Positions 1-64,000 of a stretch of DNA of 64,000 nt are shown one piece after another. The notes under the pieces are model-generated. The model did no database searches, was not told where the DNA came from, and worked only from the letters and a program-made list of their open reading frames with translations. Source of the stretch: Massilia sp. UMI-21 (lineage in GTDB: Bacteria; Pseudomonadota; Gammaproteobacteria; Burkholderiales; Burkholderiaceae_D). Each line of letters begins with the position of its first letter. The first letter of the stretch is position 1. The DNA lies in the NCBI GenBank assembly GCA_015277795.1, contig CP063848.1, positions 2,604,001-2,668,000 on the forward strand, in the 5' to 3' direction. A program made the translations under genes and the position numbers.

Positions 1-798
1 AGCAATCACCCCGGCAATCTCCCCGGCGCACCCGGCCGCCTGCTGGTCGGGTGCGCGGGCTGGAGCCTGCCGAAGGCCGAGGCCGCGCACTTTCCCGTCG
101 CCGGCAGCCACCTGGAGCGCTACGCCGCCGTGTTCCCCGCGGTGGAAATCAACTCGTCCTTCTACCGTCCGCACCGGGCGGCAACCTATGCCAAGTGGGC
201 GGCCTGCGTGCCCGCCGATTTCCGTTTCTCGGTGAAGCTGCCGCGCGCCATCACGCACGATGCGCGCATGGAGAACGTGGAAGGGCACTTGCTGCAGTTT
301 GCCGCCGAGGCCGGCGAGCTGGGCACGAAGCTGGGCTGCGTGCTGGTGCAGCTGCCGCCGAAGTTCGGTTTCGTCGATGCGTCGGCGCGGGCCTTGTTCG
401 GCCGCCTGCATGACGTGTTCGGCTGCGCGCTGGCCTTCGAGGCGCGCCATCCGAGCTGGTTCTCGGAGGCCGCCACCGCGCTGTTGACGGAAAGCCGGGT
501 CGCGCGCGTGATCGCCGACCCGGCCGCCGGCCAGCCGGGCCCGCACGTGCCGACCAGCTTGGAGACGGTCTACGTGCGCTTGCACGGCGCGCCACGCATC
601 TACTACTCGCCTTACTCGCCGGAGTACGTCGAATCGGTGCGCCGGGTACTGGCGCAGTCCACCGCAGCCGGGCGCGACTGCTGGTGCATCTTCGACAATA
701 CGGCCGCGTTCGAGGCGGTGCCGAACGCGCTGCAGCTGCTGCACGGTCCTGGCGCGCGCGCGCTCGACGAAGCTGCGATACTGGCGCCACCATGGTGA
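1..798 (+). CDS. DUF72 (YecE-like) protein, 5' end outside window
   Basis: The frame is open from the first base of the window to the TGA at 796-798, so the start lies upstream. The early segment VGCAGWSLP and the later VEINSSFYRPH are typical of the DUF72/YecE family, a TIM-barrel-like fold of unknown biochemical role. Other family features seen are FSVKLPRAITHD, a hydrophobic LVQLPPKF strand, and a YVRLHGAPRIYYSPYS segment near the C-terminus. The last codons overlap the start of the Mut7-C gene (ATGGTGA at 792-798), which implies translational coupling. Family assignment is firm; function is unknown. Confidence 0.85.
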   Translation, partial: SNHPGNLPGAPGRLLVGCAGWSLPKAEAAHFPVAGSHLERYAAVFPAVEINSSFYRPHRAATYAKWAACVPADFRFSVKLPRAITHDARMENVEGHLLQFAAEAGELGTKLGCVLVQLPPKFGFVDASARALFGRLHDVFGCALAFEARHPSWFSEAATALLTESRVARVIADPAAGQPGPHVPTSLETVYVRLHGAPRIYYSPYSPEYVESVRRVLAQSTAAGRDCWCIFDNTAAFEAVPNALQLLHGPGARALDEAAILAPPW

Positions 799-1574
799 CG
801 GCCAGCTTCCGCTTCTACGACGGCTTGGGCGAGTTCCTGCCGCGCGCCCGGCGCGGCCGCGAGTTCAGCATGTCCTGCGCGCGCGCAGCGAGCGTCAAGC
901 ACATGATCGAGGCGCTGGGCGTGCCCCACACCGAGGTCGAGCTGGTGCTGGTGAACGGCGCCTCGAGCGGCTTCGAACATCTGCTGCGCGAGAACGACCG
1001 GGTCGCGGTCTATCCGGCCTTCGGCCTGCTCGACGTCCGCCCGCTGCAGCGCCTGCGCGCGTGGCCGCCGGGACCTGCCCGGTTTGTCGCCGACGCCCAC
1101 CTGGGCGGGCTGGCGCGGCTGCTGCGCATGGCCGGCTACGACACGCTGTACGCCAACCATTACCACGACGACGAGATCGCCCGCATCGCGCAACAGGAAG
1201 GGCGGGTGCTGCTCACCCGCGACCGCGAGCTGCTCAAGCGCCGGACCGTCGAGCTGGGCTGCTACCTGCATGCCATCGACCCTGCCGAGCAACTGCGCGA
1301 GCTGTTCGCGCGCCTGCGCCTGGGCGCGGCGATGCGGCCGTTCACACTGTGCCTGCACTGCAACCTGCCGCTGCGTCCGGTTGCGAAAGCCGAGGTGCTG
1401 GCGCGCCTGCCGCCGCGCGTGGCCGCCACCCACACCGCATTCACCACCTGCGACGCCTGCGGCCGGGTGTACTGGAAGGGCTCGCACCATGCGCGCATGT
1501 GCGCCATGCTGGAGGGCGTGGCGGCTGCGCCGGCTGATGTAGAATTGCCGCCGACCCCTGACTCCCTGGCGTGA
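792..1574 (+). CDS. Mut7-C RNase domain protein with N-terminal ubiquitin-like domain
   Basis: This 260-residue protein starts at an ATG overlapping the DUF72 stop codon. The first ~85 residues look like the ubiquitin-like (MoaD/ThiS-fold) domain often fused to Mut7-C. The remainder matches Mut7-C, a PIN-like RNase fold named after the nematode Mut-7 C-terminus: DAHLGGLARLLRMAGYDT, LLTRDRELLKRR, and a zinc-ribbon pair CLHC ... CDAC near residues 190-225. The family is predicted to be a metal-dependent ribonuclease. The tight overlap with DUF72 suggests joint expression. The RNA substrate is unknown. Confidence 0.85.
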   Translation: MVTASFRFYDGLGEFLPRARRGREFSMSCARAASVKHMIEALGVPHTEVELVLVNGASSGFEHLLRENDRVAVYPAFGLLDVRPLQRLRAWPPGPARFVADAHLGGLARLLRMAGYDTLYANHYHDDEIARIAQQEGRVLLTRDRELLKRRTVELGCYLHAIDPAEQLRELFARLRLGAAMRPFTLCLHCNLPLRPVAKAEVLARLPPRVAATHTAFTTCDACGRVYWKGSHHARMCAMLEGVAAAPADVELPPTPDSLA

Positions 1575-1578
1575 CAGC

Positions 1579-1995
1579 GTGAGCGAACCCCTTTCGCCGT
1601 TTCCTTTTCCGATTCGCACCGAGTGCCCCCCGGGCGCCTGCGTGTGCGAGCGCGAGCGTGTCATGGCCGACCCGCAGGCCGACCACCGGCCGCTCGCGCT
1701 GACCCGCCAGCAGGAGCAGAAGCTGGTCGAGCGCATCGCGCGCATCGACAGCTACGAAGACCTGCGGCACGTGCAGGCGCTGATCCGCAAGAACCTGGGC
1801 ACCGAACTACGCGTCGAGCCGGGCCCGAACGAGGTGCGCACGGTGCGCGGCATCATCGTGGTGCTGGAAGAGAAACCGGGCCTGTGCAAGAAGGCGCGCC
1901 AGTCGGTGCCGGCCGCGCTGCGCCGCCGCCTGGGCGAGCGGCCCGAGATTGCCTATGCGCTGCTGGACGCGCACGACCTGTTCGGTTCGCGCTAG
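1579..1995 (+). CDS. Small conserved hypothetical protein with N-terminal Cys cluster
   Basis: This 138-residue protein starts at a GTG only 4 nt after the Mut7-C stop; an in-frame ATG at 1663 is the alternative start. I do not recognise the family. The N-terminus carries CPPGACVCERE, three cysteines closely spaced in a way that could bind metal. The rest is charged and probably helical (QQEQKLVERIARIDSYEDL) followed by a beta-like segment (VRTVRGIIVVLEE). If the ATG at 1663 were used, the Cys cluster would be lost, so the start matters. It probably sits in the same transcript as DUF72 and Mut7-C. Confidence 0.6.
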   Translation: MSEPLSPFPFPIRTECPPGACVCERERVMADPQADHRPLALTRQQEQKLVERIARIDSYEDLRHVQALIRKNLGTELRVEPGPNEVRTVRGIIVVLEEKPGLCKKARQSVPAALRRRLGERPEIAYALLDAHDLFGSR

Positions 1996-2084
1996 ACGGC
2001 GGCACTGCGCGCGCGTTTCGCTTAACTCTTATACAATGTGGTCGAGGCGGCAACAGCCGCGTGTTTCGTTTCGGGAGAACAGCA

Positions 2085-2474
2085 ATGTCCGGCTACAGCA
2101 TCAACATCGAACAGAAGACCCTCGAGGGCAACAATTTCCGCGAAGTGCTTTACACCACCGCCCGCAGCCAGCTCGTCATCATGACCCTGCAGCCGGGCGA
2201 GGAAATCGGCATGGAACACCACGAAGGCCATGACCAGTTCATCCGTGTCGAAGCGGGCGAGGGCGTGGCCATCCTGGACGGCGAAGAACACAAGCTGGAA
2301 GACGGGGTCGCGGTCGTGATCCCGGCCGGCACCGAGCACAACGTCATCAATACCTCGCAGTCCGAGCCGATGCGCCTGTACACCCTGTACACCCCGCCGG
2401 AACATCCGGACGGCATCGTCCACGCCACCAAGGCCGAGGCCGACGAGTACGAGAAGCAGCACCACGGCCACTGA
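2085..2474 (+). CDS. Cupin domain protein
   Basis: This 129-residue single-domain cupin starts at the ATG at 2085, preceded by GGGAGA at 2073-2078. Cupin motif 1 is visible as MEHHEGHDQFIRVEAGEG (two His and a Glu for metal binding), and motif 2 as VIPAGTEHNVIN with the fourth ligand His. The length is typical of small stand-alone cupins of the YP_ type, often annotated as mannose-6-phosphate isomerase-like but without demonstrated activity. It is probably a soluble cytoplasmic metalloprotein. It is followed by a strong hairpin terminator, so it is likely monocistronic or the last gene of its unit. Confidence 0.85.
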   Translation: MSGYSINIEQKTLEGNNFREVLYTTARSQLVIMTLQPGEEIGMEHHEGHDQFIRVEAGEGVAILDGEEHKLEDGVAVVIPAGTEHNVINTSQSEPMRLYTLYTPPEHPDGIVHATKAEADEYEKQHHGH

Positions 2475-2499
2475 TCCGCGCCAGCCCGGCGACGGGTGT

Positions 2500-2537
2500 A
2501 AAAAAGGCCGGCAGCGATGCCGGCCTCGTCGTTTTCG
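2500..2537. terminator. Bidirectional terminator between cupin and lipoprotein genes
   Basis: A 7-bp perfect stem GGCCGGC / GCCGGCC (2506-2512 and 2519-2525) with a 6-nt loop separates the convergent genes. On the minus strand it is followed by a T6 run (A run at 2500-2505 on plus), which is a classic intrinsic terminator; on the plus strand the tail is weaker (TCGTCGTTTT). Confidence 0.75.
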
Positions 2538-2548
2538 CCGCGGGCGGC

Positions 2549-2965
2549 CTAGCGACGGTGGCGATACGGAAAGCGTGTGCCGACATGGCCTCCCCAGCCG
2601 CGGTGGTGGCCCCAGCCGCGCCCGAAGTTGAAGCCCAGCCCGATCGAGACCGGCGGGTAGTAGTAGCGTGGCTGGTACACCGGTTCCTGCACATAGACCG
2701 GTGGCGGTCCATACACCGGCTGCTGCACATATACCGGGCGTTGCTGCACCACCACCGGCGCCGCGCTGTAGGTGGTGGCGCCGGCCGAGCCGTCGGCGGC
2801 GGCGCGCGCGCCGGTACCGAGCGGCACCGGCGTTACCGATACCACCTGCCACTGGCCCTGGTCGCCCGAGCCGGGATAGGCCTGGCTGCCGTAATAGTTC
2901 GGCCCCGGCGCTGCGCAGCCGGCCAGCATGGCCAGCGATGCGGTCACAATGATAAGTTTCTTCAT
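2549..2965 (-). CDS. Tyr/Pro/Gly-rich lipoprotein
   Basis: This 138-residue predicted lipoprotein has a signal peptide MKKLIIVTASLAMLAGC whose LAGC lipobox gives lipid attachment at Cys17. The mature part is low complexity: a run of YVQQP / YVQEP-like segments rich in Tyr, Pro, Val and Gln (about residues 70-105), then a Gly/His/Arg-rich tail (GRGWGHHRGWGGH). Such proteins are usually anchored in the outer membrane and have no assigned function. A good RBS (GGAGGAG) precedes the ATG on the minus strand. It has its own terminator and appears to be a single-gene unit. Confidence 0.75.
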   Translation of the reverse strand: MKKLIIVTASLAMLAGCAAPGPNYYGSQAYPGSGDQGQWQVVSVTPVPLGTGARAAADGSAGATTYSAAPVVVQQRPVYVQQPVYGPPPVYVQEPVYQPRYYYPPVSIGLGFNFGRGWGHHRGWGGHVGTRFPYRHRR

Positions 2966-3031
2966 GGCGCTCCTCCTGATTCAAGCATCATAAGAAAACC
3001 TGGTCCACGTGCCGCAGGGTATTACAGCTTG

Positions 3032-4114
3032 TTACAGTCCTTCAGCCCGACAAGGCCCCAGGTCTCGTGGATGCGTGGCCTTGACGCCATCCGCGCGGGC
3101 ACCGTCTGGACGAGCTATCCGACAATCGGGTGTGACAGCCGTAGCGGGCTGCGCCCGCCAATGGGTGTTCAGGTAGCTGCGCAAGGGATGTTCGACCAGG
3201 TGAAAAGCGGCGTATCCGGCGCCCAGGGACAGCATCAGTCCAAGGCCAGGGTGCAACCCATGATGGCGGTAAAGCTGATAAAACGGCTGTTGCCAGAGAT
3301 ATAGGGAGAACGAATACAGTCCCAGTTTTCGCAGCCACACGAGTTCGAAGAAGCGAGCGAACCGGGTCACGGCATACTGCATCGTATTGATCGATATCGC
3401 CAGGGCTCCCCACCCGATACCGATTTTCACCGCAGCGGGGATGCTCCACCAGTGACACCCGATACCGACGGCCAGGGCGAGCGGCGCAATCCATTCGTTC
3501 TCGAGGCGGATGCGCCGGTGCGCGGACAAGAGCATCAGGAATCCTGAAGCGAATATGCCGAACGAGGCTACCTCCGTTCTCAAGGTGAAATGGGACGAGC
3601 CCTCGTCGAAGAAAATCGCATAGATGGCGATGGATGCAAGGCTGAACGCAAGAATCAGCCCGACAGCGGCAATTCCCCTGCCGCCTTTCGATCTGCACCA
3701 AAGCGCTGCCAGGGACAGGATCACGTACGAGTGTTCTTCGACACTCAGGGACCAGATGTGCCCGAATGGCATGGTCCAGTGGTCCGTCACGAAATAGTTG
3801 TTGGTGAAAGTGAGAGCCGTCAGCAACTCAGCAGCGTCGAATTCCAGGCCCATTGCAAGATACAGACCTGTCACCGCAGTCAGGTAAACGGCCACCGAGG
3901 GGAAGACCCGGGCGATGCGTCTGCGATAAAACACGCCGATATTCATGTTCTGAAGGAACAGCACTCGGCTCATCAATAGTCCGGACAGGACGAAAAACAG
4001 CGCAACGCCGATCGTCCCCAAATTCATGCCGGGAATCGGGAAAAAGTGCCCGGCCAACAGACAGGCGATGGCCAGTCCGCGCCAGCCGTCTAGGTAAGGA
4101 ATATGCCGTGTCAT
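3032..4114 (-). CDS. Acyltransferase 3 family membrane protein (OafA/YrhL-like)
   Basis: This 360-residue polytopic membrane protein has the acyltransferase-3 signature from its start: YLDGWRGLAI, then LAGHFFPIPG with the conserved His, GVALFFVLSGLLMSR, and FYRRRIARVFPS. These enzymes O-acylate sugars, lipopolysaccharide, peptidoglycan or exopolysaccharide, with the active-site His in the first third. About ten hydrophobic segments are visible. It stands alone, with no sugar-synthesis neighbours, so the acceptor cannot be predicted. Base composition is slightly lower in GC than the flanking genes, which may indicate later acquisition. Confidence 0.9.
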   Translation of the reverse strand: MTRHIPYLDGWRGLAIACLLAGHFFPIPGMNLGTIGVALFFVLSGLLMSRVLFLQNMNIGVFYRRRIARVFPSVAVYLTAVTGLYLAMGLEFDAAELLTALTFTNNYFVTDHWTMPFGHIWSLSVEEHSYVILSLAALWCRSKGGRGIAAVGLILAFSLASIAIYAIFFDEGSSHFTLRTEVASFGIFASGFLMLLSAHRRIRLENEWIAPLALAVGIGCHWWSIPAAVKIGIGWGALAISINTMQYAVTRFARFFELVWLRKLGLYSFSLYLWQQPFYQLYRHHGLHPGLGLMLSLGAGYAAFHLVEHPLRSYLNTHWRAQPATAVTPDCRIARPDGARADGVKATHPRDLGPCRAEGL

Positions 4115-4437
4115 AGTTCTCCTGAAGAGCCGAGCATTTTAATGAGAAAACGTCTCTGGCGGAACCGACTTCTGGCGCGGCGTCTGTGTCGCGCTCGCAC
4201 GGCAATGCGCAAGCGCATCCGGTTTCCGGATGTTCCAAGCGGCTGTGGAGTCGTTCAAACCTGGCCACGACCGTCGCATGGGGGGGCCTTGCCCCCTGCC
4301 GCCAGTCCGGCTCGACGATCCAGTTCAAAGAGGCAGCGTCGACTCGGTTTTGCCAGGCGGCATGGCAGGCCATCGCGGCCTGCCGGGGTTCAGAGTCCGT
4401 CAGACATATGGGTCGCGCAGCTTCGCCGACCCGGCGC
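4115..4437. other. Intergenic stretch without recognisable gene
   Basis: These ~320 bases lie upstream of the acyltransferase (which reads away to the left) and downstream of the SGNH hydrolase. Short open frames here have no family features and cross each other, as usual in GC-rich DNA. I see no tRNA, repeat or clear terminator. It must hold the acyltransferase promoter, but no confident -10/-35 pair is visible. Confidence 0.5.
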
Positions 4438-5760
4438 CTAGACCAGCAGCGCGCTCAGTTCTCCCAGCGGAACCGCTTGCGCCAGCGCCTGGTAACCCGC
4501 ATCGTTCGGATGCAGCCAGTCCCGGCTGTTATAGGCCGGGTTGATCCGCGTCGGCGAGGCCGGGTCGCGCAGCACCCGGTCCCAGTCGATCAGCGCATCG
4601 AACTCGTCCGCGGTGCGCAGCCAGTTGTTGGTGGCCTGGCGGACCGATTCGCGCGCCGCCGTGTAATACACGAAGCCCGCCATCGGCGGCAGCGTCGCGC
4701 CCAGCACCGGGATGCCGCGGCCATGCGCCCGCGCGATCAGCTGGCGGTAGCCGGCCACCAGGTCGTCGCGCATGTCGCTCAGCGTGGCGCCGGACGCGTA
4801 CACGATGTCGTTGATGCCGATCGCCACGATCACGGCGCGGATGCCTGGCGTCGCCAGCACGTCGCGGTCGAAGCGTTCCAGCACGTCGCGGCCGGCCAGC
4901 AGGGCATTGGCGTCGTCCAGCAGAAGACGGTTGCCGGCGATGCCGCGGTTGACGACGCCGATGCGGCCAGCCGTACCCAGTTCGGCCTGCAGCCGGCGCG
5001 CCAGATAGTCCGGCCAGCGCCGGTTCTGGTTCCCGGTGCTGCCCTGGCCGTCGGTGAGCGAGTCGCCGATGACGACCACGCAGGGCGCGCCACCGTCGAC
5101 GTCCACTTCGCTCAGGAAAGGCCAGGAGGCGATGCTGCGCGACAGGCTGAACGTGGTATTCGCCGTGAAGTTGCCCGAGGTCGACACGTAGTTGGTCTGC
5201 CAGGAATCGCGGTGGATCGTGGTGGCCGTGGCGGTGCCCGGGAAATACAGGCTGATCGCCAGGTCGGCGAAGGGCGGCACCTGGAAGTACACCGGGTCCG
5301 ACACGGTCGGCGAGCCTGGCTGGATCGTGACCGAACTGCGTCCGCCGAAGCTCAGCGCGTGGCTGGAGCCGGCCACGACGGCCTGGCCGCTGCTGCGCAG
5401 GCCCACCTGGGCCGACCCGATGACCAGCGGCGTGCTGCCCATCTCGTTGGTCAGGCGCACGCGTACGCGATTGCCGCCGATGCTGGTACGCACGATCATG
5501 CGCAGCGTCTGTCCGCCCAAACTCATGGTGCCGGCCGCGGGCGGCGGCCCGGCCGGGGCGCAGCCCCAGGTCGCGCACCAGCCCTCGCCGCGCCATGACT
5601 GGGCGGAGGCGGCGTGCGGCGCCAGGGCGAGCGCGCCGGCGAGGGCGGGAAGTCCGCGCAGGAAGCGCCGCCGACCCCGGGTGGGTACTGCGACTTTGCT
5701 CGTTAGATCATGAGAAGGGGAAAGGGGCGGGTGCGACGTGCGGAAGGCCGGAATAGACAT
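4438..5760 (-). CDS. SGNH/GDSL hydrolase with Tat-like signal
   Basis: This 440-residue secreted hydrolase has an N-terminal region with RGRRRFLRG followed by a hydrophobic stretch ending AASAQS, resembling a Tat signal. It is preceded by ~25 extra residues, so the true start may be downstream. The SGNH catalytic blocks are visible: VVIGDSLTDGQG (nucleophile Ser), GIAGNRLL, VAIGINDIVY (block III) and DWLHPNDAGY near the C-terminus (Asp and His of the triad). A ~150-residue beta-rich N-terminal domain precedes the catalytic part, as in extracellular GDSL esterases acting on polysaccharide or lipid esters. Substrate is unknown; it is a single-gene unit. Confidence 0.87.
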   Translation of the reverse strand: MSIPAFRTSHPPLSPSHDLTSKVAVPTRGRRRFLRGLPALAGALALAPHAASAQSWRGEGWCATWGCAPAGPPPAAGTMSLGGQTLRMIVRTSIGGNRVRVRLTNEMGSTPLVIGSAQVGLRSSGQAVVAGSSHALSFGGRSSVTIQPGSPTVSDPVYFQVPPFADLAISLYFPGTATATTIHRDSWQTNYVSTSGNFTANTTFSLSRSIASWPFLSEVDVDGGAPCVVVIGDSLTDGQGSTGNQNRRWPDYLARRLQAELGTAGRIGVVNRGIAGNRLLLDDANALLAGRDVLERFDRDVLATPGIRAVIVAIGINDIVYASGATLSDMRDDLVAGYRQLIARAHGRGIPVLGATLPPMAGFVYYTAARESVRQATNNWLRTADEFDALIDWDRVLRDPASPTRINPAYNSRDWLHPNDAGYQALAQAVPLGELSALLV

Positions 5761-6008
5761 GGCATGCTCCTGTCGATGAGGTGCAGCCGCGGCGCGGCCG
5801 CAGCATCAACCATAGACCAGCCGCGCTGCTCATCCAATCGTGCGTGTCACGGCTTTTGCGCTGCGTCGCACTTCAGCACCGAACTTTTGGAACAGATGAA
5901 ACTTTGGGAAAAATTGATGGTTCGCCCGAGCATCAAATTTCGCATAGCGCCCGTCAATCCAGGCGCGGCGCTGTGCATTGTGCTTTCAAACACGGGCGCA
6001 GCAACAAG

Positions 6009-6857
6009 TTACTGGAGGATATTGAGCAAGCCATCGAGGCCGGAGAAATTCAGCGCCACCGACGCCTGGGCGCGCACCACCGGCTTGGCGCGGAAGGCCA
6101 CCGACAGGCCGGCGATGCCCATCATCCGCAGGTCGTTGGCGCCGTCGCCCATCACGATGGCCTGGCGCGGTGCGAGGCCGAATTGCGCGCACACACGCTC
6201 CACGGTGCGCCTCTTTTCTTCCGCGTCGACAATGCCGCCCAGCACGCGGCCGGTCAGCTTGCCGTTCGCCACTTCCAGCAGGTTGGCGTGGGTGACGTCG
6301 AGCGACAGGCGCTGTTGCAGGCGCTCGGTGAAGAAGCTGAAGCCGCCCGATACCAGCAGCGTCTTCAGGCCGGCCGCCTGCACCGCTTGCAGCATCGCCT
6401 CGCCGCCCGGCGAGATGCGCAGGCGTTCGTCGTAGACGCGCTGCAGGGCGCCGGCGTCGAGCCCTTCGAGCAGGGCCACGCGGCGCGTCAGGCTGGCGGC
6501 GAAATCGAGTTCGCCGCGCATGGCGGCCTCGGTGATCTCGGCCACCTGGGGCTTCAGGCCCTGCATGTCGGCGATCTCGTCGATGCATTCGATGGTGATC
6601 AGGGTCGAGTCCATGTCCATCGCCACCAGGCCGAAGTCACGCAGCGTGCGGCCGGCCTCGATGAAGCAGGCATCGACTTGCGCGTCGAAAGCGGCGGCAT
6701 CGATGCGGGCCTTCAGTTCGGCCGAGAACGGCACATCCTCGCAGCGCAGGGCGTGGTGGCCGAGGCGCACCACGCGGGCGGCGCCGGCGAGCGCGGCGAG
6801 TCGATCGAGCGAATCAAGCGAGGCCTGCGGCCCCTGGAGCACCAGGTTCATGGACAT
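6009..6857 (-). CDS. serB: Phosphoserine phosphatase
   Basis: This 282-residue enzyme catalyses the last step of serine biosynthesis, O-phospho-L-serine to L-serine. HAD motif I is DMDSTLITIECIDEI (nucleophile Asp), motif II is LLVSGGFSFFTERL, and motif IV is VMGDGANDLRMMG. An ~85-residue N-terminal segment preceding motif I corresponds to the ACT-like regulatory region of proteobacterial SerB. Length and motif order are normal. The gene lies 10 nt downstream of mfd on the same strand, so cotranscription is likely; the pairing is probably positional rather than functional. Confidence 0.95.
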   Translation of the reverse strand: MSMNLVLQGPQASLDSLDRLAALAGAARVVRLGHHALRCEDVPFSAELKARIDAAAFDAQVDACFIEAGRTLRDFGLVAMDMDSTLITIECIDEIADMQGLKPQVAEITEAAMRGELDFAASLTRRVALLEGLDAGALQRVYDERLRISPGGEAMLQAVQAAGLKTLLVSGGFSFFTERLQQRLSLDVTHANLLEVANGKLTGRVLGGIVDAEEKRRTVERVCAQFGLAPRQAIVMGDGANDLRMMGIAGLSVAFRAKPVVRAQASVALNFSGLDGLLNILQ

Positions 6858-6867
6858 GGGTGAAGGC

Positions 6868-9800
6868 TCAAGCGAGCAGTAGTTTGATGGTCTGTTTCAG
6901 CTGCGTCACGCGCGCCGCCAGGTCGGGCATGCTGGCGCTGATGCGCAGCTTGTCCTGGCCGGCCAGCTTGATGTGGCGGTTCTTCTGGATCAGGGTGATG
7001 ATCTTGATCGGGTCGATCGGCGGCTTTTCCATGAACTGCAGGTTGGCCGCCTCGTCATGCGCGTCGATCTTGACGATGCCGACCGACTTGGCGGCAATGC
7101 GCAGGCGGTGGGTCTCGATCAGCGCCTTCACCGGCTCGGTGGGCTTGCCGAAGCGGTCGATCAGTTCTTCCTGCATGGCGTCGATCTTGTCCTGGCTTTC
7201 GCAGTTGGCCAGGCGCTTGTAGATCGACAGGCGCTCGTGCACGTCGCCGCAGTAATCGGAGGGCAGCAGGGCCGGCACGTGCAGGTTGATCTCGGTGGTG
7301 GTCGACAATGGCGCGGCCAGGTCGGGTTCCTTGCCGGCCTTGAGCGAACGCACCGCTTCATTGAGCATGTCGGAATACAGCTGGAAGCCGACTTCGAGCA
7401 TCTCGCCCGACTGGTTCTCGCCCAGCACTTCGCCGGCGCCGCGGATTTCCAGGTCGTGCATGGCCAGGTAGAAGCCGCTGCCCAATTCCTCCATCGCTTG
7501 GATCGCGTCCAGGCGGCGTTGCGCCTGCTTGGTCAGGCCGCTGACGTCGCTCACCAGGAGGTAGGCATAGGCCTGGTGGTGCGAACGGCCCACGCGGCCG
7601 CGCAGCTGGTGCAGCTGGGCCAGGCCGAAGCGGTCGGCGCGGTGCATGATGATGGTGTTCGCGGTCGGCACGTCGATGCCGGTCTCGATGATGGTGGTGC
7701 ACAGCAGGATGTTGAAGCGCTGCGCCACGAAGTCGCGCATCACTTTTTCAAGGTCGCGCTCGTGCATCTGGCCGTGGGCCACGCCGATGCGCGCTTCCGG
7801 CAACAGCTCCTGCAGCATGGCGCGGCGGTTCTCGATGGTCTCGACCTCGTTGTGCAGGAAGTAGATCTGGCCGCCGCGTTTCAGTTCGCGGAGAACGGCC
7901 TCGCGGATCACGGAAGCGTCCTCGCTGCGCACAAAGGTCTTGATCGCCAGGCGTTTCTGCGGCGCGGTGGCGATGATCGAGAAGTCGCGCAGGCCCTCGA
8001 GCGCCATGCCGAGGGTGCGCGGGATCGGGGTCGCGGTCAGGGTCAGCACGTCGACCTCGGCGCGCAGCGCCTTCAGTGCTTCCTTCTGGCGCACGCCGAA
8101 GCGGTGCTCCTCGTCGATGATCACCAGGCCCAGGCGCGTGAACTTGACGTCCGGCGAGAGCAGCTTGTGGGTGCCGATCACGATGTCGAGCGTGCCGTCG
8201 GCCATGCCCTTGATGGCGTTGTTGATTTCCTTGCCGGTCCGGAAGCGCGACAGCTCGGCGATCTTCACCGGCCAGTCGGCGAAGCGGTCGGCGAAGGTCT
8301 GGGCGTGCTGCTCGGCCAGCAGTGTGGTGGGCGCCAGGATCGCGACCTGCTTGCCGCCCATGACCGCGATGAAGGCCGCGCGCAAGGCCACCTCGGTCTT
8401 GCCGAAGCCGACGTCGCCGCACACCAGGCGGTCCATGGGGCGGCCCGAGGTCATGTCCTTGATGACATTGTGGATCGCCTCGGCCTGGTCCGGGGTCTCG
8501 TCGAAGCCGAAGCTGCCGGCGAAGTTCTCGTAGTCGATGCTGGAGTATTCGAAGGCGTGGCCCTGGCGCGCCGCACGGCGCGCGTACAGGTTGAGGAGTT
8601 CGGCGGCGGTGTCGCGCACCTGCTCGGCAGCCTTGCGCTTGGCCTTGTCCCACTGTCCCGAACCGAGCGCGTGCAGCGGCGCGTCCTCGGGCGAGGTGCC
8701 GGAGTAGCGCGAGATGACGTGCAACTGGGACACGGGAACATACAGCTTGGTCTCCTTGGCGTATTCCAGGTGCAGGAACTCGGTCTCGCCTTCGCCCAGG
8801 TCGAGGCTCTCCAGGCCCATGTAGCGGCCGATGCCATGGTTGATGTGGACCACCGGGTCGCCGATCTTCAGCTCGGACAGGTCGCGCACCATCGATTCGA
8901 CCTGGCTGGTGGCTTCCTGCTTCTTTTTGCCTGCGCGGCGCCCCGAACCCGCATACAGCTCGGTTTCGGTGATGAAGACCAGGTGGCCGGCGCCGTCCTC
9001 GCTCAGTTCGAACCCGGCCTGCAGCGGCGCCACGCCGAGCGCCAGCCTGGCGGGGCTCGCGCGGAATCCTTCGAAGCCCTCCACCGGCGCCGGCTCGAGC
9101 CGGTACTCGTGGAAGTACTGCTGCAGGGTTTCGCGGCGGCCGGCCGAATCGGCGCAGATCATCACGCGCGCGTCCTGGTGCGCCAGGTAGGCGCGCAGGT
9201 TCGTCAGCGGGTCGTCCAGGCGGCGGTTGACCGCGATGTCCGGGATCGGCGCCGACAGCTCGGAGGCCGGTAGCGACGGATCCCTGCCGATGGTCCAGCG
9301 GCCGTGCGGCTTGGCGCAGGTGAAGAAAGCCTCGGCGCCGAGGAACAGTTCGCGCGGCTCGAGGATCGGACGCTCGCGGTCGCTCTTGAGGAATTTGTAG
9401 CGCGATTCGGTGTCGAGCCAGAAGCGCTGGATGGCCGCTTCGATGTCGCCCACCAGGGCCAGGGCGGCGTCTTGCGGCAGGTAGTCGAACAGCGTGGCCG
9501 TCTCGTCGAAGAACAGCGGCAGGTAGTACTCGATGCCGGCCGCGGCGATGCCGTTGCCGATGTCGCGGTAGATGGGCGAGCGCGACGGGTCGCCCTCGAA
9601 GCGCTCGCGCCAGCGGCCGCGGAAGGCGGTGCGCGCGGCCTCGTCCATCGGGAACTCGCGCCCCGGCAGCAGGCGCACCTCTCTCACCGGGTACAGCGAG
9701 CGCTGGGTGTCGGCGTCGAAGGTGCGGATCGACTCGATCTCGTCGCCGAACAGGTCGAGGCGGTAAGGCAGGGCGGAGCCCATCGGGAACAGGTCGATCA

Positions 9801-10314
9801 GGCCGCCACGCACCGAGTATTCGCCCGGCGACATCACCTGCGACACATGGGTGTAACCGGCCAGTGTCAGCTGGGCCTTCAGCTTGCCTTCGTCCAGGCG
9901 CTCGCCCTGCCGGAAGAAGAAGGTGTAGGCCGCCAGGAACGAGGGCGGGGCCAGCCGCACCAGTGCCGTGGTGGCCGGCACCAGCAGCACGTCGCACTGG
10001 CCGTTGCGGATCTCGTGCAGGGTCGCCAGGCGTTCCGAGACCAGGTCCTGGTGCGGCGAGAACGCGTCGTAGGGCAGGGTCTCCCAGTCCGGCAGCAGGT
10101 GGCAGGCCAGTTTGCCGTCGGCGAACCAGGGAATCTCGTCGAGCAGGCGCTGGCCGTCGCTGGCATTGGCCACGACGACGGTGAGCATCTGCTGCCTGGC
10201 CTTCAGGGCAAGTGCGGCGCTGGCGAGCGCATAGGCGTCGCCCGAACCATGCATGGCCGGCAGGGAAAATCGGGTACCGGGCTTGGGGAGGTTTTTCTTG
10301 AGATCGAAAGGCAT
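6868..10314 (-). CDS. mfd: Transcription-repair coupling factor Mfd
   Basis: Mfd removes RNA polymerase stalled at DNA lesions and recruits UvrA. The 1148-residue product shows the UvrB-like N-terminal module, the RNA-polymerase-interacting segment (around GDPVVHINHGIGRYMGLE), and a RecG-like translocase with Walker A GDVGFGKTEVALRAAF, DEEH box IIDEEHRFGVRQKEAL and motif III TATPIPRTLGMAL. The C-terminal TRCF domain follows. I start at the ATG at 10312-10314 (MPFDLKKNLP), the usual N-terminus; the frame stays open upstream to a TTG at 10350, but a TATAAT hexamer overlaps that codon. The gene is followed closely by serB. Confidence 0.96.
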   Translation of the reverse strand: MPFDLKKNLPKPGTRFSLPAMHGSGDAYALASAALALKARQQMLTVVVANASDGQRLLDEIPWFADGKLACHLLPDWETLPYDAFSPHQDLVSERLATLHEIRNGQCDVLLVPATTALVRLAPPSFLAAYTFFFRQGERLDEGKLKAQLTLAGYTHVSQVMSPGEYSVRGGLIDLFPMGSALPYRLDLFGDEIESIRTFDADTQRSLYPVREVRLLPGREFPMDEAARTAFRGRWRERFEGDPSRSPIYRDIGNGIAAAGIEYYLPLFFDETATLFDYLPQDAALALVGDIEAAIQRFWLDTESRYKFLKSDRERPILEPRELFLGAEAFFTCAKPHGRWTIGRDPSLPASELSAPIPDIAVNRRLDDPLTNLRAYLAHQDARVMICADSAGRRETLQQYFHEYRLEPAPVEGFEGFRASPARLALGVAPLQAGFELSEDGAGHLVFITETELYAGSGRRAGKKKQEATSQVESMVRDLSELKIGDPVVHINHGIGRYMGLESLDLGEGETEFLHLEYAKETKLYVPVSQLHVISRYSGTSPEDAPLHALGSGQWDKAKRKAAEQVRDTAAELLNLYARRAARQGHAFEYSSIDYENFAGSFGFDETPDQAEAIHNVIKDMTSGRPMDRLVCGDVGFGKTEVALRAAFIAVMGGKQVAILAPTTLLAEQHAQTFADRFADWPVKIAELSRFRTGKEINNAIKGMADGTLDIVIGTHKLLSPDVKFTRLGLVIIDEEHRFGVRQKEALKALRAEVDVLTLTATPIPRTLGMALEGLRDFSIIATAPQKRLAIKTFVRSEDASVIREAVLRELKRGGQIYFLHNEVETIENRRAMLQELLPEARIGVAHGQMHERDLEKVMRDFVAQRFNILLCTTIIETGIDVPTANTIIMHRADRFGLAQLHQLRGRVGRSHHQAYAYLLVSDVSGLTKQAQRRLDAIQAMEELGSGFYLAMHDLEIRGAGEVLGENQSGEMLEVGFQLYSDMLNEAVRSLKAGKEPDLAAPLSTTTEINLHVPALLPSDYCGDVHERLSIYKRLANCESQDKIDAMQEELIDRFGKPTEPVKALIETHRLRIAAKSVGIVKIDAHDEAANLQFMEKPPIDPIKIITLIQKNRHIKLAGQDKLRISASMPDLAARVTQLKQTIKLLLA

Positions 10315-10349
10315 TGAGCGCGCAGGGACGTTCGCAACGGTGACTGCCA

Positions 10350-10355
10350 ATTATA
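10350..10355 (-). promoter_or_regulatory. Possible -10 element of mfd
   Basis: On the minus strand the sequence reads TATAAT 36 nt upstream of the mfd ATG. No good -35 hexamer is found at 16-18 bp spacing, so this is a partial match to a sigma-70 promoter. It does argue against translation starting at the upstream TTG, which it overlaps. Confidence 0.4.
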
Positions 10356-10498
10356 GTCGAATGGCCATGTCCACGCCGGGCGGGACGCCTCGGTCGTGTG
10401 CGGCGCGCACGCGCATGCCGCCCGAACGGCCAGGCCAGGCGTGCGATCGACAACGCGGCATTTTCCCGACCCGGGCGGGGTGGCCCCTCAGGTGCCCC

Positions 10499-11482
10499 TC
10501 AGGTCTGCAACTGGTCGTAGATGCGCCGCCGGCTGCCGGCCAGCGTCGCCGCCAGCGCCTGCGCGTCTTCGGCGCCGGCGTCGGCCAGCACCCGCAGCTT
10601 GGCCAGCCGGTCGCCCTCGTGCAGCGCCGCCGCCAGCGGCGTCGGATCCGCCTGGCCGGCCTGCTCAATAGCCTGGCCGACCGCCGGTGGCAAGTCCCAC
10701 AGCAGCGCGATCCGCGCCGACAGCGTGCGGGCGCCGTCGAGCAGCGCCTGCGCGAAGCCGTCCGACGAGGGCAGCGGGGCGGCACCGGCGACCTGGTCGG
10801 CCAGGCGGAAGGCGACGATCAGCCCGACGTTCTGCATGAGTCCCGCGAGGTAGGCTTCGAACGGGTTCGCTCCCAGTGCCGGCGCCGCCAGCGCGGCGGC
10901 CAGGGCGCATTTCTCGGACTGACTCCAGACCTGGGGCGCGGCCTGGCGCGCCAGTCGGCCGGCCTGGGCGCTGATCACCGGACGGAAGGCCACGCGCGCC
11001 AGCAGCATCCGCAAGCCGTTCTGGCCGAGCAGCATCAGCGCGCCTTCGATGTTGCGGACCGGCGCGCTGGGCCGGTAATAGGGGCTGTTGACCTCGCGGA
11101 TGACTTCGGCGACCAGGGTCACGTCCTGCGCGACCTGGCGCGCGAGTTCGGTCGCCGACATGGCGTCGTCGCGCAGGCTGCGCAGCAGTTGCGGGATCAC
11201 GGCGGGCACGCGCGGCACCAGCTCGGCGGCGGCGTCGGGCTGGCGCGCAAGCCGCGCCAGTTCGTCCAGGATCAATCGCTCGGGTGCGGCGCCGGCATGT
11301 GCGGTGACGCCCCCGAGCCAGCGATAGAACGCCAGGTCCAGATCCAGGTCCGGGTCCTGCTCCAGGTCGGGGGCGGGGGCCGCGGTGGCGACGCCTGGTC
11401 TTGCCTGATCCGACGCGGGAAGAGGCGCCGTGGTCCGCGGACGCGATCGATTGCCGAACAGGCGCGCAAGCCAGTCATGCAT
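10499..11482 (-). CDS. HDOD domain signalling protein
   Basis: HDOD is an HD-GYP/HD-related domain that usually lacks the metal-binding HD pair and acts as a signalling scaffold. Recognisable features are LPRVPAVIPQLLRSLRDD, LARQVAQDVTLVAEVIREVNSPYYR and the helix IEGALMLLGQNGLRMLLARVAF, the usual HDOD core. I place the start at MHDWLARLFGNRSR (11480-11482) because that N-terminus is typical of the family; a CTG or ATG upstream could add 11 residues. An acidic, Asp-rich linker near residues 35-60 separates this N-terminus from the HDOD core. It is likely involved in motility or cyclic di-GMP pathways, but this is family knowledge. Confidence 0.85.
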   Translation of the reverse strand: MHDWLARLFGNRSRPRTTAPLPASDQARPGVATAAPAPDLEQDPDLDLDLAFYRWLGGVTAHAGAAPERLILDELARLARQPDAAAELVPRVPAVIPQLLRSLRDDAMSATELARQVAQDVTLVAEVIREVNSPYYRPSAPVRNIEGALMLLGQNGLRMLLARVAFRPVISAQAGRLARQAAPQVWSQSEKCALAAALAAPALGANPFEAYLAGLMQNVGLIVAFRLADQVAGAAPLPSSDGFAQALLDGARTLSARIALLWDLPPAVGQAIEQAGQADPTPLAAALHEGDRLAKLRVLADAGAEDAQALAATLAGSRRRIYDQLQT

Positions 11483-11539
11483 GGTCGGCAGGATCAGGCT
11501 GGCGGCGCGCAGCAAGGCATGCGCCGGAGGGCGGGCCGC

Positions 11540-11818
11540 TTACTGGCCGTTGCCCGAGGGCGGCGGCGTGGTCGTGGCCGGCGGATTGGTGGTGCCGGTA
11601 TTCATGCCGCTCTGGCCGGAGCCGCTGGTGGTGCTGGTACCGATGTTGCCGGAAGCGCTCGAGCTGCCGGTGCCGGTGGTGCCCATGCTGCCCGCGTCCA
11701 TCGACGAGCCGGCGCTGGAGCCGGACATGCTGGACTCGGTATCGGTACCGGTGGTGTTGCAGGCTGCCAGCGACAGCGCCATGATGCCGCCCAATAAAAC
11801 GGTGTTGAGCTTGTTCAT
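11540..11818 (-). CDS. Small Ser/Gly/Thr-rich lipoprotein
   Basis: This 92-residue protein starts MNKLNTVLLGGIMALSLAAC, a signal peptide with an LAAC lipobox and lipidation at Cys20. The mature chain is almost entirely Ser, Gly, Thr, Met and Asn, with a proline/threonine C-terminus (PPATTTPPP), and is probably disordered on the cell surface or in the periplasm. A good RBS (GGAGAAT on minus) precedes the ATG. No domain is recognisable. Comparable low-complexity lipoproteins are frequent in this bacterial group without known function. Confidence 0.7.
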   Translation of the reverse strand: MNKLNTVLLGGIMALSLAACNTTGTDTESSMSGSSAGSSMDAGSMGTTGTGSSSASGNIGTSTTSGSGQSGMNTGTTNPPATTTPPPSGNGQ

Positions 11819-12000
11819 TCGTATTCTCCTCGGTGTGGATGGGTCGGATCATCATGCGAGGTGCGTGGCGTGCGTGAAATAGGAACAAAGCGTCAGTCGG
11901 TGTAGGAGGGTGCGTACATACTGCGCGGCGCGCGCGCGGCCCGGCCACCGCATACGGAAGCGGCGTCGTCGGCGCAAGCGGGGGATTGCCGCCGAGCGGC

Positions 12001-13767
12001 TCAGGTCGTGACCTGTTCGTGGCTTGCCAGCCACGCCAGCAGCTCGTCGGACGGCAGAGGACGGCTATAGAAGTAACCCTGGCCCTTGGCGCAGTGCTGG
12101 GCGCGCACGATGTCGGCCTGCGACTCGGTCTCGATCCCTTCGGCGACGGTCTTCATGCCCAGGCTCTGCGCCACCTTGACGGTGGCCTCGATCAGCACGC
12201 GGTGGTGGTGACTGGTATCTGCCTGGCAAACGAAGGAGCGGTCGATCTTGACCGTGTCCACCGGCAGCAGGTGCAGGCTCGACAGCGAAGAATAACCGGT
12301 GCCGAAATCGTCGAGCGCAAGCTGGATGCCCATGGCCTTGAGTTCGTGCAGGCGCTGCTGGATGCCCTGGTCCTGTGCCGCCAGGCTTTCGGTGACTTCG
12401 AGCTGCAGCTGGTCCGGGCGGATGCCGGTGAGCTGCAGCACGCGGCGCACGCTGTCGATCCAGCCGGGCTGGCCGAGCTGGGCGCGCGACAGGTTGACCG
12501 CGATCAGGCGCGGCGCGCCGTCTCCCAGCCGCGCGCGCCATTCCATGAAGTCGCGGCAGGAACGCTCGAGCACGAAGTCACCGAGCGCGCCGATCAGACC
12601 GCACTCTTCGGCGACGGTAATGAATTCGACCGGCGGCACGATGCCGCGCACCGGATGGCGCCAGCGCACCAGCGCCTCGACGCCGGCGGCGTGGTCGGTG
12701 CCGCCGTCGGGCAGCAGGCCGACCACCGGCTGGTATACGACGAACAGCTGTTCCTCGATCAGCGCCTGGCGCAGCTCGGCTTCGATGTCGGCACGGCGTG
12801 CCGCGCGTTCGCGCATGCTGGTCTCGAACACCAGTTGGCGCGCGCCGCCGGCGCGCTTGGCCTCGACCATGGCGATGCCGGCGTCGCGCAGGATCTCGTC
12901 GGCGTCGCGCGCGCCGCCATGCACGGCATCGGCGCCCCACACCAGTCCCAGGCTGGTGCCGCACACGACTTCGTGGCCCTGCACCCGGTAGGGCCGGGCC
13001 AGCGCGTCGAGGATACGGACCGCGACGCGCTCGGCGTCGTCGCGCTTGCGCATTCCGTCCAGCACCACCACGAATTCGTCGCCACCCACGCGCGCGGCCA
13101 GCTGGCCGCTTGCCGCGACGGTGTCGATGTGGTCGCTCGGCGGGCGCAGCGCACCGCGGATGCGGTCGGCGATCTGCACCAGCAGCTCGTCGCCGGCGGC
13201 CTGGCCCAGGGTGTCGTTGATGCGGCGAAAGCGGTCGCAATTCATGAACAGCACGGCAAACTCACCGCTCGAGAGCGGCCGCGCGACCAGGTGCTGGAGC
13301 TGTTCGCGCACCGCCTCGCGGTTCGGCATGCGGGTGAGCGCATCGGTCCGGGCGGCGTTGCGCAGCCGGCGCAGCAGGGTTTCCTGCTCGCGCTGGACCT
13401 CGAGCGTGGCGTCGGTGACCACCGCCATCAGGCGCTCGCTGTCGAGCTTCATCAGGCTGATGGCCAGCACCTGCGGGCTGCCGGGCGCGGTCAGCGTCGG
13501 CGGCAGGGTGGCGCGCAGCCCTTCGCACACGACGCCCGAGGTCTCGACGAACTCGGCGGCAAGCTGCGGCAACTGCGGCGCGATCGGCGCCAGCACGTCG
13601 AACAGGTTGTCCAGGCCGGCGCCGCGGGCCACCGGCATCAGGAGGTTCGAGGCCATCGGATTGAGCATGTCGACCGTGCCGTCGGATGCGATCTGGGCCA
13701 GCCCGATCGGTGCGCGGTACAGGAACTGCACCAGCGCTTCGTAGGCGTCGCTTGGATCAGGCGACAT
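12001..13767 (-). CDS. PAS-GGDEF-EAL cyclic di-GMP protein, probable phosphodiesterase
   Basis: This 588-residue protein starts at the ATG at 13765-13767, preceded by GAAGGAGAA; it overlaps the upstream cyclase gene by 11 nt. The N-terminal PAS-like module (VQFLYRAPIGLAQIASDG) closely resembles that of the upstream protein. The GGDEF domain keeps VGGDEFVVVL, but the metal-binding loop reads FMNCDRFRRINDTLGQ, with Asn in place of the first Asp and Gln in place of the GH histidine, and there is no RxxD I-site. The EAL domain looks intact: GVEALVRWRHP, AVNLSRAQL, LEVTES, ALDDFGTGYSSL, VKIDRSFV, AEGIET. I infer a c-di-GMP phosphodiesterase with a regulatory GGDEF domain, in the pyp operon. Confidence 0.9.
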   Translation of the reverse strand: MSPDPSDAYEALVQFLYRAPIGLAQIASDGTVDMLNPMASNLLMPVARGAGLDNLFDVLAPIAPQLPQLAAEFVETSGVVCEGLRATLPPTLTAPGSPQVLAISLMKLDSERLMAVVTDATLEVQREQETLLRRLRNAARTDALTRMPNREAVREQLQHLVARPLSSGEFAVLFMNCDRFRRINDTLGQAAGDELLVQIADRIRGALRPPSDHIDTVAASGQLAARVGGDEFVVVLDGMRKRDDAERVAVRILDALARPYRVQGHEVVCGTSLGLVWGADAVHGGARDADEILRDAGIAMVEAKRAGGARQLVFETSMRERAARRADIEAELRQALIEEQLFVVYQPVVGLLPDGGTDHAAGVEALVRWRHPVRGIVPPVEFITVAEECGLIGALGDFVLERSCRDFMEWRARLGDGAPRLIAVNLSRAQLGQPGWIDSVRRVLQLTGIRPDQLQLEVTESLAAQDQGIQQRLHELKAMGIQLALDDFGTGYSSLSSLHLLPVDTVKIDRSFVCQADTSHHHRVLIEATVKVAQSLGMKTVAEGIETESQADIVRAQHCAKGQGYFYSRPLPSDELLAWLASHEQVTT

Positions 13768-15169
13768 CGGGTTCTCCTTCGTTTGCTTCCGGTTGGTGGA
13801 CAGGGCTGGATGCCAGTTCGGGACGCCAGCGTTCGACGCGGTTGCGGCCGGCGCGCTTGGCCGCGTACAGGGCCTGGTCGGCGTGCCGCAACAGCAGGTC
13901 GATGCCGCCCATGCCATCGTCGAGGCTGGCCACGCCGGCGCTGACGGTGTAGCGGATCCGTTCGCCGTCGAAGTGGACGACTTCCGATGCCACCGCGGCG
14001 CGCAGGCGTTCGGCCACCACCGCCGCGCGCGGCAGGTCGGTGGACGGCAGCAGCACCGCGAACTCCTCGCCGCCTATGCGGGCGACCACGTCGACCTCGC
14101 GGAAGGTCTCGCCCAGCAGCGCGGCCAGGTGCTGCAGCACGGCGTCCCCGCCCGGGTGACCGTGGCGATCGTTGATGGCCTTGAAGTGGTCGGCGTCGAA
14201 CGCGATGACGGCGGTCGGGCGCGGCAGCATCCTGCTGCGCCCCAGCTCCTGCTCGGCCGCTTCGAAGAAGGCGCGGCGGTTGGCCAGGCCGGTCAGGTAG
14301 TCGCCGAAGGCTTCGCGGCGGCGCCGATCGCTGGCTTCGCGCTTGTCGGTGATGTCGCGCAGGATCAGGCAATAGGCCGGACCTTCCGGTTCGGCGCAGC
14401 CGGCCGCTCCGCGCGCTTCCTCGGCGGCCCGTTCGTTCAGCGGAGCGATCAGGACGCTGCCCCAGAAAGCGCTGCCGTCGGCGCGCACGCGCTTGCCTTC
14501 GTCCAGGCTCCAGCCGTCGCGCTCGGCGTCGCCCAGGCGGTCCAGCACGTGTTCGGGCGTGATCGCGTCCGGCGGGTAGAAGATGGAATACGGCTGGCCC
14601 ACGGCTTCCTGGCCGAAGCCGGTGACGCGGCCGATGCTCGGGTTCCACTCGGTGATCGTGCCGCGCGCGTCCAGGCCGGCGAGGGCGTAGTCGGTGATGC
14701 CGGTCAGGATGGCGTTGAACCACGCATCGTTCTGGCGCAGCTGGCGCTCGCGCCGCACCTGGAGGGTGACGTCGTCGATCACCGCCATGATGCGGCGGGC
14801 GTCGAGCTTGAGCAGGGTGAGCGCCAGGATCTGCGGCGCCTTGCGGGCGGCGGCGCCGGCGTTCAGGTGCACATGCAGACCGTCGCAGATCTTGCCGGAC
14901 GGGCGCGCGTAGGCGCCGCACAGGTGACGCAGTTCGGGCGCCACGTTCTCGAGCGCGGTGAACAGGTTGTCCAGGTTGGCGTCGCGCGACAGCGGCATCA
15001 GGAGCTGGGCCGAGATCGGATTCATCATCACGATGCGTCCGTCGATGTCGGCCTGCACCAGGCCGACCGGCGCCAGGTACAGGAACTGCATCAGCGCTTC
15101 GTGCTCGGCGCGCAGTTGCCCGATCTCGTCCACCTGCTCGCTTGCCTTCACGTCGGCCTTCGCGCTCAC
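13757..15169 (-). CDS. PAS-PAS-GGDEF diguanylate cyclase
   Basis: This 470-residue protein starts only 5 nt after the pyp stop codon. An N-terminal PAS-like module (MQFLYLAPVGLVQADIDG) is followed by a second PAS with PAC (around AWFNAILTGITDYALAGLD to YCLILRDITDKRE), then a GGDEF domain. The catalytic loop is intact: AFDADHFKAINDRHGHPGGD and ARIGGEEFAVLLP. REVD lies five residues before GGEEF, matching an RxxD product-inhibition I-site. It is predicted to make c-di-GMP from two GTP and to be feedback inhibited. Operon position makes it the most likely partner of the PYP photosensor. Confidence 0.92.
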   Translation of the reverse strand: MSAKADVKASEQVDEIGQLRAEHEALMQFLYLAPVGLVQADIDGRIVMMNPISAQLLMPLSRDANLDNLFTALENVAPELRHLCGAYARPSGKICDGLHVHLNAGAAARKAPQILALTLLKLDARRIMAVIDDVTLQVRRERQLRQNDAWFNAILTGITDYALAGLDARGTITEWNPSIGRVTGFGQEAVGQPYSIFYPPDAITPEHVLDRLGDAERDGWSLDEGKRVRADGSAFWGSVLIAPLNERAAEEARGAAGCAEPEGPAYCLILRDITDKREASDRRRREAFGDYLTGLANRRAFFEAAEQELGRSRMLPRPTAVIAFDADHFKAINDRHGHPGGDAVLQHLAALLGETFREVDVVARIGGEEFAVLLPSTDLPRAAVVAERLRAAVASEVVHFDGERIRYTVSAGVASLDDGMGGIDLLLRHADQALYAAKRAGRNRVERWRPELASSPVHQPEANEGEPDVA

Positions 15170-15174
15170 GGGGC

Positions 15175-15567
15175 TCAGCGCGGCTGGCGCTGGACCAGCA
15201 CGTAGCGGCTCGCGCCGTTCGGGCTGGCCAGGAGGCGCAGGGCCACCTTGACCGGACGCATGCGCAGGGTCAGGACATAATCGATGGTGTCGTCCAGCGC
15301 GCCGCCTTCGTCCAGCGCATCCTCGAAACGCTGCGCAACCATGAAGTTGTTCAGGCAGGGCGCCACGTTGGTGAACAGCGGCTGGCCGAGCACGCGCTGC
15401 GGCGACAGCCCGGCGGCCTGCGATTCGAAGGCGTTGTAGCGCTGCACATTATTGTCGGTATCGAAACCGATCACACCAAAGTCGAGCTGGTCGAGCTGCT
15501 CCGGGGAGCAGGCGTCGAGATGCGAAGCCAGGTCGGCGGTCGAAAACGACAGGGTAGGGGCGGTCAT
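15175..15567 (-). CDS. pyp: Photoactive yellow protein (PYP) homologue
   Basis: This is a 130-residue PAS-fold blue-light receptor. It aligns almost gap-free with Halorhodospira PYP from FSTADLASHL to the C-terminus, including QLDFGVIGFD, RYNAFES, VLGQPLFTNVAPC and MRPVKV. Cys71 of the VAPC motif corresponds to the p-coumarate-binding Cys69, Tyr44 to Tyr42, Glu48 to Glu46, and Met103 to the isomerisation-lowering Met100. Thr50 is replaced by Ala52 and the Arg52 gate by Leu54. I choose the ATG at 15565-15567 because it gives the family length; an ATG at 15624 would add 19 residues. It heads an operon with two c-di-GMP enzymes and is divergent from the ligase gene. Homology is confident; chromophore binding is inferred. 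Confidence 0.9.
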   Translation of the reverse strand: MTAPTLSFSTADLASHLDACSPEQLDQLDFGVIGFDTDNNVQRYNAFESQAAGLSPQRVLGQPLFTNVAPCLNNFMVAQRFEDALDEGGALDDTIDYVLTLRMRPVKVALRLLASPNGASRYVLVQRQPR

Positions 15568-15617
15568 GGTACGGGATCCGGCGTCGATGCGCGTAAGTTG
15601 ATTTGAGGAAATTGATG

Positions 15618-15718
15618 TTGACATGCCGCCAGTACGCTTGTCAATTGTGCGCGCTTATTCCTTGACACTTTGCGTTGTCGAATAGCACATTCGGCATGTT
15701 TTTTCCGCAGGCTTGACA
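15618..15718. promoter_or_regulatory. Divergent pyp/ligase control region with repeated TTGACA hexamers
   Basis: The interval between pyp and the ligase gene carries TTGACA on the plus strand at 15618-15623, 15662-15667 and 15713-15718, and on the minus strand at 15639-15644. Any of these could be a -35 element, but none has a convincing -10 at 16-18 bp. The relatively AT-rich core and divergent layout make this the expected shared promoter region. Confidence 0.35.
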
Positions 15719-15758
15719 GCGTCCGGCGGCACCGGCACCATCAGCGCCTGTTTCCGCG

Positions 15759-17048
15759 ATGCTCCTCATGACTGTCAGTACAACTCTTGCACCCGACCGC
15801 GACCTGCGCTGGTGGTCGCACCGCCCGACCCTGTTGCGTGTCCTGTCCGACCTGCTCGCCGGCGAACTGGCGCTGATGCGCCCCGGGCTGGCCCGCCGCC
15901 CGCTGCCATGGCCGCCCGGCCTCGATCTCGCGGCCGAGCTCGGCGCCGATTCGCTCGAACTGCTGGGCCTGGCAACCGCAATGGAACAGGTGCTCGGCAT
16001 CGGCTGCATCGGCCAGGAACGGGTGCTGGCCGCCCCGCGCCTGAACGCCTGGCTCGCGGCGGCGGCGTCCGGGCTCGACCAGGGCAGCGGCGTGATGCGC
16101 TTCCGCACCTCCGGTAGTTCGGGTGCGCCCAAGACCTGCAGCCACGCGCTGGGCGCGCTGTGGCAGGAGGCGGAGGCGCTGGCGGCCCTGGTTCCCGGCA
16201 CGCGCCGGATCGTCAGCCTGGTTCCATCGCACCATATTTACGGCTTCCTGTTCACGGTCTTGCTGCCGCACGCGCTCGGGTTCGGGCCTGGCCACGACGC
16301 GGTGGTCGACCTGCGCGGCATGACGCCCGGGGCGGTGGCAGGCCGGCTTCAGCCGGGCGACCTGGTGGTGGGGTTCCCCGATTTCTGGCGCGCCTTCGCC
16401 CCGCTGGCGGCGTGCGCGCCGGGCGGCCTGGCCGCGCACCTGACCGGCGTCAGCTCGACGGCGCCGTGCCCGGACGAGGTGGCGCACGCCGTGCGCGCGG
16501 CCGGCGTGGCGCGGCTGGTGCAGGTCTACGGCAGCTCGGAAACGGCCGGCGTCGGCTGGCGCGACGACCCGGCGGCCGACTACCAGCTGTTCCGGTACTG
16601 GGAAGCGGGCGCGCAAGCCTGCAGCCTGGTGCGGCGTCACGCCGATGGCAGCCGCGCCGCCTATCCCTTGCAGGACCGGCTGGCCTGGAGCGCCCCCGAC
16701 CGGTTCCGTCCTGCCGGCCGGATCGACCACGCGGTGCAGGTCGGCGGCGTCAATGTCTTCCCCGCCTACGTCGCGGACGTACTGCGCACCCACCCGCAGG
16801 TCGAGGATGTCGTGGTGCGCCCCATGCGGCCCGACGAAGGCGTGCGCCTGAAGGCCTTCGTGGTGCCCCGCGGCGACGTGCCGGCCGAGGGTGGCGCGGC
16901 GGCCGCGGCACTGCGCGCGGAACTGGGTGCATGGATCGGCGAGCGCCTGCCGGCCCCCGAGCGGCCGATGGCCTGGTCGTTCGGCGCCGCCTTGCCGCGC
17001 CAGGCCAACGGCAAGCTGTCGGACTGGATCATCGACAGCGCCGACTGA
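15759..17048 (+). CDS. AMP-forming aryl ligase, probable 4-coumarate ligase for PYP chromophore
   Basis: This 429-residue ANL-superfamily ligase has the AMP-binding P-loop FRTSGSSGAPK near residue 120, SLVPSHHIYGFLF, VYGSSETAG (A5), GRIDHAVQVGGVNVFPAYV (A8) and the catalytic lysine in RQANGKLSDW near the C-terminus. It is shorter than plant 4CL-type enzymes (~500-550). A family of short 4-coumarate ligases is known to accompany pyp and to activate p-coumarate for the chromophore; position next to pyp supports this. The ~105 residues before the P-loop look like an acyl carrier protein (LGADSLELLGLATAMEQVLG, Ser65), so the thioester carrier may be in cis. A second ATG lies at 15768. Confidence 0.85.
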   Translation: MLLMTVSTTLAPDRDLRWWSHRPTLLRVLSDLLAGELALMRPGLARRPLPWPPGLDLAAELGADSLELLGLATAMEQVLGIGCIGQERVLAAPRLNAWLAAAASGLDQGSGVMRFRTSGSSGAPKTCSHALGALWQEAEALAALVPGTRRIVSLVPSHHIYGFLFTVLLPHALGFGPGHDAVVDLRGMTPGAVAGRLQPGDLVVGFPDFWRAFAPLAACAPGGLAAHLTGVSSTAPCPDEVAHAVRAAGVARLVQVYGSSETAGVGWRDDPAADYQLFRYWEAGAQACSLVRRHADGSRAAYPLQDRLAWSAPDRFRPAGRIDHAVQVGGVNVFPAYVADVLRTHPQVEDVVVRPMRPDEGVRLKAFVVPRGDVPAEGGAAAAALRAELGAWIGERLPAPERPMAWSFGAALPRQANGKLSDWIIDSAD

Positions 17049-17060
17049 GGCCCTGCCGGA

Positions 17061-19442
<2,382 letters not shown>

Positions 19443-19593
19443 TGCCTTACTCTCGATGGATTGCGGTATTGACGGCGCATGCGGCGCATCGTATCCGCGC
19501 ATTCTAACCCCCCAAACTGCTTTCCTTCCATTTCGGCATATGCGATAGTCTCGCCTTAAGCTCTGCCAAAGTATGCATCTCAAAGGACCCTCC

Positions 19594-21897
19594 ATGCCTT
19601 ACGATTCGCCCGCCGATTCCAGCGCGACCGGCTTCAAGCCCTACATCCCCGCCAACGCGGAATTGCCCGAAATGACGCTGCGCGCCCTCATCATGGGCAC
19701 GGTGCTGGGCATGGTGTTCGGCGCCTCCTCGCTGTACCTGGTGCTGAAGGTCGGCCTCACCGTCAGCGCCTCGATCCCGGTGGCGGTCATCGCCATCACC
19801 CTGTTCCACACCGCGAAGAAGTTCGGGGCGCGCGAATCGACCATCCTCGAGAACAGCATCACCCAGACCGCCGGTTCGGCCGGCGAATCGCTGGCCTTCG
19901 GCCTGGGCGTGACCATGCCGGCCATCATGATCCTCGGCTTCGACCTGGAGATCTCGCGCGTGATGCTGGTGGGCGTGCTGGGCGGCCTGCTGGGCATCCT
20001 GATGATGATCCCGATGCGCCGCACCATGATCGTCGAGGCCCACCGCGAACTGAAATACCCGGAAGGCACGGCCTGCGCCGAGGTGCTCAAGGCCGCCGCC
20101 ACCGAGACCTCGCGCGCCGCCGCCGGCGAAGCGCGCGAAGACGGCTCCGACGCCGCCCGCGACGCGCGCCGGCGCGCCATGCTGATCTTCGGCGGCTTCG
20201 GCATCGGCCTGCTGTACAAGACCCTGAGCGTGTCCCTCAAGGGCTGGCGCGACTACGTGAACTTCGAATTCGGCTATCCGCTCAAGGGCGGCTCGGCCGG
20301 CGCCGAAGTCTCGCCCGAGCTGCTCGGCGTCGGCTACATCATCGGCCCGCGCATCGCCTTCACGATGGCGGCCGGCGGGGTGCTGTCCTACCTGCTCCTG
20401 ATCCCGATGATCAGCTTCTTCGGCGAACTGCTCACGGTGCCGCTGGCGCCGGCGACCACCCTGATCCGCGACATGGGACCGGACGACATCCGCAACGCCT
20501 ACGTGCTCTATATCGGCGCGGGCGCGGTCGCTGCGGGCGGGCTGATCTCGCTGGTGCGCTCGTTGCCGACCATCTGGAAGGGCCTCAGCGCCGGCCTGTC
20601 GGGCTTCGGCAAGGGTGCGGCCGGCAAAGGCGCGGACGGCAAGGCCGCGGCGCGCAAGGTCCCGCGCACCGAGCAGGACATTCCGCTCAAATGGGTCATG
20701 ATCGGCTGCCTGGCCATCATCGCGGTGATCACGGTGGCCACGCCCCTGCACATGAACCTGCTGGGCGCGCTGCTGATCCTGGTGTTCGGTTTCCTGTTCG
20801 CCACCGTGTCTTCGCGCCTGACCGGCGAAGTCGGCTCCTCGTCGAACCCGATCTCGGGCATGGCGGTGGCCACGCTGCTGTTCACTTGCCTGATCTTCCT
20901 GCTGATGGGCTGGACCGGGGGGCGCTACTACGTCACCGCGCTGTCGGTCGGCGCCATCGTCTGCATCGCCGCCAGCAATGCCGGCACCACCTCGCAAGAC
21001 CTGAAGACCGGCTACCTGGTCGGCTCGACTCCGCGCCTGCAGCAGTACGCGATCCTGTGCGGCGCCCTGGCCTCGGCCCTGATCCTCGGCCCGATCCTGC
21101 TCAAGCTGAACGAAGCGGGCACCGTGTACGTGCCGGCGGCCCAGGTCGCCCCTGGCCTGCGCCTGGACGCGCAACAGTACGCGCAACTGACCGATACCGC
21201 GCAGCTGCAGGGCCCGCAGGCGGAAACCGACGGCAAGACCTACAAGGTATGGCAGAAGACCGACCTCGACGGCGGCCCGGCCGGCAAGTACCTGGTGGCC
21301 GACGGCGGCCAGCTGGCCTACCTGGTCGACCCGGGCATCAACGGCACCCACAAGCTGCGCCCGGACGGCACCGAAGTGAAGAAGTACGACGCGCCCAAGG
21401 CGGTCTTGATGTCCTACATCATCAAGGGCATCCTCGACCAGCAGCTGCCCTGGACCCTGGTGCTGTTCGGCGTGATGATCTCGGTGGTGCTGGAGATGGC
21501 CGGCGTGCACGCGCTGGCCTTCTCGGTGGGCGTCTACCTGCCGCTGGTGTCGACCTTGCCGATCGCGGTGGGCGGCATGGTGCGCTGGGTGGCGGACCGC
21601 CGCAACAACCGGCTGCCCCAGTACCAGGACCTGAACGAGGAAGAGCGCCAGGCCGCCGGCGACCGCAGTTCGGGCACGCTGCTGGCCTCGGGCTACATCG
21701 CGGGCGGCGCGCTGGCCGGCATCATCATCGCCATCACGGCCGGCGTGCTGACCGACTTCGACACCCGCGTGGCGCGCTGGGCCGAGGCCTCGAACCCGTT
21801 CTTCGCCGGGCCGGATTCGAACCTGCTGACCCTGATCCCGTATGCCGCGATCGTCCTGCTGCTGTACTGGGTGGCGCGCGAGAAGATAAAGAAGTAA
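19594..21897 (+). CDS. OPT family oligopeptide transporter
   Basis: This 767-residue polytopic membrane protein of the OPT family imports small peptides or metal chelates with protons. Family features are AELPEMTLRALIMGTVLG at the N-terminus, ENSITQTAGSAGESLAFGLG, and ELKYPEGTACAEVLKAA. Some 14-16 hydrophobic segments are visible, with two hydrophilic insertions rich in Ala, Gly and Lys (around residues 170-200 and 335-360) and an extended loop near 510-600. The ATG at 19594 has an AGGA RBS 7 nt upstream; an ATG at 19573 is less likely. It is divergent from PBP1A and ends in a strong bidirectional terminator. Confidence 0.9.
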   Translation: MPYDSPADSSATGFKPYIPANAELPEMTLRALIMGTVLGMVFGASSLYLVLKVGLTVSASIPVAVIAITLFHTAKKFGARESTILENSITQTAGSAGESLAFGLGVTMPAIMILGFDLEISRVMLVGVLGGLLGILMMIPMRRTMIVEAHRELKYPEGTACAEVLKAAATETSRAAAGEAREDGSDAARDARRRAMLIFGGFGIGLLYKTLSVSLKGWRDYVNFEFGYPLKGGSAGAEVSPELLGVGYIIGPRIAFTMAAGGVLSYLLLIPMISFFGELLTVPLAPATTLIRDMGPDDIRNAYVLYIGAGAVAAGGLISLVRSLPTIWKGLSAGLSGFGKGAAGKGADGKAAARKVPRTEQDIPLKWVMIGCLAIIAVITVATPLHMNLLGALLILVFGFLFATVSSRLTGEVGSSSNPISGMAVATLLFTCLIFLLMGWTGGRYYVTALSVGAIVCIAASNAGTTSQDLKTGYLVGSTPRLQQYAILCGALASALILGPILLKLNEAGTVYVPAAQVAPGLRLDAQQYAQLTDTAQLQGPQAETDGKTYKVWQKTDLDGGPAGKYLVADGGQLAYLVDPGINGTHKLRPDGTEVKKYDAPKAVLMSYIIKGILDQQLPWTLVLFGVMISVVLEMAGVHALAFSVGVYLPLVSTLPIAVGGMVRWVADRRNNRLPQYQDLNEEERQAAGDRSSGTLLASGYIAGGALAGIIIAITAGVLTDFDTRVARWAEASNPFFAGPDSNLLTLIPYAAIVLLLYWVAREKIKK

Positions 21898-21917
21898 GCA
21901 CGAAGGCGTAACACCAG

Positions 21918-21956
21918 AATGGCCCGGGATTCAATGCGATTCCGGGCCATTTTCTT
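21918..21956. terminator. Bidirectional terminator after OPT transporter and epimerase gene
   Basis: A long near-perfect inverted repeat, AATGGCCCGGGATT and GATTCCGGGCCATT around a short CAATGC loop, is followed by TTTCTT on the plus strand and flanked by AATGG on minus. It sits between convergent genes. Confidence 0.8.
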
Positions 21957-21968
21957 GTCCATCCTGGT

Positions 21969-22901
21969 TCAGACGAAGGCCAGGTCGTGATGCCGGATCG
22001 CGTCGTCCAGCCAGTCGTCGGTATGGCCGAAGCGGTAGCCGAGCGCCTTGGCGCGCGCGGTGTCGAGCGCCAGGGGCGCGGCGAAGTCGAAGGGCGAGAG
22101 CACGCCCGGCGCTTGCGCCGGCACTTTCGCGCTGCGCGGCGGCTCGTCGAGCACCGCGGCCACGCGCGCGTGCAGGTCGACCGCCGACAGCGCGCCATCG
22201 GATGCCGCATTGACCGGGCCGCGGAAATCCTGCATGCCGGCCCACAGCAGGAAGTCGGCCGCTTCCTGGGCTTCCATGAACGAGACCCGGGCGGCGGCGT
22301 TCGCATAGCGCAGCGTGCCGCGCATGCGCACCAGGTCGACATAGTGCGCCAGGCGCCCGGTGAAATCCTCGGGGCCGCCCAGCACGTGGGCCAGGCGCAC
22401 GGTCGCCAGCGGCAGGCTGCCGTCACGCTCCAGGTAGGCCTCGGCCTGGACCTTGCCCGCCACGTAGCACTCGACGGCGCGCGCCGGGTCGTGCCAGGGG
22501 TAGGCGGTATCGATGCGCTGCGCCTGCACGGGCAGGTCGCTTTCGCGCAAGGCTAGCGCGCGCGCCGCCACCTGGCGGTAGGCGTCGATGGTCGAGGTCA
22601 TCACGTAGCGCCCCACCTTGCCGGCGAAGACGCGGGTCGAGATCGCGGCGTCCAGCGGCGAATAGCACATCTGGTCGAACACGAGGTCGAACGCCTGGCC
22701 GCGAAATGCATTGCGCATCGCATGCTCGTTGCGGCGGTCGACGCGGATGCGCGAGAACCGCCCGCCGAAGCGTTCGCCGAAAGGATCCGGCGCATAGCCC
22801 CGGGTGGCAATGCTCACGCGGTGGCCTGCACGCAGCAGGCGCTGGACCAGGAGTTTGCCGAAATACCGGGTTCCGCCGATCACCAACACATTCTTTGCCA
22901 T
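21969..22901 (-). CDS. NAD-dependent epimerase/dehydratase-like protein
   Basis: This 310-residue Rossmann-fold protein starts MAKNVLVIGGTRYFGKLL, the nucleotide-binding glycine motif of the extended SDR / NAD-dependent epimerase family. Later features are TSTIDAYRQV and YVAGKVQAEAYLERDG (a YxxxK-like catalytic pair, with A-G between), and VRLAHVLGGPEDF. It resembles isoflavone-reductase-like or mRNA-binding-type SDRs often annotated as reductases. The gene is divergent from the LysR regulator, with a 105-bp interval containing a palindrome, so that regulator probably controls it. The substrate is unknown. Confidence 0.8.
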   Translation of the reverse strand: MAKNVLVIGGTRYFGKLLVQRLLRAGHRVSIATRGYAPDPFGERFGGRFSRIRVDRRNEHAMRNAFRGQAFDLVFDQMCYSPLDAAISTRVFAGKVGRYVMTSTIDAYRQVAARALALRESDLPVQAQRIDTAYPWHDPARAVECYVAGKVQAEAYLERDGSLPLATVRLAHVLGGPEDFTGRLAHYVDLVRMRGTLRYANAAARVSFMEAQEAADFLLWAGMQDFRGPVNAASDGALSAVDLHARVAAVLDEPPRSAKVPAQAPGVLSPFDFAAPLALDTARAKALGYRFGHTDDWLDDAIRHHDLAFV

Positions 22902-22926
22902 GACTTTTCCTTAGTGGATCGAGTAT

Positions 22927-22948
22927 ATTTTCTGCAAAGCAGCAAAAT
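22927..22948. promoter_or_regulatory. Palindrome in the epimerase/LysR intergenic region
   Basis: ATTTTCTGC and GCAGCAAAAT form an interrupted inverted repeat with one base offset around an AAA centre, between the divergent epimerase-like and LysR genes. LysR proteins usually bind such dyads (T-N11-A type) in the divergent promoter; this is the best candidate here. Confidence 0.4.
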
Positions 22949-23006
22949 CCATCAACCGAGAAAAAGTACAGACGTTGAATAAGAAAAACTTACGCATGGA
23001 GGCGGC

Positions 23007-23906
23007 ATGAAACCCTTGCGCAGCCTGTCCGGATTGATCGACTTCGAGTGCGCCGCGCGCTGGGGCAGCTTCAAGCTGGCCGCGCGCGAGCTGCACAAGA
23101 CGCCGGCGGCGGTGAGCCTGCAGGTGAAGCAGCTCGAGGAGAATGTCGGCTTCGCGCTGTTCGTGCGCCATCCGCGCCATATCTCGCTGACCGAGAAGGG
23201 CCAGGAGCTGGCCGTCGCCACCGGCCGCATGCTGGCCGAGCTGCGGGCCAAGGTCGCCGCACTGCAGCGCGGCGACGAGGAAGCGGTGCTGCGCATCTCG
23301 ACCACGCACTCGTTCGCGATCAAGTGGCTGGTGCCGCGCATGCACCGCTTCACCAAGCTGTATCCGGAACTGGACATCCGGATCGACTCCAACGACGCGC
23401 CGGTGGACCTGCAGGCCGACAGCACCGACGTCGCGATCCGCTACGGTCCGGTCGCCGACGGCGATCCGGCGGTGCTGTTCCGCGAACGCCTGGTGCCGGT
23501 GTACAGCCCGGAACTGCTGGCGCCGGACCAGCAGGCCCTGGGCCTGGCGGACCTGCCGCAGCATCACCTGCTGGTGGTCCAGTCGCCGGAAGCCTGGCTG
23601 CAGTTGCTGAACGTGAACCGGGCGCTGAAGGGCAAGTACGACTTCTCGCGCGCGTACACGCACTGGGGTGTGCTGGTGCAGGCGGCGGTGGCGGGGCATG
23701 GCGTGGCGCTGGTGCCCTACGGGATCGCCTTCGAGGATATCCAGGCCGGCGCGCTGCGCCAGATCGCCTGCCGCAGCGCGCGTTTCGAAAGCGGTTATCG
23801 CTTCCTGGCCAACCCGCGCAAGGAGCACATGCTCAAGGTGCGGCGCTTTCGCGACTGGATGGTGGCGGAGATGGCCGAGATGGAGTCGACCCTGGACCGG
23901 CGCTGA
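23007..23906 (+). CDS. LysR family transcriptional regulator (GcvA-like)
   Basis: This 299-residue regulator has an N-terminal winged helix (LIDFECAARWGSFKLAARE, then TPAAVSLQVKQLEENVGF) and a type-2 periplasmic-binding-like effector domain. The domain order, LFVRHPRHISLTEKG linker and AIRYGPVADGDPAV segment resemble the GcvA/AmpR group. An RBS GGAGG precedes the ATG at 23007. It is divergent from the epimerase-like gene and probably regulates it and itself; the inducer is not predictable. A strong terminator follows and is shared with the convergent POT gene. Confidence 0.9.
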   Translation: MKPLRSLSGLIDFECAARWGSFKLAARELHKTPAAVSLQVKQLEENVGFALFVRHPRHISLTEKGQELAVATGRMLAELRAKVAALQRGDEEAVLRISTTHSFAIKWLVPRMHRFTKLYPELDIRIDSNDAPVDLQADSTDVAIRYGPVADGDPAVLFRERLVPVYSPELLAPDQQALGLADLPQHHLLVVQSPEAWLQLLNVNRALKGKYDFSRAYTHWGVLVQAAVAGHGVALVPYGIAFEDIQAGALRQIACRSARFESGYRFLANPRKEHMLKVRRFRDWMVAEMAEMESTLDRR

Positions 23907-23924
23907 GCCGTTCCTGCAAATGAA

Positions 23925-23957
23925 AACGGCGGCCCGCGGGCCGCCGTTGCACATGAA
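23925..23957 (-). terminator. Terminator downstream of POT symporter gene
   Basis: A perfect dyad AACGGCGGCCC / GGGCCGCCGTT with a CGC-type centre lies at 23925-23948. On the minus strand it is followed by TTTTCATTT, giving a good intrinsic terminator for the POT gene; on plus it may also serve the LysR gene. Confidence 0.75.
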
Positions 23958-23982
23958 GCGTTCGAGGCTGAGGGTTCGACGT

Positions 23983-25482
23983 TTACTTCACGCCGTGCAT
24001 CAGCTTCTGGATGAGCGGGGCCAGCAGGAACAGCAGCACGCCGCCGCCCAGCAGGATCCAGAAGCCGAAGGTGTAGCCGTCCAGCGCCGAGGTCACCGAC
24101 ATGCCGGTCTCGCCCGACACGTGCGAGGCGAAGATGCCGGACAGGTTGTTGCCGATACCGGTCGACAGGAACCAGCCGCCCATGCCCAGGCCCACCAGGC
24201 GGGTCGGGGCCAGCTTGGTGACCATCGACAGGCCGATCGGCGACAGGCACAGTTCACCGATCGACTGGATGGTGTACACGGCTAGCAGGGTCCAGGCCGG
24301 AATCTGGCCGACCGGGTCGATCAGGTTCGACAGCGCGTACATCAGCAGGCCGAAGGCCAGGCCGTTGAAGATGATGCCGAGGCCGAACTTGCGCGGGATC
24401 GATGGGTTGGCGTCGCGCTTGCCGAGGGTGACCCAGATCGCGGCGATGATCGGCGCGAACACGATGATCGCCACCGAATTCACGGACTGGAAGTACGCGA
24501 CCGGCATCTCCCATCCGAGGATGTTGCGGTTCACGATCTGGTCGGCCAGGAAGGTGAACGAGCTGCCGGCCTGTTCGAAGAAGCACCAGAACAGGACGTT
24601 GAAGAAGAAGATGATCATCATGGCGATGGTCTTGTCGCGCGCGACCTTGCCTTCGCGGATGCCTTCGATGATCAGCATCAGGGCCAGGACGACGAACAGG
24701 ACGCTCAGCACCGCCTGCAGGCTGCCGGCGCCGGCCTGCAGCAGCAGGTAGACGCCGGGGATCACCAGCAGCGAGCCGATCACCACGCCGATCAGGCGCT
24801 TCGGACTGGCCAGCTCGCCGACCGGCGCGCCGATGCCTTTGAGCTGCTTGCGGCCGATGTAGAACCACACCAGGGCGAACAGCATGCCGAGGCCGGATGC
24901 GAAGAACACCGCCTTGTAGGCGGGCACGGTGCCATCGCTGAGCCACTGCGCCAGTTCGCCGGTCACGATCGGCGCGAAGAATGCGCCGGCATTGATGCCC
25001 ATGTAGAAGATGGTGAAGCCCGAATCGCGGCGCGTGTCGTGCAGCGAATACAGCTGGCCGACCATGGCCGAGATGTTCGGCTTGAACATGCCGTTGCCGA
25101 CGATGATGGTCGCCAGTCCGAGCTTGAAGATGTCCTGGTTGGGCAGCGTGATCATGAACAGGCCTGCCGCCATGAAGACGGCGCCGACCAGGATCGAGCG
25201 CTGGTAGCCGATCACGCGGTCGGCGATGTAGCCCCCGAAGACTGCGCCGGCATACACCAGTGCGAGGTAGGAACCGTAGGTCAGGTTGGCGTCCGCCTGG
25301 CCGACCGCGTCACCGCCGTAGAACTGGGCGACGATGTAGAGCACCAGGGCCCAACGAATGCCGTAGAAAGCGAAGCGCTCCCAGAATTCGGTCATGAAGA
25401 GCATCCACAGCGGTGCTGGATGGCCCATGATCTGCCTGAATTCCGGAACGTCTCCCTTGGCTGAAGTAGCTGCACCGCTCAT
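23983..25482 (-). CDS. POT family proton-coupled di/tripeptide symporter
   Basis: This 499-residue MFS protein of the PTR2/POT family has the TEFWERFAFYG signature (ExxERFxYYG) at residues ~31-41, the proton-coupling motif. FYMGINAGAFFAPIVTGELAQ and NPSIPRKFGLGIIFNGLA match conserved POT segments, and the C-terminal GELCLSPIGLSMVTKLAP is also typical. About 14 transmembrane helices are visible. It should import di- and tripeptides. The ATG at 25480-25482 has a GGAGGAA RBS on the minus strand. It stands alone, convergent with LysR. Confidence 0.93.
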   Translation of the reverse strand: MSGAATSAKGDVPEFRQIMGHPAPLWMLFMTEFWERFAFYGIRWALVLYIVAQFYGGDAVGQADANLTYGSYLALVYAGAVFGGYIADRVIGYQRSILVGAVFMAAGLFMITLPNQDIFKLGLATIIVGNGMFKPNISAMVGQLYSLHDTRRDSGFTIFYMGINAGAFFAPIVTGELAQWLSDGTVPAYKAVFFASGLGMLFALVWFYIGRKQLKGIGAPVGELASPKRLIGVVIGSLLVIPGVYLLLQAGAGSLQAVLSVLFVVLALMLIIEGIREGKVARDKTIAMMIIFFFNVLFWCFFEQAGSSFTFLADQIVNRNILGWEMPVAYFQSVNSVAIIVFAPIIAAIWVTLGKRDANPSIPRKFGLGIIFNGLAFGLLMYALSNLIDPVGQIPAWTLLAVYTIQSIGELCLSPIGLSMVTKLAPTRLVGLGMGGWFLSTGIGNNLSGIFASHVSGETGMSVTSALDGYTFGFWILLGGGVLLFLLAPLIQKLMHGVK

Positions 25483-25680
25483 GCGGTTCCTCCCGAAGAT
25501 AGTGTTTGAATCGATGGTTTTTATTGGAATATCTGTATGCCGGAAATTCCATTAGGCACGCATTTTAGTGTAAATCGCTCATCGCAAGCGAACTTTTTCG
25601 GCTTGTGGTATTGACGTTGGCGCGAGCGGCGCGGCAGCGCGTGGCATGCCCGAATCGGGGCGCAAAATGTTGCACTTTGG

Positions 25681-25706
25681 CGTATATTGGCAAACAGGCC
25701 AATACG
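25681..25706. promoter_or_regulatory. Inverted repeat in the ppnN leader
   Basis: CGTATATTGGC and GCCAATACG form an imperfect dyad with a short AAACAG centre, 30 nt before the ppnN start codon. It could be an operator or an mRNA hairpin near the RBS; nothing identifies the binder. Confidence 0.35.
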
Positions 25707-25735
25707 TATTACCGATTGAAAGGGAAAACAAAACC

Positions 25736-27106
25736 ATGACCCATGAAGTTGTCGATGTCCTTATTTCTCCGGAAGGCCGCCTCGAAGTCCTGTCGAAAGC
25801 CGAAGTCGCCAAGCTGCTCGACACCAGCAAGAGCGGCCTGTACGACATATTCCGTAAATGCGCGCTGGCCGTGCTCAATACCGGCAGCTCGATCGACGAC
25901 GGCAAGGAACTGCTGGAACGCTACCGCGATTTCGAGATCAGCATCCTGCAGCGCGAGCGTGGCATCAAGCTCGACATCCGCAGCGCCCCCGCGATTGCCT
26001 TCGTCGACGGCAAGATGATCCGCGGTATCCACGAGCACCTGTTCTCGGTGCTGCGCGATATCGTCTACGTGCATTTCGAAGTCACCGACAACCCCAAATT
26101 CGATTTGAACCGCCCGGAAGGCATAACCGACGCGGTGTTCCATATCCTGCGCAACGCCAACGTGCTGCAGGCGCAGCGCAATCCGAACCTGGTCGTGTGC
26201 TGGGGCGGGCACTCGATCAACCGGGTCGAGTACACCTACACCAAGGAAGTCGGCTACGCGCTCGGCCTGCGCGAGCTGGACATCTGCACCGGCTGCGGAC
26301 CGGGCGCGATGAAGGGCCCGATGAAGGGCGCCGCGATCGGCCATTCCAAGCAGCGCATCGCCGGCGGGCGCTATCTCGGCATTTCGGAGCCGGGCATCAT
26401 CGCGGCCGAGTCGCCCAACCCGATCGTCAGCGACCTGGTGATCATGCCGGACATCGAGAAGCGCCTGGAAGCCTTCGTGCGCACCGGCCACGGCATCATC
26501 GTGTTCCCGGGCGGCGCCGGCACCGCCGAGGAAATCCTGTACATCCTGGGTATCCTGCTGCATCCCGAGAACGCCGAAGTGCCGTTCCCGCTGATCTTCA
26601 CCGGCCCGGCCACGGCGCGCGCCTATTTCGAGCAGATCGACCAGTTCATCGGCCTGACCCTGGGAGCGCAAGCCCAGAAGCGCTACAAGATCATCATCGA
26701 CGATCCGGAAGCGGTGGCCAAGGAAATGTATGCGGGCATCAAGGAAGTGCGCGAATTCCGCAAGGCGCACAGCGACGCCTACTACTTCAACTGGCGCCTC
26801 AAGATCGACCCGGAATTCCAGAAGCCCTTCCGTCCGACCCACGAGAACATGCGCAACCTGAAACTGCACCGCGGCCAGGAATCGCACATGCTGGCGGCGC
26901 ACCTGCGCCGGGCCTTCTCGGGCATCGTGGCCGGCAACGTGAAGGAAGAGGGGATCCGCGCGATCGAGCAATACGGCAAGTACGAGATCCAGGGCGAGAG
27001 CGCGATCATGGAGCCGATGGATGCGCTGCTGGCCTCGTTCGTGGAGCATAGCCGCATGAAGTTGCCGGGCAAGGCCTATACGCCTTGCTACACCATCGTT
27101 CAATGA
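25736..27106 (+). CDS. ppnN: Nucleotide 5'-monophosphate nucleosidase PpnN (LOG family)
   Basis: PpnN cleaves the N-glycosidic bond of purine and pyrimidine monophosphates, and E. coli PpnN is regulated by (p)ppGpp. The 456-residue length matches E. coli PpnN (454). The LOG-family phosphate-binding motif PGGAGTAEE is seen in HGIIVFPGGAGTAEEILYIL, and a conserved N-terminal domain is present (VLSKAEVAKLLDTSKSGLYD, CALAVLNTGSSIDDGKELL). The start at 25736 has AGGGAAAACA upstream; an ATG at 25646 in the same frame precedes a promoter-like region and is less likely. A convergent terminator separates it from lysS. Confidence 0.93.
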   Translation: MTHEVVDVLISPEGRLEVLSKAEVAKLLDTSKSGLYDIFRKCALAVLNTGSSIDDGKELLERYRDFEISILQRERGIKLDIRSAPAIAFVDGKMIRGIHEHLFSVLRDIVYVHFEVTDNPKFDLNRPEGITDAVFHILRNANVLQAQRNPNLVVCWGGHSINRVEYTYTKEVGYALGLRELDICTGCGPGAMKGPMKGAAIGHSKQRIAGGRYLGISEPGIIAAESPNPIVSDLVIMPDIEKRLEAFVRTGHGIIVFPGGAGTAEEILYILGILLHPENAEVPFPLIFTGPATARAYFEQIDQFIGLTLGAQAQKRYKIIIDDPEAVAKEMYAGIKEVREFRKAHSDAYYFNWRLKIDPEFQKPFRPTHENMRNLKLHRGQESHMLAAHLRRAFSGIVAGNVKEEGIRAIEQYGKYEIQGESAIMEPMDALLASFVEHSRMKLPGKAYTPCYTIVQ

Positions 27107-27110
27107 ATCC

Positions 27111-27219
27111 GTAGGGTGGACGGCTCTGCCGTCCGCGCGTCCAGATCTTGCGTGCGATGTGACAGCGCGTTTATTCGAACATGCGTTGAACGCGCGGTCG
27201 GCGAAGCCGACCACCCTAC
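27111..27219. repeat. REP-like intergenic element with GTAGGGTGG termini
   Basis: The segment begins GTAGGGTGG and ends CCACCCTAC, a perfect 9-bp terminal inverted repeat, with further imperfect pairing inside (ACGGCTCTGCCGTCCGCGCG against CGCGCGGTCGGCGAAGCCGA). It lies exactly between the ppnN stop and the ppnN/lysS terminator. Elements with TAGGGTGG or GCCACCCTAC ends are common, multicopy intergenic repeats in many proteobacteria. I saw no second copy in this window. Confidence 0.6.
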
Positions 27220-27246
27220 AAAAAAAGCGGCCGAGGCCGCTTTTTT
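27220..27246. terminator. Bidirectional terminator between ppnN and lysS
   Basis: AAAAAAAGCGGCC, a GA loop and GGCCGCTTTTTT form a perfect hairpin with an A tract on one side and a T tract on the other, so it terminates transcription from both convergent genes. Confidence 0.9.
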
Positions 27247-27263
27247 CTCGAGCATGTCAACGC

Positions 27264-28799
27264 TCAGTCTTCCTTGCGCAGGTGCGGGAACAGCAGCACG
27301 TCGCGGATGTTGGGCGAATCGGTGATCAGCATCATCAGGCGGTCGATGCCGATGCCGCAGCCGCCGGCCGGTGGCATGCCGTATTCCAGCGCGCGGATGT
27401 AGTCGGCGTCGTAGAACATCGCCTCGTCGTCACCCGCGTCCTTGGCGGCCACCTGCGACAGGAAGCGCGCAGCCTGGTCTTCCGGATCGTTCAGCTCCGA
27501 GAAGCCGTTGGCGATCTCGCGGCCGACCATGAACAGTTCGAAGCGCTCGGTGATGCCTTCGCGCGCGTCCGAGGCGCGGGCCAGCGGCGAGACTTCCACC
27601 GGGTAGTCGATGATGAAGGTCGGCTCCCACAGCAGCGCTTCGGCGGTCTCTTCGAACAGGGCCAGTTGCAGCGCGCCCAGGCCGGAGGTGGCAAAAGGCT
27701 TGACGCCGAACTTCAGGAGTTCCTGCTTCAGGAAGTCCATCGAGTTCAGCTGCTCGGGCGTGTAGCCCGGCGCGTACTTGTCGATCGCTTCGACGATGGT
27801 CAGGCGCTGGAAGGGCTTGGACAGGTCCAGCTCGCGGCCGCCATAGCTCAACACGGCGCTGCCGTGGGCGTCGACCGCGGCCTGGCGGATCACCCCCTCG
27901 GTGAAGTCCATGATCCACTTGTAGTCGGTGTAGGCCGCGTAGAATTCCATCATCGTGAATTCCGGGTTGTGACGGACCGACACGCCTTCGTTGCGGAAGT
28001 TGCGGTTGATCTCGAACACGCGGTCGAAGCCGCCCACCACCAGGCGCTTCAGGTACAGCTCGGGCGCGATGCGCAGGTACATTTCCATGTCCAGCGCGTT
28101 GTGGTGGGTAACGAAGGGCTTGGCCGCGGCGCCGCCCGGGATCGGGTGCAGCATCGGGGTCTCGACTTCCATGAAGCCGTGTTCTTCCATGAAGCGGCGC
28201 ATCGAGGACATCGCGGCGGTACGCGCCTTGAAGGTGCGGCGCGTCTCTTCGTTCATGATCAGGTCGACGTAGCGCTGGCGGTACTTGGTCTCCTGGTCGG
28301 CCAGGCCGTGGAACTTGTCCGGCAGCGGGCGCAGCGATTTCGCGATCAGGCGCAGCTTGCTGACCTTGACCGTCAATTCATCGGTCTTGGTCTTGAAAAG
28401 AACGCCTTCGACGCCCAGGATGTCGCCCAGGTCGTAGTGGTGCAGGGCTTCCATCGCTTCCAGGCCGGCATTGTCGAGCGTGACGTAGATCTGGATGCGG
28501 CCCGACGCCGCCGGGCCCGAGCTGTCCTGCAGGGTGGCAAAGGCGGCCTTCTTGCCGGCTTCGCGGCGCAGCATCATGCGCCCGGCCAGCACCACGTTCA
28601 CCGGTTCGGCTTCCAGCTCCTCGCGGCTCTTGCCGCCGTAGGTCTCGACCAGGTCGGCCGCCTTGTGCTGCGGGACGAAGTCGTTCGGGAAGGGGTTGCC
28701 CTGCTGGCGCAGCGCGGCCAGCTTGGCGCGGCGCTCGGCCATGATCTTGTTTTCGTCATGCGCCGCGACGGGCGACTGGTCTTGATTTTCCGTAGTCAT
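27264..28799 (-). CDS. lysS: Lysyl-tRNA synthetase, class II
   Basis: This 511-residue class IIb synthetase charges tRNA-Lys. An N-terminal OB-fold anticodon-binding domain ([15 protein letters not shown]) precedes the catalytic core, with motif 2 in [20 protein letters not shown] and motif 3 in [18 protein letters not shown]. Length is normal for bacterial LysRS. It is downstream of prfB and a HAD phosphatase on the same strand; prfB-lysS is an old conserved pair in proteobacteria, here interrupted by the HAD gene. Confidence 0.97.
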
Positions 28800-28838
28800 G
28801 ATTGGATAGGCAGTTCTTGTTGGCTTGTTTTGATGAGC

Positions 28839-29501
28839 TCAGGCGAACAGCAGTTCGGCCTTGAGTTCCGAGAAGTCGCGCACGATGGCGATGACGTTGT
28901 CGAATTCGGCAAACGCGGCAGCGGGCAGGGTGGTGGTCAGGACGATGCAGCGCATGCCGGCGCGGCGCGCCGCTTCCACGCCCAACGGCGCGTCCTCGAA
29001 CACGATGCAGTCGGCAGGCGCCGCGCCACACAGCTGCGCCGCCTTCAGGAACACGTCCGGGTGCGGCTTGCCGCGCGCGACATCGCCGGCGCCGACGATC
29101 GCATCGAAATGGCGGCGCAAATCCAGGCCGTCGAGGGTGAACGCGACGTTGGCCGGCGGCGCCGCGGTGCCGACCGCCAGCTTCACGCCGTGCGCCTTGG
29201 CCTGTGCGAGCAGTTCCTCGAAGCCGTCGACCGGCTTGCGGTGCGGCCCGTACAGCTCGCGGTAGACCGATTCCTTCTCGTGGTTGAGCTGGGCGACTTC
29301 CTCATCGCCGAGCCCCTCGCCCAGGTAGGCGCGCATGATCTCGCCACCCTGGCGGCCGGCCGTGGCCCGGAAGAATTCGTCCGGGTCGAGTGACTGGCCG
29401 CGGCGCGCGAAGAAGGTGATCCACGAATCCGTGTGGAAGGCCATGTTGTCGACGATGGTGCCGTCCATGTCGAACACGAAGGCCTGTTGGGCACGCGTCA
29501 T
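28839..29501 (-). CDS. HAD-IA family phosphatase
   Basis: This 220-residue HAD hydrolase has motif I FVFDMDGTIVDN (nucleophile Asp), motif II LAVGTAAP, and motif IV in IVFEDAPLGVEAARRAGM, the variant typical of the beta-phosphoglucomutase / phosphoglycolate phosphatase subgroup. The cap segment between motif I and II is about 75 residues. Substrates are likely sugar or other small phosphates; not assignable. It lies directly between prfB (1 nt away) and lysS (39 nt), and so probably belongs to that operon. Confidence 0.85.
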   Translation of the reverse strand: MTRAQQAFVFDMDGTIVDNMAFHTDSWITFFARRGQSLDPDEFFRATAGRQGGEIMRAYLGEGLGDEEVAQLNHEKESVYRELYGPHRKPVDGFEELLAQAKAHGVKLAVGTAAPPANVAFTLDGLDLRRHFDAIVGAGDVARGKPHPDVFLKAAQLCGAAPADCIVFEDAPLGVEAARRAGMRCIVLTTTLPAAAFAEFDNVIAIVRDFSELKAELLFA

Positions 29502-30606
29502 TTATACGCCCTGCTTCAGCGAAGCCGAGATGAAGTCGTCCAGGTCGCCGTCCAGCACGTTCTTGGTGTTGCCGGTCTCGAAGCCGGTACGCAGGTCCTT
29601 GATGCGCGACTGGTCCAGCACGTACGAGCGGATCTGGTGGCCCCAGCCGACGTCGGTCTTGGAGTCTTCGAGCTTCTGCTGCTCGCTCATGCGGTTGCGC
29701 AGCTCGAGCTCGTACAGCTTGGCGCGCAGCATGTCCCATGCCTCGGCCTTGTTGCGATGCTGCGAGCGGTCGTTCTGGCACTGCACCACGATGCCCGACG
29801 GGCCGTGCGTCAGGCGCACCGCGGAGTCGGTCTTGTTGATGTGCTGGCCGCCGGCGCCGGATGCGCGGTAGGTATCGATGCGCACGTCGGCCGGGTTGAT
29901 CTCGATCTCGATCGAATCGTCCACTTCCGGGTACACGAACAGCGAGGTGAACGAGGTATGGCGCCCGTTGGCCGAGTCGAACGGCGACTTGCGCACCAGG
30001 CGGTGCACGCCGGTCTCGGTGCGCAGGTGGCCATAGGCGTATTCGCCGTCGACCTTGATGGTGGCGGTCTTGATGCCCGCGACCTCGCCCTCGGACTGTT
30101 CCAGGATCTCGGCCTTGAAGCCCTTGCGTTCGCAATAGCGCAGGTACTGGCGCAGCAGCATCGAGGCCCAGTCCTGGGCTTCGGTGCCGCCGGCGCCGGC
30201 CTGGATGTCGATGAAGCAGTTGGCGTGGTCCATCGGGTTGCTGAACATCCGGCGGAATTCCATCGCCTCGATGGTCTTCTGGATCGCTTCGGCGTCGCTG
30301 CCGATCGACTCCAGGGTGCCGTGGTCGCCTTCTTCCTTGGCCATCTCGAACAGGTCGGTGGAATCAAGCAGGTCGGACTTCGCTTTCTCGAGCGTCAGCA
30401 CGACCGCTTCCAGCGCCTTCTTTTCCTTGCCGAGGTCCTGCGCCCGCTTCTGGTCGTTCCAGACGGCGGGGTCTTCGAGTTCCTGGTTGACCTGTTCTAG
30501 TTTCTCCGACTTGCGATCGAAGTCAAAGATACCTCCGAAGTTCGGCTTCACGGCTGGTCAGGTCGTTCAGCAGGGCGGAGATGGCGTTGATGCGTTCAGC
30601 TTCCAT
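29502..30606 (-). CDS. prfB: Peptide chain release factor 2, with programmed +1 frameshift
   Basis: RF2 terminates translation at UGA and UAA. The coding sequence starts at the ATG at 30604-30606 and reads [23 protein letters not shown] before an in-frame TGA at 30523-30525, then continues in the +1 frame ([11 protein letters not shown]) to the stop at 29502. The total, 1105 nt, is 3n+1 as expected. The GGQ peptidyl-hydrolysis motif is in [16 protein letters not shown]. The SPF stop-codon reading motif is in [14 protein letters not shown]. The frame before and after the shift is normal RF2 length (~367 residues). Automated tools may record only the downstream frame. Confidence 0.95.
30522..30537 (-). 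other. prfB +1 programmed frameshift site
   Basis: On the coding (minus) strand the site reads CGGAGGTATCTTTGAC: a Shine-Dalgarno-like GGAGGT three nucleotides before CTT, then the TGA stop followed by C. This matches the canonical RF2 autoregulation site, where low RF2 favours slipping from CUU to UUU and reading GAC. Confidence 0.95.
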
Positions 30607-30645
30607 GGTCTGGGCAGTCTCTTGATAGGTTGAATCGAACCTTCG

Positions 30646-30651
30646 ATTATA
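30646..30651 (-). promoter_or_regulatory. Possible -10 element of prfB
   Basis: TATAAT on the minus strand lies 40 nt upstream of the prfB ATG. The -35 region has no consensus hexamer, so this is a moderate prediction only. Confidence 0.4.
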
Positions 30652-30759
30652 CCCCAGGCCGGCGCGTGCCGGCGTCCGGGCCGCGCCTTCAGCGTCCAGT
30701 TCTTGCTCCGGCGCCCCGGGCTGGCATATCATCCCCCGGTTCCGTTCCCTTCCTCGCCC

Positions 30760-32772
30760 ATGGCCATCCACTTGCGTTACCAAATTTGCATCGCGCTCGC
30801 CCCGGCGCTGTTCACCGCGCCGTCCTTCGCGGCCAAGCCGCCTGCCGCCGGCACCACCGCCCTGCTGGCCGTGCTGGAGACGACCGACCTGCATTCGAAC
30901 CTGGTCGGCTACGACTACTACAAGCTGGCGCCCGAACCCTCGCACGGCCTGGACCGCACCGCCACGCTCATTCGGCAGGCGCGCCAGGAATTCCCGAACA
31001 CGCTCCTGCTCGACAATGGCGACACCATCCAGGGCACGGCGCTGGCCGACTACCAGGCCCAGGTCAGGCGCGTGGACTGCGGGCAGACGCTCGGCATCTA
31101 CAAGATCATGAACCGGCTGCGCTACGACGGCGCCGGGATCGGCAACCACGAATTCAACTACGGCCTGGACTACCTCGGCCAGGTCACCGGCAGCCGCTTC
31201 CGCGGCGCCGGCACCGAGCAGCCGAAGCGCTGCGCCGGCCCGGCCTTCCCGATGGTGCTGGCCAACGTCTACAGCGCCAGAACGAAGCAACCGCTGTTCA
31301 GCCCCTACGCCATCATCGACAAGCAGGTCGAGGCGCGCGACGCCACCGGCAAGGCGGTGAAGGCGACCGTGCGGGTCGGGATCATCGGCTTCACGCCGCC
31401 GACCATCATGGAATGGGACAAGCGCTGGCTGGAAGGGCGCGTGTTCACCACCGGCGTGGTGGAGGCCGCGCAAAAGTACGTGCCGGAGATGAAGCGCAAG
31501 GGCGCCGACCTGGTGATCGCGATCTCGCATGGCGGCCTCGATGGCGCGCCGTACTCGCCGGCGATGGAAAACGCCAACTGGCACCTGGCCAAGGTGGCCG
31601 GCATCGACGCCATGCTGCTGGGCCACGCGCACCAGTTGTTCCCGAGTGCGGACAGCAGCGCGCCCCAGTTCAATCTGCCGGGTGTCGACAAGGCCAGGGG
31701 CCTGGTGCACGGAGTGCCCACGGTGATGGCCAACCTGTGGGGCAAGCACCTGGGCGTCGTCCAGCTGCACCTGAAGCACGACGGCAAGCGCTGGACCGTG
31801 GAACAGGACAAGACCCGGGTCGAGGCGCGCGCCGCCCAGACTGGCGCCAAGTCGTATGTCGACGCCGACCCGGGCGTGATGGCGCTGGTGAAGGAAGAAC
31901 ATGAAGCGACCATCCGCTATGTGAAGACGCCGGTCGGCGCGACCGAGTTCCGCATGTCGAGCTATTTCGCCGACGTCGGCGACATCTCGGCCCTGCAGCT
32001 GGTCAACCAGGCCCAGACCGCGTACGTGCGCCGTTTCGTGGCCGCCAACCTGCCGCAGTACAAGGACTTGCCGGTGCTGTCGGTGACGGCGCCGTTCAAG
32101 AGCGGCATCGCCGGCCCGGCCGACTATACCGACGTGAAGGCGGGCGACCTGGCGCTGAACAATGCCGCCGACCTGTACCTGTACCCGAACGCGCTGTACG
32201 CGGTGAAGGTGAACGGCGCCGAACTGAAGGCCTGGCTGGAGAAGGCGGCGCAGCGCTTCAACACCATCGACCCGGCCAAGACCGAGCCGCAGCAGCTGGT
32301 CAACCTGGCGGTGGCCAGCTACAACTTCGACACCGTGACCTCGCCCGAGGTGTCGTACCAGATCGACCTCACCCGTGCGCCGGGCGAACGCGTCAGCAAG
32401 CTGAGCTGGCGCGGCCAGCCGGTTCTGCCTGCGCAGGAATTCCTGGTCGCGACCAACAACTACCGCGCCAGCGGCGGCGGCCACTTCCCGGGCCTGGACG
32501 GCAGCAAGACCGTGATCGCTTCGCCGGACAACAACCGCGAGGTGATGATCGGCTACATTCGCGACGCCAGGCGCCTGACCCGCGCCGCCAACGCCTCGGC
32601 GCGCAGCTGGCGCTTCGCGCCCGTCAAGACCGCCGGTCCAGTGGTGTTCTCGTCGGCGCCCGGCATGATCGACCTGGCGCACGAGGCCGGGCTGCACAAT
32701 GTGCGCCAGCTCGCGCCGGACGACGGACGCGGCAAGGGCATGGCCCTGTACGCGATCGACCTGTCGCAATGA
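30760..32772 (+). CDS. cpdB: Periplasmic 2',3'-cyclic-nucleotide 2'-phosphodiesterase/3'-nucleotidase
   Basis: This ~670-residue enzyme hydrolyses 2',3'-cNMP and 3'-NMP to nucleosides in the periplasm. The start at 30760 gives a signal peptide (MAIHLRYQICIALAPALFTAPSFAA). The N-terminal metallophosphatase carries ETTDLHSNLVG, DNGDTIQG, GNHEFNYGLDYL and LGHAHQLF, the calcineurin-like metal ligands. The C-terminal 5'-nucleotidase domain has FLVATNNYRASGGGHFPG. An ATG at 30703 would add 19 residues without a signal. The last 4 nt overlap the Sel1 gene. Confidence 0.93.
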   Translation: MAIHLRYQICIALAPALFTAPSFAAKPPAAGTTALLAVLETTDLHSNLVGYDYYKLAPEPSHGLDRTATLIRQARQEFPNTLLLDNGDTIQGTALADYQAQVRRVDCGQTLGIYKIMNRLRYDGAGIGNHEFNYGLDYLGQVTGSRFRGAGTEQPKRCAGPAFPMVLANVYSARTKQPLFSPYAIIDKQVEARDATGKAVKATVRVGIIGFTPPTIMEWDKRWLEGRVFTTGVVEAAQKYVPEMKRKGADLVIAISHGGLDGAPYSPAMENANWHLAKVAGIDAMLLGHAHQLFPSADSSAPQFNLPGVDKARGLVHGVPTVMANLWGKHLGVVQLHLKHDGKRWTVEQDKTRVEARAAQTGAKSYVDADPGVMALVKEEHEATIRYVKTPVGATEFRMSSYFADVGDISALQLVNQAQTAYVRRFVAANLPQYKDLPVLSVTAPFKSGIAGPADYTDVKAGDLALNNAADLYLYPNALYAVKVNGAELKAWLEKAAQRFNTIDPAKTEPQQLVNLAVASYNFDTVTSPEVSYQIDLTRAPGERVSKLSWRGQPVLPAQEFLVATNNYRASGGGHFPGLDGSKTVIASPDNNREVMIGYIRDARRLTRAANASARSWRFAPVKTAGPVVFSSAPGMIDLAHEAGLHNVRQLAPDDGRGKGMALYAIDLSQ

Positions 32773-33158
32773 AGCGCCTGCTTGCGGCGGCGCTGGCCGC
32801 GCTCATGATGGTCCAGCCGGCGCTGGCCCAGCACGGCGACGAGGGCGATGTGGCCCTGCGCCGCGCCCAGAGCTACCGGGCCAACGGCGACGCCCCGCTC
32901 GCCGCGCACTGGCTGGGCGTGGCCGCCGCGCGCGGGACGCCGGAGGCGATGTTCCTGCTGGCGAGCATGCTGCTGGAGGGCGAGGGCGTGCCGAAGGACG
33001 AGGCGGCCGCGCGCCGCTGGCTGGAGCAGGCGGCGCAGATGGATTACCCGGAGGCCTGGCAGCAGCTGGGCATGATGGAGCAGGATCCGGCGCAGGCCGC
33101 GCAGTACTTTCGCAGGGCGGCGCACGCGTTGACGCACCGGGGTCAGGGCATGCGCTAG
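32769..33158 (+). CDS. Periplasmic Sel1-repeat protein
   Basis: This 129-residue protein has a signal peptide MKRLLAAALAALMMVQPALAQ and two to three Sel1-like repeats: WLGVAAARGTPEAMFLLASM, EGVPKDEAAARRWLEQAAQM, then YPEAWQQLGMM. Sel1 repeats are TPR-like helical pairs that mediate protein contacts. Its ATG overlaps the cpdB stop (ATGA), so it is translationally coupled and likely acts with, or is simply coexpressed with, CpdB in the periplasm. Confidence 0.8.
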   Translation: MKRLLAAALAALMMVQPALAQHGDEGDVALRRAQSYRANGDAPLAAHWLGVAAARGTPEAMFLLASMLLEGEGVPKDEAAARRWLEQAAQMDYPEAWQQLGMMEQDPAQAAQYFRRAAHALTHRGQGMR

Positions 33159-33167
33159 CGCTAGCGA

Positions 33168-33183
33168 TTGCGCAAGAGCGCAA
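33168..33183. terminator. Weak hairpin between Sel1 and PQQ dehydrogenase genes
   Basis: TTGCGC, AAGA loop and GCGCAA form a 6-bp stem between convergent genes, but there is no T tract. It may be Rho-independent termination in name only. Confidence 0.3.
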
Positions 33184-33207
33184 CAGCGTGGTGCGGCGAG
33201 CTGGCGC

Positions 33208-35541
33208 TCAATCCGGCAGTGCATACACCGCCAGCTGGTCGCCCACCTGGTCCTTGATGATCGGATTGCCGCCGGCCACGAAGGCGACGTACTGACGGCC
33301 CTTGTGTTCGTACACCGCCGGATTCGCTACCACTGGCGCCGCGACCAGGTCGGACCACAACTCCTTGCCCGTCGCCAGCGAATAGGCCCGCACCTTCGCA
33401 TCCATCGAGGCACCGATGAAGATCAGGCCACCCGCGGTGACGGCCGGGCCGCCGATGGTCGGCGAGCCCCAGCTCTCCGGCATGTAGAAGCCGTACTGCT
33501 GGGACGCGCCGACGGGATGGCGCCAGTTGATCGAGCCGGTCTTCATGTCGATCGACACAAGTTCGCCGTAGGGTGGTTCCCAGCATGGCATGCCGAGCCA
33601 GTTGACCGCGTTTTTCAGCATGACGCCGAACGGTGCACCCTTCTGCGGATAGTAGCCCTGCTCGGCGCCGGAGCCCTTGGCCACGTTCTCGTAGGTGTCG
33701 CGCGGCAGCAGCTTGAGTTGCTGCACGAGATGCGAGGTGTTGACGATCGCGGTCTGGCTGCGCGGATCGAAAGCGACGCCGCCCCACTGAACGGCGCCGG
33801 CGCTGAACGGGTAGCCCAGCGTGCCCCCATCCCCGACGGTCGGCGGCGTGTACATGCCGTCGTATCGCATCGCGTCGAACAGGCGCGAACACTGGCCGAA
33901 GCCGACCATGTCGGCAAGCCACCAGACCTTCGGCTTGTGGGACTGGTCCAGCAGCGGCGCGGGTCGGGTAGGGACTGGCTGGGTGCCGGCGTACACCTCG
34001 CCTGGCACCTTGCCCCTTGGGACCGGGCGCTCCTCGATCGGCCAGACATCCTGGCCGGTCTTGCGGTCGACGACGAACAGGTAGCCCATCTTGGTGGCCT
34101 GCATCAGGGCCGGGATGGTCTTGCCGTCGACCGTGATGTCCATCAGCGTCGGCGCCGAATTGATGTCGTAGTCCCACAGGTCGTGGTGTACCCATTGGCG
34201 CGACCACACCACCTTGCCGGTGTCGATGTCGACAGCGGTGGTGGAGGTCGCCAGCGGGGCGGGTCCGGCGCGATTGCCACCCCAGTAGTTGGGCGACGGC
34301 GACGACACCGGCAGGTAGACCAGCCCAAGCTGCTCGTCGACCGACATCGCGGTCCAGACGTTGGCAGTGCCGCTGTGCTTGACGATATCGTCGGGCAGGA
34401 GGTTCAGCACCCACTCCAGTTTGCCGGTGCGCGCATTGACCGAGAAGACCCTGCCCGGCGGCGCCTCGGCCAGCGCCCAGTCCTTGCCGGCCCAGCCGAT
34501 GATCAGGTGGTCGCCCGCCACGGTGGGCGGCTGGAGCACCGACAGCGGCCAGGCATCATGGATGCCGTTCCATTTGTTGACGTTGAGCACGCCGTGGTCG
34601 GCAAAGTCGGGGCAGGGCTTTCCGGTGTCGGCATCGACGGCAAACAGCCTCGCATCCATCGAGCCGACATAGACGGTCTTCTGGCAGGCCTGGCCTGCGA
34701 CCGGATGCCGGGCTTCCCAGTAGGCGACGCCGCGGGTCTTCAGCGCGGGCTGCGTGAGCGCCTTCAGGGTCGAGTGGGTGTCGAAGCGCCAACGCTCCTT
34801 GCCGGTCGCCGGATCGAGGGCGATGATCCGGTAGAAGGGCGTGCCGATGTACAGGGTCTCGTTGGCGTAGACAGGCGTGGCCGACCAGACGGTCGGCGGC
34901 TTGTCACCGCTGCCGTCGGAGACATCCCCGGTACGGTACTGCCAGGCCAGCGCCAGCCGGCCGACGTTCGCGCTGTCGATCTGCGACAGCGGTGAGTATT
35001 TCTGCGCGCCCGATTGGCCGTGGAAGCTGTTCCAGACCGGCTTGGCCGGTGCCAATGCCTGTTGCCGCGGCGAGTCGTGAGCATGATCGCGGGCCACGTC
35101 CTCCTGCGCCGTCGCAGCGGGCAGGCGGCCGATGGCGGCGAGGGAGAGGCCGAGGCACAGGGTCGGCACGAGCAACAGCGAGGCGACGGTCTTGACCGGA
35201 TGCCTGCCTGAGCCACTCGCCAGATCGACCGCCAGCGCCAGCAGGGCGACCGCCATGGCGGCAAGCAACCAGAATTCATGCAGCAGCCAGGCTGCCGCGA
35301 GCGTGCCGAGCGCGATCAACAGGGCGAGGATGAGCACGGGCCGCGGGCTGCCGGTAGGCCTGCGCATCAGGACGAAGCCGAGCAAGGCCAGCAACAGGGT
35401 CGACACAACGACCACCAGGGCGCCAATCGTTCCGGTGACGCCGGTCATCGGCGTGAAATAATTGAACAGCGCCACACCGAATCCGGTCAGCGCCGCGCAC
35501 GTCAGCGCCAGCCGTGCCACACCATGGAATCCTCGTGCCAT
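33208..35541 (-). CDS. Membrane-bound PQQ-dependent dehydrogenase (glucose/quinate/shikimate type)
   Basis: This 777-residue enzyme has five N-terminal membrane segments (residues ~1-150) followed by an eight-bladed PQQ propeller domain. Family features are WSATPVYANETLYIGTPF, WRFDTHSTLK, QWVHHDLWDYDINSAP, GPAVTAGGLIFIGASMDA and the C-terminal GRQYVAFVAGG. It oxidises aldoses or cyclic alcohols in the periplasm, passing electrons to ubiquinone through the membrane part. The substrate group (glucose versus quinate/shikimate) cannot be fixed by eye. No pqq synthesis genes are in the window, so cofactor must be made or supplied elsewhere. Confidence 0.93.
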   Translation of the reverse strand: MARGFHGVARLALTCAALTGFGVALFNYFTPMTGVTGTIGALVVVVSTLLLALLGFVLMRRPTGSPRPVLILALLIALGTLAAAWLLHEFWLLAAMAVALLALAVDLASGSGRHPVKTVASLLLVPTLCLGLSLAAIGRLPAATAQEDVARDHAHDSPRQQALAPAKPVWNSFHGQSGAQKYSPLSQIDSANVGRLALAWQYRTGDVSDGSGDKPPTVWSATPVYANETLYIGTPFYRIIALDPATGKERWRFDTHSTLKALTQPALKTRGVAYWEARHPVAGQACQKTVYVGSMDARLFAVDADTGKPCPDFADHGVLNVNKWNGIHDAWPLSVLQPPTVAGDHLIIGWAGKDWALAEAPPGRVFSVNARTGKLEWVLNLLPDDIVKHSGTANVWTAMSVDEQLGLVYLPVSSPSPNYWGGNRAGPAPLATSTTAVDIDTGKVVWSRQWVHHDLWDYDINSAPTLMDITVDGKTIPALMQATKMGYLFVVDRKTGQDVWPIEERPVPRGKVPGEVYAGTQPVPTRPAPLLDQSHKPKVWWLADMVGFGQCSRLFDAMRYDGMYTPPTVGDGGTLGYPFSAGAVQWGGVAFDPRSQTAIVNTSHLVQQLKLLPRDTYENVAKGSGAEQGYYPQKGAPFGVMLKNAVNWLGMPCWEPPYGELVSIDMKTGSINWRHPVGASQQYGFYMPESWGSPTIGGPAVTAGGLIFIGASMDAKVRAYSLATGKELWSDLVAAPVVANPAVYEHKGRQYVAFVAGGNPIIKDQVGDQLAVYALPD

Positions 35542-35770
35542 GCAGGTAAGCTCCTCAACGATCGACGCGCTTCGTGATCAGCAGCCTGGCAGCTGCGGGC
35601 GCCGTGAGTCGAATCCAGCGCTGGTCGCCAGACGGGCGGCGCCTCCGATAGCGCTGCGGGAATCGGTGCCGGTCGTCTAGGCGGGAAGCAAGTCTCCCTT
35701 GAGAATTCAACCCGGGGAAATTATAGGACCGGTTCTTGAAGCGGGGCGCCCGATTAGCCCGGGCCAGGGC

Positions 35771-36091
35771 TCAGTGCAGCTGCTTCTTCTCCGGCTGCAC
35801 CAGCACGAAGGGGCTCACCACCGACGCCCACAGGGTCGCGTCGCTTGCCAGCCAGCTTGCCGCCTGCACGTCGCTGACCTTGGCGACGCTGCCCGCCGCC
35901 ATCCACTGCGCGATGCGCTCCTTGTCGTCGTGCGCGACGCGCAGGGCGACGTCGATCAGGTCGAGTTCCTCGCTCACGTAGATCACCGAACCGCTGGCGA
36001 AATGGCGGGCCAGCTCGCTCCATTGGATGCGGCCGGTTTCGCGGTTGATCTTGTCGTGCAGTTCGGTGTCTTTTTCGGGATTGGTTTTCAT
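35771..36091 (-). CDS. DUF2288 family protein
   Basis: This 106-residue soluble protein matches DUF2288 features: IQWSELARHFASGSVIYVSEE, VALRVAHDDKERIAQWMA and KVSDVQAASWLASDATLWA. Function is unknown. The family is widespread in beta- and gammaproteobacteria. It is downstream of the RES toxin on the same strand, 13 nt away, but probably not part of the toxin-antitoxin module. Confidence 0.85.
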   Translation of the reverse strand: MKTNPEKDTELHDKINRETGRIQWSELARHFASGSVIYVSEELDLIDVALRVAHDDKERIAQWMAAGSVAKVSDVQAASWLASDATLWASVVSPFVLVQPEKKQLH

Positions 36092-36104
36092 ACGCTATAC
36101 AAAT

Positions 36105-36785
36105 CTAGAGGATCTCGACCGCCGGTTGCGGCGAGCCCGCCCATGTTAACCGATAGGTCTGGGCCTTGCGCACATTGCCCACCAGTGCCGGACGGAAGCA
36201 GGCCAGGCAGGTGCCGTTCGGATCGCGCACGCTCGGGTAGATGACGCCCATCGAGCCCTGCTCCAGCAGCTCGGCCGCCAAGGCCTGCGAGGCGATGTAG
36301 CTGTCCGGATCGAGGCAGGACTGGTAGGCATCGTGGCCGCGCAGGTCGTGAAAGCCGGCGCTGAAATCGGCCAGCAGCATCTGGTAGCTCACGCTGTCGT
36401 CGAAACGCTGGATCTCGGCATATTCGACGGTCTTGTGGAAGATGACCTCGCTGAGCGCGGTCTCGGCCGCGAAGGCGCAGTACCAGGCGCCGCGTTCGCC
36501 GTCGTTGAAGCGGCTGCCTTCCGGGCGCGCATAGGTGTAGGCCGCATTGATGATGCGGAAGTTGGGTACGCCGAACACCAGTTCGTCCATGCCGATGCCC
36601 GGCAGCATGCCGGATTCGCCGCGCAGGCGCTCGTTGGTCGCGTTGTCGAGGTCGAACAGGTCGCGCAAGACCTCATTGTTCTCGGCCAGCGGGGCGAGCA
36701 CGGAATCCTCGACGTCGGCGAAGCGGGAGGGAATCAGGCGGCAGGTATCGTACTGGCGCAACAGGGTGATGGTGTGCAGGGGCAA
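36105..36785 (-). CDS. RES domain toxin of a RES-Xre toxin-antitoxin module
   Basis: This 226-residue ART-fold protein belongs to the RES family of toxins that degrade NAD+. Key segments are GSRFNDGERGAWYCAFAAET, with the conserved Arg, Tyr and Glu region, and ALSEVIFHKT. I start at the TTG at 36783-36785 (PLHTITLLRQYD follows), because GGAGGT lies 8 nt upstream; no ATG is suitable. The start is 2 nt from the antitoxin stop. The long frame running upstream into the antitoxin gene is out of frame with it and is not coding. The toxin reaction is inferred from characterised RES toxins. Confidence 0.9.
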   Translation of the reverse strand: MPLHTITLLRQYDTCRLIPSRFADVEDSVLAPLAENNEVLRDLFDLDNATNERLRGESGMLPGIGMDELVFGVPNFRIINAAYTYARPEGSRFNDGERGAWYCAFAAETALSEVIFHKTVEYAEIQRFDDSVSYQMLLADFSAGFHDLRGHDAYQSCLDPDSYIASQALAAELLEQGSMGVIYPSVRDPNGTCLACFRPALVGNVRKAQTYRLTWAGSPQPAVEIL

Positions 36786-36787
36786 GG

Positions 36788-37225
36788 TCAGAGACCTCCG
36801 CGGCGCGCATCCAGGAGCTTGCGTACCGTCTGCATGGCGATCAGGCCGCCGGCCAGCATATAGGCCAGCGGCGTGCGGCCGGCGAAGACCGGATTGGTGT
36901 TGGGAAGATGCACCCATTGGTCGGCGAGCTTGTCGCCGTACAGGATGTGCAGGGCCTTGTAGATGCCGAGCAGGTAGGACACGCGCGTGATGCGGTCGAC
37001 CTCCAGCACCCGGTCGGGATGCTTCTTCCAGTCGTACCAGGTGGATGAGGACAGGCCGCCGAGCAGTTCGCGCGCATCGTCGTCGCGTACGCCCCAGCTC
37101 GCTGCCAGCTTGAAAAAACCGAGCAGGGCCGAGCGCGACAGGCGCTCGCGCTCGGCCCGGGAATTCAGGTCGACCAGTACTGCCGGTTCGAATCGGCTCT
37201 TTGGGTAGGCGTAGGCGAGGCTCAT
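36788..37225 (-). CDS. Xre/MbcA/ParS-type antitoxin (DUF2384) of the RES-Xre module
   Basis: This 145-residue antitoxin has an N-terminal Xre-like helix-turn-helix (LLGFFKLAASWGVRDDDARELLG, with SSSTWYDWKKHP) and a C-terminal MbcA-ParS toxin-binding domain (YLLGIYKALHILYGDKLADQW, FAGRTPLAYMLAGGLIAMQ). It neutralises the RES toxin and normally represses the operon. A CGGAGA RBS precedes the ATG, and the upstream region contains a strong promoter with a dyad between -35 and -10, the expected autorepression layout. Confidence 0.9.
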   Translation of the reverse strand: MSLAYAYPKSRFEPAVLVDLNSRAERERLSRSALLGFFKLAASWGVRDDDARELLGGLSSSTWYDWKKHPDRVLEVDRITRVSYLLGIYKALHILYGDKLADQWVHLPNTNPVFAGRTPLAYMLAGGLIAMQTVRKLLDARRGGL

Positions 37226-37248
37226 GGCGAATCTCCGTAACTGGAGTC

Positions 37249-37277
37249 GTTATACTCCGATTTCGGATTGATTGCAA
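37249..37277 (-). promoter_or_regulatory. Promoter of the RES-Xre operon
   Basis: On the minus strand, TTGCAA and TATAAC are separated by exactly 17 bp, a good sigma-70 match, and the -10 lies 24 nt upstream of the antitoxin ATG. Confidence 0.75.
37256..37267. promoter_or_regulatory. Candidate Xre operator inside the RES-Xre promoter
   Basis: TCCGATTTCGGA is a dyad (TCCGA/TCGGA) located in the spacer between -35 and -10. A protein bound here would block polymerase, consistent with autorepression by the antitoxin. Two further GGAG/CTCC pairs flank it (37233-37258). Confidence 0.55.
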
Positions 37278-37355
37278 GGACCGGTTGTCAGCGGTGTGGA
37301 CCCGTGACAGAATTCGCAGTCTTGCCATACAGAAAACACCCAGGGAGCTTTCACG

Positions 37356-37826
37356 ATGCGTCTGCGTTCGCTTTCTCTCATTTCCGCATGCCTGATGCTG
37401 GCCGCCACGGCAGCCGGTTCGGGGACGCTTGCCCGCGATTCCAACAGCGAGTTGAAGCAGCAGGTGATGGCATCCGAGCGCGCCTTCGCCGCCACCATGA
37501 AGGCGCGCGACTTCGAGGGTTTCACGCGCTTCATCGCGGACGAGGCGATCTTCTTCGGGGTCGACGGCCCGCTGCGCGGCAAGCAGGCCATCGCCAGGGG
37601 CTGGCGCCAGTTCTACGACAAGCCGCAGGCGCCGTTCTCGTGGGAGCCGGAACAGGTGGAAGTGGTGGAGTCGGGCACGCTGGCCTATAGCGGCGGGCCG
37701 GTCTACAACGCAGCCGGCCAGCGCATCGGCCGCTTCAATTCGATCTGGCGCCTGAAGGCGCCGGGGCAGTGGGAAGTGGTGTTCGACCGCGGCTCGGATT
37801 TCGTGCCGCCACAGCCGAAAAAGTAG
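37356..37826 (+). CDS. Secreted NTF2-like (DUF4440/SnoaL-type) protein
   Basis: This 156-residue protein has a signal peptide (MRLRSLSLISACLMLAATAA, cleavage after SG or LARD) and an NTF2-like cone fold: VMASERAFAATMKARDFEGF, FIADEAIFFG, LRGKQAIARGWRQFYD, IGRFNSIWRLKAPGQWEVVF. Comparable DUF4440 proteins are usually ligand-binding or ketosteroid-isomerase-like with unknown substrate. It is convergent with recJ and has its own promoter region shared in part with the RES-Xre operon on the opposite strand. Confidence 0.85.
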   Translation: MRLRSLSLISACLMLAATAAGSGTLARDSNSELKQQVMASERAFAATMKARDFEGFTRFIADEAIFFGVDGPLRGKQAIARGWRQFYDKPQAPFSWEPEQVEVVESGTLAYSGGPVYNAAGQRIGRFNSIWRLKAPGQWEVVFDRGSDFVPPQPKK

Positions 37827-37834
37827 AGACAGTT

Positions 37835-37849
37835 CCGAGCATCGCTCGG
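37835..37849. terminator. Weak hairpin between NTF2-like gene and recJ
   Basis: CCGAGC, ATC loop and GCTCGG form a perfect 6-bp stem between convergent genes, without a T tract. Confidence 0.35.
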
Positions 37850-37864
37850 CACCACCCGCCCACC

Positions 37865-39580
37865 CTAGACTGGTTCTGCGTGCTCGACGAGTAACTGCAC
37901 CTTGGTCACGCCGTTGTACTCGTTGGCGTCGAGCCGGAAGGCCACGCGCGCCCGCTCCGGCAGGCTATCGGTGTGCCCGAACCAGATCGCATCATAGCGG
38001 CGCCCGTTCTTTTCCAATAACAGCTTGAGGTGGCGCTCCTTCAAAATGCGCTGGCTCACCACGCGGAACTCGTCGCAGAACACCGGCGGCGCGAAACCCT
38101 GGCCCCAGACCTGGCCGTCCATCTGCTCGATGAACTGGGTCGAGTAGTACTCGTCCTCGAGCGGGCCGTCGGTCTCGATGATGCGCTCCAGTTGCGCTTC
38201 GGTCAGCCAGGCCTGGCCGACCGCCTCGAAGGCCTGCTGGAAACTGTCGAAGTGCTCGGCGCGGATGCTCAGGCCGGCCGCCATGGCGTGGCCGCCGAAC
38301 TTGTCGATCAGGCCCGGCACGCGCTTGGACACCAGGTCGAGCGCGTCGCGCAGGTGAAAGCCCGGGATCGAGCGGCCCGAGCCCTTGATCCAGCCTTCGC
38401 TGCCCGGCGCGAAAGTGATCGTCGGGCGGTAGAACTTTTCTTTCAGGCGCGAGGCGACGATGCCGATCACGCCCTGGTGCCAGCCCGCGTCGAACACGCT
38501 GATGGTGCTTGCGTCCGAGGGCTCGAAGCTGTCCAGGTGAAGCAGGGCGGTGTCCTGCATCTCGGCCTCGATCTCGCGCCGCTTGAGGTTGATCTCGTTG
38601 AGCTGCTGGGCGATCGCCCAGGCGCGGCCGACGTCGTCGGTCACCAGGCATTCGATGCCGAGCGACATGTCTTCCAGGCGCCCGGCGGCGTTCAGGCGCG
38701 GACCCAGCGCGAAGCCGAGGTCGAACGGAGAAGCCGAGCGCGCCTCGCGGCCGGCCACCCGGAACAGGGCGGCCACGCCGGCATGCATGCGGCCCGCGCG
38801 CATGCGCTTGATGCCCTGGGCGACCAGGATCCGGTTATTGGCATCCAGGCGCACCACGTCGGCCACCGTGCCCAGCGCCACCAGGTCGAGCAGGCTGTCG
38901 AGCTTGGGCTGGGTCTGGGCGTCGAACACGCCGCGCCGGCGCAGCTCGGCGCGCAGCGCCAGCAGCACGTAGAACACCACGCCGACGCCGGCCAGGTGCT
39001 TGCTCGGGAAGCCGCACTCGGGCTGGTTCGGGTTGACGATCACGCGCGCCGGCGGCAGCGCGTCGCCCGGCAAGTGGTGGTCGGTGACCACCACGTCGAT
39101 GCCGCGCCGGTTGGCTTCCAGCACGCCGTCGATGCTGGCGATGCCGTTGTCGACCGTGATGATGATGTCGGGCGATTTTTCCCGCGCGGTCAGTTCGACG
39201 ATCTCGGGCGTGAGGCCATAGCCATATTCGAAGCGGTTCGGCACGATGTAGTCGACGCCGGCCCCCATCATGCGCAGGCCGCGCAGCGCGACCGCGCAGG
39301 CGGTGGCGCCGTCGCAGTCGTAGTCGGCGACGATGGTCATGCGCTTGCCGGCCGCGATGGCGTCGGCCAGGAATACGGCGGCGCTGTCGATGTGTTTCAG
39401 GCCGCTGGGCGGCACCAGGGCCGCCAGCTCGCTCGAGAGCTCGCGCACGTCGAGTAGGCCGCGCGCCGCGTAGATGCGCGCCAGCACCGGATGCACGCCG
39501 CCCTGTCGCAGCATCTCGGAGGTGCGCCAGGGGCAGGGGCGGGTGGTGATGCGCGTCTTGGTGTGATTGGTGGTGCTCAA
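37865..39580 (-). CDS. recJ: Single-stranded-DNA-specific 5'-3' exonuclease RecJ
   Basis: RecJ degrades single-stranded DNA 5' to 3' in recombination and mismatch repair. The DHH-family motifs are visible: IVADYDCDGATACAVALRG, IIITVDNGIASIDG and VVVTDHHLPGDALP, followed by the C-terminal DHHA1 region with GGHAMAAGLSI and an OB-fold. I use the TTG at 39578-39580 (STTNHTKTRITTRPC), giving 571 residues, close to E. coli RecJ (577); upstream in-frame sequence belongs to the neighbouring gene on another frame. It is 8 nt after the rpfE-like gene. Confidence 0.93.
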   Translation of the reverse strand: MSTTNHTKTRITTRPCPWRTSEMLRQGGVHPVLARIYAARGLLDVRELSSELAALVPPSGLKHIDSAAVFLADAIAAGKRMTIVADYDCDGATACAVALRGLRMMGAGVDYIVPNRFEYGYGLTPEIVELTAREKSPDIIITVDNGIASIDGVLEANRRGIDVVVTDHHLPGDALPPARVIVNPNQPECGFPSKHLAGVGVVFYVLLALRAELRRRGVFDAQTQPKLDSLLDLVALGTVADVVRLDANNRILVAQGIKRMRAGRMHAGVAALFRVAGREARSASPFDLGFALGPRLNAAGRLEDMSLGIECLVTDDVGRAWAIAQQLNEINLKRREIEAEMQDTALLHLDSFEPSDASTISVFDAGWHQGVIGIVASRLKEKFYRPTITFAPGSEGWIKGSGRSIPGFHLRDALDLVSKRVPGLIDKFGGHAMAAGLSIRAEHFDSFQQAFEAVGQAWLTEAQLERIIETDGPLEDEYYSTQFIEQMDGQVWGQGFAPPVFCDEFRVVSQRILKERHLKLLLEKNGRRYDAIWFGHTDSLPERARVAFRLDANEYNGVTKVQLLVEHAEPV

Positions 39581-39588
39581 GGTCGTAT

Positions 39589-40605
39589 TCAGGTAAGTCG
39601 TTCGAGTGTCGGCCGGCGCCAGAACTTGCGCTGCGCCATGGCGGTCGTGGTGAATTCGGCAAGGGCCTCGCGGCTGCTCAGCACCAGCTTGAGCTCCTTG
39701 ATGCGTCCCTGCACCAGCGCCGCGTGCAGCGGCGCGAACAGCTGGTGTTCCAGTTGCTGGACCCCCTGCACCCAGGTGCCCCAGTCGGCGGCGATCGCCG
39801 CTTCGGCCAGGCTGCCGACCATGACGATGCCATCCTGCGCGAGCACGGCGTCGATACCTTCGAGCGAATCGAGCGTGCGGCTGGACAGGCCGCGCACCCA
39901 GCCCGGCACCCCGATGCCGGTCAGCGCCGCGGCGGCGCGCGGCGCAGCGCCGGCGGCGCCCCACAGCCAGAACGTGTTCACGGCCGGCAGGCGGTGTTCT
40001 TCGCGCGCGGCATTCACCGGGTGGCTGTGCCACAGCATCTGCACCTCGTTCTGCAGCCGCCGCAAGGGCAAGGCCTGCTTGCCGCGCGGGACGAAGTCGC
40101 TCAGGTCCATGCCGGCCACGGCGTCCGGGGTGGCCGGTTCGATGCCGGTCCAGTCGTCGGCGCGCAGGAACCAGGTCTGGGCGTCGCCATACAGCAGCGG
40201 GTGGCCGACTTCCTCGCACAGCGGGCGCGCGGCCTCGTACAGGGCGCGCCCTTCATCGGCGCGCAAGCCCAGATGGCGCAGGTCGGCCATCATCGAATGG
40301 CTGCGCGCGATCTGGATGTGGGCCGGGTTGACGATGAACCAGGTGCCGTCGGCCGGATCGAGCCCGAAGCCGCGCATGGCGGCCGCCGCGAAGGCCGGCC
40401 GCCCATCCGGCGCCAGCCCGAGGCTGCGCACCAGCCATTGCTCGTGCGGCAGGGCGTGGCTGGTATCGACCGCCGCGCTGCGCGCGTGCGCACTGGTACG
40501 GGTGGTCAGGGAGGCCAGCCCCGGAGCCTGCAGGGCGCGGACCAGGTCGGGCGCGAATTCGGGGAGCGGCAGCAGGTGGGGCAGGACAAGCGTAATGTGC
40601 GACAT
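39589..40605 (-). CDS. rpfE: RpfE-like conserved protein
   Basis: This 338-residue protein sits directly upstream of recJ, the arrangement known for rpfE-recJ in Xanthomonas. Features include ITLVLPHLLPLPEFAPDL at the start, TWFIVNPAHIQIARSHSMMA, LYGDAQTWFLRADDW and MLWHSHPVNAAREEH. Members are variously annotated as RpfE or as phosphoglycerate-mutase-like (iPGM alkaline-phosphatase fold), but biochemical function is unproven. No other rpf genes are in the window. Assignment rests on position and overall resemblance. Confidence 0.65.
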   Translation of the reverse strand: MSHITLVLPHLLPLPEFAPDLVRALQAPGLASLTTRTSAHARSAAVDTSHALPHEQWLVRSLGLAPDGRPAFAAAAMRGFGLDPADGTWFIVNPAHIQIARSHSMMADLRHLGLRADEGRALYEAARPLCEEVGHPLLYGDAQTWFLRADDWTGIEPATPDAVAGMDLSDFVPRGKQALPLRRLQNEVQMLWHSHPVNAAREEHRLPAVNTFWLWGAAGAAPRAAAALTGIGVPGWVRGLSSRTLDSLEGIDAVLAQDGIVMVGSLAEAAIAADWGTWVQGVQQLEHQLFAPLHAALVQGRIKELKLVLSSREALAEFTTTAMAQRKFWRRPTLERLT

Positions 40606-40818
40606 ACCGCTATTCTAGGGCAAATCCGGAGTGAGCGAACGGTCGTGCACCCGGTTCGCCCGGTGTTCGCCCGGTGTTTGCCCCAAGCGTGCCCGACCCC
40701 TTGCCCGACCCCGTGCCCGAGCATCGCCGCGCGCGGCTTGCTTTCTTTTGCGCCATAAAAGTCCGATGTCTGGCAAACTGTCGAGTTGGCAAACCAATAA
40801 TGCACATTTACTGATTTC

Positions 40819-42114
40819 ATGAGCATCACCCACAAGCTGCCCTACGAATGGCAGGTCGGACTGCGCTACACCCGCGCCGGCAAGCGCAGCGGGCGCAACA
40901 GCTTCATCTCCTTCATCTCGATGGCCTCGGTGGCGGGCATCGCGCTCGGCGTCGCGGCCCTGATCGTGGTGCTGTCGGTGATGAACGGGTTCCAGAAAGA
41001 GGTGACCGCGCGCATGCTGTCGGTGCTGGCCCATGTCGAGGTGTTCGACGTGCGCGGCGAGATGCCCGGCTGGCGCAATGCCGCCCAGGAAGCCTTGCGC
41101 AACCCCGAAGTGCGCGCCGCCGCACCCTTCGCCGAGACCCAGGCCATGCTGCTGAGCGACGGCGTCATGAAGCCGGTGCTGTTGCGCGGCATCGATCCGG
41201 CCCAGGAGGTCAAGGTATCGAGCGTGGCCGAACAGATGCGCGAAGGACGTTTCGACGCCCTGCAGCCCGGCTCCTACAAAGTGGTGATCGGGCGCGCGCT
41301 GGCCAAGTCGCTCGACGTGGGGGTGGGCGACCGCGTGACGCTGCTGATGGCCTCGATTCCGCCGCAGGGACAGGCGCCGGGGCAGATGGCGTCCGGCGGC
41401 AGCGGCGCCCTGCCGCGTACCCGCCCACTGACCGTGGCCGGCATCTTCGAGGCCGGGCACTTCGAATTCGACTCGACCCTGGCCTTTGCCAACATCCAGG
41501 ACGCCGAGCAGCTGGCCGGCGTCGGTGCGCCCGCCGGCATCCGGCTGCGCCTGGCCGACATGCAACGGGCCCCGCAGGTAGCCGCCGAGCTGCAGCGCAG
41601 CATGTCGGGCGAGCTCTACGTCCGCGACTGGTCGAAGGTCAACGCGATCTGGTTCGCGGCCGTGGAATCGCAGAAGCGCATGATGTTCATCATCCTGACC
41701 ATGATCGTGGCGGTGGCGGCCTTCAACCTGGTGTCGACCCTGGTCATGACGGTGCGCGACAAGCAGTCGGACATCGCCATCCTGCGCACCCTGGGCGCCT
41801 CGCCGCGTTCGGTCATGACCATCTTCATGGTGCAGGGCACGCTGGTCGGCGTGCTCGGCGCCGTGCTGGGCGTGGGCCTGGGGGTGGCGGTGGCGCTCAA
41901 CATCGATGTCATCGTGCCCTTCATCGAGCGCAGCTTCCAGGTACAGTTCCTGTCGCAGGAGGTGTACCTGATCAGCGAGATCCCGTCGCAACTGCGCTGG
42001 GGCGACGTCGGCTGGATCGGCGGCGTGGCCGTTCTGCTGGCCTTCCTGGCGACCCTGTACCCGAGCTGGTCGGCCGCGCGCGTGAAGCCGGCCGAGGCGC
42101 TCAGGTACGAATGA
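40819..42114 (+). CDS. lolC: Lipoprotein-releasing ABC transporter permease (LolC/E type), first copy
   Basis: This 431-residue permease transfers lipoproteins from the inner membrane to LolA. It has a first TM ([20 protein letters not shown]), a periplasmic loop of ~200 residues, and three C-terminal TMs ([56 protein letters not shown]). The [20 protein letters not shown] motif is diagnostic of LolC/E. The next gene is a close paralogue; assigning LolC versus LolE is arbitrary from sequence. It is followed by the second copy and lolD. Confidence 0.9.
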   Translation: MSITHKLPYEWQVGLRYTRAGKRSGRNSFISFISMASVAGIALGVAALIVVLSVMNGFQKEVTARMLSVLAHVEVFDVRGEMPGWRNAAQEALRNPEVRAAAPFAETQAMLLSDGVMKPVLLRGIDPAQEVKVSSVAEQMREGRFDALQPGSYKVVIGRALAKSLDVGVGDRVTLLMASIPPQGQAPGQMASGGSGALPRTRPLTVAGIFEAGHFEFDSTLAFANIQDAEQLAGVGAPAGIRLRLADMQRAPQVAAELQRSMSGELYVRDWSKVNAIWFAAVESQKRMMFIILTMIVAVAAFNLVSTLVMTVRDKQSDIAILRTLGASPRSVMTIFMVQGTLVGVLGAVLGVGLGVAVALNIDVIVPFIERSFQVQFLSQEVYLISEIPSQLRWGDVGWIGGVAVLLAFLATLYPSWSAARVKPAEALRYE

Positions 42115-42202
42115 GGCGTATGGACCAACCCATTTCCAACTTCGTCGCCGCGGATGCGCCTGGTATGGCACACTGCGGCCTCGTGCAACAACGACAACGC
42201 GC

Positions 42203-43468
42203 ATGAGACTTACCCGGAATTTGCCGTACGAATGGCTGGTCGGCCTGCGCTATACGCGCGCCGGCAAGCGCAGCGGCCGCAACAGCTTCATTTCCTTCAT
42301 CTCGCTGATCTCGGTGTCCGGCATCGCGCTCGGCGTGGCCGCCCTGATCATCGTCCTGTCGGTGATGAACGGCTTCCAGAAGGAAGTCACCGACCGCATG
42401 CTGTCGGTGCTGGCCCACATCGAGGTATTCGACGAGAGCGGCAGCATGCCCGACTGGCGCGCGGCCGGCCGGCAGGCCTTGGCCAACCCGGCGGTGCGCG
42501 GCGTCGCGCCCTTCGTCGAGACCCAGGGCCTGCTCGAGGGCCAGGGCGTGATGCGCCCTTCGGTCATTCGCGGCATCCTGCCGTCCGAGGAGCCGAAGGT
42601 GTCCGACATCGCCAGGCAGATCCACCAGGGCAGCCTGGACTCGCTCAAGCCGGGCTCCTTCAACATCGTGCTGGGCCATGCGCTGGCGCGCGCGCTGAAC
42701 GTGGGCATCGGCGACAAGGTCACCATGCTGCTGGCGAAAGGGCAGATCACCCCGGCCGGCCTGCTGCCGCGCAGCCGCAGCTTCACGGTGACCGGCATCT
42801 TCGAGGCCGGCCACATGGACTTCGACGCGGCCTTGTCCTTCATCCACGTGGAAGATGCCGAGCGCATGGAGCGCCTGAGCGCGCCGATGGGCTTGCGCCT
42901 GCGCATCGCCGACATGCACCAGGCCCCCGGCGTGGCCGCGGAACTCAAGCAGTCGATGTCGGGCGACCTGGAGATGCGCGACTGGTCCAAGCTCAACGCC
43001 AACTGGTTCGCCGCCGTACAGACCGAGAAGAAGATGATGTTCATCATCCTCACCCTGATCATCGCGGTGGCCGCCTTCAACCTGGTGTCCACGCTGGTGA
43101 TGACGGTGACCGACAAGCAGGCCGACATCGCGATCCTGCGCACCCTGGGCGCCTCGCCGCGCTCGATTCAAAAGATCTTCATGGTGCAGGGCGCCCTGGT
43201 CGGCATCCTCGGCACCATCCTGGGCGTCGGCGGCGGCGTGCTGGTGGCGCTGAACATCGACGTCATCGTCCCCTTTATCGAACATTTGCTGGGAGTGCAG
43301 TTCTTGTCGAAAGATATCTACCTGATCAGCGCGGTGCCGTCCGACCTGCGCTGGCCGGACGTTTTCAAGATCGGCGGCGTGTCCGTGCTGCTGGCGTTTG
43401 CTGCGACCCTGTACCCGAGCTGGGCGGCGTCGCGCGTAAAACCTGCGGAGGCGCTGCGTTATGAATAA
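42203..43468 (+). CDS. lolE: Lipoprotein-releasing ABC transporter permease (LolC/E type), second copy
   Basis: This 421-residue permease is strongly similar to the preceding gene along its whole length, including [34 protein letters not shown], and the C-terminal [20 protein letters not shown]. The periplasmic loop is where the two copies diverge most. The stop codon overlaps the lolD start (ATGAATAA at 43461-43468), so lolD is translationally coupled to this copy. The two permeases probably form a heterodimer with LolD2, or one copy is redundant. Confidence 0.9.
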
Positions 43469-44168
43469 ACCACTCAACACGTCCGGCGCGCCGGTGCTGT
43501 CCTGCCGCGGCCTGGGCAAGACCTTCAAGCAGGGCGACTACAGCGTCCAGGTCCTGGACGGCGTCGACTTCGCCATCTACCGAGGCGAGCGGGTGGCGAT
43601 CGTCGGCGCATCGGGCTCGGGCAAGTCGACGCTGCTGCACCTGCTGGGCGGGCTGGATACGCCCTCGACCGGCGCCGTGACCCTGCTGGGCGAGGATTTC
43701 GCCACCCTGTCCGAAACCCGGCGCGGCGAACTGCGCAACTCGTCGCTCGGCTTCGTCTACCAGTTCCACCACCTGCTGCCCGAATTCTCGGCGCTCGACA
43801 ATGTCCTGATGCCGCTGATGATCCGGCGCGAGGCGCGCGATTCGGCATTGAAGAAGGCCGAGGCGATCCTGGGCCGCGTCGGCCTGGGCAAGCGCGTGGT
43901 GCACCGTCCCGGTGAACTGTCCGGCGGCGAACGCCAGCGGGTGGCGCTGGCGCGTGCCCTGGTCACCGAACCGGCCTGCGTGCTGGCCGACGAACCGACC
44001 GGGAACCTCGACCACAGCACCGCGCAGTCGATCTTCGACCTGATGCTGGAACTGTCGCGCACCCTCGGCACGGCGTTCGTCATCGTCACCCACGACATGG
44101 AACTGGCGCGCCGCTGCGACCGCGTGTTCCGCCTCACCGAGCACGGCTTGCAGGCGGTGCAGGCCTAG
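43461..44168 (+). CDS. lolD: Lipoprotein-releasing ABC transporter ATPase LolD
   Basis: This 235-residue ATPase powers the Lol permease. Walker A is GASGSGKST, the signature [15 protein letters not shown], Walker [12 protein letters not shown], and the H-loop [11 protein letters not shown]. The start overlaps the second permease stop. Length and motif order are normal for LolD of the MacB-type family, and the [19 protein letters not shown]-loop region matches. Confidence 0.95.
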
Positions 44169-44175
44169 TCCCGGT

Positions 44176-44979
44176 ATGTGGATCGATACCCATTGCCACC
44201 TCGACGCCCATGAGTTCGGGAGCCAGTCGCTGACGGTCGCCGCGCAGGCCGGCCGGGCAGGCGTGTCGCAGATCGTGGCGATGGCGGTCGAACGCGGCAA
44301 TTTCGGGGCCGTGGCCGAGCTGGCGGCGCAGGCGCCGAACGTGGTGTATGCGCTCGGCATCCACCCGATCTGCGTGCCGCAGGCGCGCGACGAAGACCTG
44401 GAAGTACTGCGCGCCGCGGTGGAGGCGGCGCTGGGCGACCCGAACTTCGTCGGGGTCGGCGAGATCGGCCTCGATTTCTTCATTCCCATGCTGTGCGAGC
44501 CGGCGATGCGCGAGAAGCAGGAACGCTTCCTGCGCGCCCAGCTGCGCATCGCCCGCGACTTCGGGCTGCCCGTGATGCTGCACGTGCGCCGCTCGCAGGA
44601 CCAGGTGCTGAAACACCTGCGCCAGATTCGTCCACCGGCCGGCATCGCACACGCCTTCAACGGCAGCTTCCAGCAGGCGCAGAACTTCATCGACCTGGGT
44701 TTCCACCTGGGTTTTGGCGGCGCCATGACCTTCACCCGGGCACTGCAGATCCGGCGCCTGGCCACCGGGCTGCCGCTGGACGCCATCGTGCTGGAGACCG
44801 ATTCGCCCGACATCGCACCCGCGTGGATCCACCCGGGGCGCAATACGCCCGAGCAGCTGCCGGCAATCGGCGCCGCCCTGGCCGAACTGCGCGGAATCGG
44901 CGTGGACGAGGTGAGGGCGGCCGTGCACCGGAATACGCTGGCGGCGATTCCGCGCCTGGCGGGCCATGCGCTGGCTTAG
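44176..44979 (+). CDS. TatD family metal-dependent DNase
   Basis: This 267-residue TatD-type hydrolase acts on DNA or other nucleic acid substrates with divalent metals. Motifs: DTHCHLDAHEF (first metal ligands), GEIGLDFF, VMLHVRRSQDQ (His), IAHAFNGS (His) and ETDSPDIAP (Asp). The YjjV branch is plausible by the ALGIHPICVPQ segment. The gene follows lolD by 7 nt and may be cotranscribed. Confidence 0.92.
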   Translation: MWIDTHCHLDAHEFGSQSLTVAAQAGRAGVSQIVAMAVERGNFGAVAELAAQAPNVVYALGIHPICVPQARDEDLEVLRAAVEAALGDPNFVGVGEIGLDFFIPMLCEPAMREKQERFLRAQLRIARDFGLPVMLHVRRSQDQVLKHLRQIRPPAGIAHAFNGSFQQAQNFIDLGFHLGFGGAMTFTRALQIRRLATGLPLDAIVLETDSPDIAPAWIHPGRNTPEQLPAIGAALAELRGIGVDEVRAAVHRNTLAAIPRLAGHALA

Positions 44980-45216
44980 CCGGTAAGCGAACTAGTCCGC
45001 CAGTTAGTGGATTGCCACTAAAGCGCTCGGCTTGGTGGTTTCCTGGCTTGTTTGCTTGCTAAGCCCCGGGCGCGGCGGCCGGGGTGCCTGCTCGTGACCG
45101 TGGCGGTAGCGCGAAGTTCAACAGGGACCCCGTGACGGGCCGCAATGCCGCGCGCAAACCCTTCTGCCAATATGCATTCTTCGCTGCGATCGCAGCATCG
45201 ATACCACGGAGAGTGA

Positions 45217-48018
45217 ATGGATAGCGCGAGCGAATTCCTGCAGATGCTGCGGCACGAGAAATCGCTGACGACCGCCCACCGGCCGATCCGGCTGCGCCTG
45301 GGCCATGCCGACCACCTGGCCGACGAACTGCTGCTGCCGCAGCGGGTGCAGGGGCACGAATCGGTCTGTGGCGGTTTCGAATACCTGGTCACCTGCGTCG
45401 CCGATACCCCGCGCCTCCCGCTCAAGGAACTCATCGCCCTCCCGGCCGAACTCCAGCTGGTGACCGATCGTGGCCAGCTGCGCAGCATCTGCGGCATCGT
45501 CGCCGAAGCGCGCGCCGGCGACCACGACGGCGGCCTGGCGGTCTACCAGGTGGTGCTGCGCGATGCCCTGTCCGTGATGGAGAAGCGGGTCAACAGCCGC
45601 GTGTTCCGCTACCAGAACGAACTCGAGATCGTCCAGGTGCTGTTCGACGAATGGCGCCACGCCAACGGCGTCATGGCCAGCGCCTTCGACTACGAGCTCG
45701 ACCCGCTGTTCGACATGCGCCTGTACCCGCCGCGCGAGCAGACCATGCAATACAACGAGTCCGACGCCGCCTTCGTGCGCCGCCTGCTCAAGCGGCGTGG
45801 CATCGCCTGGCATTTCCGGCCGGGCCGCGCCCGCGCCGGGGCCGCCGAACAGGAGCCGGACGATACGCCGGTGCACACGCTGGTGCTGTTCTCCGATCCG
45901 GCCTGCCTGCCGCGCAGTGCCGCAGGATGCGTGCGCTACCACCGCGATGACGCCACCGAAGAGCGCGACACGGTCGTTTCCTGGTGCGCGGCGCGCCGCC
46001 TGCAGCCGGGCAGCATCACGCGCCACAGCTGGGACTATCGCAACCCGTCGGGCAGCCAGTTCATGAGCACCACCGCGCGCAGCATGGCCGACCAGGGCCG
46101 CAGCGGCAACGCGCTGGCCGCCACGCTGGACGACTACCTGGTCGAGATGCCGCACGCCGGCAACGATGTCGAAGATCACTGGCGGCTCGGCCAGGTGCGC
46201 ATGAACCGGCACGAATTCGACACCAAGTGCTTCCACGGCGAAGGCAGCGTGCGCGACCTGTGCGCCGGCGAATACTTCACCCTCGAAGGCCATCCCGAAA
46301 TCGACAGCCACCCGGAAGCCGAGCGCGATTTCGTCGTCACCGCCGTCTGGCTGGAAGCGGAAAACAACCTGCCGGCCGACCTGTCGGCGCGGGTGCGCCG
46401 CCTCATGGGACCTTACCTTCCGCAGGACGCGCTGCTGGCGCCGAACGCGCACCCGGTGGGCGGCGACGGCGTGCGCGTCAAGATGCGCTTCGATGCGGTA
46501 CGGCGCGGCATCCCGCTGGTGCCGGCATTCGATCCGCGCAGCGACCTGCCGCATCCGCAGCTGCAAAGCGCGATCGTCACCGGCCCGCCGGGCGAAGAGG
46601 TGCATTGCGACGCGCTGGGCCGGGTGAAGATCCGCTTTCCGGGCATGCGGCCGGCCGACCACAAACATGCGCACGGCGCCGGAGCCTCGGACACCCCGGC
46701 CGATTCGGCCTGGGTGCGGGTGGCTTCCAACTGGGCCGGGGCCGGTCCCGGCGCCAACCAGCAGTGCGGCACGCTCTCGCTGCCGCGCGTCGGCAGCGAA
46801 GTCCTGGTGGCCTTTCTCGGCGGCGACCCCGACCGCCCGGTGGTCCTGGCGCAGGTGTTCAACCAGCGCGGAGAGCCGCCCGCCCTGAGCAGCGCCGGCG
46901 CCCTGCCGGGCAATCGTTACCTGTCCGGCACCCGCACCCGCGAGATCGGCGGCGCGCGCGGCAACCAGCTGTGCTTCGACGACACCCGCGGCGAGATCAG
47001 CGCCCAGCTGGCGAGCGACCACGGCGCCGCACAGCTCAACCTGGGCTGGCTGACGCAACCCAAGGCGAATGGCACGGCCGCGCCGCGCGGGGAGGGGGCC
47101 GAGCTGCGCAGCGACCACAGCGTGGCGATCCGCGGCAAGGAAGGCGTGCTCCTGAGCGCCGAAGCCGCGCCGGCGGCGCAGGGAAACCATCTGGCGCGCG
47201 CCGGCCTGGTCGGCTTGGCCGAACTGATGCAGAGCATCGCGGACGAAATCGCCAGGCTGGCGGAACAGCATACCGAGGACGAACCGAGCGGCAAACGCCT
47301 GGCCGACCTGTCGGACAAGCTGCGGCGCTGGGATGGGGGCAGCAACGTGGCCCCGGGCGAGAAGGGCGGCGACCCGATGGTGGCCGTGACCGCCCCGGCC
47401 GGCATCGTGCTGGCCAGCGGGGACAATGTGGCGCTCGGTTCCGAAAGCCAGGTCGACGTGGTCAGCGGGGGCGACGCGCGTACCTCGGCGGGCCGCAACA
47501 TCTTCCTGCGCGCCGCGCGCGGCATCAGCGCCTTCGCCCAGGCCCTGGGCATCAAGCTCGTGGCCGGGAAAGGCAATATCCTGCTCGAGGCCCACCAGGG
47601 CGCCGTCGAGATCAAGTCCTCGGGCAAGATCAGCCTGATCTCGGCGGAAGCGATCCACATCGAGGCGCCCACGGTCCGGATCATCTCGCAGGGCGCGAAG
47701 ACAGACTGGGCGCATGACACGATCACGCAGCAAAGCGCCGGTGCCCACGTCATCAAGGCCAGCAGCCTCACCCGCGGCGGACCTGGCAGCGGCGACCCGA
47801 GCGCGCCGGACTTTGCCAGGAGCTCCCTGAAGACAACGGAAAGACTTGTCCTGCGCCATCTCCAAACGCGGGAACCAATTCCATTCCAGAATTATATTGC
47901 CCACCTCAGCGATGGGAGGACGGTCGAGGGCGTCAGCGACGAACACGGCCGTACTGCGCTCGTGCTGAGCGATACGCTGGGCCCGGTGCGATTCGAGCTT
48001 CTTCCATCGTCTAACTAA
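45217..48018 (+). CDS. vgrG: Type VI secretion spike protein VgrG with C-terminal effector-adapter extension
   Basis: VgrG forms the needle tip of T6SS and carries effectors. The 933-residue product has the gp27/gp5-like N-terminal part (LRHEKSLTTAHRPIRLRLGH; YNESDAAFVRRLLKRRGIAW), the gp5 OB-fold (DALGRVKIRFPGMRP), then the DUF2345 extension (LASGDNVALGSESQVDV, LEAHQGAVEIKSSGKI). From about residue 868 on, a short extra domain appears (FQNYIAHLSDGRTVEGVSDE) and GC drops; this is probably an effector-specific adapter. CGGAGAG precedes the ATG. Core T6SS genes are not in this window, so this is an orphan spike. Confidence 0.93.
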   Translation: MDSASEFLQMLRHEKSLTTAHRPIRLRLGHADHLADELLLPQRVQGHESVCGGFEYLVTCVADTPRLPLKELIALPAELQLVTDRGQLRSICGIVAEARAGDHDGGLAVYQVVLRDALSVMEKRVNSRVFRYQNELEIVQVLFDEWRHANGVMASAFDYELDPLFDMRLYPPREQTMQYNESDAAFVRRLLKRRGIAWHFRPGRARAGAAEQEPDDTPVHTLVLFSDPACLPRSAAGCVRYHRDDATEERDTVVSWCAARRLQPGSITRHSWDYRNPSGSQFMSTTARSMADQGRSGNALAATLDDYLVEMPHAGNDVEDHWRLGQVRMNRHEFDTKCFHGEGSVRDLCAGEYFTLEGHPEIDSHPEAERDFVVTAVWLEAENNLPADLSARVRRLMGPYLPQDALLAPNAHPVGGDGVRVKMRFDAVRRGIPLVPAFDPRSDLPHPQLQSAIVTGPPGEEVHCDALGRVKIRFPGMRPADHKHAHGAGASDTPADSAWVRVASNWAGAGPGANQQCGTLSLPRVGSEVLVAFLGGDPDRPVVLAQVFNQRGEPPALSSAGALPGNRYLSGTRTREIGGARGNQLCFDDTRGEISAQLASDHGAAQLNLGWLTQPKANGTAAPRGEGAELRSDHSVAIRGKEGVLLSAEAAPAAQGNHLARAGLVGLAELMQSIADEIARLAEQHTEDEPSGKRLADLSDKLRRWDGGSNVAPGEKGGDPMVAVTAPAGIVLASGDNVALGSESQVDVVSGGDARTSAGRNIFLRAARGISAFAQALGIKLVAGKGNILLEAHQGAVEIKSSGKISLISAEAIHIEAPTVRIISQGAKTDWAHDTITQQSAGAHVIKASSLTRGGPGSGDPSAPDFARSSLKTTERLVLRHLQTREPIPFQNYIAHLSDGRTVEGVSDEHGRTALVLSDTLGPVRFELLPSSN

Positions 48019-48034
48019 GCTGTCGGGAACCGTC

Positions 48035-49771
48035 ATGCGTGAACCGACCAGGCCTTTGCCTTCGCTCGTCCCCCTGCCGCATGGTGGTTGGGAGGTGCAG
48101 TCCTATATGTCTTCCGCGGAATATACGATTCGCGGCCTCGGGCTTATTCCCCCCAATTCTGTCATTCCTGTCATTGTCGTGCCCGGTGTAATGGGCACCA
48201 ATCTGCGTGCCAAACTCAAACCCCGTTTAGGAAGACTGAACGATGAGCGGAACGAGATTTTGTCTCCAGGAGCGATCGCATGGCGTCCACCAAACGATAA
48301 TCCATCCGCACTGCGCGAATTAAAAAATTGGGACAAGCTGTCGCCGCGGGATCGTCAAAAATTGTTCGATCGTGCTTCCTTGGAAGTGGATGAGCGCGGC
48401 CTCATCACCGTACCAGAAAGCGAAGACGGCTATATCTTGACTGAAGCCGAACTGCGCGGACGTGGTTGGGGCGAGGTCCACGCCGGGTCCTATGGGCTAC
48501 TGCTATCCGTACTACAAACCCAGCTGAATCAGACCTTTGAAACCGATGAAAAGACGGATCGTCGTTTCGTCAAATCGCACTGGAAAGAGGCCATGCGGTA
48601 CGACCCACGCAAGTGGGGTGTTCGCGATATGTCACCGCTGACCGTTGCGCATTTGGAGAAGCATGCGAAGCGATACTATCCAGTGTATTGCGTCGGATAT
48701 AACTGGTTGGACGACTGCGAAATTTCGTCGAAATTGCTTGAGCAACGCATTACAGAAATCATTGACTCATGGCGCAAGTCGAAGAGGCAGTGTGAGAAAG
48801 TCATTCTTGTGACGCATTCGATGGGTGGGCTAGTCGCGAGAGCCTGCGCGAAAAGAATTCCTGAAAAAGTTGCCGGAGTGATCCATGGTGTGATGCCTGC
48901 CTTTGGCGCACCGGCGGCATACCGCAGGATGGCGTGCGGAACTGAGTCATTTAGCCCGAGCAATGGTGTGCAGGAAGACATTAAGGGCTATGTCACTGCA
49001 AAGATTCTCGGTGATACCCCTGAAAAGACAACGCCTGTTCTCGCAACTTCCCCTGGCGCACTCGAACTGCTTCCAAACCATTTATATCCTGGGCCATGGC
49101 TCCACGTTCGTGTAGTCAAAGTGCATGGACCAGTACATCCGCCAAATCATGACGCGAAAGGGCTGATCAAGCCCCATGAAGAGGTAGCGACCGATTACCT
49201 TAAGCTACCAAATTCAATTGCACCGAACCCATACGATTTGTACCGTGATATGCGGCGCTGGTACCGGCTCATCGACCCACGTTTCGCTGACCCCGCGAAG
49301 AAATACCAAACGCAGAAGCTAGCGCTAAAAGCAATCACGGATGCGATTGACGTGGCTGAGAAATTCCACCGGTCTCTCGGGGATTACTATCATCCAAACA
49401 CCTATGTCTTCTATGGAGACGACCGCGGAAAGTTGTCTTTCGGGCAGGTACGATGGGTTGCGCGGCAATGGGGCAACTCGGCTACGGCACTCACTACCTC
49501 GAATATTTCTACTGCGCAGATGCTTGAACAGCCTTTCGGCAAGAGCCGACGCGTCATGCTCGAGGGTAAGACAGAGCTAAAGTTTGAACCAGATGTGCAG
49601 GATACACGCGGTGACGGGACTGTGCCACATCAGTCCGGCGCCGGCCCCACCGGAAAGGTCAAACAAGCTTTTGCAGCACAGGGATTCGACCACCAAGAGT
49701 CGTATAAGAATAACGACATACTTGTGTTGACGCTTCGCCTGATCGCGAAGATTGTCCAGGAGACGTCGTGA
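48035..49771 (+). CDS. Tle4-like type VI lipase effector
   Basis: This 578-residue alpha/beta hydrolase has an oxyanion-type VIVVPGVMGTNLR near residue 48, a nucleophile elbow VTHSMGGLVARA near residue 250 (Ser within HSMGG), and GDGTVPHQS with the later FDHQES supplying probable Asp and His. This pattern recalls LCAT/PGAP1-like lipases, and P. aeruginosa Tle4 (TplE) is PGAP1-like. It lies directly after vgrG and before a Tli4-type immunity gene, giving strong context. GC is near 50%, far below its neighbours. Expected targets are membrane phospholipids in recipient cells. Confidence 0.82.
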   Translation: MREPTRPLPSLVPLPHGGWEVQSYMSSAEYTIRGLGLIPPNSVIPVIVVPGVMGTNLRAKLKPRLGRLNDERNEILSPGAIAWRPPNDNPSALRELKNWDKLSPRDRQKLFDRASLEVDERGLITVPESEDGYILTEAELRGRGWGEVHAGSYGLLLSVLQTQLNQTFETDEKTDRRFVKSHWKEAMRYDPRKWGVRDMSPLTVAHLEKHAKRYYPVYCVGYNWLDDCEISSKLLEQRITEIIDSWRKSKRQCEKVILVTHSMGGLVARACAKRIPEKVAGVIHGVMPAFGAPAAYRRMACGTESFSPSNGVQEDIKGYVTAKILGDTPEKTTPVLATSPGALELLPNHLYPGPWLHVRVVKVHGPVHPPNHDAKGLIKPHEEVATDYLKLPNSIAPNPYDLYRDMRRWYRLIDPRFADPAKKYQTQKLALKAITDAIDVAEKFHRSLGDYYHPNTYVFYGDDRGKLSFGQVRWVARQWGNSATALTTSNISTAQMLEQPFGKSRRVMLEGKTELKFEPDVQDTRGDGTVPHQSGAGPTGKVKQAFAAQGFDHQESYKNNDILVLTLRLIAKIVQETS

Positions 49772-51498
49772 GGCGCCTGTTTCGGACCGGGCTGGCAGTT
49801 ATGCTGGCCGGGGTTGTTATCGCGGGTTTGGCGAGCACCTGGGACACAGGCGCCAGACGGGACAAGCATGAGGTGGCGAAAATGACCGAGAAGATGAAGA
49901 CCGTTTGCGTCGGGAGGTTTTTGCTCGATGTGCCGGCAGAGGCACAGTACGCTTTTCACCAGCCGCGCGTTGGTGGATTTGACATTGCCGTCTTTGACGA
50001 GACCGAGGATGAGTTTCAGAAGAGAGTCGTAGCGCGTAAGACGCAGCTGGAAGCCGCTCCAGACAGACCAGGCGGTCATAAAAACTTGGAATCATTCAGG
50101 GAGGTGCAGAACGATCATGGAATGAAGGGCCAAGTTTTTGTTCACAGCAGGGATGTGAGTGAGGGACAGTCTTCAGACGGTTTGACTGTAGAGCGCTACC
50201 GTTACGAAAGCGTTTCGGTTGAGGCGCTGGTTCATGGCAATGGAATCAGCATTGATTTTTCTGCGCCCAATCATGATCCGGAGACCATTGACAAGCTTGC
50301 GAAATTGATCGCACAGTTGGTTCCAAATCCGGATGACCGGGTTCCTGCCGAGCCAGGATTTTGTATCGACCGCGCTTATTTTCTCGATCCGCTAGGTGCG
50401 GAACAGCGCGAAGAAATCATGATGGCAGCGTGGCTCCCGGATCGCCCGGATGTTGTTTTTAAAATCATGCTGGCAGCCGGCACTGAGCCGGACCGGCAAG
50501 GGCTTCTCGAGCGAGGGGCCGAGTCGGATACGCGGCTCAGCGTTGAGGAAAAGAACCGTGTAGCCCGTTTGCGTGCTGACAAGCGGACCATCGGTGGCAT
50601 CGAGGGAGAAGAACTGGTCGAGCGATTCGTTGAGAACAACGATGCCGTCGTGTACAGCTTTTGGTGGGAAGTGAATGGGACGGAGAATAATGTGTTGGCC
50701 CCACACATTGTGTTCAGAATGGACACCGGTTACAACGAGCACGGCCCAGTGCCATCGTCCCTTTCCGAGAATGCAGCAACCTGCCTCTGGGATACCGTCC
50801 TTTCCAGTTTTCGCTTACGCCCCGCAGAGCGCTTGGCGGTTCAGTCGGTCGATACGAAGAGAACTCCTATTGGAAGCCAAGCGCTTGCGAGAGATACGTG
50901 TCCAGAGAGCGGTTGGTGGGAGTGCATGGACGGGCGCGAGAACATCGGGATCATGGGTGGGCGTCGGCAATACTTCAAGAAGGGGGACCGTATGCCGCAG
51001 GCGTTGTTGCTACCTCCTCGGACCTTATGGGACAAGATGCGAGGCCTCCAGCCCAGTTTCGAGTCAAAGACGCCGACGGCCTGGAAATTGGTCGACCACC
51101 GCGCGCGCAAAAGGCAGGCGTCGCCTTTGCCACTGGCGAAAGCATCGGCAGCTTATGGCACGACGGCCTCGATTGCTATGTCCGACAGCGGTCATGATAA
51201 TGGACTCGCGATTGGCAGCTTTTCCTCTACTGGCGTCCCATGTCCGGCCAGCGGGTGGTGGCGTTGTGAGGAATCTCATGCACTAGACGGAACGCGCTGG
51301 TTTGCCCAGGGTAGCTTGCTTCCGCCGGCCACTTTCACTGTCGCTCCGGGAATTTTTGGCCATTCATCAAATGCCCCGCAGGCAATTCAACGTCGTAGTA
51401 CATGGCGGCTGGTACGGCTCGCCGACGCGCCTGGTGGAACAGAGCATGACAGCGCCGTTAGTCCCCTCGATCTTTCGCCGCCAGCCCGACAGACGTGA
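49768..51498 (+). CDS. Tli4-like T6SS immunity protein
   Basis: This 576-residue protein overlaps the effector stop codon (GTGA at 49768-49771), the usual effector-immunity coupling. It starts with a signal or anchor segment (FRTGLAVMLAGVVIAGLAST) for the periplasm, then KTVCVGRFLLDVPAEA, which recurs in Tli4-type immunity proteins. Two similar C-terminal units contain CPESGWWEC (residue ~378) and CPASGWWRC (~492). It should bind and neutralise the lipase in the periplasm. It shares the low GC of the effector. Confidence 0.82.
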   Translation: MRRLFRTGLAVMLAGVVIAGLASTWDTGARRDKHEVAKMTEKMKTVCVGRFLLDVPAEAQYAFHQPRVGGFDIAVFDETEDEFQKRVVARKTQLEAAPDRPGGHKNLESFREVQNDHGMKGQVFVHSRDVSEGQSSDGLTVERYRYESVSVEALVHGNGISIDFSAPNHDPETIDKLAKLIAQLVPNPDDRVPAEPGFCIDRAYFLDPLGAEQREEIMMAAWLPDRPDVVFKIMLAAGTEPDRQGLLERGAESDTRLSVEEKNRVARLRADKRTIGGIEGEELVERFVENNDAVVYSFWWEVNGTENNVLAPHIVFRMDTGYNEHGPVPSSLSENAATCLWDTVLSSFRLRPAERLAVQSVDTKRTPIGSQALARDTCPESGWWECMDGRENIGIMGGRRQYFKKGDRMPQALLLPPRTLWDKMRGLQPSFESKTPTAWKLVDHRARKRQASPLPLAKASAAYGTTASIAMSDSGHDNGLAIGSFSSTGVPCPASGWWRCEESHALDGTRWFAQGSLLPPATFTVAPGIFGHSSNAPQAIQRRSTWRLVRLADAPGGTEHDSAVSPLDLSPPARQT

Positions 51499-51571
51499 AG
51501 TCTCAGTTATGCCAGCCGCAGGAAAATTCCTGTCGTCTGCAACTTAGCATTGACGAGTCAGCAGGAGACCC

Positions 51572-52348
51572 TTGCTCAAGATCGGATTGGTGACAGCGCT
51601 ATTCTTAGTTGTTATCGCGAGTTTCGCGAGAGCGTGGAGCATTGGCGTCGAACGCGACAAGCAAGCGGTAACCCGTCTCACCAACAAACTGAAAACAGTT
51701 TGCGTCGGCAGGTTCTTGATTGACGTGCCGGACGAGGCGGAGATTGAACTGAGACAGGCGCGCATCGATGGCTTCGATATCGCGCCGTTCAGCGAAACCG
51801 CGCAGGATTTTTTGAAGCGTGTTGCAGACCGTGAGCTGCAGATCAAGGCTAAGCCAGACTACCTCGGTGGCAGTAAAAACCTGGAGGCAGTAAGGGAGGT
51901 CAAGACCAGCAGTGGTCTCGTTGGAAAGATCTTCATACATAGCCGGACGGTGGAAGAAGGAACTCAGGGCAACGGTCTGGGTGGGGTGGAGCGCTATCGC
52001 TATGAAGGCATCACGACGGAAGCCCTCGTGCACGGCCATGGCATCAGCATCGACTTGTTCTTTGAAGACAGGGATCCCGACTTCATCGAGGACCTGCACG
52101 CGCTGGTTAATCAGCTTGTAGCGAACCCAGCAAACCATACTCCTACCGAGCCGGGATTCTGCATGGATCGCGTCTATGTCCGCGATCCACTTCGCGCGAA
52201 GCAGCGCGAGCAAATCATGATGTTCGCCCGGTTGCCACGTCACCCGGATGTCGAGTTCATGTTCATTGATCTGCGCAGCCGCAAACCCAGCCAGCCCAGC
52301 TCAGCTACATTCCAGCTTTCCCTTGCCCTTGAAGGAGAGCACGCGTGA
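51572..52348 (+). CDS. Truncated second Tli4-like immunity paralogue
   Basis: This 258-residue copy starts at a TTG with AGGAGA upstream and aligns with the N-terminal ~235 residues of the preceding gene (KTVCVGRFLIDVPDEA, AEIELRQARIDGFDIAPFSE, EPGFCMDRVYVRDPL). After PDVEFMFID the similarity ends and a short unrelated tail (about 25 residues, with SLALEGEHA) runs to the PAAR gene. The C-terminal CPxSGWW units are missing. It still has an N-terminal anchor, so it may be functional or a decaying duplicate. Its stop overlaps the PAAR start. Confidence 0.7.
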   Translation: MLKIGLVTALFLVVIASFARAWSIGVERDKQAVTRLTNKLKTVCVGRFLIDVPDEAEIELRQARIDGFDIAPFSETAQDFLKRVADRELQIKAKPDYLGGSKNLEAVREVKTSSGLVGKIFIHSRTVEEGTQGNGLGGVERYRYEGITTEALVHGHGISIDLFFEDRDPDFIEDLHALVNQLVANPANHTPTEPGFCMDRVYVRDPLRAKQREQIMMFARLPRHPDVEFMFIDLRSRKPSQPSSATFQLSLALEGEHA

Positions 52349-52653
52349 GCCACAAGCGCTATACCATCCGCGACGGCGCCAGGACCACCGCCGACGGCAT
52401 CGTCAGGGCTTCCAGCAGCTTCACCAGCCTTGATGGCGTGGCGCTCGCGCGCGAGGGCGATCCGGTCGATTGTCGCGCATGTGGCGAAGAGGGCGTGATC
52501 GGGTGCGTCATGCCGCGCCTGTTTGAGCAGTCCGAAGGCAAGGAGTGTGCGCTGAGCGAGGACCTGTGCATCTGCGCCTGCTCGCCGCCGGCCCGCCTGA
52601 TTGCCGACCAGTCCAGCGACTGCCAGATCGTCAGCGACGCGCAGCCGGCGTAG
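52345..52653 (+). CDS. PAAR domain protein
   Basis: This 102-residue protein starts at a GTG overlapping the truncated Tli4 stop, with AAGGAGAG upstream. It has the PAAR features VALAREGDPVDCRACGEEGV and IGCVMPRLFEQ, which form the sharp cone tip bound to VgrG. The C-terminus is Cys-rich (EDLCICACSPPARL). It completes a vgrG-effector-immunity-PAAR cassette. comEC follows 15 nt later on the same strand. Confidence 0.85.
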   Translation: MSHKRYTIRDGARTTADGIVRASSSFTSLDGVALAREGDPVDCRACGEEGVIGCVMPRLFEQSEGKECALSEDLCICACSPPARLIADQSSDCQIVSDAQPA

Positions 52654-52668
52654 CCCAGCGCCGCCACC

Positions 52669-55026
52669 ATGCGCTGCGCCATCCTCGCTTTCCTTGCCGG
52701 GATATGCTGGCTGCAGACGCGCGCGGACTTGCCGGCGCCGCACATGCTGGCTGGCGCGCTGGTGCTCGCGCTGGCGCTGTGCGCGCTGCGCCGCCACATC
52801 GCGGTCGTGATCGCTGCCGCCATCCTCGGCGCGGTGTGGGCGGCCTGGATGGCGCAGCTGGCGCTGGCCGACGCGCTGCCGCGCGAGCAGGAAGGCAAGG
52901 ACGTCGCCATCGTCGGCACGGTCGACAGCCTGCCGCACGAATTCGAGGGCGGCACGCGCTTCAACCTGCGCGTCGAGAGCATACTGACGCCCGATGCCGC
53001 CGTTCCGCGGCGCATTGCGCTCTCGTGGTACGGCGGCCGTGGCAGCGGCAAGGAGACGGCGCAAGCCGTGCAGCCCGGCGAACGCTGGCAGCTGCTGGTG
53101 CGCCTGCAGCGGCCGCACGGCAATGCCAACCCCTACGGCTTCGACCACGAGGCCTGGCTGCTCGAGCAGGGCGTGCGCGCCACCGGCTACGTGCGGCCGG
53201 CCGGGGCGCGCAACCGCCGTCTCGACGCCTTCGTGCCGCGCTTCACGCACGTGGTCGAACGGGCCCGGGCCGGCTTGCGCCGCCACATGTTCGCGCAGCT
53301 CGCGGGCAAGCGCTATGCCGGGGTGATCGTGGCGCTGGTGATCGGCGACCAGCGCGGCATCCCGCAGTCGGATTGGGACGTCTTCAACCGCACCGGCATC
53401 AGCCACCTGGTCTCGATCTCGGGCCTGCACATCACGATGCTGGCGGGCCTGGCGGCGTGGGGAGTGTCCTTCCTGTGGCGCCGCTCCTGCTTCGTCGACG
53501 GCGCCGCCTTGCCGCTGCGCCTGCCGGCCCAGAAGGCGGCGGCCCTGGGCGGTGCGCTGGTGGGCTTGCTGTACGTGCTGCTGGCCGGCTTCGGCGTGCC
53601 GGCCCAGCGCACCTTCTACATGCTGGCGGTGGTGGCGGCCGCGCTCTGGTGCGGGCGGGTCGTGACGCTGTCGCACATGCTGTGCCTGGCGTTGCTGGTC
53701 GTGCTGCTGATCGATCCCTGGGCGGTGCTGGGCGCCGGTTTCTGGCTGTCCTTCGGCGCGGTGGCGGTGATCCTGTATGCGAACATGGGACGGATACCGG
53801 GGCCGGCCGGCTGGCGCCGCAGCCTGGGGACGGCGGCGCACACGCAGTACGCCGTGACCGTCGGCCTGGTCCCGCTGACGATGTTCCTGTTCGCGCAGGT
53901 ATCGCTGGCCAGCCCGCTTGCGAATGCGGTCGCGATTCCCGTGGTCAGCCTGGTGGTGACGCCGCTGGCCCTGCTGGGCGCCTTGCTGCCGGCGCCGCTG
54001 GCCGGGTGGGTGCTGGGCCTGGCCCACCTGGGGATCGAGTGGCTGGCCGCGGGCCTGACGGTGCTGGCCGCCAGCCCGCTCGCGGTCCTGCATGCGCCGG
54101 CGCCGCAGCCCTGGGTGTTCGCGCTGGCGCTGGCCGGCACCGCCTGGATGCTGGCGCCGCGCGGTTGGCCGCGGCGCTGGGCCGGCCTGGCGGCGTGGGC
54201 GCCGATGCTGACCCAGCTGCCCGGCGCGCCCGCGGCCGGCGGCTTCACCGTCACCGCCTTCGACGTGGGGCAGGGCATGGCCCTGCTGGTCGAGACGCAG
54301 CGCCACCGGCTGCTGTACGACGCCGGGCCGCAATATGGGCCGGGCGCCGACGCGGCCGGGCGCATCCTGCTGCCCTACCTGCGCGGGCGCGGTATCGGCG
54401 CGCTCGATGGCCTGGTGATCTCGCACAGCGACGTCGATCATGCCGGCGGCGCGCGCACCGTGCTGGCCGGCGTCGAGGTCGCGCAGCTGCATTCCTCGCT
54501 ACCCGGCGGCCACCCGGCGGTGCGCGCCGCGCGGCGCCACAGCCGCTGCGCGGCGGGGCAGGCCTGGCGCTGGGACGGCGTGCGCTTCGAGATGCTGGGG
54601 CCGCCGGCGCAATCGTATGCCGAGGTGGGCCTGAAGGCGAATGCACGCAGTTGCGTGCTGCGCGTGAGCGCCGCCGGCCGTGCCATGCTGCTGGCGGCCG
54701 ACATCGAAGCGGCGCAGGAGGCGCAACTGCTGGAACGGGCGGCCGGCCGCCTGCGCGCCGATGTCCTGCTGGCGCCGCACCACGGCAGCGGCACCTCGTC
54801 CACGGCAGCCTTCCTGGCGGCGGTCGAGCCCACGGTCGGCATCTTCCAGGTGGGCCATCGCAACCGCTATCGCCACCCGAAGCAGGAGGTCTATGCGCGC
54901 TATGGCAGCCTGGGCATCCGCCGCCTGCGCACCGACCAGGCCGGCGCGGTCACGCTGCGCTTCGGCCCCGGGCTGGCGCTGAGCGAATACCGCGTCGAGC
55001 AGCGCCGCTACTGGCACGGCCGCTAG
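52669..55026 (+). CDS. comEC: DNA internalisation competence protein ComEC/Rec2
   Basis: ComEC forms the inner-membrane channel for transforming DNA. The 785-residue protein has a beta-rich N-terminal domain, the competence domain with GISHLVSISGLHITMLAG, multiple TMs, and a C-terminal metallo-beta-lactamase-like domain (VFDVGQGMALLVE in the near form FDVGQGMALLVETQR, LVISHSDVDHAGG, LLAPHHGSGTSS). Length and domain order are normal. It is unrelated to the T6SS genes upstream in role, although T6SS killing and competence are linked in some species. Confidence 0.95.
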   Translation: MRCAILAFLAGICWLQTRADLPAPHMLAGALVLALALCALRRHIAVVIAAAILGAVWAAWMAQLALADALPREQEGKDVAIVGTVDSLPHEFEGGTRFNLRVESILTPDAAVPRRIALSWYGGRGSGKETAQAVQPGERWQLLVRLQRPHGNANPYGFDHEAWLLEQGVRATGYVRPAGARNRRLDAFVPRFTHVVERARAGLRRHMFAQLAGKRYAGVIVALVIGDQRGIPQSDWDVFNRTGISHLVSISGLHITMLAGLAAWGVSFLWRRSCFVDGAALPLRLPAQKAAALGGALVGLLYVLLAGFGVPAQRTFYMLAVVAAALWCGRVVTLSHMLCLALLVVLLIDPWAVLGAGFWLSFGAVAVILYANMGRIPGPAGWRRSLGTAAHTQYAVTVGLVPLTMFLFAQVSLASPLANAVAIPVVSLVVTPLALLGALLPAPLAGWVLGLAHLGIEWLAAGLTVLAASPLAVLHAPAPQPWVFALALAGTAWMLAPRGWPRRWAGLAAWAPMLTQLPGAPAAGGFTVTAFDVGQGMALLVETQRHRLLYDAGPQYGPGADAAGRILLPYLRGRGIGALDGLVISHSDVDHAGGARTVLAGVEVAQLHSSLPGGHPAVRAARRHSRCAAGQAWRWDGVRFEMLGPPAQSYAEVGLKANARSCVLRVSAAGRAMLLAADIEAAQEAQLLERAAGRLRADVLLAPHHGSGTSSTAAFLAAVEPTVGIFQVGHRNRYRHPKQEVYARYGSLGIRRLRTDQAGAVTLRFGPGLALSEYRVEQRRYWHGR

Positions 55027-55029
55027 GGC

Positions 55030-56439
55030 TCAGGCGTGCCGGGGCAGGCTGAGCCTCACCTGCAGGCCGCCTTCGTCGCGGTTGCTTGCCGCGATGCTGC
55101 CGCCGTGCGCCGCCAGCACGCGCTGGGCGATCGCCAGTCCCAGGCCCTGGCCGTCGACATTGCCGGCGTTGGCGCGGTAGAAGGGCTGGAATACCGCGCC
55201 CAGGTCGGCGGGCGCGATGCCGGGGCCGCGGTCGAGCACGTCGACGTGGGCCCATTCGGCGTCCGCATGCAGCACGATCCGCACCGCGCCGCCGCTGCCG
55301 CCGTGGCGCACCGCGTTGCGCACCACATTCTCCAGCGCGCTCCAGAGCAGGTCGGGGTCGCCCTGCACGTAGATCGCGCCCGGCGCCTCGACGCTGATGC
55401 GGGGCGCATCCGGTCCGGCCTCGGGACCGGCCGCGGGTCCGGCCGCGGGTCCGGCCTCAAAGCGCGCATCGGCGGCAATCTCGTCGGCCAGTTCGCTCAG
55501 GTCGAGCTGCTCGCGCCGGCCCAGTGGGCGCGCGGCTTCAAGGCGCGACAGCGTCAGCAGTTCGCCCACCAGTTTGTCCATGCGTATGCTCTCGCGCTCG
55601 ATGCGGTCGAGCGAGGAGCCGATTTTCTCCGGTTGCTGGTGCGCCAGGCCAACCGCTGCCTGCAGGCGCGCCAGCGGCGAGCGCAGCTCGTGCGAGACGT
55701 CGTGCAGCAGGCGGCGCTGGCCGTCCATCAGGGCGCGCAGCTGCGCGCTCATGCGGTCGAAATCGCGTCCCAGGTCGCTCAGCTCGTCGCCGGCGCGGCC
55801 CGCCGCGGCGAAGCGCGGCGCCAGGTCGCCGGCCGCCGCCGCCTCGAAGGCGCCGCGCAGCGCGCGGATCGGACGCGAGAAGTACCAGGCCAGCAGGGCG
55901 GCGAACAGCAGGCTGGCGAGCGTGGCCGCCACGATGCCGGCCGCCTGGCCGACCCGCCTGCCGCGGCCCGCGCCGGGAGGGGGCGCGCCGGCGCGGTCGG
56001 TGCCGGCTTGTCCGCCGGGGCCGGCGCCGGGCGCTATGCCGCGCGAAGGACGGCGTACGAAGGCGGTATAGGTTTCGCCGCCGGGGCCGGCAAGCTCGCG
56101 CATCCCGCGGCGCGCTTCGCCGGAGGCCTGCTGGCGCCGTACTTCGGCCAGCAGTTCGGCCGGTACCGGGCGGCCCAGCAGTTCGCGGCCCTGGCTGTCC
56201 TGGACGAAGACCTGGGGGCGTTGCAGCTTGCCCAGCATGCCGCGCAGGGCGGCCAGGCCGCCGTATTCGAGGGTGGCCGCGGCGGCGTCCAGTGCGATGT
56301 AGGCCGGCGGGCCGGTATCGAGTTCGGCCGCCTGGCTGCGGGCACGGTCGCGCAGCCAGAAGGCGCCGCCGATACCGATGGTGGCGGCCAGCTGGGCCAG
56401 CAGGATGCACAGGAAGAACTTCCAGAACAGGCGACCCAT
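55030..56439 (-). CDS. cpxA: Sensor histidine kinase, CpxA-like
   Basis: This 469-residue kinase has two TM segments (about residues 8-30 and 165-190) flanking a ~135-residue periplasmic sensor, then HAMP (YFSRPIRALRGAFEAAAAGD), the phosphoacceptor H-box LLHDVSHELRSPLARLQ, N-box ENVVRNAVRHG, and ATPase glycine boxes DRGPGI and GQGLGLAI. The response regulator starts immediately upstream. CpxA assignment is inferred from the CpxR-type box upstream of the operon; the periplasmic domain is not confidently CpxA-like. A 12-bp repeat inserts EAGP/AAGP units between the H-box and ATPase domain. Confidence 0.85.
   Translation of the reverse strand: MGRLFWKFFLCILLAQLAATIGIGGAFWLRDRARSQAAELDTGPPAYIALDAAAATLEYGGLAALRGMLGKLQRPQVFVQDSQGRELLGRPVPAELLAEVRRQQASGEARRGMRELAGPGGETYTAFVRRPSRGIAPGAGPGGQAGTDRAGAPPPGAGRGRRVGQAAGIVAATLASLLFAALLAWYFSRPIRALRGAFEAAAAGDLAPRFAAAGRAGDELSDLGRDFDRMSAQLRALMDGQRRLLHDVSHELRSPLARLQAAVGLAHQQPEKIGSSLDRIERESIRMDKLVGELLTLSRLEAARPLGRREQLDLSELADEIAADARFEAGPAAGPAAGPEAGPDAPRISVEAPGAIYVQGDPDLLWSALENVVRNAVRHGGSGGAVRIVLHADAEWAHVDVLDRGPGIAPADLGAVFQPFYRANAGNVDGQGLGLAIAQRVLAAHGGSIAASNRDEGGLQVRLSLPRHA
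55412..55459. repeat. Four 12-bp tandem units inside the kinase gene
   Basis: Units GGTCCGGCCTCG, GGACCGGCCGCG, GGTCCGGCCGCG and GGTCCGGCCTCA are in tandem. On the coding strand they encode EAGP, AAGP, AAGP and EAGP, a flexible linker; copy number could vary between strains. Confidence 0.7.
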
Positions 56440-56440
56440 G

Positions 56441-57127
56441 CTACTCCCGGATCAGCTGGTAACCCTGCCGGTAGATCGTCTGCAGCGGCGAGCGGCCGTC
56501 CGCGAGCAGGCCGAGCTTCTGGCGCAGGCTGCTCAGGTGAACGTCGATGTTGCGGTCGAAGCGCGCCAGCGGCCGGCCCAGGCCCTGTTCCGACAGCGCG
56601 TTCTTGCTGACGGCGCGTCCGGCGTGACGGGCCAGCACCTCGAGCAGGTTGAATTCGGTGCTGGTCAGTTCCAGCGGCGCGCCGTCCCAGGTCGCGCGGC
56701 GCTGTTCCGGGTACATGCCGAGCTTGCCGATTGCGAGCACGGCCGCAGGGCCGGCGCCTGCAGGGGCCTGGGTGCGGCGCAGGATGGCGCGCACGCGGGC
56801 GGTCAGCTCGCGCGGCGTGCAGGGCTTGGCGACGTAGTCGTCGGCGCCCAGTTCCAGGCCCAGGATGCGGTCGGCGTCGTCGCCGCGCGCGGTCAGCATC
56901 AGGACCGGGATGCGGCTGTCCGCGCGGATCTGGCGCAGGGCGTCGATGCCGTTCGTGCGCGGCATCATCACATCCAGCACGGCGATCGCGTAGTCGCCGC
57001 GCAGCGCCTCGCGGGCGCCGTCGAGGCCGTTGTGGACGCAGGTGGTGCGAAATCCTTCGCGTTCGAGGTATTCGGAAAACATTCCGACGAGTTCGACGTC
57101 GTCGTCGATCAGCAAAACATGGTTCAT
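56441..57127 (-). CDS. cpxR: OmpR-family response regulator, CpxR-like
   Basis: This 228-residue regulator has the receiver domain with phosphoacceptor Asp in VLDVMMPRTNGIDALR, LMLTARGDDAD and a Lys in DYVAKPCTP, and a C-terminal winged-helix (LTSTEFNLLEVLARH, NIDVHLSSLRQKLG, IYRQGYQLIRE). It is one nt from the kinase gene. A GTAAA-N5-GTAAA site lies 53-67 nt upstream of its ATG, matching the known CpxR consensus, so it is probably an envelope-stress regulator that controls its own operon. Confidence 0.9.
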   Translation of the reverse strand: MNHVLLIDDDVELVGMFSEYLEREGFRTTCVHNGLDGAREALRGDYAIAVLDVMMPRTNGIDALRQIRADSRIPVLMLTARGDDADRILGLELGADDYVAKPCTPRELTARVRAILRRTQAPAGAGPAAVLAIGKLGMYPEQRRATWDGAPLELTSTEFNLLEVLARHAGRAVSKNALSEQGLGRPLARFDRNIDVHLSSLRQKLGLLADGRSPLQTIYRQGYQLIRE

Positions 57128-57179
57128 GGCACGCAGGATAGCAAACCGTGGCCCGCGTGGCTGGCGGGCGGGGCCGGGA

Positions 57180-57194
57180 TTTACCTGACTTTAC
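57180..57194 (-). promoter_or_regulatory. CpxR-type binding site upstream of cpxR
   Basis: On the minus strand the sequence is GTAAAGTCAGGTAAA, a perfect direct repeat GTAAA-N5-GTAAA as defined for CpxR in enterobacteria. Position upstream of the cpxR start fits autoregulation. Confidence 0.7.
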
Positions 57195-57335
57195 ACCGGC
57201 CGCGCCGCGCCGTGGACGGCCCGCAGGCGCGGCTGGCGCAGGTGGTGTAGGCATTCCCCTCTAAACAGGGCGCGCAGCGCTTCCATTTCATTACAATGGG
57301 GCCTCGCCATTCAAGCCATCAGTCATTCTGCGCCC

Positions 57336-58157
57336 ATGAGCAAACCCCTGCTGCATTTCTCCCACGGGAACAGTTACCCCGGCGGGACCTACAAGCGTCT
57401 GCTGCACGCCCTGGGCGAGCACTACGAGGTGCGCGCCCACGACATGTTCGGCCACGATCCGCGTTTCCCGGTGGGCGACGGCTGGCACGCCCTGGTGGAT
57501 GAACTCATCCACCATCTGGAAGCGTACCCGGAGCCGCCGATCCTGGTGGGACACTCGCTGGGCGGGATGCTGAGCATGATGGCGGCCAAGCAGCGCCCCG
57601 ACCTGGCGCGCTGCGTGGTGATGCTCGATTCGCCGGTGGTGGCCGGCTGGCGCGCCTTCCTGTGGAAGCTGGTGAAGCGGCGCGGCCTGGGATCGCGCTT
57701 TTCGCCGGCGCGGTTTTCCGAGCGGCGCCGCAACGTCTGGCCGGACCGGGCCGCGGCCTACCAGCACTTCATCGCCAAGCCGATGTTCCAGGCCTGGGCG
57801 CCGGGCGCGCTCGACGATTACCTCGAGCACGGCCTGCACCCGCACCCCGAGGGCGTGCAGCTGCGTTTCGACCGCGAGGTCGAAACCCGCATCTACAACA
57901 CGCTGCCGCACCACATGGGCGCGATCCTGCGCGAGCCCTTTCCGCTGCCGATCGGCTTCATCGCCGGCACCACCTCGGAAGAGCTGCGCCAGGCCGGCCT
58001 GGACGCCACCCGCCGGCTGGTCGGAGAGAACCTGGTGATGATCGAGGGCGGCCACCTGTATCCGCTGGAAAAGCCCGAGGAAACCGCGCGGCTGACCCAC
58101 GCCATGATCGGGCGTCTGCTTCCCCATCTCGAGACGGTGCCGGCGGCCACCGTTTAG
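57336..58157 (+). CDS. Alpha/beta hydrolase
   Basis: This 273-residue alpha/beta hydrolase has a typical fold start (PLLHFSHGNSYPGGTYKRLL), nucleophile elbow ILVGHSLGGMLSMMAA (Ser) and a C-terminal EGGHLYPLEKPEETARL, giving the His. The Asp is probably in IGFIAGTTSEE region. It is likely an esterase or lipase; substrate unknown. It is 38 nt upstream of dcd on the same strand, without an obvious functional link. Confidence 0.85.
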   Translation: MSKPLLHFSHGNSYPGGTYKRLLHALGEHYEVRAHDMFGHDPRFPVGDGWHALVDELIHHLEAYPEPPILVGHSLGGMLSMMAAKQRPDLARCVVMLDSPVVAGWRAFLWKLVKRRGLGSRFSPARFSERRRNVWPDRAAAYQHFIAKPMFQAWAPGALDDYLEHGLHPHPEGVQLRFDREVETRIYNTLPHHMGAILREPFPLPIGFIAGTTSEELRQAGLDATRRLVGENLVMIEGGHLYPLEKPEETARLTHAMIGRLLPHLETVPAATV

Positions 58158-58194
58158 CGTAAAATCGCAGGATTGATTTTTTGGAATGTCCACG

Positions 58195-58761
58195 ATGGCT
58201 ATCAAGAGCGACAAATGGATCCGCCGCATGGCGGAACAGCACGGAATGATCGAACCTTTCTCGCCGCAGCAGGTGCGCGAATCGGATGGTCGCCGAATCA
58301 TTTCCTTCGGTACTTCGTCGTACGGTTACGATATTCGCTGTGCCGACGAGTTCAAGGTGTTCACCAACATTAACAGCACCATCGTCGATCCCAAGAACTT
58401 CGATTCGAATTCCTTCGTCGACGTGAAGAGCGATGTCTGCATCATTCCGCCGAATTCGTTCGCGCTGGCCCGCACCATCGAATACTTCCGCATCCCGCGC
58501 AACGTGCTGACCGTCTGCCTCGGCAAGTCGACCTATGCACGCTGCGGCATCATCGTCAACGTCACCCCCTTCGAGCCGGAATGGGAAGGCTACGTGACCC
58601 TCGAGTTCTCGAACACCACCCCGCTGCCGGCCAAGATCTACGCCGGCGAGGGCTGCGCCCAGGTGCTGTTTTTCGAATCCGACGAAGTCTGCGAGACCTC
58701 CTACAAGGACCGCGGCGGCAAGTACCAGGGCCAGGTTGGCGTCACGCTGCCAAAGACCTGA
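58195..58761 (+). CDS. dcd: dCTP deaminase
   Basis: Dcd converts dCTP to dUTP for thymidylate synthesis. The 188-residue length and [15 protein letters not shown] start match betaproteobacterial Dcd; an ATG 9 nt upstream (58186) is also possible. Active-site segments are [35 protein letters not shown] (including the conserved Glu) and [18 protein letters not shown]. thyA and folA, further along the window, belong to the same nucleotide-folate economy. Confidence 0.95.
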
Positions 58762-58814
58762 TTCAGTTTTTCGTGCTAGCCTGTCAAAAATGAATCATGT
58801 TGATAGGCTAAACC

Positions 58815-59474
58815 ATGTCTGACTGCTGCGGCGGCGGCTGCGCTTCCGGTAAGCCGCCCGTCGATCCCCGTTACCGGCGCATCCTGTGGATCGCGCTGTG
58901 GGTCAACGCGCTGATGTTCTGCGTCGAGATCGTCGGCGGACTTGGCGCGGGTTCGGTCTCGCTGCTGGCCGACGCGGTCGACTTCCTGGGCGACGCGGCC
59001 AACTACGGCATTTCCCTGTTCGTGCTGGCCCTGGCGCCGGTCTGGCGCTCGCGCACCGCACTGGTCAAGGGAGGGACCATGGGCGGCTATGGGCTGTTCG
59101 TGCTCGCCAGCGCCTTCTGGCACCTGCGCACCGGCACCGTGCCGCAGGCGCATACGATGGGCTGGATCGGCTTCTCGGCCCTGGCGGCCAACTGCGTCGT
59201 CGCCGCGCTGCTGTTCGCCTACCGCAAGGGCGACGCCAACATGCGCTCGGTGTGGCTGTGCACCCGCAACGATGCGATCGGCAACCTGGCCGTGATGCTG
59301 GCCGCGCTTGCCGTGTTCCAGACCGGCAGCGGCCTGCCGGACCTGGCGGTGGCCACCGTCATGGGCCTGCTCGGGCTGTCGGCCGCCTGCAGCGTCATCA
59401 CCCATGCGCGGCGCGAGCTGCGTGACGCGCGCGCGTCGGCAGCACCGGCCCCGGTCGAACTCAAGCGCCGCTAG
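58815..59474 (+). CDS. CDF-type cation efflux protein, short and atypical
   Basis: This 219-residue membrane protein resembles a cation diffusion facilitator, but the usual metal residues are altered: the first site reads LLADAVDFLGDAANYG where a His is expected, and the second RNDAIGNLAVMLAALAV has Asn for His. A short Cys-rich N-terminus (DCCGGGCAS) could bind thiophilic metal. Five to six TMs are visible. It is probably a divergent CDF-like transporter whose substrate is unknown. Confidence 0.7.
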   Translation: MSDCCGGGCASGKPPVDPRYRRILWIALWVNALMFCVEIVGGLGAGSVSLLADAVDFLGDAANYGISLFVLALAPVWRSRTALVKGGTMGGYGLFVLASAFWHLRTGTVPQAHTMGWIGFSALAANCVVAALLFAYRKGDANMRSVWLCTRNDAIGNLAVMLAALAVFQTGSGLPDLAVATVMGLLGLSAACSVITHARRELRDARASAAPAPVELKRR

Positions 59475-59484
59475 CATCGGACGT

Positions 59485-59512
59485 AAAAAAAGGGGCTTGC
59501 GCCCCTTTTTTT
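59485..59512. terminator. Bidirectional terminator between CDF gene and decarboxylase
   Basis: AAAAAAAGGGGC, TTGC loop and GCCCCTTTTTTT form a strong hairpin with A and T tracts, terminating both convergent genes. Confidence 0.9.
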
Positions 59513-59531
59513 CGTGCTTCAAGCCGTCCGG

Positions 59532-61790
59532 TTACGCGTCCTGCATCACGCAATCCACGAAGTAGCCACGCTTGCCGTCCACCTCGCGCTTGACCAGCCC
59601 GTGCACGTCGGTCTCGAAGCCCGGGAAGCGCTCGTTGAAGTCGCGTGCGAAGCGCAGGTAGTCGACGATGGTCCGGTTGAAGCGCTCGCCCGGGATCAGG
59701 AGCGGGATGCCCGGCGGGTAAGGCGTCAAGAGGATCGCGGTGATGCGGCCTTCCAGCTCGTCGATGGCGACGCGCTCGATCTGGCGGTGCGCCATCTTGG
59801 CGAAGGCGTCCGACGGCTTCATGGCCGGGACCATGTCCGACAGGTACATCTCGGTGGTCAGGCGCGCCACGTCGTACTGCTTGTAGAAGCGGTGGATCTC
59901 GGTGCACAGGTCGCGCAGGCCGCGGGTCTCGTAGCGCGGGTTGGCCGAGGCGAACTGCGGCATCACCTGCCACATCGGCTTGTTGCGGTCGTAGTCGTCC
60001 TTGAACTGCTGCAGCGCCGTCACCAGGGTGTTCCAGCGGCCCTTGGTGATGCCGATCGTGAACATGATGAAGAAGGAGTACAGGCCGCACTTCTCGATGA
60101 TCACGCCGTGCTCGGCCAGGTACTTGGTGACGATCGAGGCCGGGATGCCGGTCTCGCCGAACTGGCCGTCCAGCGACAGGCCCGGGGTCACGATGGTCGA
60201 CTTGATCGGGTCGAGCATGTTGAAGCCCGGCGCCAGCTTGCCGAAGCCGTGCCAGTCGTCCTCGGCATGGATCATCCAGTCCTTCTGCTCGCCGATGCCT
60301 TCTTCCGACGGCACGTCCGGGCCCCAGACCTTGAACCACCAGTCGTCGCCGAACTCGGCGTCGACCTTCTTCATGGCGCGGCGGAAGTCCAGCGCTTCCA
60401 GGATCGACTCCTCGACCAGGGCGGTGCCGCCCGGCGCTTCCATCATGGCGGCGGCGACGTCGCAGGACGCGATGATCGAGTACTGGGGCGAGGTCGAGGT
60501 GTGCATCAGGTAGGCCTCGTTGAAGGCGTCCTGGTCCAGCTTGACGGTCTCGGATTCGCGCACCAGCACCTGCGAGGCCTGTGACAGGCCGGCCAGCAAC
60601 TTGTGGGTCGACTGGGTCGAGAAGATCATCGACTGCTTGGCGCGCGGGCGGTTCTCGCCGATCGCGTGCATGTTCTGGTAGAAGCTGTGGAAGGCAGCGT
60701 GCGGCAGCCAGGCTTCGTCGAAGTGCAGGGTGTCGATCTTACCGTCCAGCATTTCGCGCAGGGTCTCGACGTTGTACACCACGCCGTCGTAGGTCGACTG
60801 GGTGATGGTGAGGATGCGCGGCTTCTTGTTCACGGCTTCGCGCGCGAACGGATTGGCTTCGATCTTGCGGGCGATCGACTCCGGGGTGAACTCTTCCAGC
60901 GGAATCGGGCCGATGATGCCGAGGTTGTTCCGGGTCGGCATCAGGAATACGGGAATCGCGCCGCACATGATGATCGAGTGCAGGATCGACTTGTGACAGT
61001 TGCGGTCGACCACCACGATGTCGCCCGGCGCCACTGTGCTGTGCCAGACCATCTTGTTCGAGGTCGAGGTGCCGTTGGTCACGAAATAGCAGTGGTCGGC
61101 GTTGTAGATACGGGCGGCGTTGCGCTCGGACTTGGCCACCGGGCCGGTGTGGTCGAGCAGCTGGCCGAGTTCCTCGACCGCGTTGCAGACGTCGGCGCGC
61201 AACATGTTCTCGCCGAAGAACTGGTGGAACATCTGGCCCACCGGGCTCTTCAAAAAGGCGACACCGCCCGAGTGGCCCGGGCAGTGCCACGAGTAGGAGC
61301 CGTCATAGGCGTAGTTGACCAGCGCGCGGAAGAAGGGCGGCGCCAGGCTGTCCAGGTAGGCCTTCGCTTCGCGGATGATGTGGCGCGCCACGAACTCCGG
61401 GGTGTCCTCGAACATGTGGATGAAGCCGTGCAGCTCCTTCAGGATGTCGTTCGGGATATGGCGGCTGGTGCGGGTCTCGCCGTAGATGTAGATCGGGATG
61501 TTCGCGTTCTTGTGACGGATCTCCTGCACGAAGGCGCGCAGGCGGGTCAGCGCGAAATCGGTTTCCTCGGCCGAGCCGCCGCCGAATTCCTCGTCGTCGA
61601 TGGACAGGACGAACGCGGAGGCGCGCGACTGCTGCTGGGCGAACTGGGACAGGTCGCCGTAGCTGGTCAGGCCGAGCACCTCCATGCCTTCCTGCTCCAT
61701 CGCGGCCGCAAGCGCGCGAATGCCGAGACCGGAGGTGTTCTCGGAACGGAAGTCCTCGTCGATGATGACGATGGGGAAACGAAATTTCAT
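59532..61790 (-). CDS. Basic amino acid decarboxylase (lysine/arginine/ornithine, fold III)
   Basis: This 752-residue PLP enzyme belongs to the large bacterial lysine/arginine/ornithine decarboxylase family. The N-terminal wing domain (FPIVIIDEDFRSENT) is followed by the PLP domain: SWHCPGHSGGVAFLKSP, VTNGTSTSNKMVWH, HFDEAWLPHAAFH and STQSTHKLLAGLSQ with the PLP-binding lysine. The C-terminal domain follows. The ATG at 61788-61790 has GGAGC upstream; an in-frame start at 61853 would add 21 residues. Which substrate it uses cannot be fixed from sequence. It is a single-gene unit in pH or polyamine metabolism. Confidence 0.88.
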   Translation of the reverse strand: MKFRFPIVIIDEDFRSENTSGLGIRALAAAMEQEGMEVLGLTSYGDLSQFAQQQSRASAFVLSIDDEEFGGGSAEETDFALTRLRAFVQEIRHKNANIPIYIYGETRTSRHIPNDILKELHGFIHMFEDTPEFVARHIIREAKAYLDSLAPPFFRALVNYAYDGSYSWHCPGHSGGVAFLKSPVGQMFHQFFGENMLRADVCNAVEELGQLLDHTGPVAKSERNAARIYNADHCYFVTNGTSTSNKMVWHSTVAPGDIVVVDRNCHKSILHSIIMCGAIPVFLMPTRNNLGIIGPIPLEEFTPESIARKIEANPFAREAVNKKPRILTITQSTYDGVVYNVETLREMLDGKIDTLHFDEAWLPHAAFHSFYQNMHAIGENRPRAKQSMIFSTQSTHKLLAGLSQASQVLVRESETVKLDQDAFNEAYLMHTSTSPQYSIIASCDVAAAMMEAPGGTALVEESILEALDFRRAMKKVDAEFGDDWWFKVWGPDVPSEEGIGEQKDWMIHAEDDWHGFGKLAPGFNMLDPIKSTIVTPGLSLDGQFGETGIPASIVTKYLAEHGVIIEKCGLYSFFIMFTIGITKGRWNTLVTALQQFKDDYDRNKPMWQVMPQFASANPRYETRGLRDLCTEIHRFYKQYDVARLTTEMYLSDMVPAMKPSDAFAKMAHRQIERVAIDELEGRITAILLTPYPPGIPLLIPGERFNRTIVDYLRFARDFNERFPGFETDVHGLVKREVDGKRGYFVDCVMQDA

Positions 61791-62002
61791 GGACAGCTCC
61801 AAAGCGAAGCGCCGCGGAAGCGCGCAGCCCGGATGGGCTTGTGCGCCGGCCACGGCACCGGGAAAAAGAGGAAACGGATTTTCGCAGAAATTACGCGCGC
61901 CGGTGCAGTTTTTTTAAGGCTTTATTCGCAAGCCCTATCCGAAGGGTAACCAGTGCGCGCAATTGTTGGCGCACTCTAGCTGGCGCCCTCCCGCCGGCGC
62001 AG

Positions 62003-62641
62003 CTACTTGCCCAGCCGGCGGCCGACCCGCCGGAAGGCCTCGGTCAGGGCAGCGGCACCGACTGCCGCCGCCAGGGGGCCGGCCGAGAACGGCATCGGAT
62101 CGGCCTGGATCGCCGCGAAAAAGGCGAGCGTGATGCCGAACGCGGCCACGGCGCTGGTCAGGGTCAGCAGCCAGGTGCGGCGCGCCAGCAGGGTGATCGC
62201 GGCCAGCGAGATGGCGACCTGTTGGGCGACCGAAGCGGCCGCCCACTGGCGGTGCCGGTGCAGCTCCCGCTCGGACCGGGCATTCCATTCGGCCGAGGCG
62301 GCCTCGAAGCGCTCGGCCTCCTTGCGGATCGTTTCCTTCTCGATGCCGTAGCGCTGGATTTCCTCGCGGTAGTGGGTCTGGTCCACGCCCGGCAGGCTGG
62401 CGCCGAGCTCGGCCAGGTTCTGGCGGCTGGTCTTGGCCTGGTAATGGCCCCAGGCATTGGCGGCGCTGGTCTTGTCGATCGCCGCATTACTCTTGTACAG
62501 GGCGGCATTGTTGTGGGCGGCGCTGCCGATGAAGCCGAACATGGTGCCGAGCGTGGCCAGGATGGCGATCAGCACCGCCACCTTGCCGGCGAAGCCGTCC
62601 CCGCCCCGGGTGCCGGGGGTGCGAATCGCCTGGTCCGTCAT
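62003..62641 (-). CDS. DUF4337 family membrane protein
   Basis: This 212-residue protein has an N-terminal TM (VAVLIAILATLGTMFGFIG), a charged helical segment with NNAALYKSNAAIDKTSAANAW and coiled-coil character, then two C-terminal TMs. These match DUF4337, a family of unknown function. It lies 4 nt downstream of folA on the same strand, so is probably cotranscribed. Confidence 0.8.
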   Translation of the reverse strand: MTDQAIRTPGTRGGDGFAGKVAVLIAILATLGTMFGFIGSAAHNNAALYKSNAAIDKTSAANAWGHYQAKTSRQNLAELGASLPGVDQTHYREEIQRYGIEKETIRKEAERFEAASAEWNARSERELHRHRQWAAASVAQQVAISLAAITLLARRTWLLTLTSAVAAFGITLAFFAAIQADPMPFSAGPLAAAVGAAALTEAFRRVGRRLGK

Positions 62642-62645
62642 CGGG

Positions 62646-63137
62646 TCAGCGCTCCTTACGGATATAGGTCACGAAAGTGTACTTGTAGCCGTTCTTTTCG
62701 GAGAAATGGGGATCCCGGGCAGTTTCGGTCCACTCATTCGGATCGATTTTTGGGAAAAATGTGTCGCATTCATAAACATGGTCAATCTCAGTCACGATCA
62801 TCCGATCCGCAATCGCCATCGATTCGGCAAATATTTGTCCGCCGCCGATGATGCTAGCATCTTGACCATTGAGCATCTCGAAGGCTGCTTCTAACGAGCC
62901 TGCTGCCTCTGCGCCCTCGTGTGACCAATGTGGATTTCTCGTAATAACGATGTTTCGGCGCTTAGGCAATGGTTTGCCTAGCGAATCGAAGGTTCTTCGC
63001 CCCATCAAAATGGGGCGGTCGATCGTTACGCGTTTGAAGTGTGCTAAGTCTTCCGGGAGATACCACGGCATCTGATTGTTGATGCCAATACCACGTTGTG
63101 CGTCGAACGCTACTACCAGAGTTAGTTGCGGCTTCAA
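62646..63137 (-). CDS. folA: Dihydrofolate reductase
   Basis: FolA reduces dihydrofolate to tetrahydrofolate using NADPH. The 163-residue chain has VVAFDAQRGIGINNQMPW, LPEDLAHFKRVTIDRPILM, IIGGGQIFAESM and FVTYIRKER. The start is a TTG at 63135-63137 with GGTGG just before it; no ATG is in frame. The gene and the 5' flank to 63275 are lower in GC than neighbours. It is downstream of thyA, which makes dihydrofolate, a natural pairing. Confidence 0.9.
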   Translation of the reverse strand: MKPQLTLVVAFDAQRGIGINNQMPWYLPEDLAHFKRVTIDRPILMGRRTFDSLGKPLPKRRNIVITRNPHWSHEGAEAAGSLEAAFEMLNGQDASIIGGGQIFAESMAIADRMIVTEIDHVYECDTFFPKIDPNEWTETARDPHFSEKNGYKYTFVTYIRKER

Positions 63138-63275
63138 CGGGCCACCATGTAACAGACGAATTCAGTGTTGTGGGGGCGCATTAGTTTGTCCATCCTGTGG
63201 AGCTTATGATTCTCGATCCGAAATGTTGTCGCTTCGTAAGCGCAATGTCAAGCGATATGCGCTTTTGCAGAGCAT

Positions 63276-64000
63276 TCAAACGGCCACCGGCGCCTTGATC
63301 GCGGGTTCCGGATCGTAGCCGACCACCTCGAAATCCTCGAAGCGGTAGTCGAACAGCGAATCCGGCTTGCGCTTGATGCGCAGCCGCGGCAGCGCCTTCG
63401 GCGTGCGCGAGAGCTGCAGCGCGACCTGCTCCAGGTGGTTGCTGTACAGGTGGCAGTCGCCGCCGGTCCAGATGAATTCTCCTACTTCCAGCCCGGCCTG
63501 CTGCGCCATCATGTGGGTCAGGATCGCGTACGAGGCGATATTGAAGGGCACGCCCAGGAAGATGTCGGCGCTGCGCTGGTACAGCTGGCAGGACAGCTTG
63601 CCGTCGGCCACGTAGAACTGGAACAGGGCATGGCAGGGCGGCAGCTTCATGTCGGGCAGGTCGGCCACGTTCCAGCTTGATACCACCATGCGGCGCGAGT
63701 CCGGCGTGTTGCGGATCTGGTCCAGCACCTGCGTGATCTGGTCGATATGGCCGCCATCGGGCGTCGGCCAGCTGCGCCACTGGTAGCCGTAGATCGGACC
63801 GAGATTGCCGTCGGCATCGGCCCATTCGTCCCAGATGCTGACCCCGTTCTGCTTCAGGTAGGCGATATTGGTCGAGCCTTGCAGGAACCAGATCAGCTCA
63901 TGGATGATGGACCTCAGATGGACCTTCTTGGTGGTGAGCAGGGGGAAGCCCTGCTGCAGGTCGAAACGCATCTGGTGGCCGAACACCGACAGGGTGCCGG
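63276..64000 (-). CDS. thyA: Thymidylate synthase, 5' end outside window
   Basis: ThyA makes dTMP from dUMP and methylene-tetrahydrofolate. The frame runs to the window end without its N-terminus; [19 protein letters not shown] is the expected position ~20-40 of the family. Catalytic features are [27 protein letters not shown] (nucleophile Cys) and [11 protein letters not shown]. folA lies ~140 nt downstream. The 139-nt gap between them is AT-richer and holds no recognisable gene. Confidence 0.95.

Follow-up and report, generated by a model that had tools for sequence, protein, structure and literature searches.

We report that the window, a stretch of 64,000 nucleotides from Massilia sp. UMI-21 (contig CP063848.1), carries on its minus strand, head to tail, a gene for a photoactive yellow protein (PYP), pyp, followed by genes for a PAS-PAS-GGDEF and a PAS-GGDEF-EAL protein, and that a ligase-like gene, pcl, diverges from them on the plus strand (Table 1). 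The ORFs match the order given in an earlier note on this DNA, and their coordinates confirm the spacing it gave, i.e., 5 nt between the pyp stop and the cyclase start and an 11 nt overlap of the cyclase and EAL genes; the EAL gene has an ATG start with AAGGAG upstream. The note had also proposed to check whether the order around pyp is conserved. Order and domains recur in 63/80 named related loci (the best 80 of 160), which shows that the ORFs are genuine genes and have not arisen by chance. The layout suggests that the pyp, cyclase and EAL genes likely form one operon. A promoter scan of positions 11400-17200 found no sigma-70 consensus site, and the terminator scan gave one terminator-like site, on the plus strand at 15676-15696 (shuffled mean 2.0). 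A HDOD gene at 10499-11515 was rejected as a member of the system, being nearby in only 21/80 loci (best 80 of 160).

Table 1 Features of the pyp locus, with positions in the window
Feature	Position	Strand	Basis
pyp, clade C-type photoactive yellow protein, 149 aa from first ATG	15175..15624	-	TIGR02373; PDB PYP alignment
Diguanylate cyclase N-PAS - PAS - GGDEF, 470 aa, GTG start	13757..15169	-	GGDEF E 7e-42
N-PAS of cyclase, 130-aa stretch folded	14738..15127	-	alignment; AF2 pLDDT 87, PAS topology
Second, ordinary PAS of cyclase	14306..14743	-	PF00989 E 8e-7, sensory_box E 7e-10
Cyclase GGDEF domain, motif GGEEF, I-site REVD	13838..14305	-	domain match and alignment
Phosphodiesterase N-PAS - GGDEF (metal Asp to Asn) - EAL, 588 aa	12001..13767	-	EAL E 4e-70, GGDEF E 5e-31
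N-PAS of phosphodiesterase, 48% identical to that of cyclase	13369..13767	-	alignment
Phosphodiesterase GGDEF domain, motif intact, Asn at first metal-ligand position	12844..13350	-	domain match and alignment
EAL domain, catalytic motifs intact	12058..12780	-	domain match and alignment
Intergenic region, divergent, 134 bp	15625..15758	.	ORF positions
pcl, p-coumarate:CoA ligase-like, divergent	15759..17048	+	TIGR02372 E 1e-87

The start codon of pyp is ambiguous (M1 or M20). Its product matches TIGR02373 (photo_yellow) with E 4e-23 and 81.8 bits, below the curated cut-off of 143.05, which governs naming and is no trait of the protein, and aligns to solved PYPs in the PDB with E 1.6e-16; the model itself reaches only 20% of BLAST-detected PYP homologs (Xing et al. 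2022, PMC9664959, cited here, like Dohmen et al. 2025, PMC12826048, from part of its text). Tyr42, Glu46 and Cys69 of the chromophore site are present, as the earlier note claimed, and all three are kept in 63/63 family copies (the window's included) and 79/79 named relatives (best 80 of 160), matches below 70 bits (family alignment) or 100 bits (named-locus counts) having been dropped beforehand. Alignment to PDB sequences, read by eye, places Ile, Leu and Tyr at Phe92, Phe96 and Trp119 with Met100 kept, and Ala and Leu replace Thr50 and Arg52. Judged by its residues and not by a tree, the protein is a clade C PYP, defined by loss of Phe92, Phe96 and Trp119 with Met100 kept (PMC9664959). No member of this clade has been characterised so far according to the same source. 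We expect the window PYP to bind p-coumarate. The absorbance maximum of 446 nm predicted in the earlier note is uncertain since the protein has Ala50, and four Ala50 PYPs absorb at 451 +/- 13 nm on average (range 435-465; PMC12826048).

The replacement of Thr50, Arg52, Phe92, Phe96 and Trp119, as described for clade C (PMC9664959), and the TIGR02373 score below cut-off are consistent with a clade C PYP that is no longer a p-coumarate photoreceptor and now acts as another kind of sensor or as a partner with a structural role. We regard this as very improbable given the constancy of Tyr42, Glu46 and Cys69, to which plasmid-borne PYPs (n=10, six read by eye) add Cys in 10/10 and Glu in 10/10 (Tyr in 8/10, Phe42 in two). 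Moreover, Ala50 and Leu52 represent the family consensus (PMC12826048), a ligase-like gene adjoins pyp in the window, and on an Indioceanicola plasmid the clade C PYP follows pyp, pcl and an ammonia lyase gene in one row.

As to chromophore supply, pcl scores 294.3 bits against the TIGR02372 4-coumarate:CoA ligase model (cut-off 334.7) and is for that reason referred to as ligase-like; the ligase of a second (canonical) pyp locus in the same genome, outside the window, is likewise below the cut-off (330.8 bits). This second locus includes an ammonia lyase gene, whose product could make the chromophore. A ligase scoring above 250 bits is present in 35/80 loci (best 80 of 160).

The residues of both enzymes suggest that they are active. 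For the cyclase, the earlier claim of intact catalytic and I-site residues holds, with GGEEF and RxxD in 54/54 copies; the metal Asp and the guanine-binding Asn and Asp are present in the window and in 51-54/54 copies per position. These 54 are the 61 cyclase-type N-PAS rows (for N-PAS, see below) minus seven without a same-frame GGDEF above 120 bits (two are fusions, GGDEF is missing from two, one spans two frames, one is N-PAS-GGDEF-EAL and one is broken off). An intact EAL domain had likewise been claimed for the last gene, and EALVRW and DDFGTGYSS are each present in 48/48 copies with the remaining EAL motifs varying conservatively outside the catalytic letters; the acidic residues, Lys and Gln needed for catalysis are all in place. 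That its GGDEF is degenerate holds in part: the motif itself (RVGGDEF) is intact, but the first metal-binding Asp is Asn in 48/48 copies (the window's included; two further rows are fragments) and there is no clear I-site, and on these two grounds we call the domain degenerate. For comparison, Asp occupies this position in 24/32 GGDEF rows, from 30 of 37 EAL loci, of the same genome.

Both enzymes begin with one PAS-fold domain of approximately 125 residues, here called N-PAS. Pfam sees only one PAS, the second, in the cyclase; no match above gathering score was obtained for any of 37 N-PAS members (0/37) or for the cyclase copy in the window, and the weak matches were to three families, one member each (best E 0.15). 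An N-PAS profile searched against PDB sequences gave nothing at E up to 1. The possibility that N-PAS is a recent PYP copy was rejected: profile comparison gave probabilities of 0.7% with clade C PYP and 5% with canonical PYP (positive control, clade C vs canonical PYP, 99.6%), and these low values indicate that N-PAS is no obvious PYP duplicate. The corresponding value for N-PAS and the second PAS of the cyclase is 2%, and for clade C PYP and this second PAS 88%. In a fold search the best PDB matches were a NifL-NifA complex, a WalK model and further PAS proteins, with PYP appearing from rank 7. This ordinary PAS fold, together with conserved Met, Asn and Cys positions in the N-PAS alignment, would suit a domain that senses by itself (a small ligand, flavin or heme), PYP then being a second input that acts elsewhere, e.g. 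on the second PAS or on transcription, such that the gene link represents integration of two signals with no docking. We consider this unlikely in view of the company that N-PAS keeps.

Specifically, the Massilia genome has 79 Pfam PAS, 64 GGDEF and 37 EAL matches but two N-PAS, both in the pyp operon. In a family draw of 294 genomes, N-PAS is present in 60, a PYP match in 60 and both in 59 (Fisher p 6e-60, with genomes treated as unrelated and with G043 counted as the one PYP-only genome although its PYP match of E 5e-4 is spurious, being on reading an ordinary PAS-GGDEF protein). The one genome having N-PAS without a PYP match, G072, encodes an N-PAS cyclase, which speaks for N-PAS as a sensor of its own; such cases would be expected more often of an independent sensor, and G072 is the only genome without clade C PYP among the N-PAS genomes of three draws. 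Within the family draw, 62/63 clade C PYPs have N-PAS at most 700 bp away (the remaining one lies at a contig end), and for 109/116 N-PAS copies the distance to a clade C PYP is at most 2.5 kb. All N-PAS genomes (11/11) of an order draw of 399 genomes, six of them also in the family draw, have clade C PYP. A phylum draw of 299 genomes added no N-PAS genome beyond two counted before, and three of its genomes with other PYP-like matches have no N-PAS. Among the named loci, many of which come from the same assemblies as genomes in the draws, PYP lies less than 150 bp upstream of N-PAS in 79/80 (best 80 of 160), the last being cut by the contig. These counts make N-PAS nearly exclusive to clade C PYP company in the sets searched, where the best 10-14 candidates per genome were scored; because the profile was built from pyp neighbourhoods, more distant relatives of N-PAS in other settings may have escaped it.

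The outputs vary and N-PAS stays. In addition to cyclases and phosphodiesterases, histidine kinases begin with N-PAS, in four genomes from two further families and next to clade C PYP, and at locus L192 the domain stands alone, encoded between pyp and the gene for the phosphodiesterase. Both this free-standing copy and the occurrence on three output types, nearly always beside clade C PYP, argue against N-PAS as a self-contained sensor. Among the 80 loci (best 80 of 160), nine have no N-PAS-EAL gene that we could find (among them L166, with a fragment of N-PAS-GGDEF, and L168, whose EAL gene has no N-PAS; some of these stretches are short), two lack the cyclase, two have fused genes, and three keep N-PAS-PAS with GGDEF missing.

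A plasmid collection gave 11/11 N-PAS records with adjoining PYP, eight of them from Alphaproteobacteria; on plasmid CP099603 a clade C-like PYP occurs without an N-PAS match, and for Caballeronia SBC2 (five PYP places) and Indioceanicola (three) part of the places were examined. That several alpha- and betaproteobacteria carry the PYP/N-PAS cassette on plasmids is also what a light-response cassette would give, the genes of which travel and are transcribed together while PYP and the c-di-GMP enzymes never touch. The operon members diverge in correlated fashion, and PYP and N-PAS do not stand out among them (distance correlations 0.75 and 0.79, compared with 0.81 for PYP-EAL and 0.85 for PYP-pCL), as such co-travel would predict. 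However, the ligase and the output enzymes come and go, and near-constancy is confined to the pairing of PYP with N-PAS. In five genomes, a phosphodiesterase-type N-PAS gene lies on another contig but still shares the genome with a clade C PYP. We therefore hold co-travel without contact to be improbable, even more so than sensing by N-PAS itself.

The explanation we favour, and consider reasonably probable, is a split photoreceptor in which PYP, switched by blue light, acts on the N-PAS of both enzymes. In this scheme, p-coumarate would be made by the ammonia lyase of the second pyp locus, charged by the pcl product and loaded on Cys69 of the clade C PYP, which blue light would switch; one PYP state would then bind, or release, the N-PAS that cyclase and phosphodiesterase share. 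A single sensor may thereby set both c-di-GMP synthesis and breakdown, upwards or downwards in each case, with a presumed effect on behaviour; seven flagellin-N and five PilZ matches in the genome make an output on motility plausible. With its metal Asp exchanged, the phosphodiesterase GGDEF is predicted to act allosterically, binding GTP but making no c-di-GMP. The basis for this proposal is gene order, active-site residues, the likeness of the N-terminal domains and the near-exclusive link to clade C PYP in the sets searched. An AF2 model of PYP and N-PAS in tandem (pLDDT 88) had a pTM of 0.61, too low to fix their relative placement. The N-PAS cyclase of G072 and the PYP of CP099603, each without its partner, speak against the proposal, as does a third N-PAS cyclase in G453, a diverged one with no PYP in the 12 kb of sequence examined, although this genome has clade C PYP elsewhere. 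That N-PAS is a dedicated clade C PYP receiver, i.e., a plug-in PAS tying cyclases, phosphodiesterases and histidine kinases to one free-standing sensor, we judge to be somewhat better than an even chance.

A search of the open PubMed Central literature found no description of a shared N-PAS receiver. In contrast, the one-operon link to both synthesis and breakdown, which the earlier note held to be unusual, has already been published: clade C (Burkholderiales) PYPs are known to lie beside GGDEF/EAL genes (PMC9664959, PMC12826048), and counts of pyp operons give 29 that include GGDEF and 22 that include EAL (PMC12826048). By residues, neighbours and proposed c-di-GMP output the present operon belongs to this published set; the parts of the two texts that we cite make no mention of a domain shared by the enzymes or its link to PYP, of histidine-kinase versions or of the fixed Asn in the phosphodiesterase GGDEF. 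According to the same sources, the way in which single-domain PYP signals onward is not known. The near-confinement of N-PAS to the neighbourhood of one PYP clade, and its presence on three kinds of output protein, make it a candidate receiver. If our proposal is true, N-PAS would be a sequence-defined partner domain for single-domain PYP, absent from those parts of PMC9664959 and PMC12826048, and one photoreceptor would drive two opposing enzymes via the same contact. Control of both arms of the motile/sessile decision by one sensor in Oxalobacteraceae and relatives would then be accounted for, and N-PAS could be used as it stands to place c-di-GMP or histidine kinases under the control of light.

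Finally, single-domain PYP is one of the best-studied photoreceptors, and the system can be compared with others. Like the window PYP, Rc-PYP of Rhodobacter capsulatus is single-domain, and in work by Kim et al. from 2021 it reportedly has a PYP-binding protein as partner. For Idiomarina loihiensis, a single-domain PYP has been proposed to bind an adjacent GGDEF protein and to affect biofilm under blue light; that PYP belongs to clade A, unlike the clade C type in the window (PMC9664959). Ppd of Thermochromatium tepidum likewise couples PYP input to c-di-GMP enzymes, as PYP-phytochrome-GGDEF-EAL in one polypeptide (PMC9664959, PMC12826048), whereas here PYP is free, the enzymes are two proteins and the operon proteins have no phytochrome domain. 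In CetA/CetB of Campylobacter jejuni, a free PAS sensor signals to a separate output protein, as proposed here, although with a flavin redox sensor and a chemoreceptor output (PMC9664959).

Domain searches gave matches for each gene of the pyp operon and for the ligase-like gene (see Table), and the arrangement put forward in the earlier note, i.e. pyp, cyclase and phosphodiesterase on the minus strand with the ligase divergent from them, agrees with the coordinates, including a 5-nt gap followed by an 11-nt overlap; the genome is a single contig of 5.30 Mb. The Cys, Tyr and Glu of the chromophore site, also claimed there, are all found in the PYP (Tyr42, Glu46 and Cys69; it also has Ala50 and Leu52) and are conserved in 63/63 family copies and 79/79 named relatives, while among ten plasmid copies Cys and Glu are present in all, Tyr in eight and Phe in two. 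An HDOD-domain gene (window 10499-11515, minus) lies 3' of the operon and is near pyp in only 21/80 related loci.

Table. Coordinates of pyp-associated genes and loci (window positions unless a genome or fetched locus, L, is named)
Feature	Position	Strand	Remarks
pyp	15175-15624	minus	domain searches
cyclase gene	13757-15169	minus	domain searches
phosphodiesterase gene	12001-13767	minus	domain searches
ligase-like gene	15759-17048	plus, opposite to pyp operon	domain searches
second pyp operon	G000:C1:3739008-3743191 (L039: 5009-9192)		canonical pyp, ligase-like gene, aromatic ammonia lyase, then MerR regulator
N-PAS-histidine kinase fusions	L215: 7787-9208, L216: 3656-5047, L217: 5199-6467, L250: 5319-6614		

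The first approximately 125 residues of the cyclase and the phosphodiesterase are 48% identical. This domain, N-PAS, can be aligned with its relatives end to end (signature EALxQFLYxAPVGL ... NPxSAQLLMP ... LDNLF ... ICDGL), and in Massilia sp. IC2-477, among the nearest named relatives, it is 87% identical to that of the window. These relatives mark the source as a Massilia-like bacterium within Oxalobacteraceae. None of 37 members scored above the Pfam cut-off and no PDB sequence relatives were found at E up to 1; the AF2 model has a confident PAS topology (pLDDT 87, pTM 0.77) and its Foldseek matches are PAS domains generally.

The window's genome has two N-PAS copies, both in the pyp operon, compared with 79 PAS, 64 GGDEF and 37 EAL matches. 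Using a profile seeded from pyp neighbourhoods and searches that score only a few candidates per genome, N-PAS was found in 60 of 294 genomes sampled from the family, a PYP match in 60 and both in 59 (Fisher p 6e-60, which overstates the case given the overlap between draws and the relatedness of the genomes). The PYP match of the sole PYP-only genome is weak and was judged not to be a PYP, and in the sole N-PAS-only genome (G072) the 12 kb examined contain an N-PAS cyclase but no PYP. Of 116 N-PAS copies, 109 are within 2.5 kb of a PYP of the Burkholderiales clade C; the remaining seven comprise one copy in G072, one in G096 and, in genomes that do possess clade C PYP, five genes of phosphodiesterase type located on other contigs. 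In G096 a short frame (59 residues; L207: 6586-6765) with a match to clade C PYP precedes a second N-PAS cyclase, perhaps a decayed sensor with its cyclase retained. At the order level (399 genomes) clade C PYP is present in 11/11 N-PAS genomes, six of them shared with the family draw, and the phylum draw (299) gave two N-PAS genomes, both counted before. The incomplete genome G453 of the order draw has, besides a clade C PYP elsewhere, an additional diverged N-PAS-PAS-GGDEF gene (L248: 6104-7690; 82 bits) with no PYP within the 12 kb examined. N-PAS is absent from four genomes with low-scoring PYP matches (G415, G818, G841 and G933); the four PYPs of G415 are all better matched by the canonical profile, and its PYP-like genes form two pairs around a ligase-like gene (L252: 5636-9452).

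A profile scan of 84,980 species, one genome apiece, gave 160 relatives. Among the best 80 of these 160, many of which are assemblies that also occur in the family draw, PYP lies <150 bp upstream of N-PAS in 79; the other locus begins within N-PAS at a contig end. Among plasmids, PYP is present in 13 records and N-PAS in 11, all 11 also having PYP, adjoining by coordinates in 11/11 and confirmed by profile in the nine of these examined. These are from Caballeronia (3), Rhizobium (3), Polymorphobacter (2), Sphingomonas, Methylobacterium and Indioceanicola (1 each), i.e. 8/11 from Alphaproteobacteria. The two PYP plasmids without N-PAS are from Niveispirillum, with a canonical-type PYP, and Comamonadaceae (CP099603), where no N-PAS match was found in the record; in the latter a clade C-like PYP is convergent with a 1368-aa PAS protein, beyond which lie a BLUF gene and a cyclase (L194: 4986-10351). 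Clade C-like PYP is publicly labelled 'phosphonate transporter' in CP099603, NZ_CP071131, NZ_CP048421, NZ_CP049159 and NZ_CP049319, which looks like a wrong name hiding the family.

The neighbourhood search suggested in the earlier note bore out the conserved order, with PYP, cyclase and phosphodiesterase in 63 of the best 80 of 160 named loci. The N-PAS-EAL gene was not found in nine of the 80 (one has a fragment and some stretches are short), the cyclase has lost its GGDEF in three, two have a fusion in which this GGDEF is missing, two lack the cyclase and one is cut by a contig end. In L127 (8043-8963), L129 (9968-10804) and L154 (9719-10792) the entire GGDEF domain is gone and the protein ends past the second PAS; this two-PAS protein is nonetheless retained, with pyp on one side and the phosphodiesterase gene on the other. 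The Telluria antibiotica locus (L192) has N-PAS as a small free-standing protein ahead of the phosphodiesterase, and in four genomes of two other Burkholderiales families N-PAS forms the N-terminal part of HisKA-HATPase_c kinases encoded next to clade C PYP. N-PAS thus accompanies PYP even where the catalytic portion that follows it differs, and the best interpretation is that N-PAS would be the receiver of the PYP signal. Tandem AF2 modelling of PYP and N-PAS fixed each domain, not their relative placement (pTM 0.61), and correlated divergence did not single them out as a pair.

The cyclase has both GGEEF and the I-site, as had been claimed; of its 54 copies, 53 have the metal Asp and all have RxxD, two have lost the GGEEF motif and one has GGEQF. 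For the phosphodiesterase, the predicted intact EAL was found, and its GGDEF proved degenerate not in the motif, which is kept, but in the first metal Asp, which is Asn in 48/48 copies, so that this GGDEF is unlikely to be a second cyclase. Of the 37 EAL loci in the window's genome, 30 gave 32 GGDEF rows, the operon's own phosphodiesterase among them; the residue is Asp in 24 of these rows and Asn in four. By analogy with other GGDEF-EAL proteins, we infer that this GGDEF may have a GTP-binding regulatory role.

The second PYP of the genome, outside the window, is canonical (TIGR02373, 189.6 bits), and the putative aromatic ammonia lyase of its operon could be a p-coumarate source. On the Indioceanicola plasmid, canonical pyp, pcl, ammonia lyase, clade C pyp and N-PAS cyclase are consecutive. 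The MerR regulator of the second operon has B12-binding domains and a W-x9-EH motif, and resembles CarH (E 1.5e-30, under the CarH cut-off); because comparable regulators also lie near canonical pyp in L068, L070 and L074, two kinds of photoreceptor may share one operon.

The earlier note held a one-operon link of PYP to c-di-GMP synthesis and breakdown to be unusual. The arrangement is already known: clade C PYPs often adjoin GGDEF and EAL genes (PMC9664959), and pyp operons with GGDEF (29) and EAL (22) have been counted (PMC12826048). Within the portions of these two sources consulted, no mention was found of a domain common to the PYP-neighbouring enzymes, and the PYP signal chain is called an important gap (PMC12826048). 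Relative to these reports, what is new here is the N-PAS domain and its distribution.
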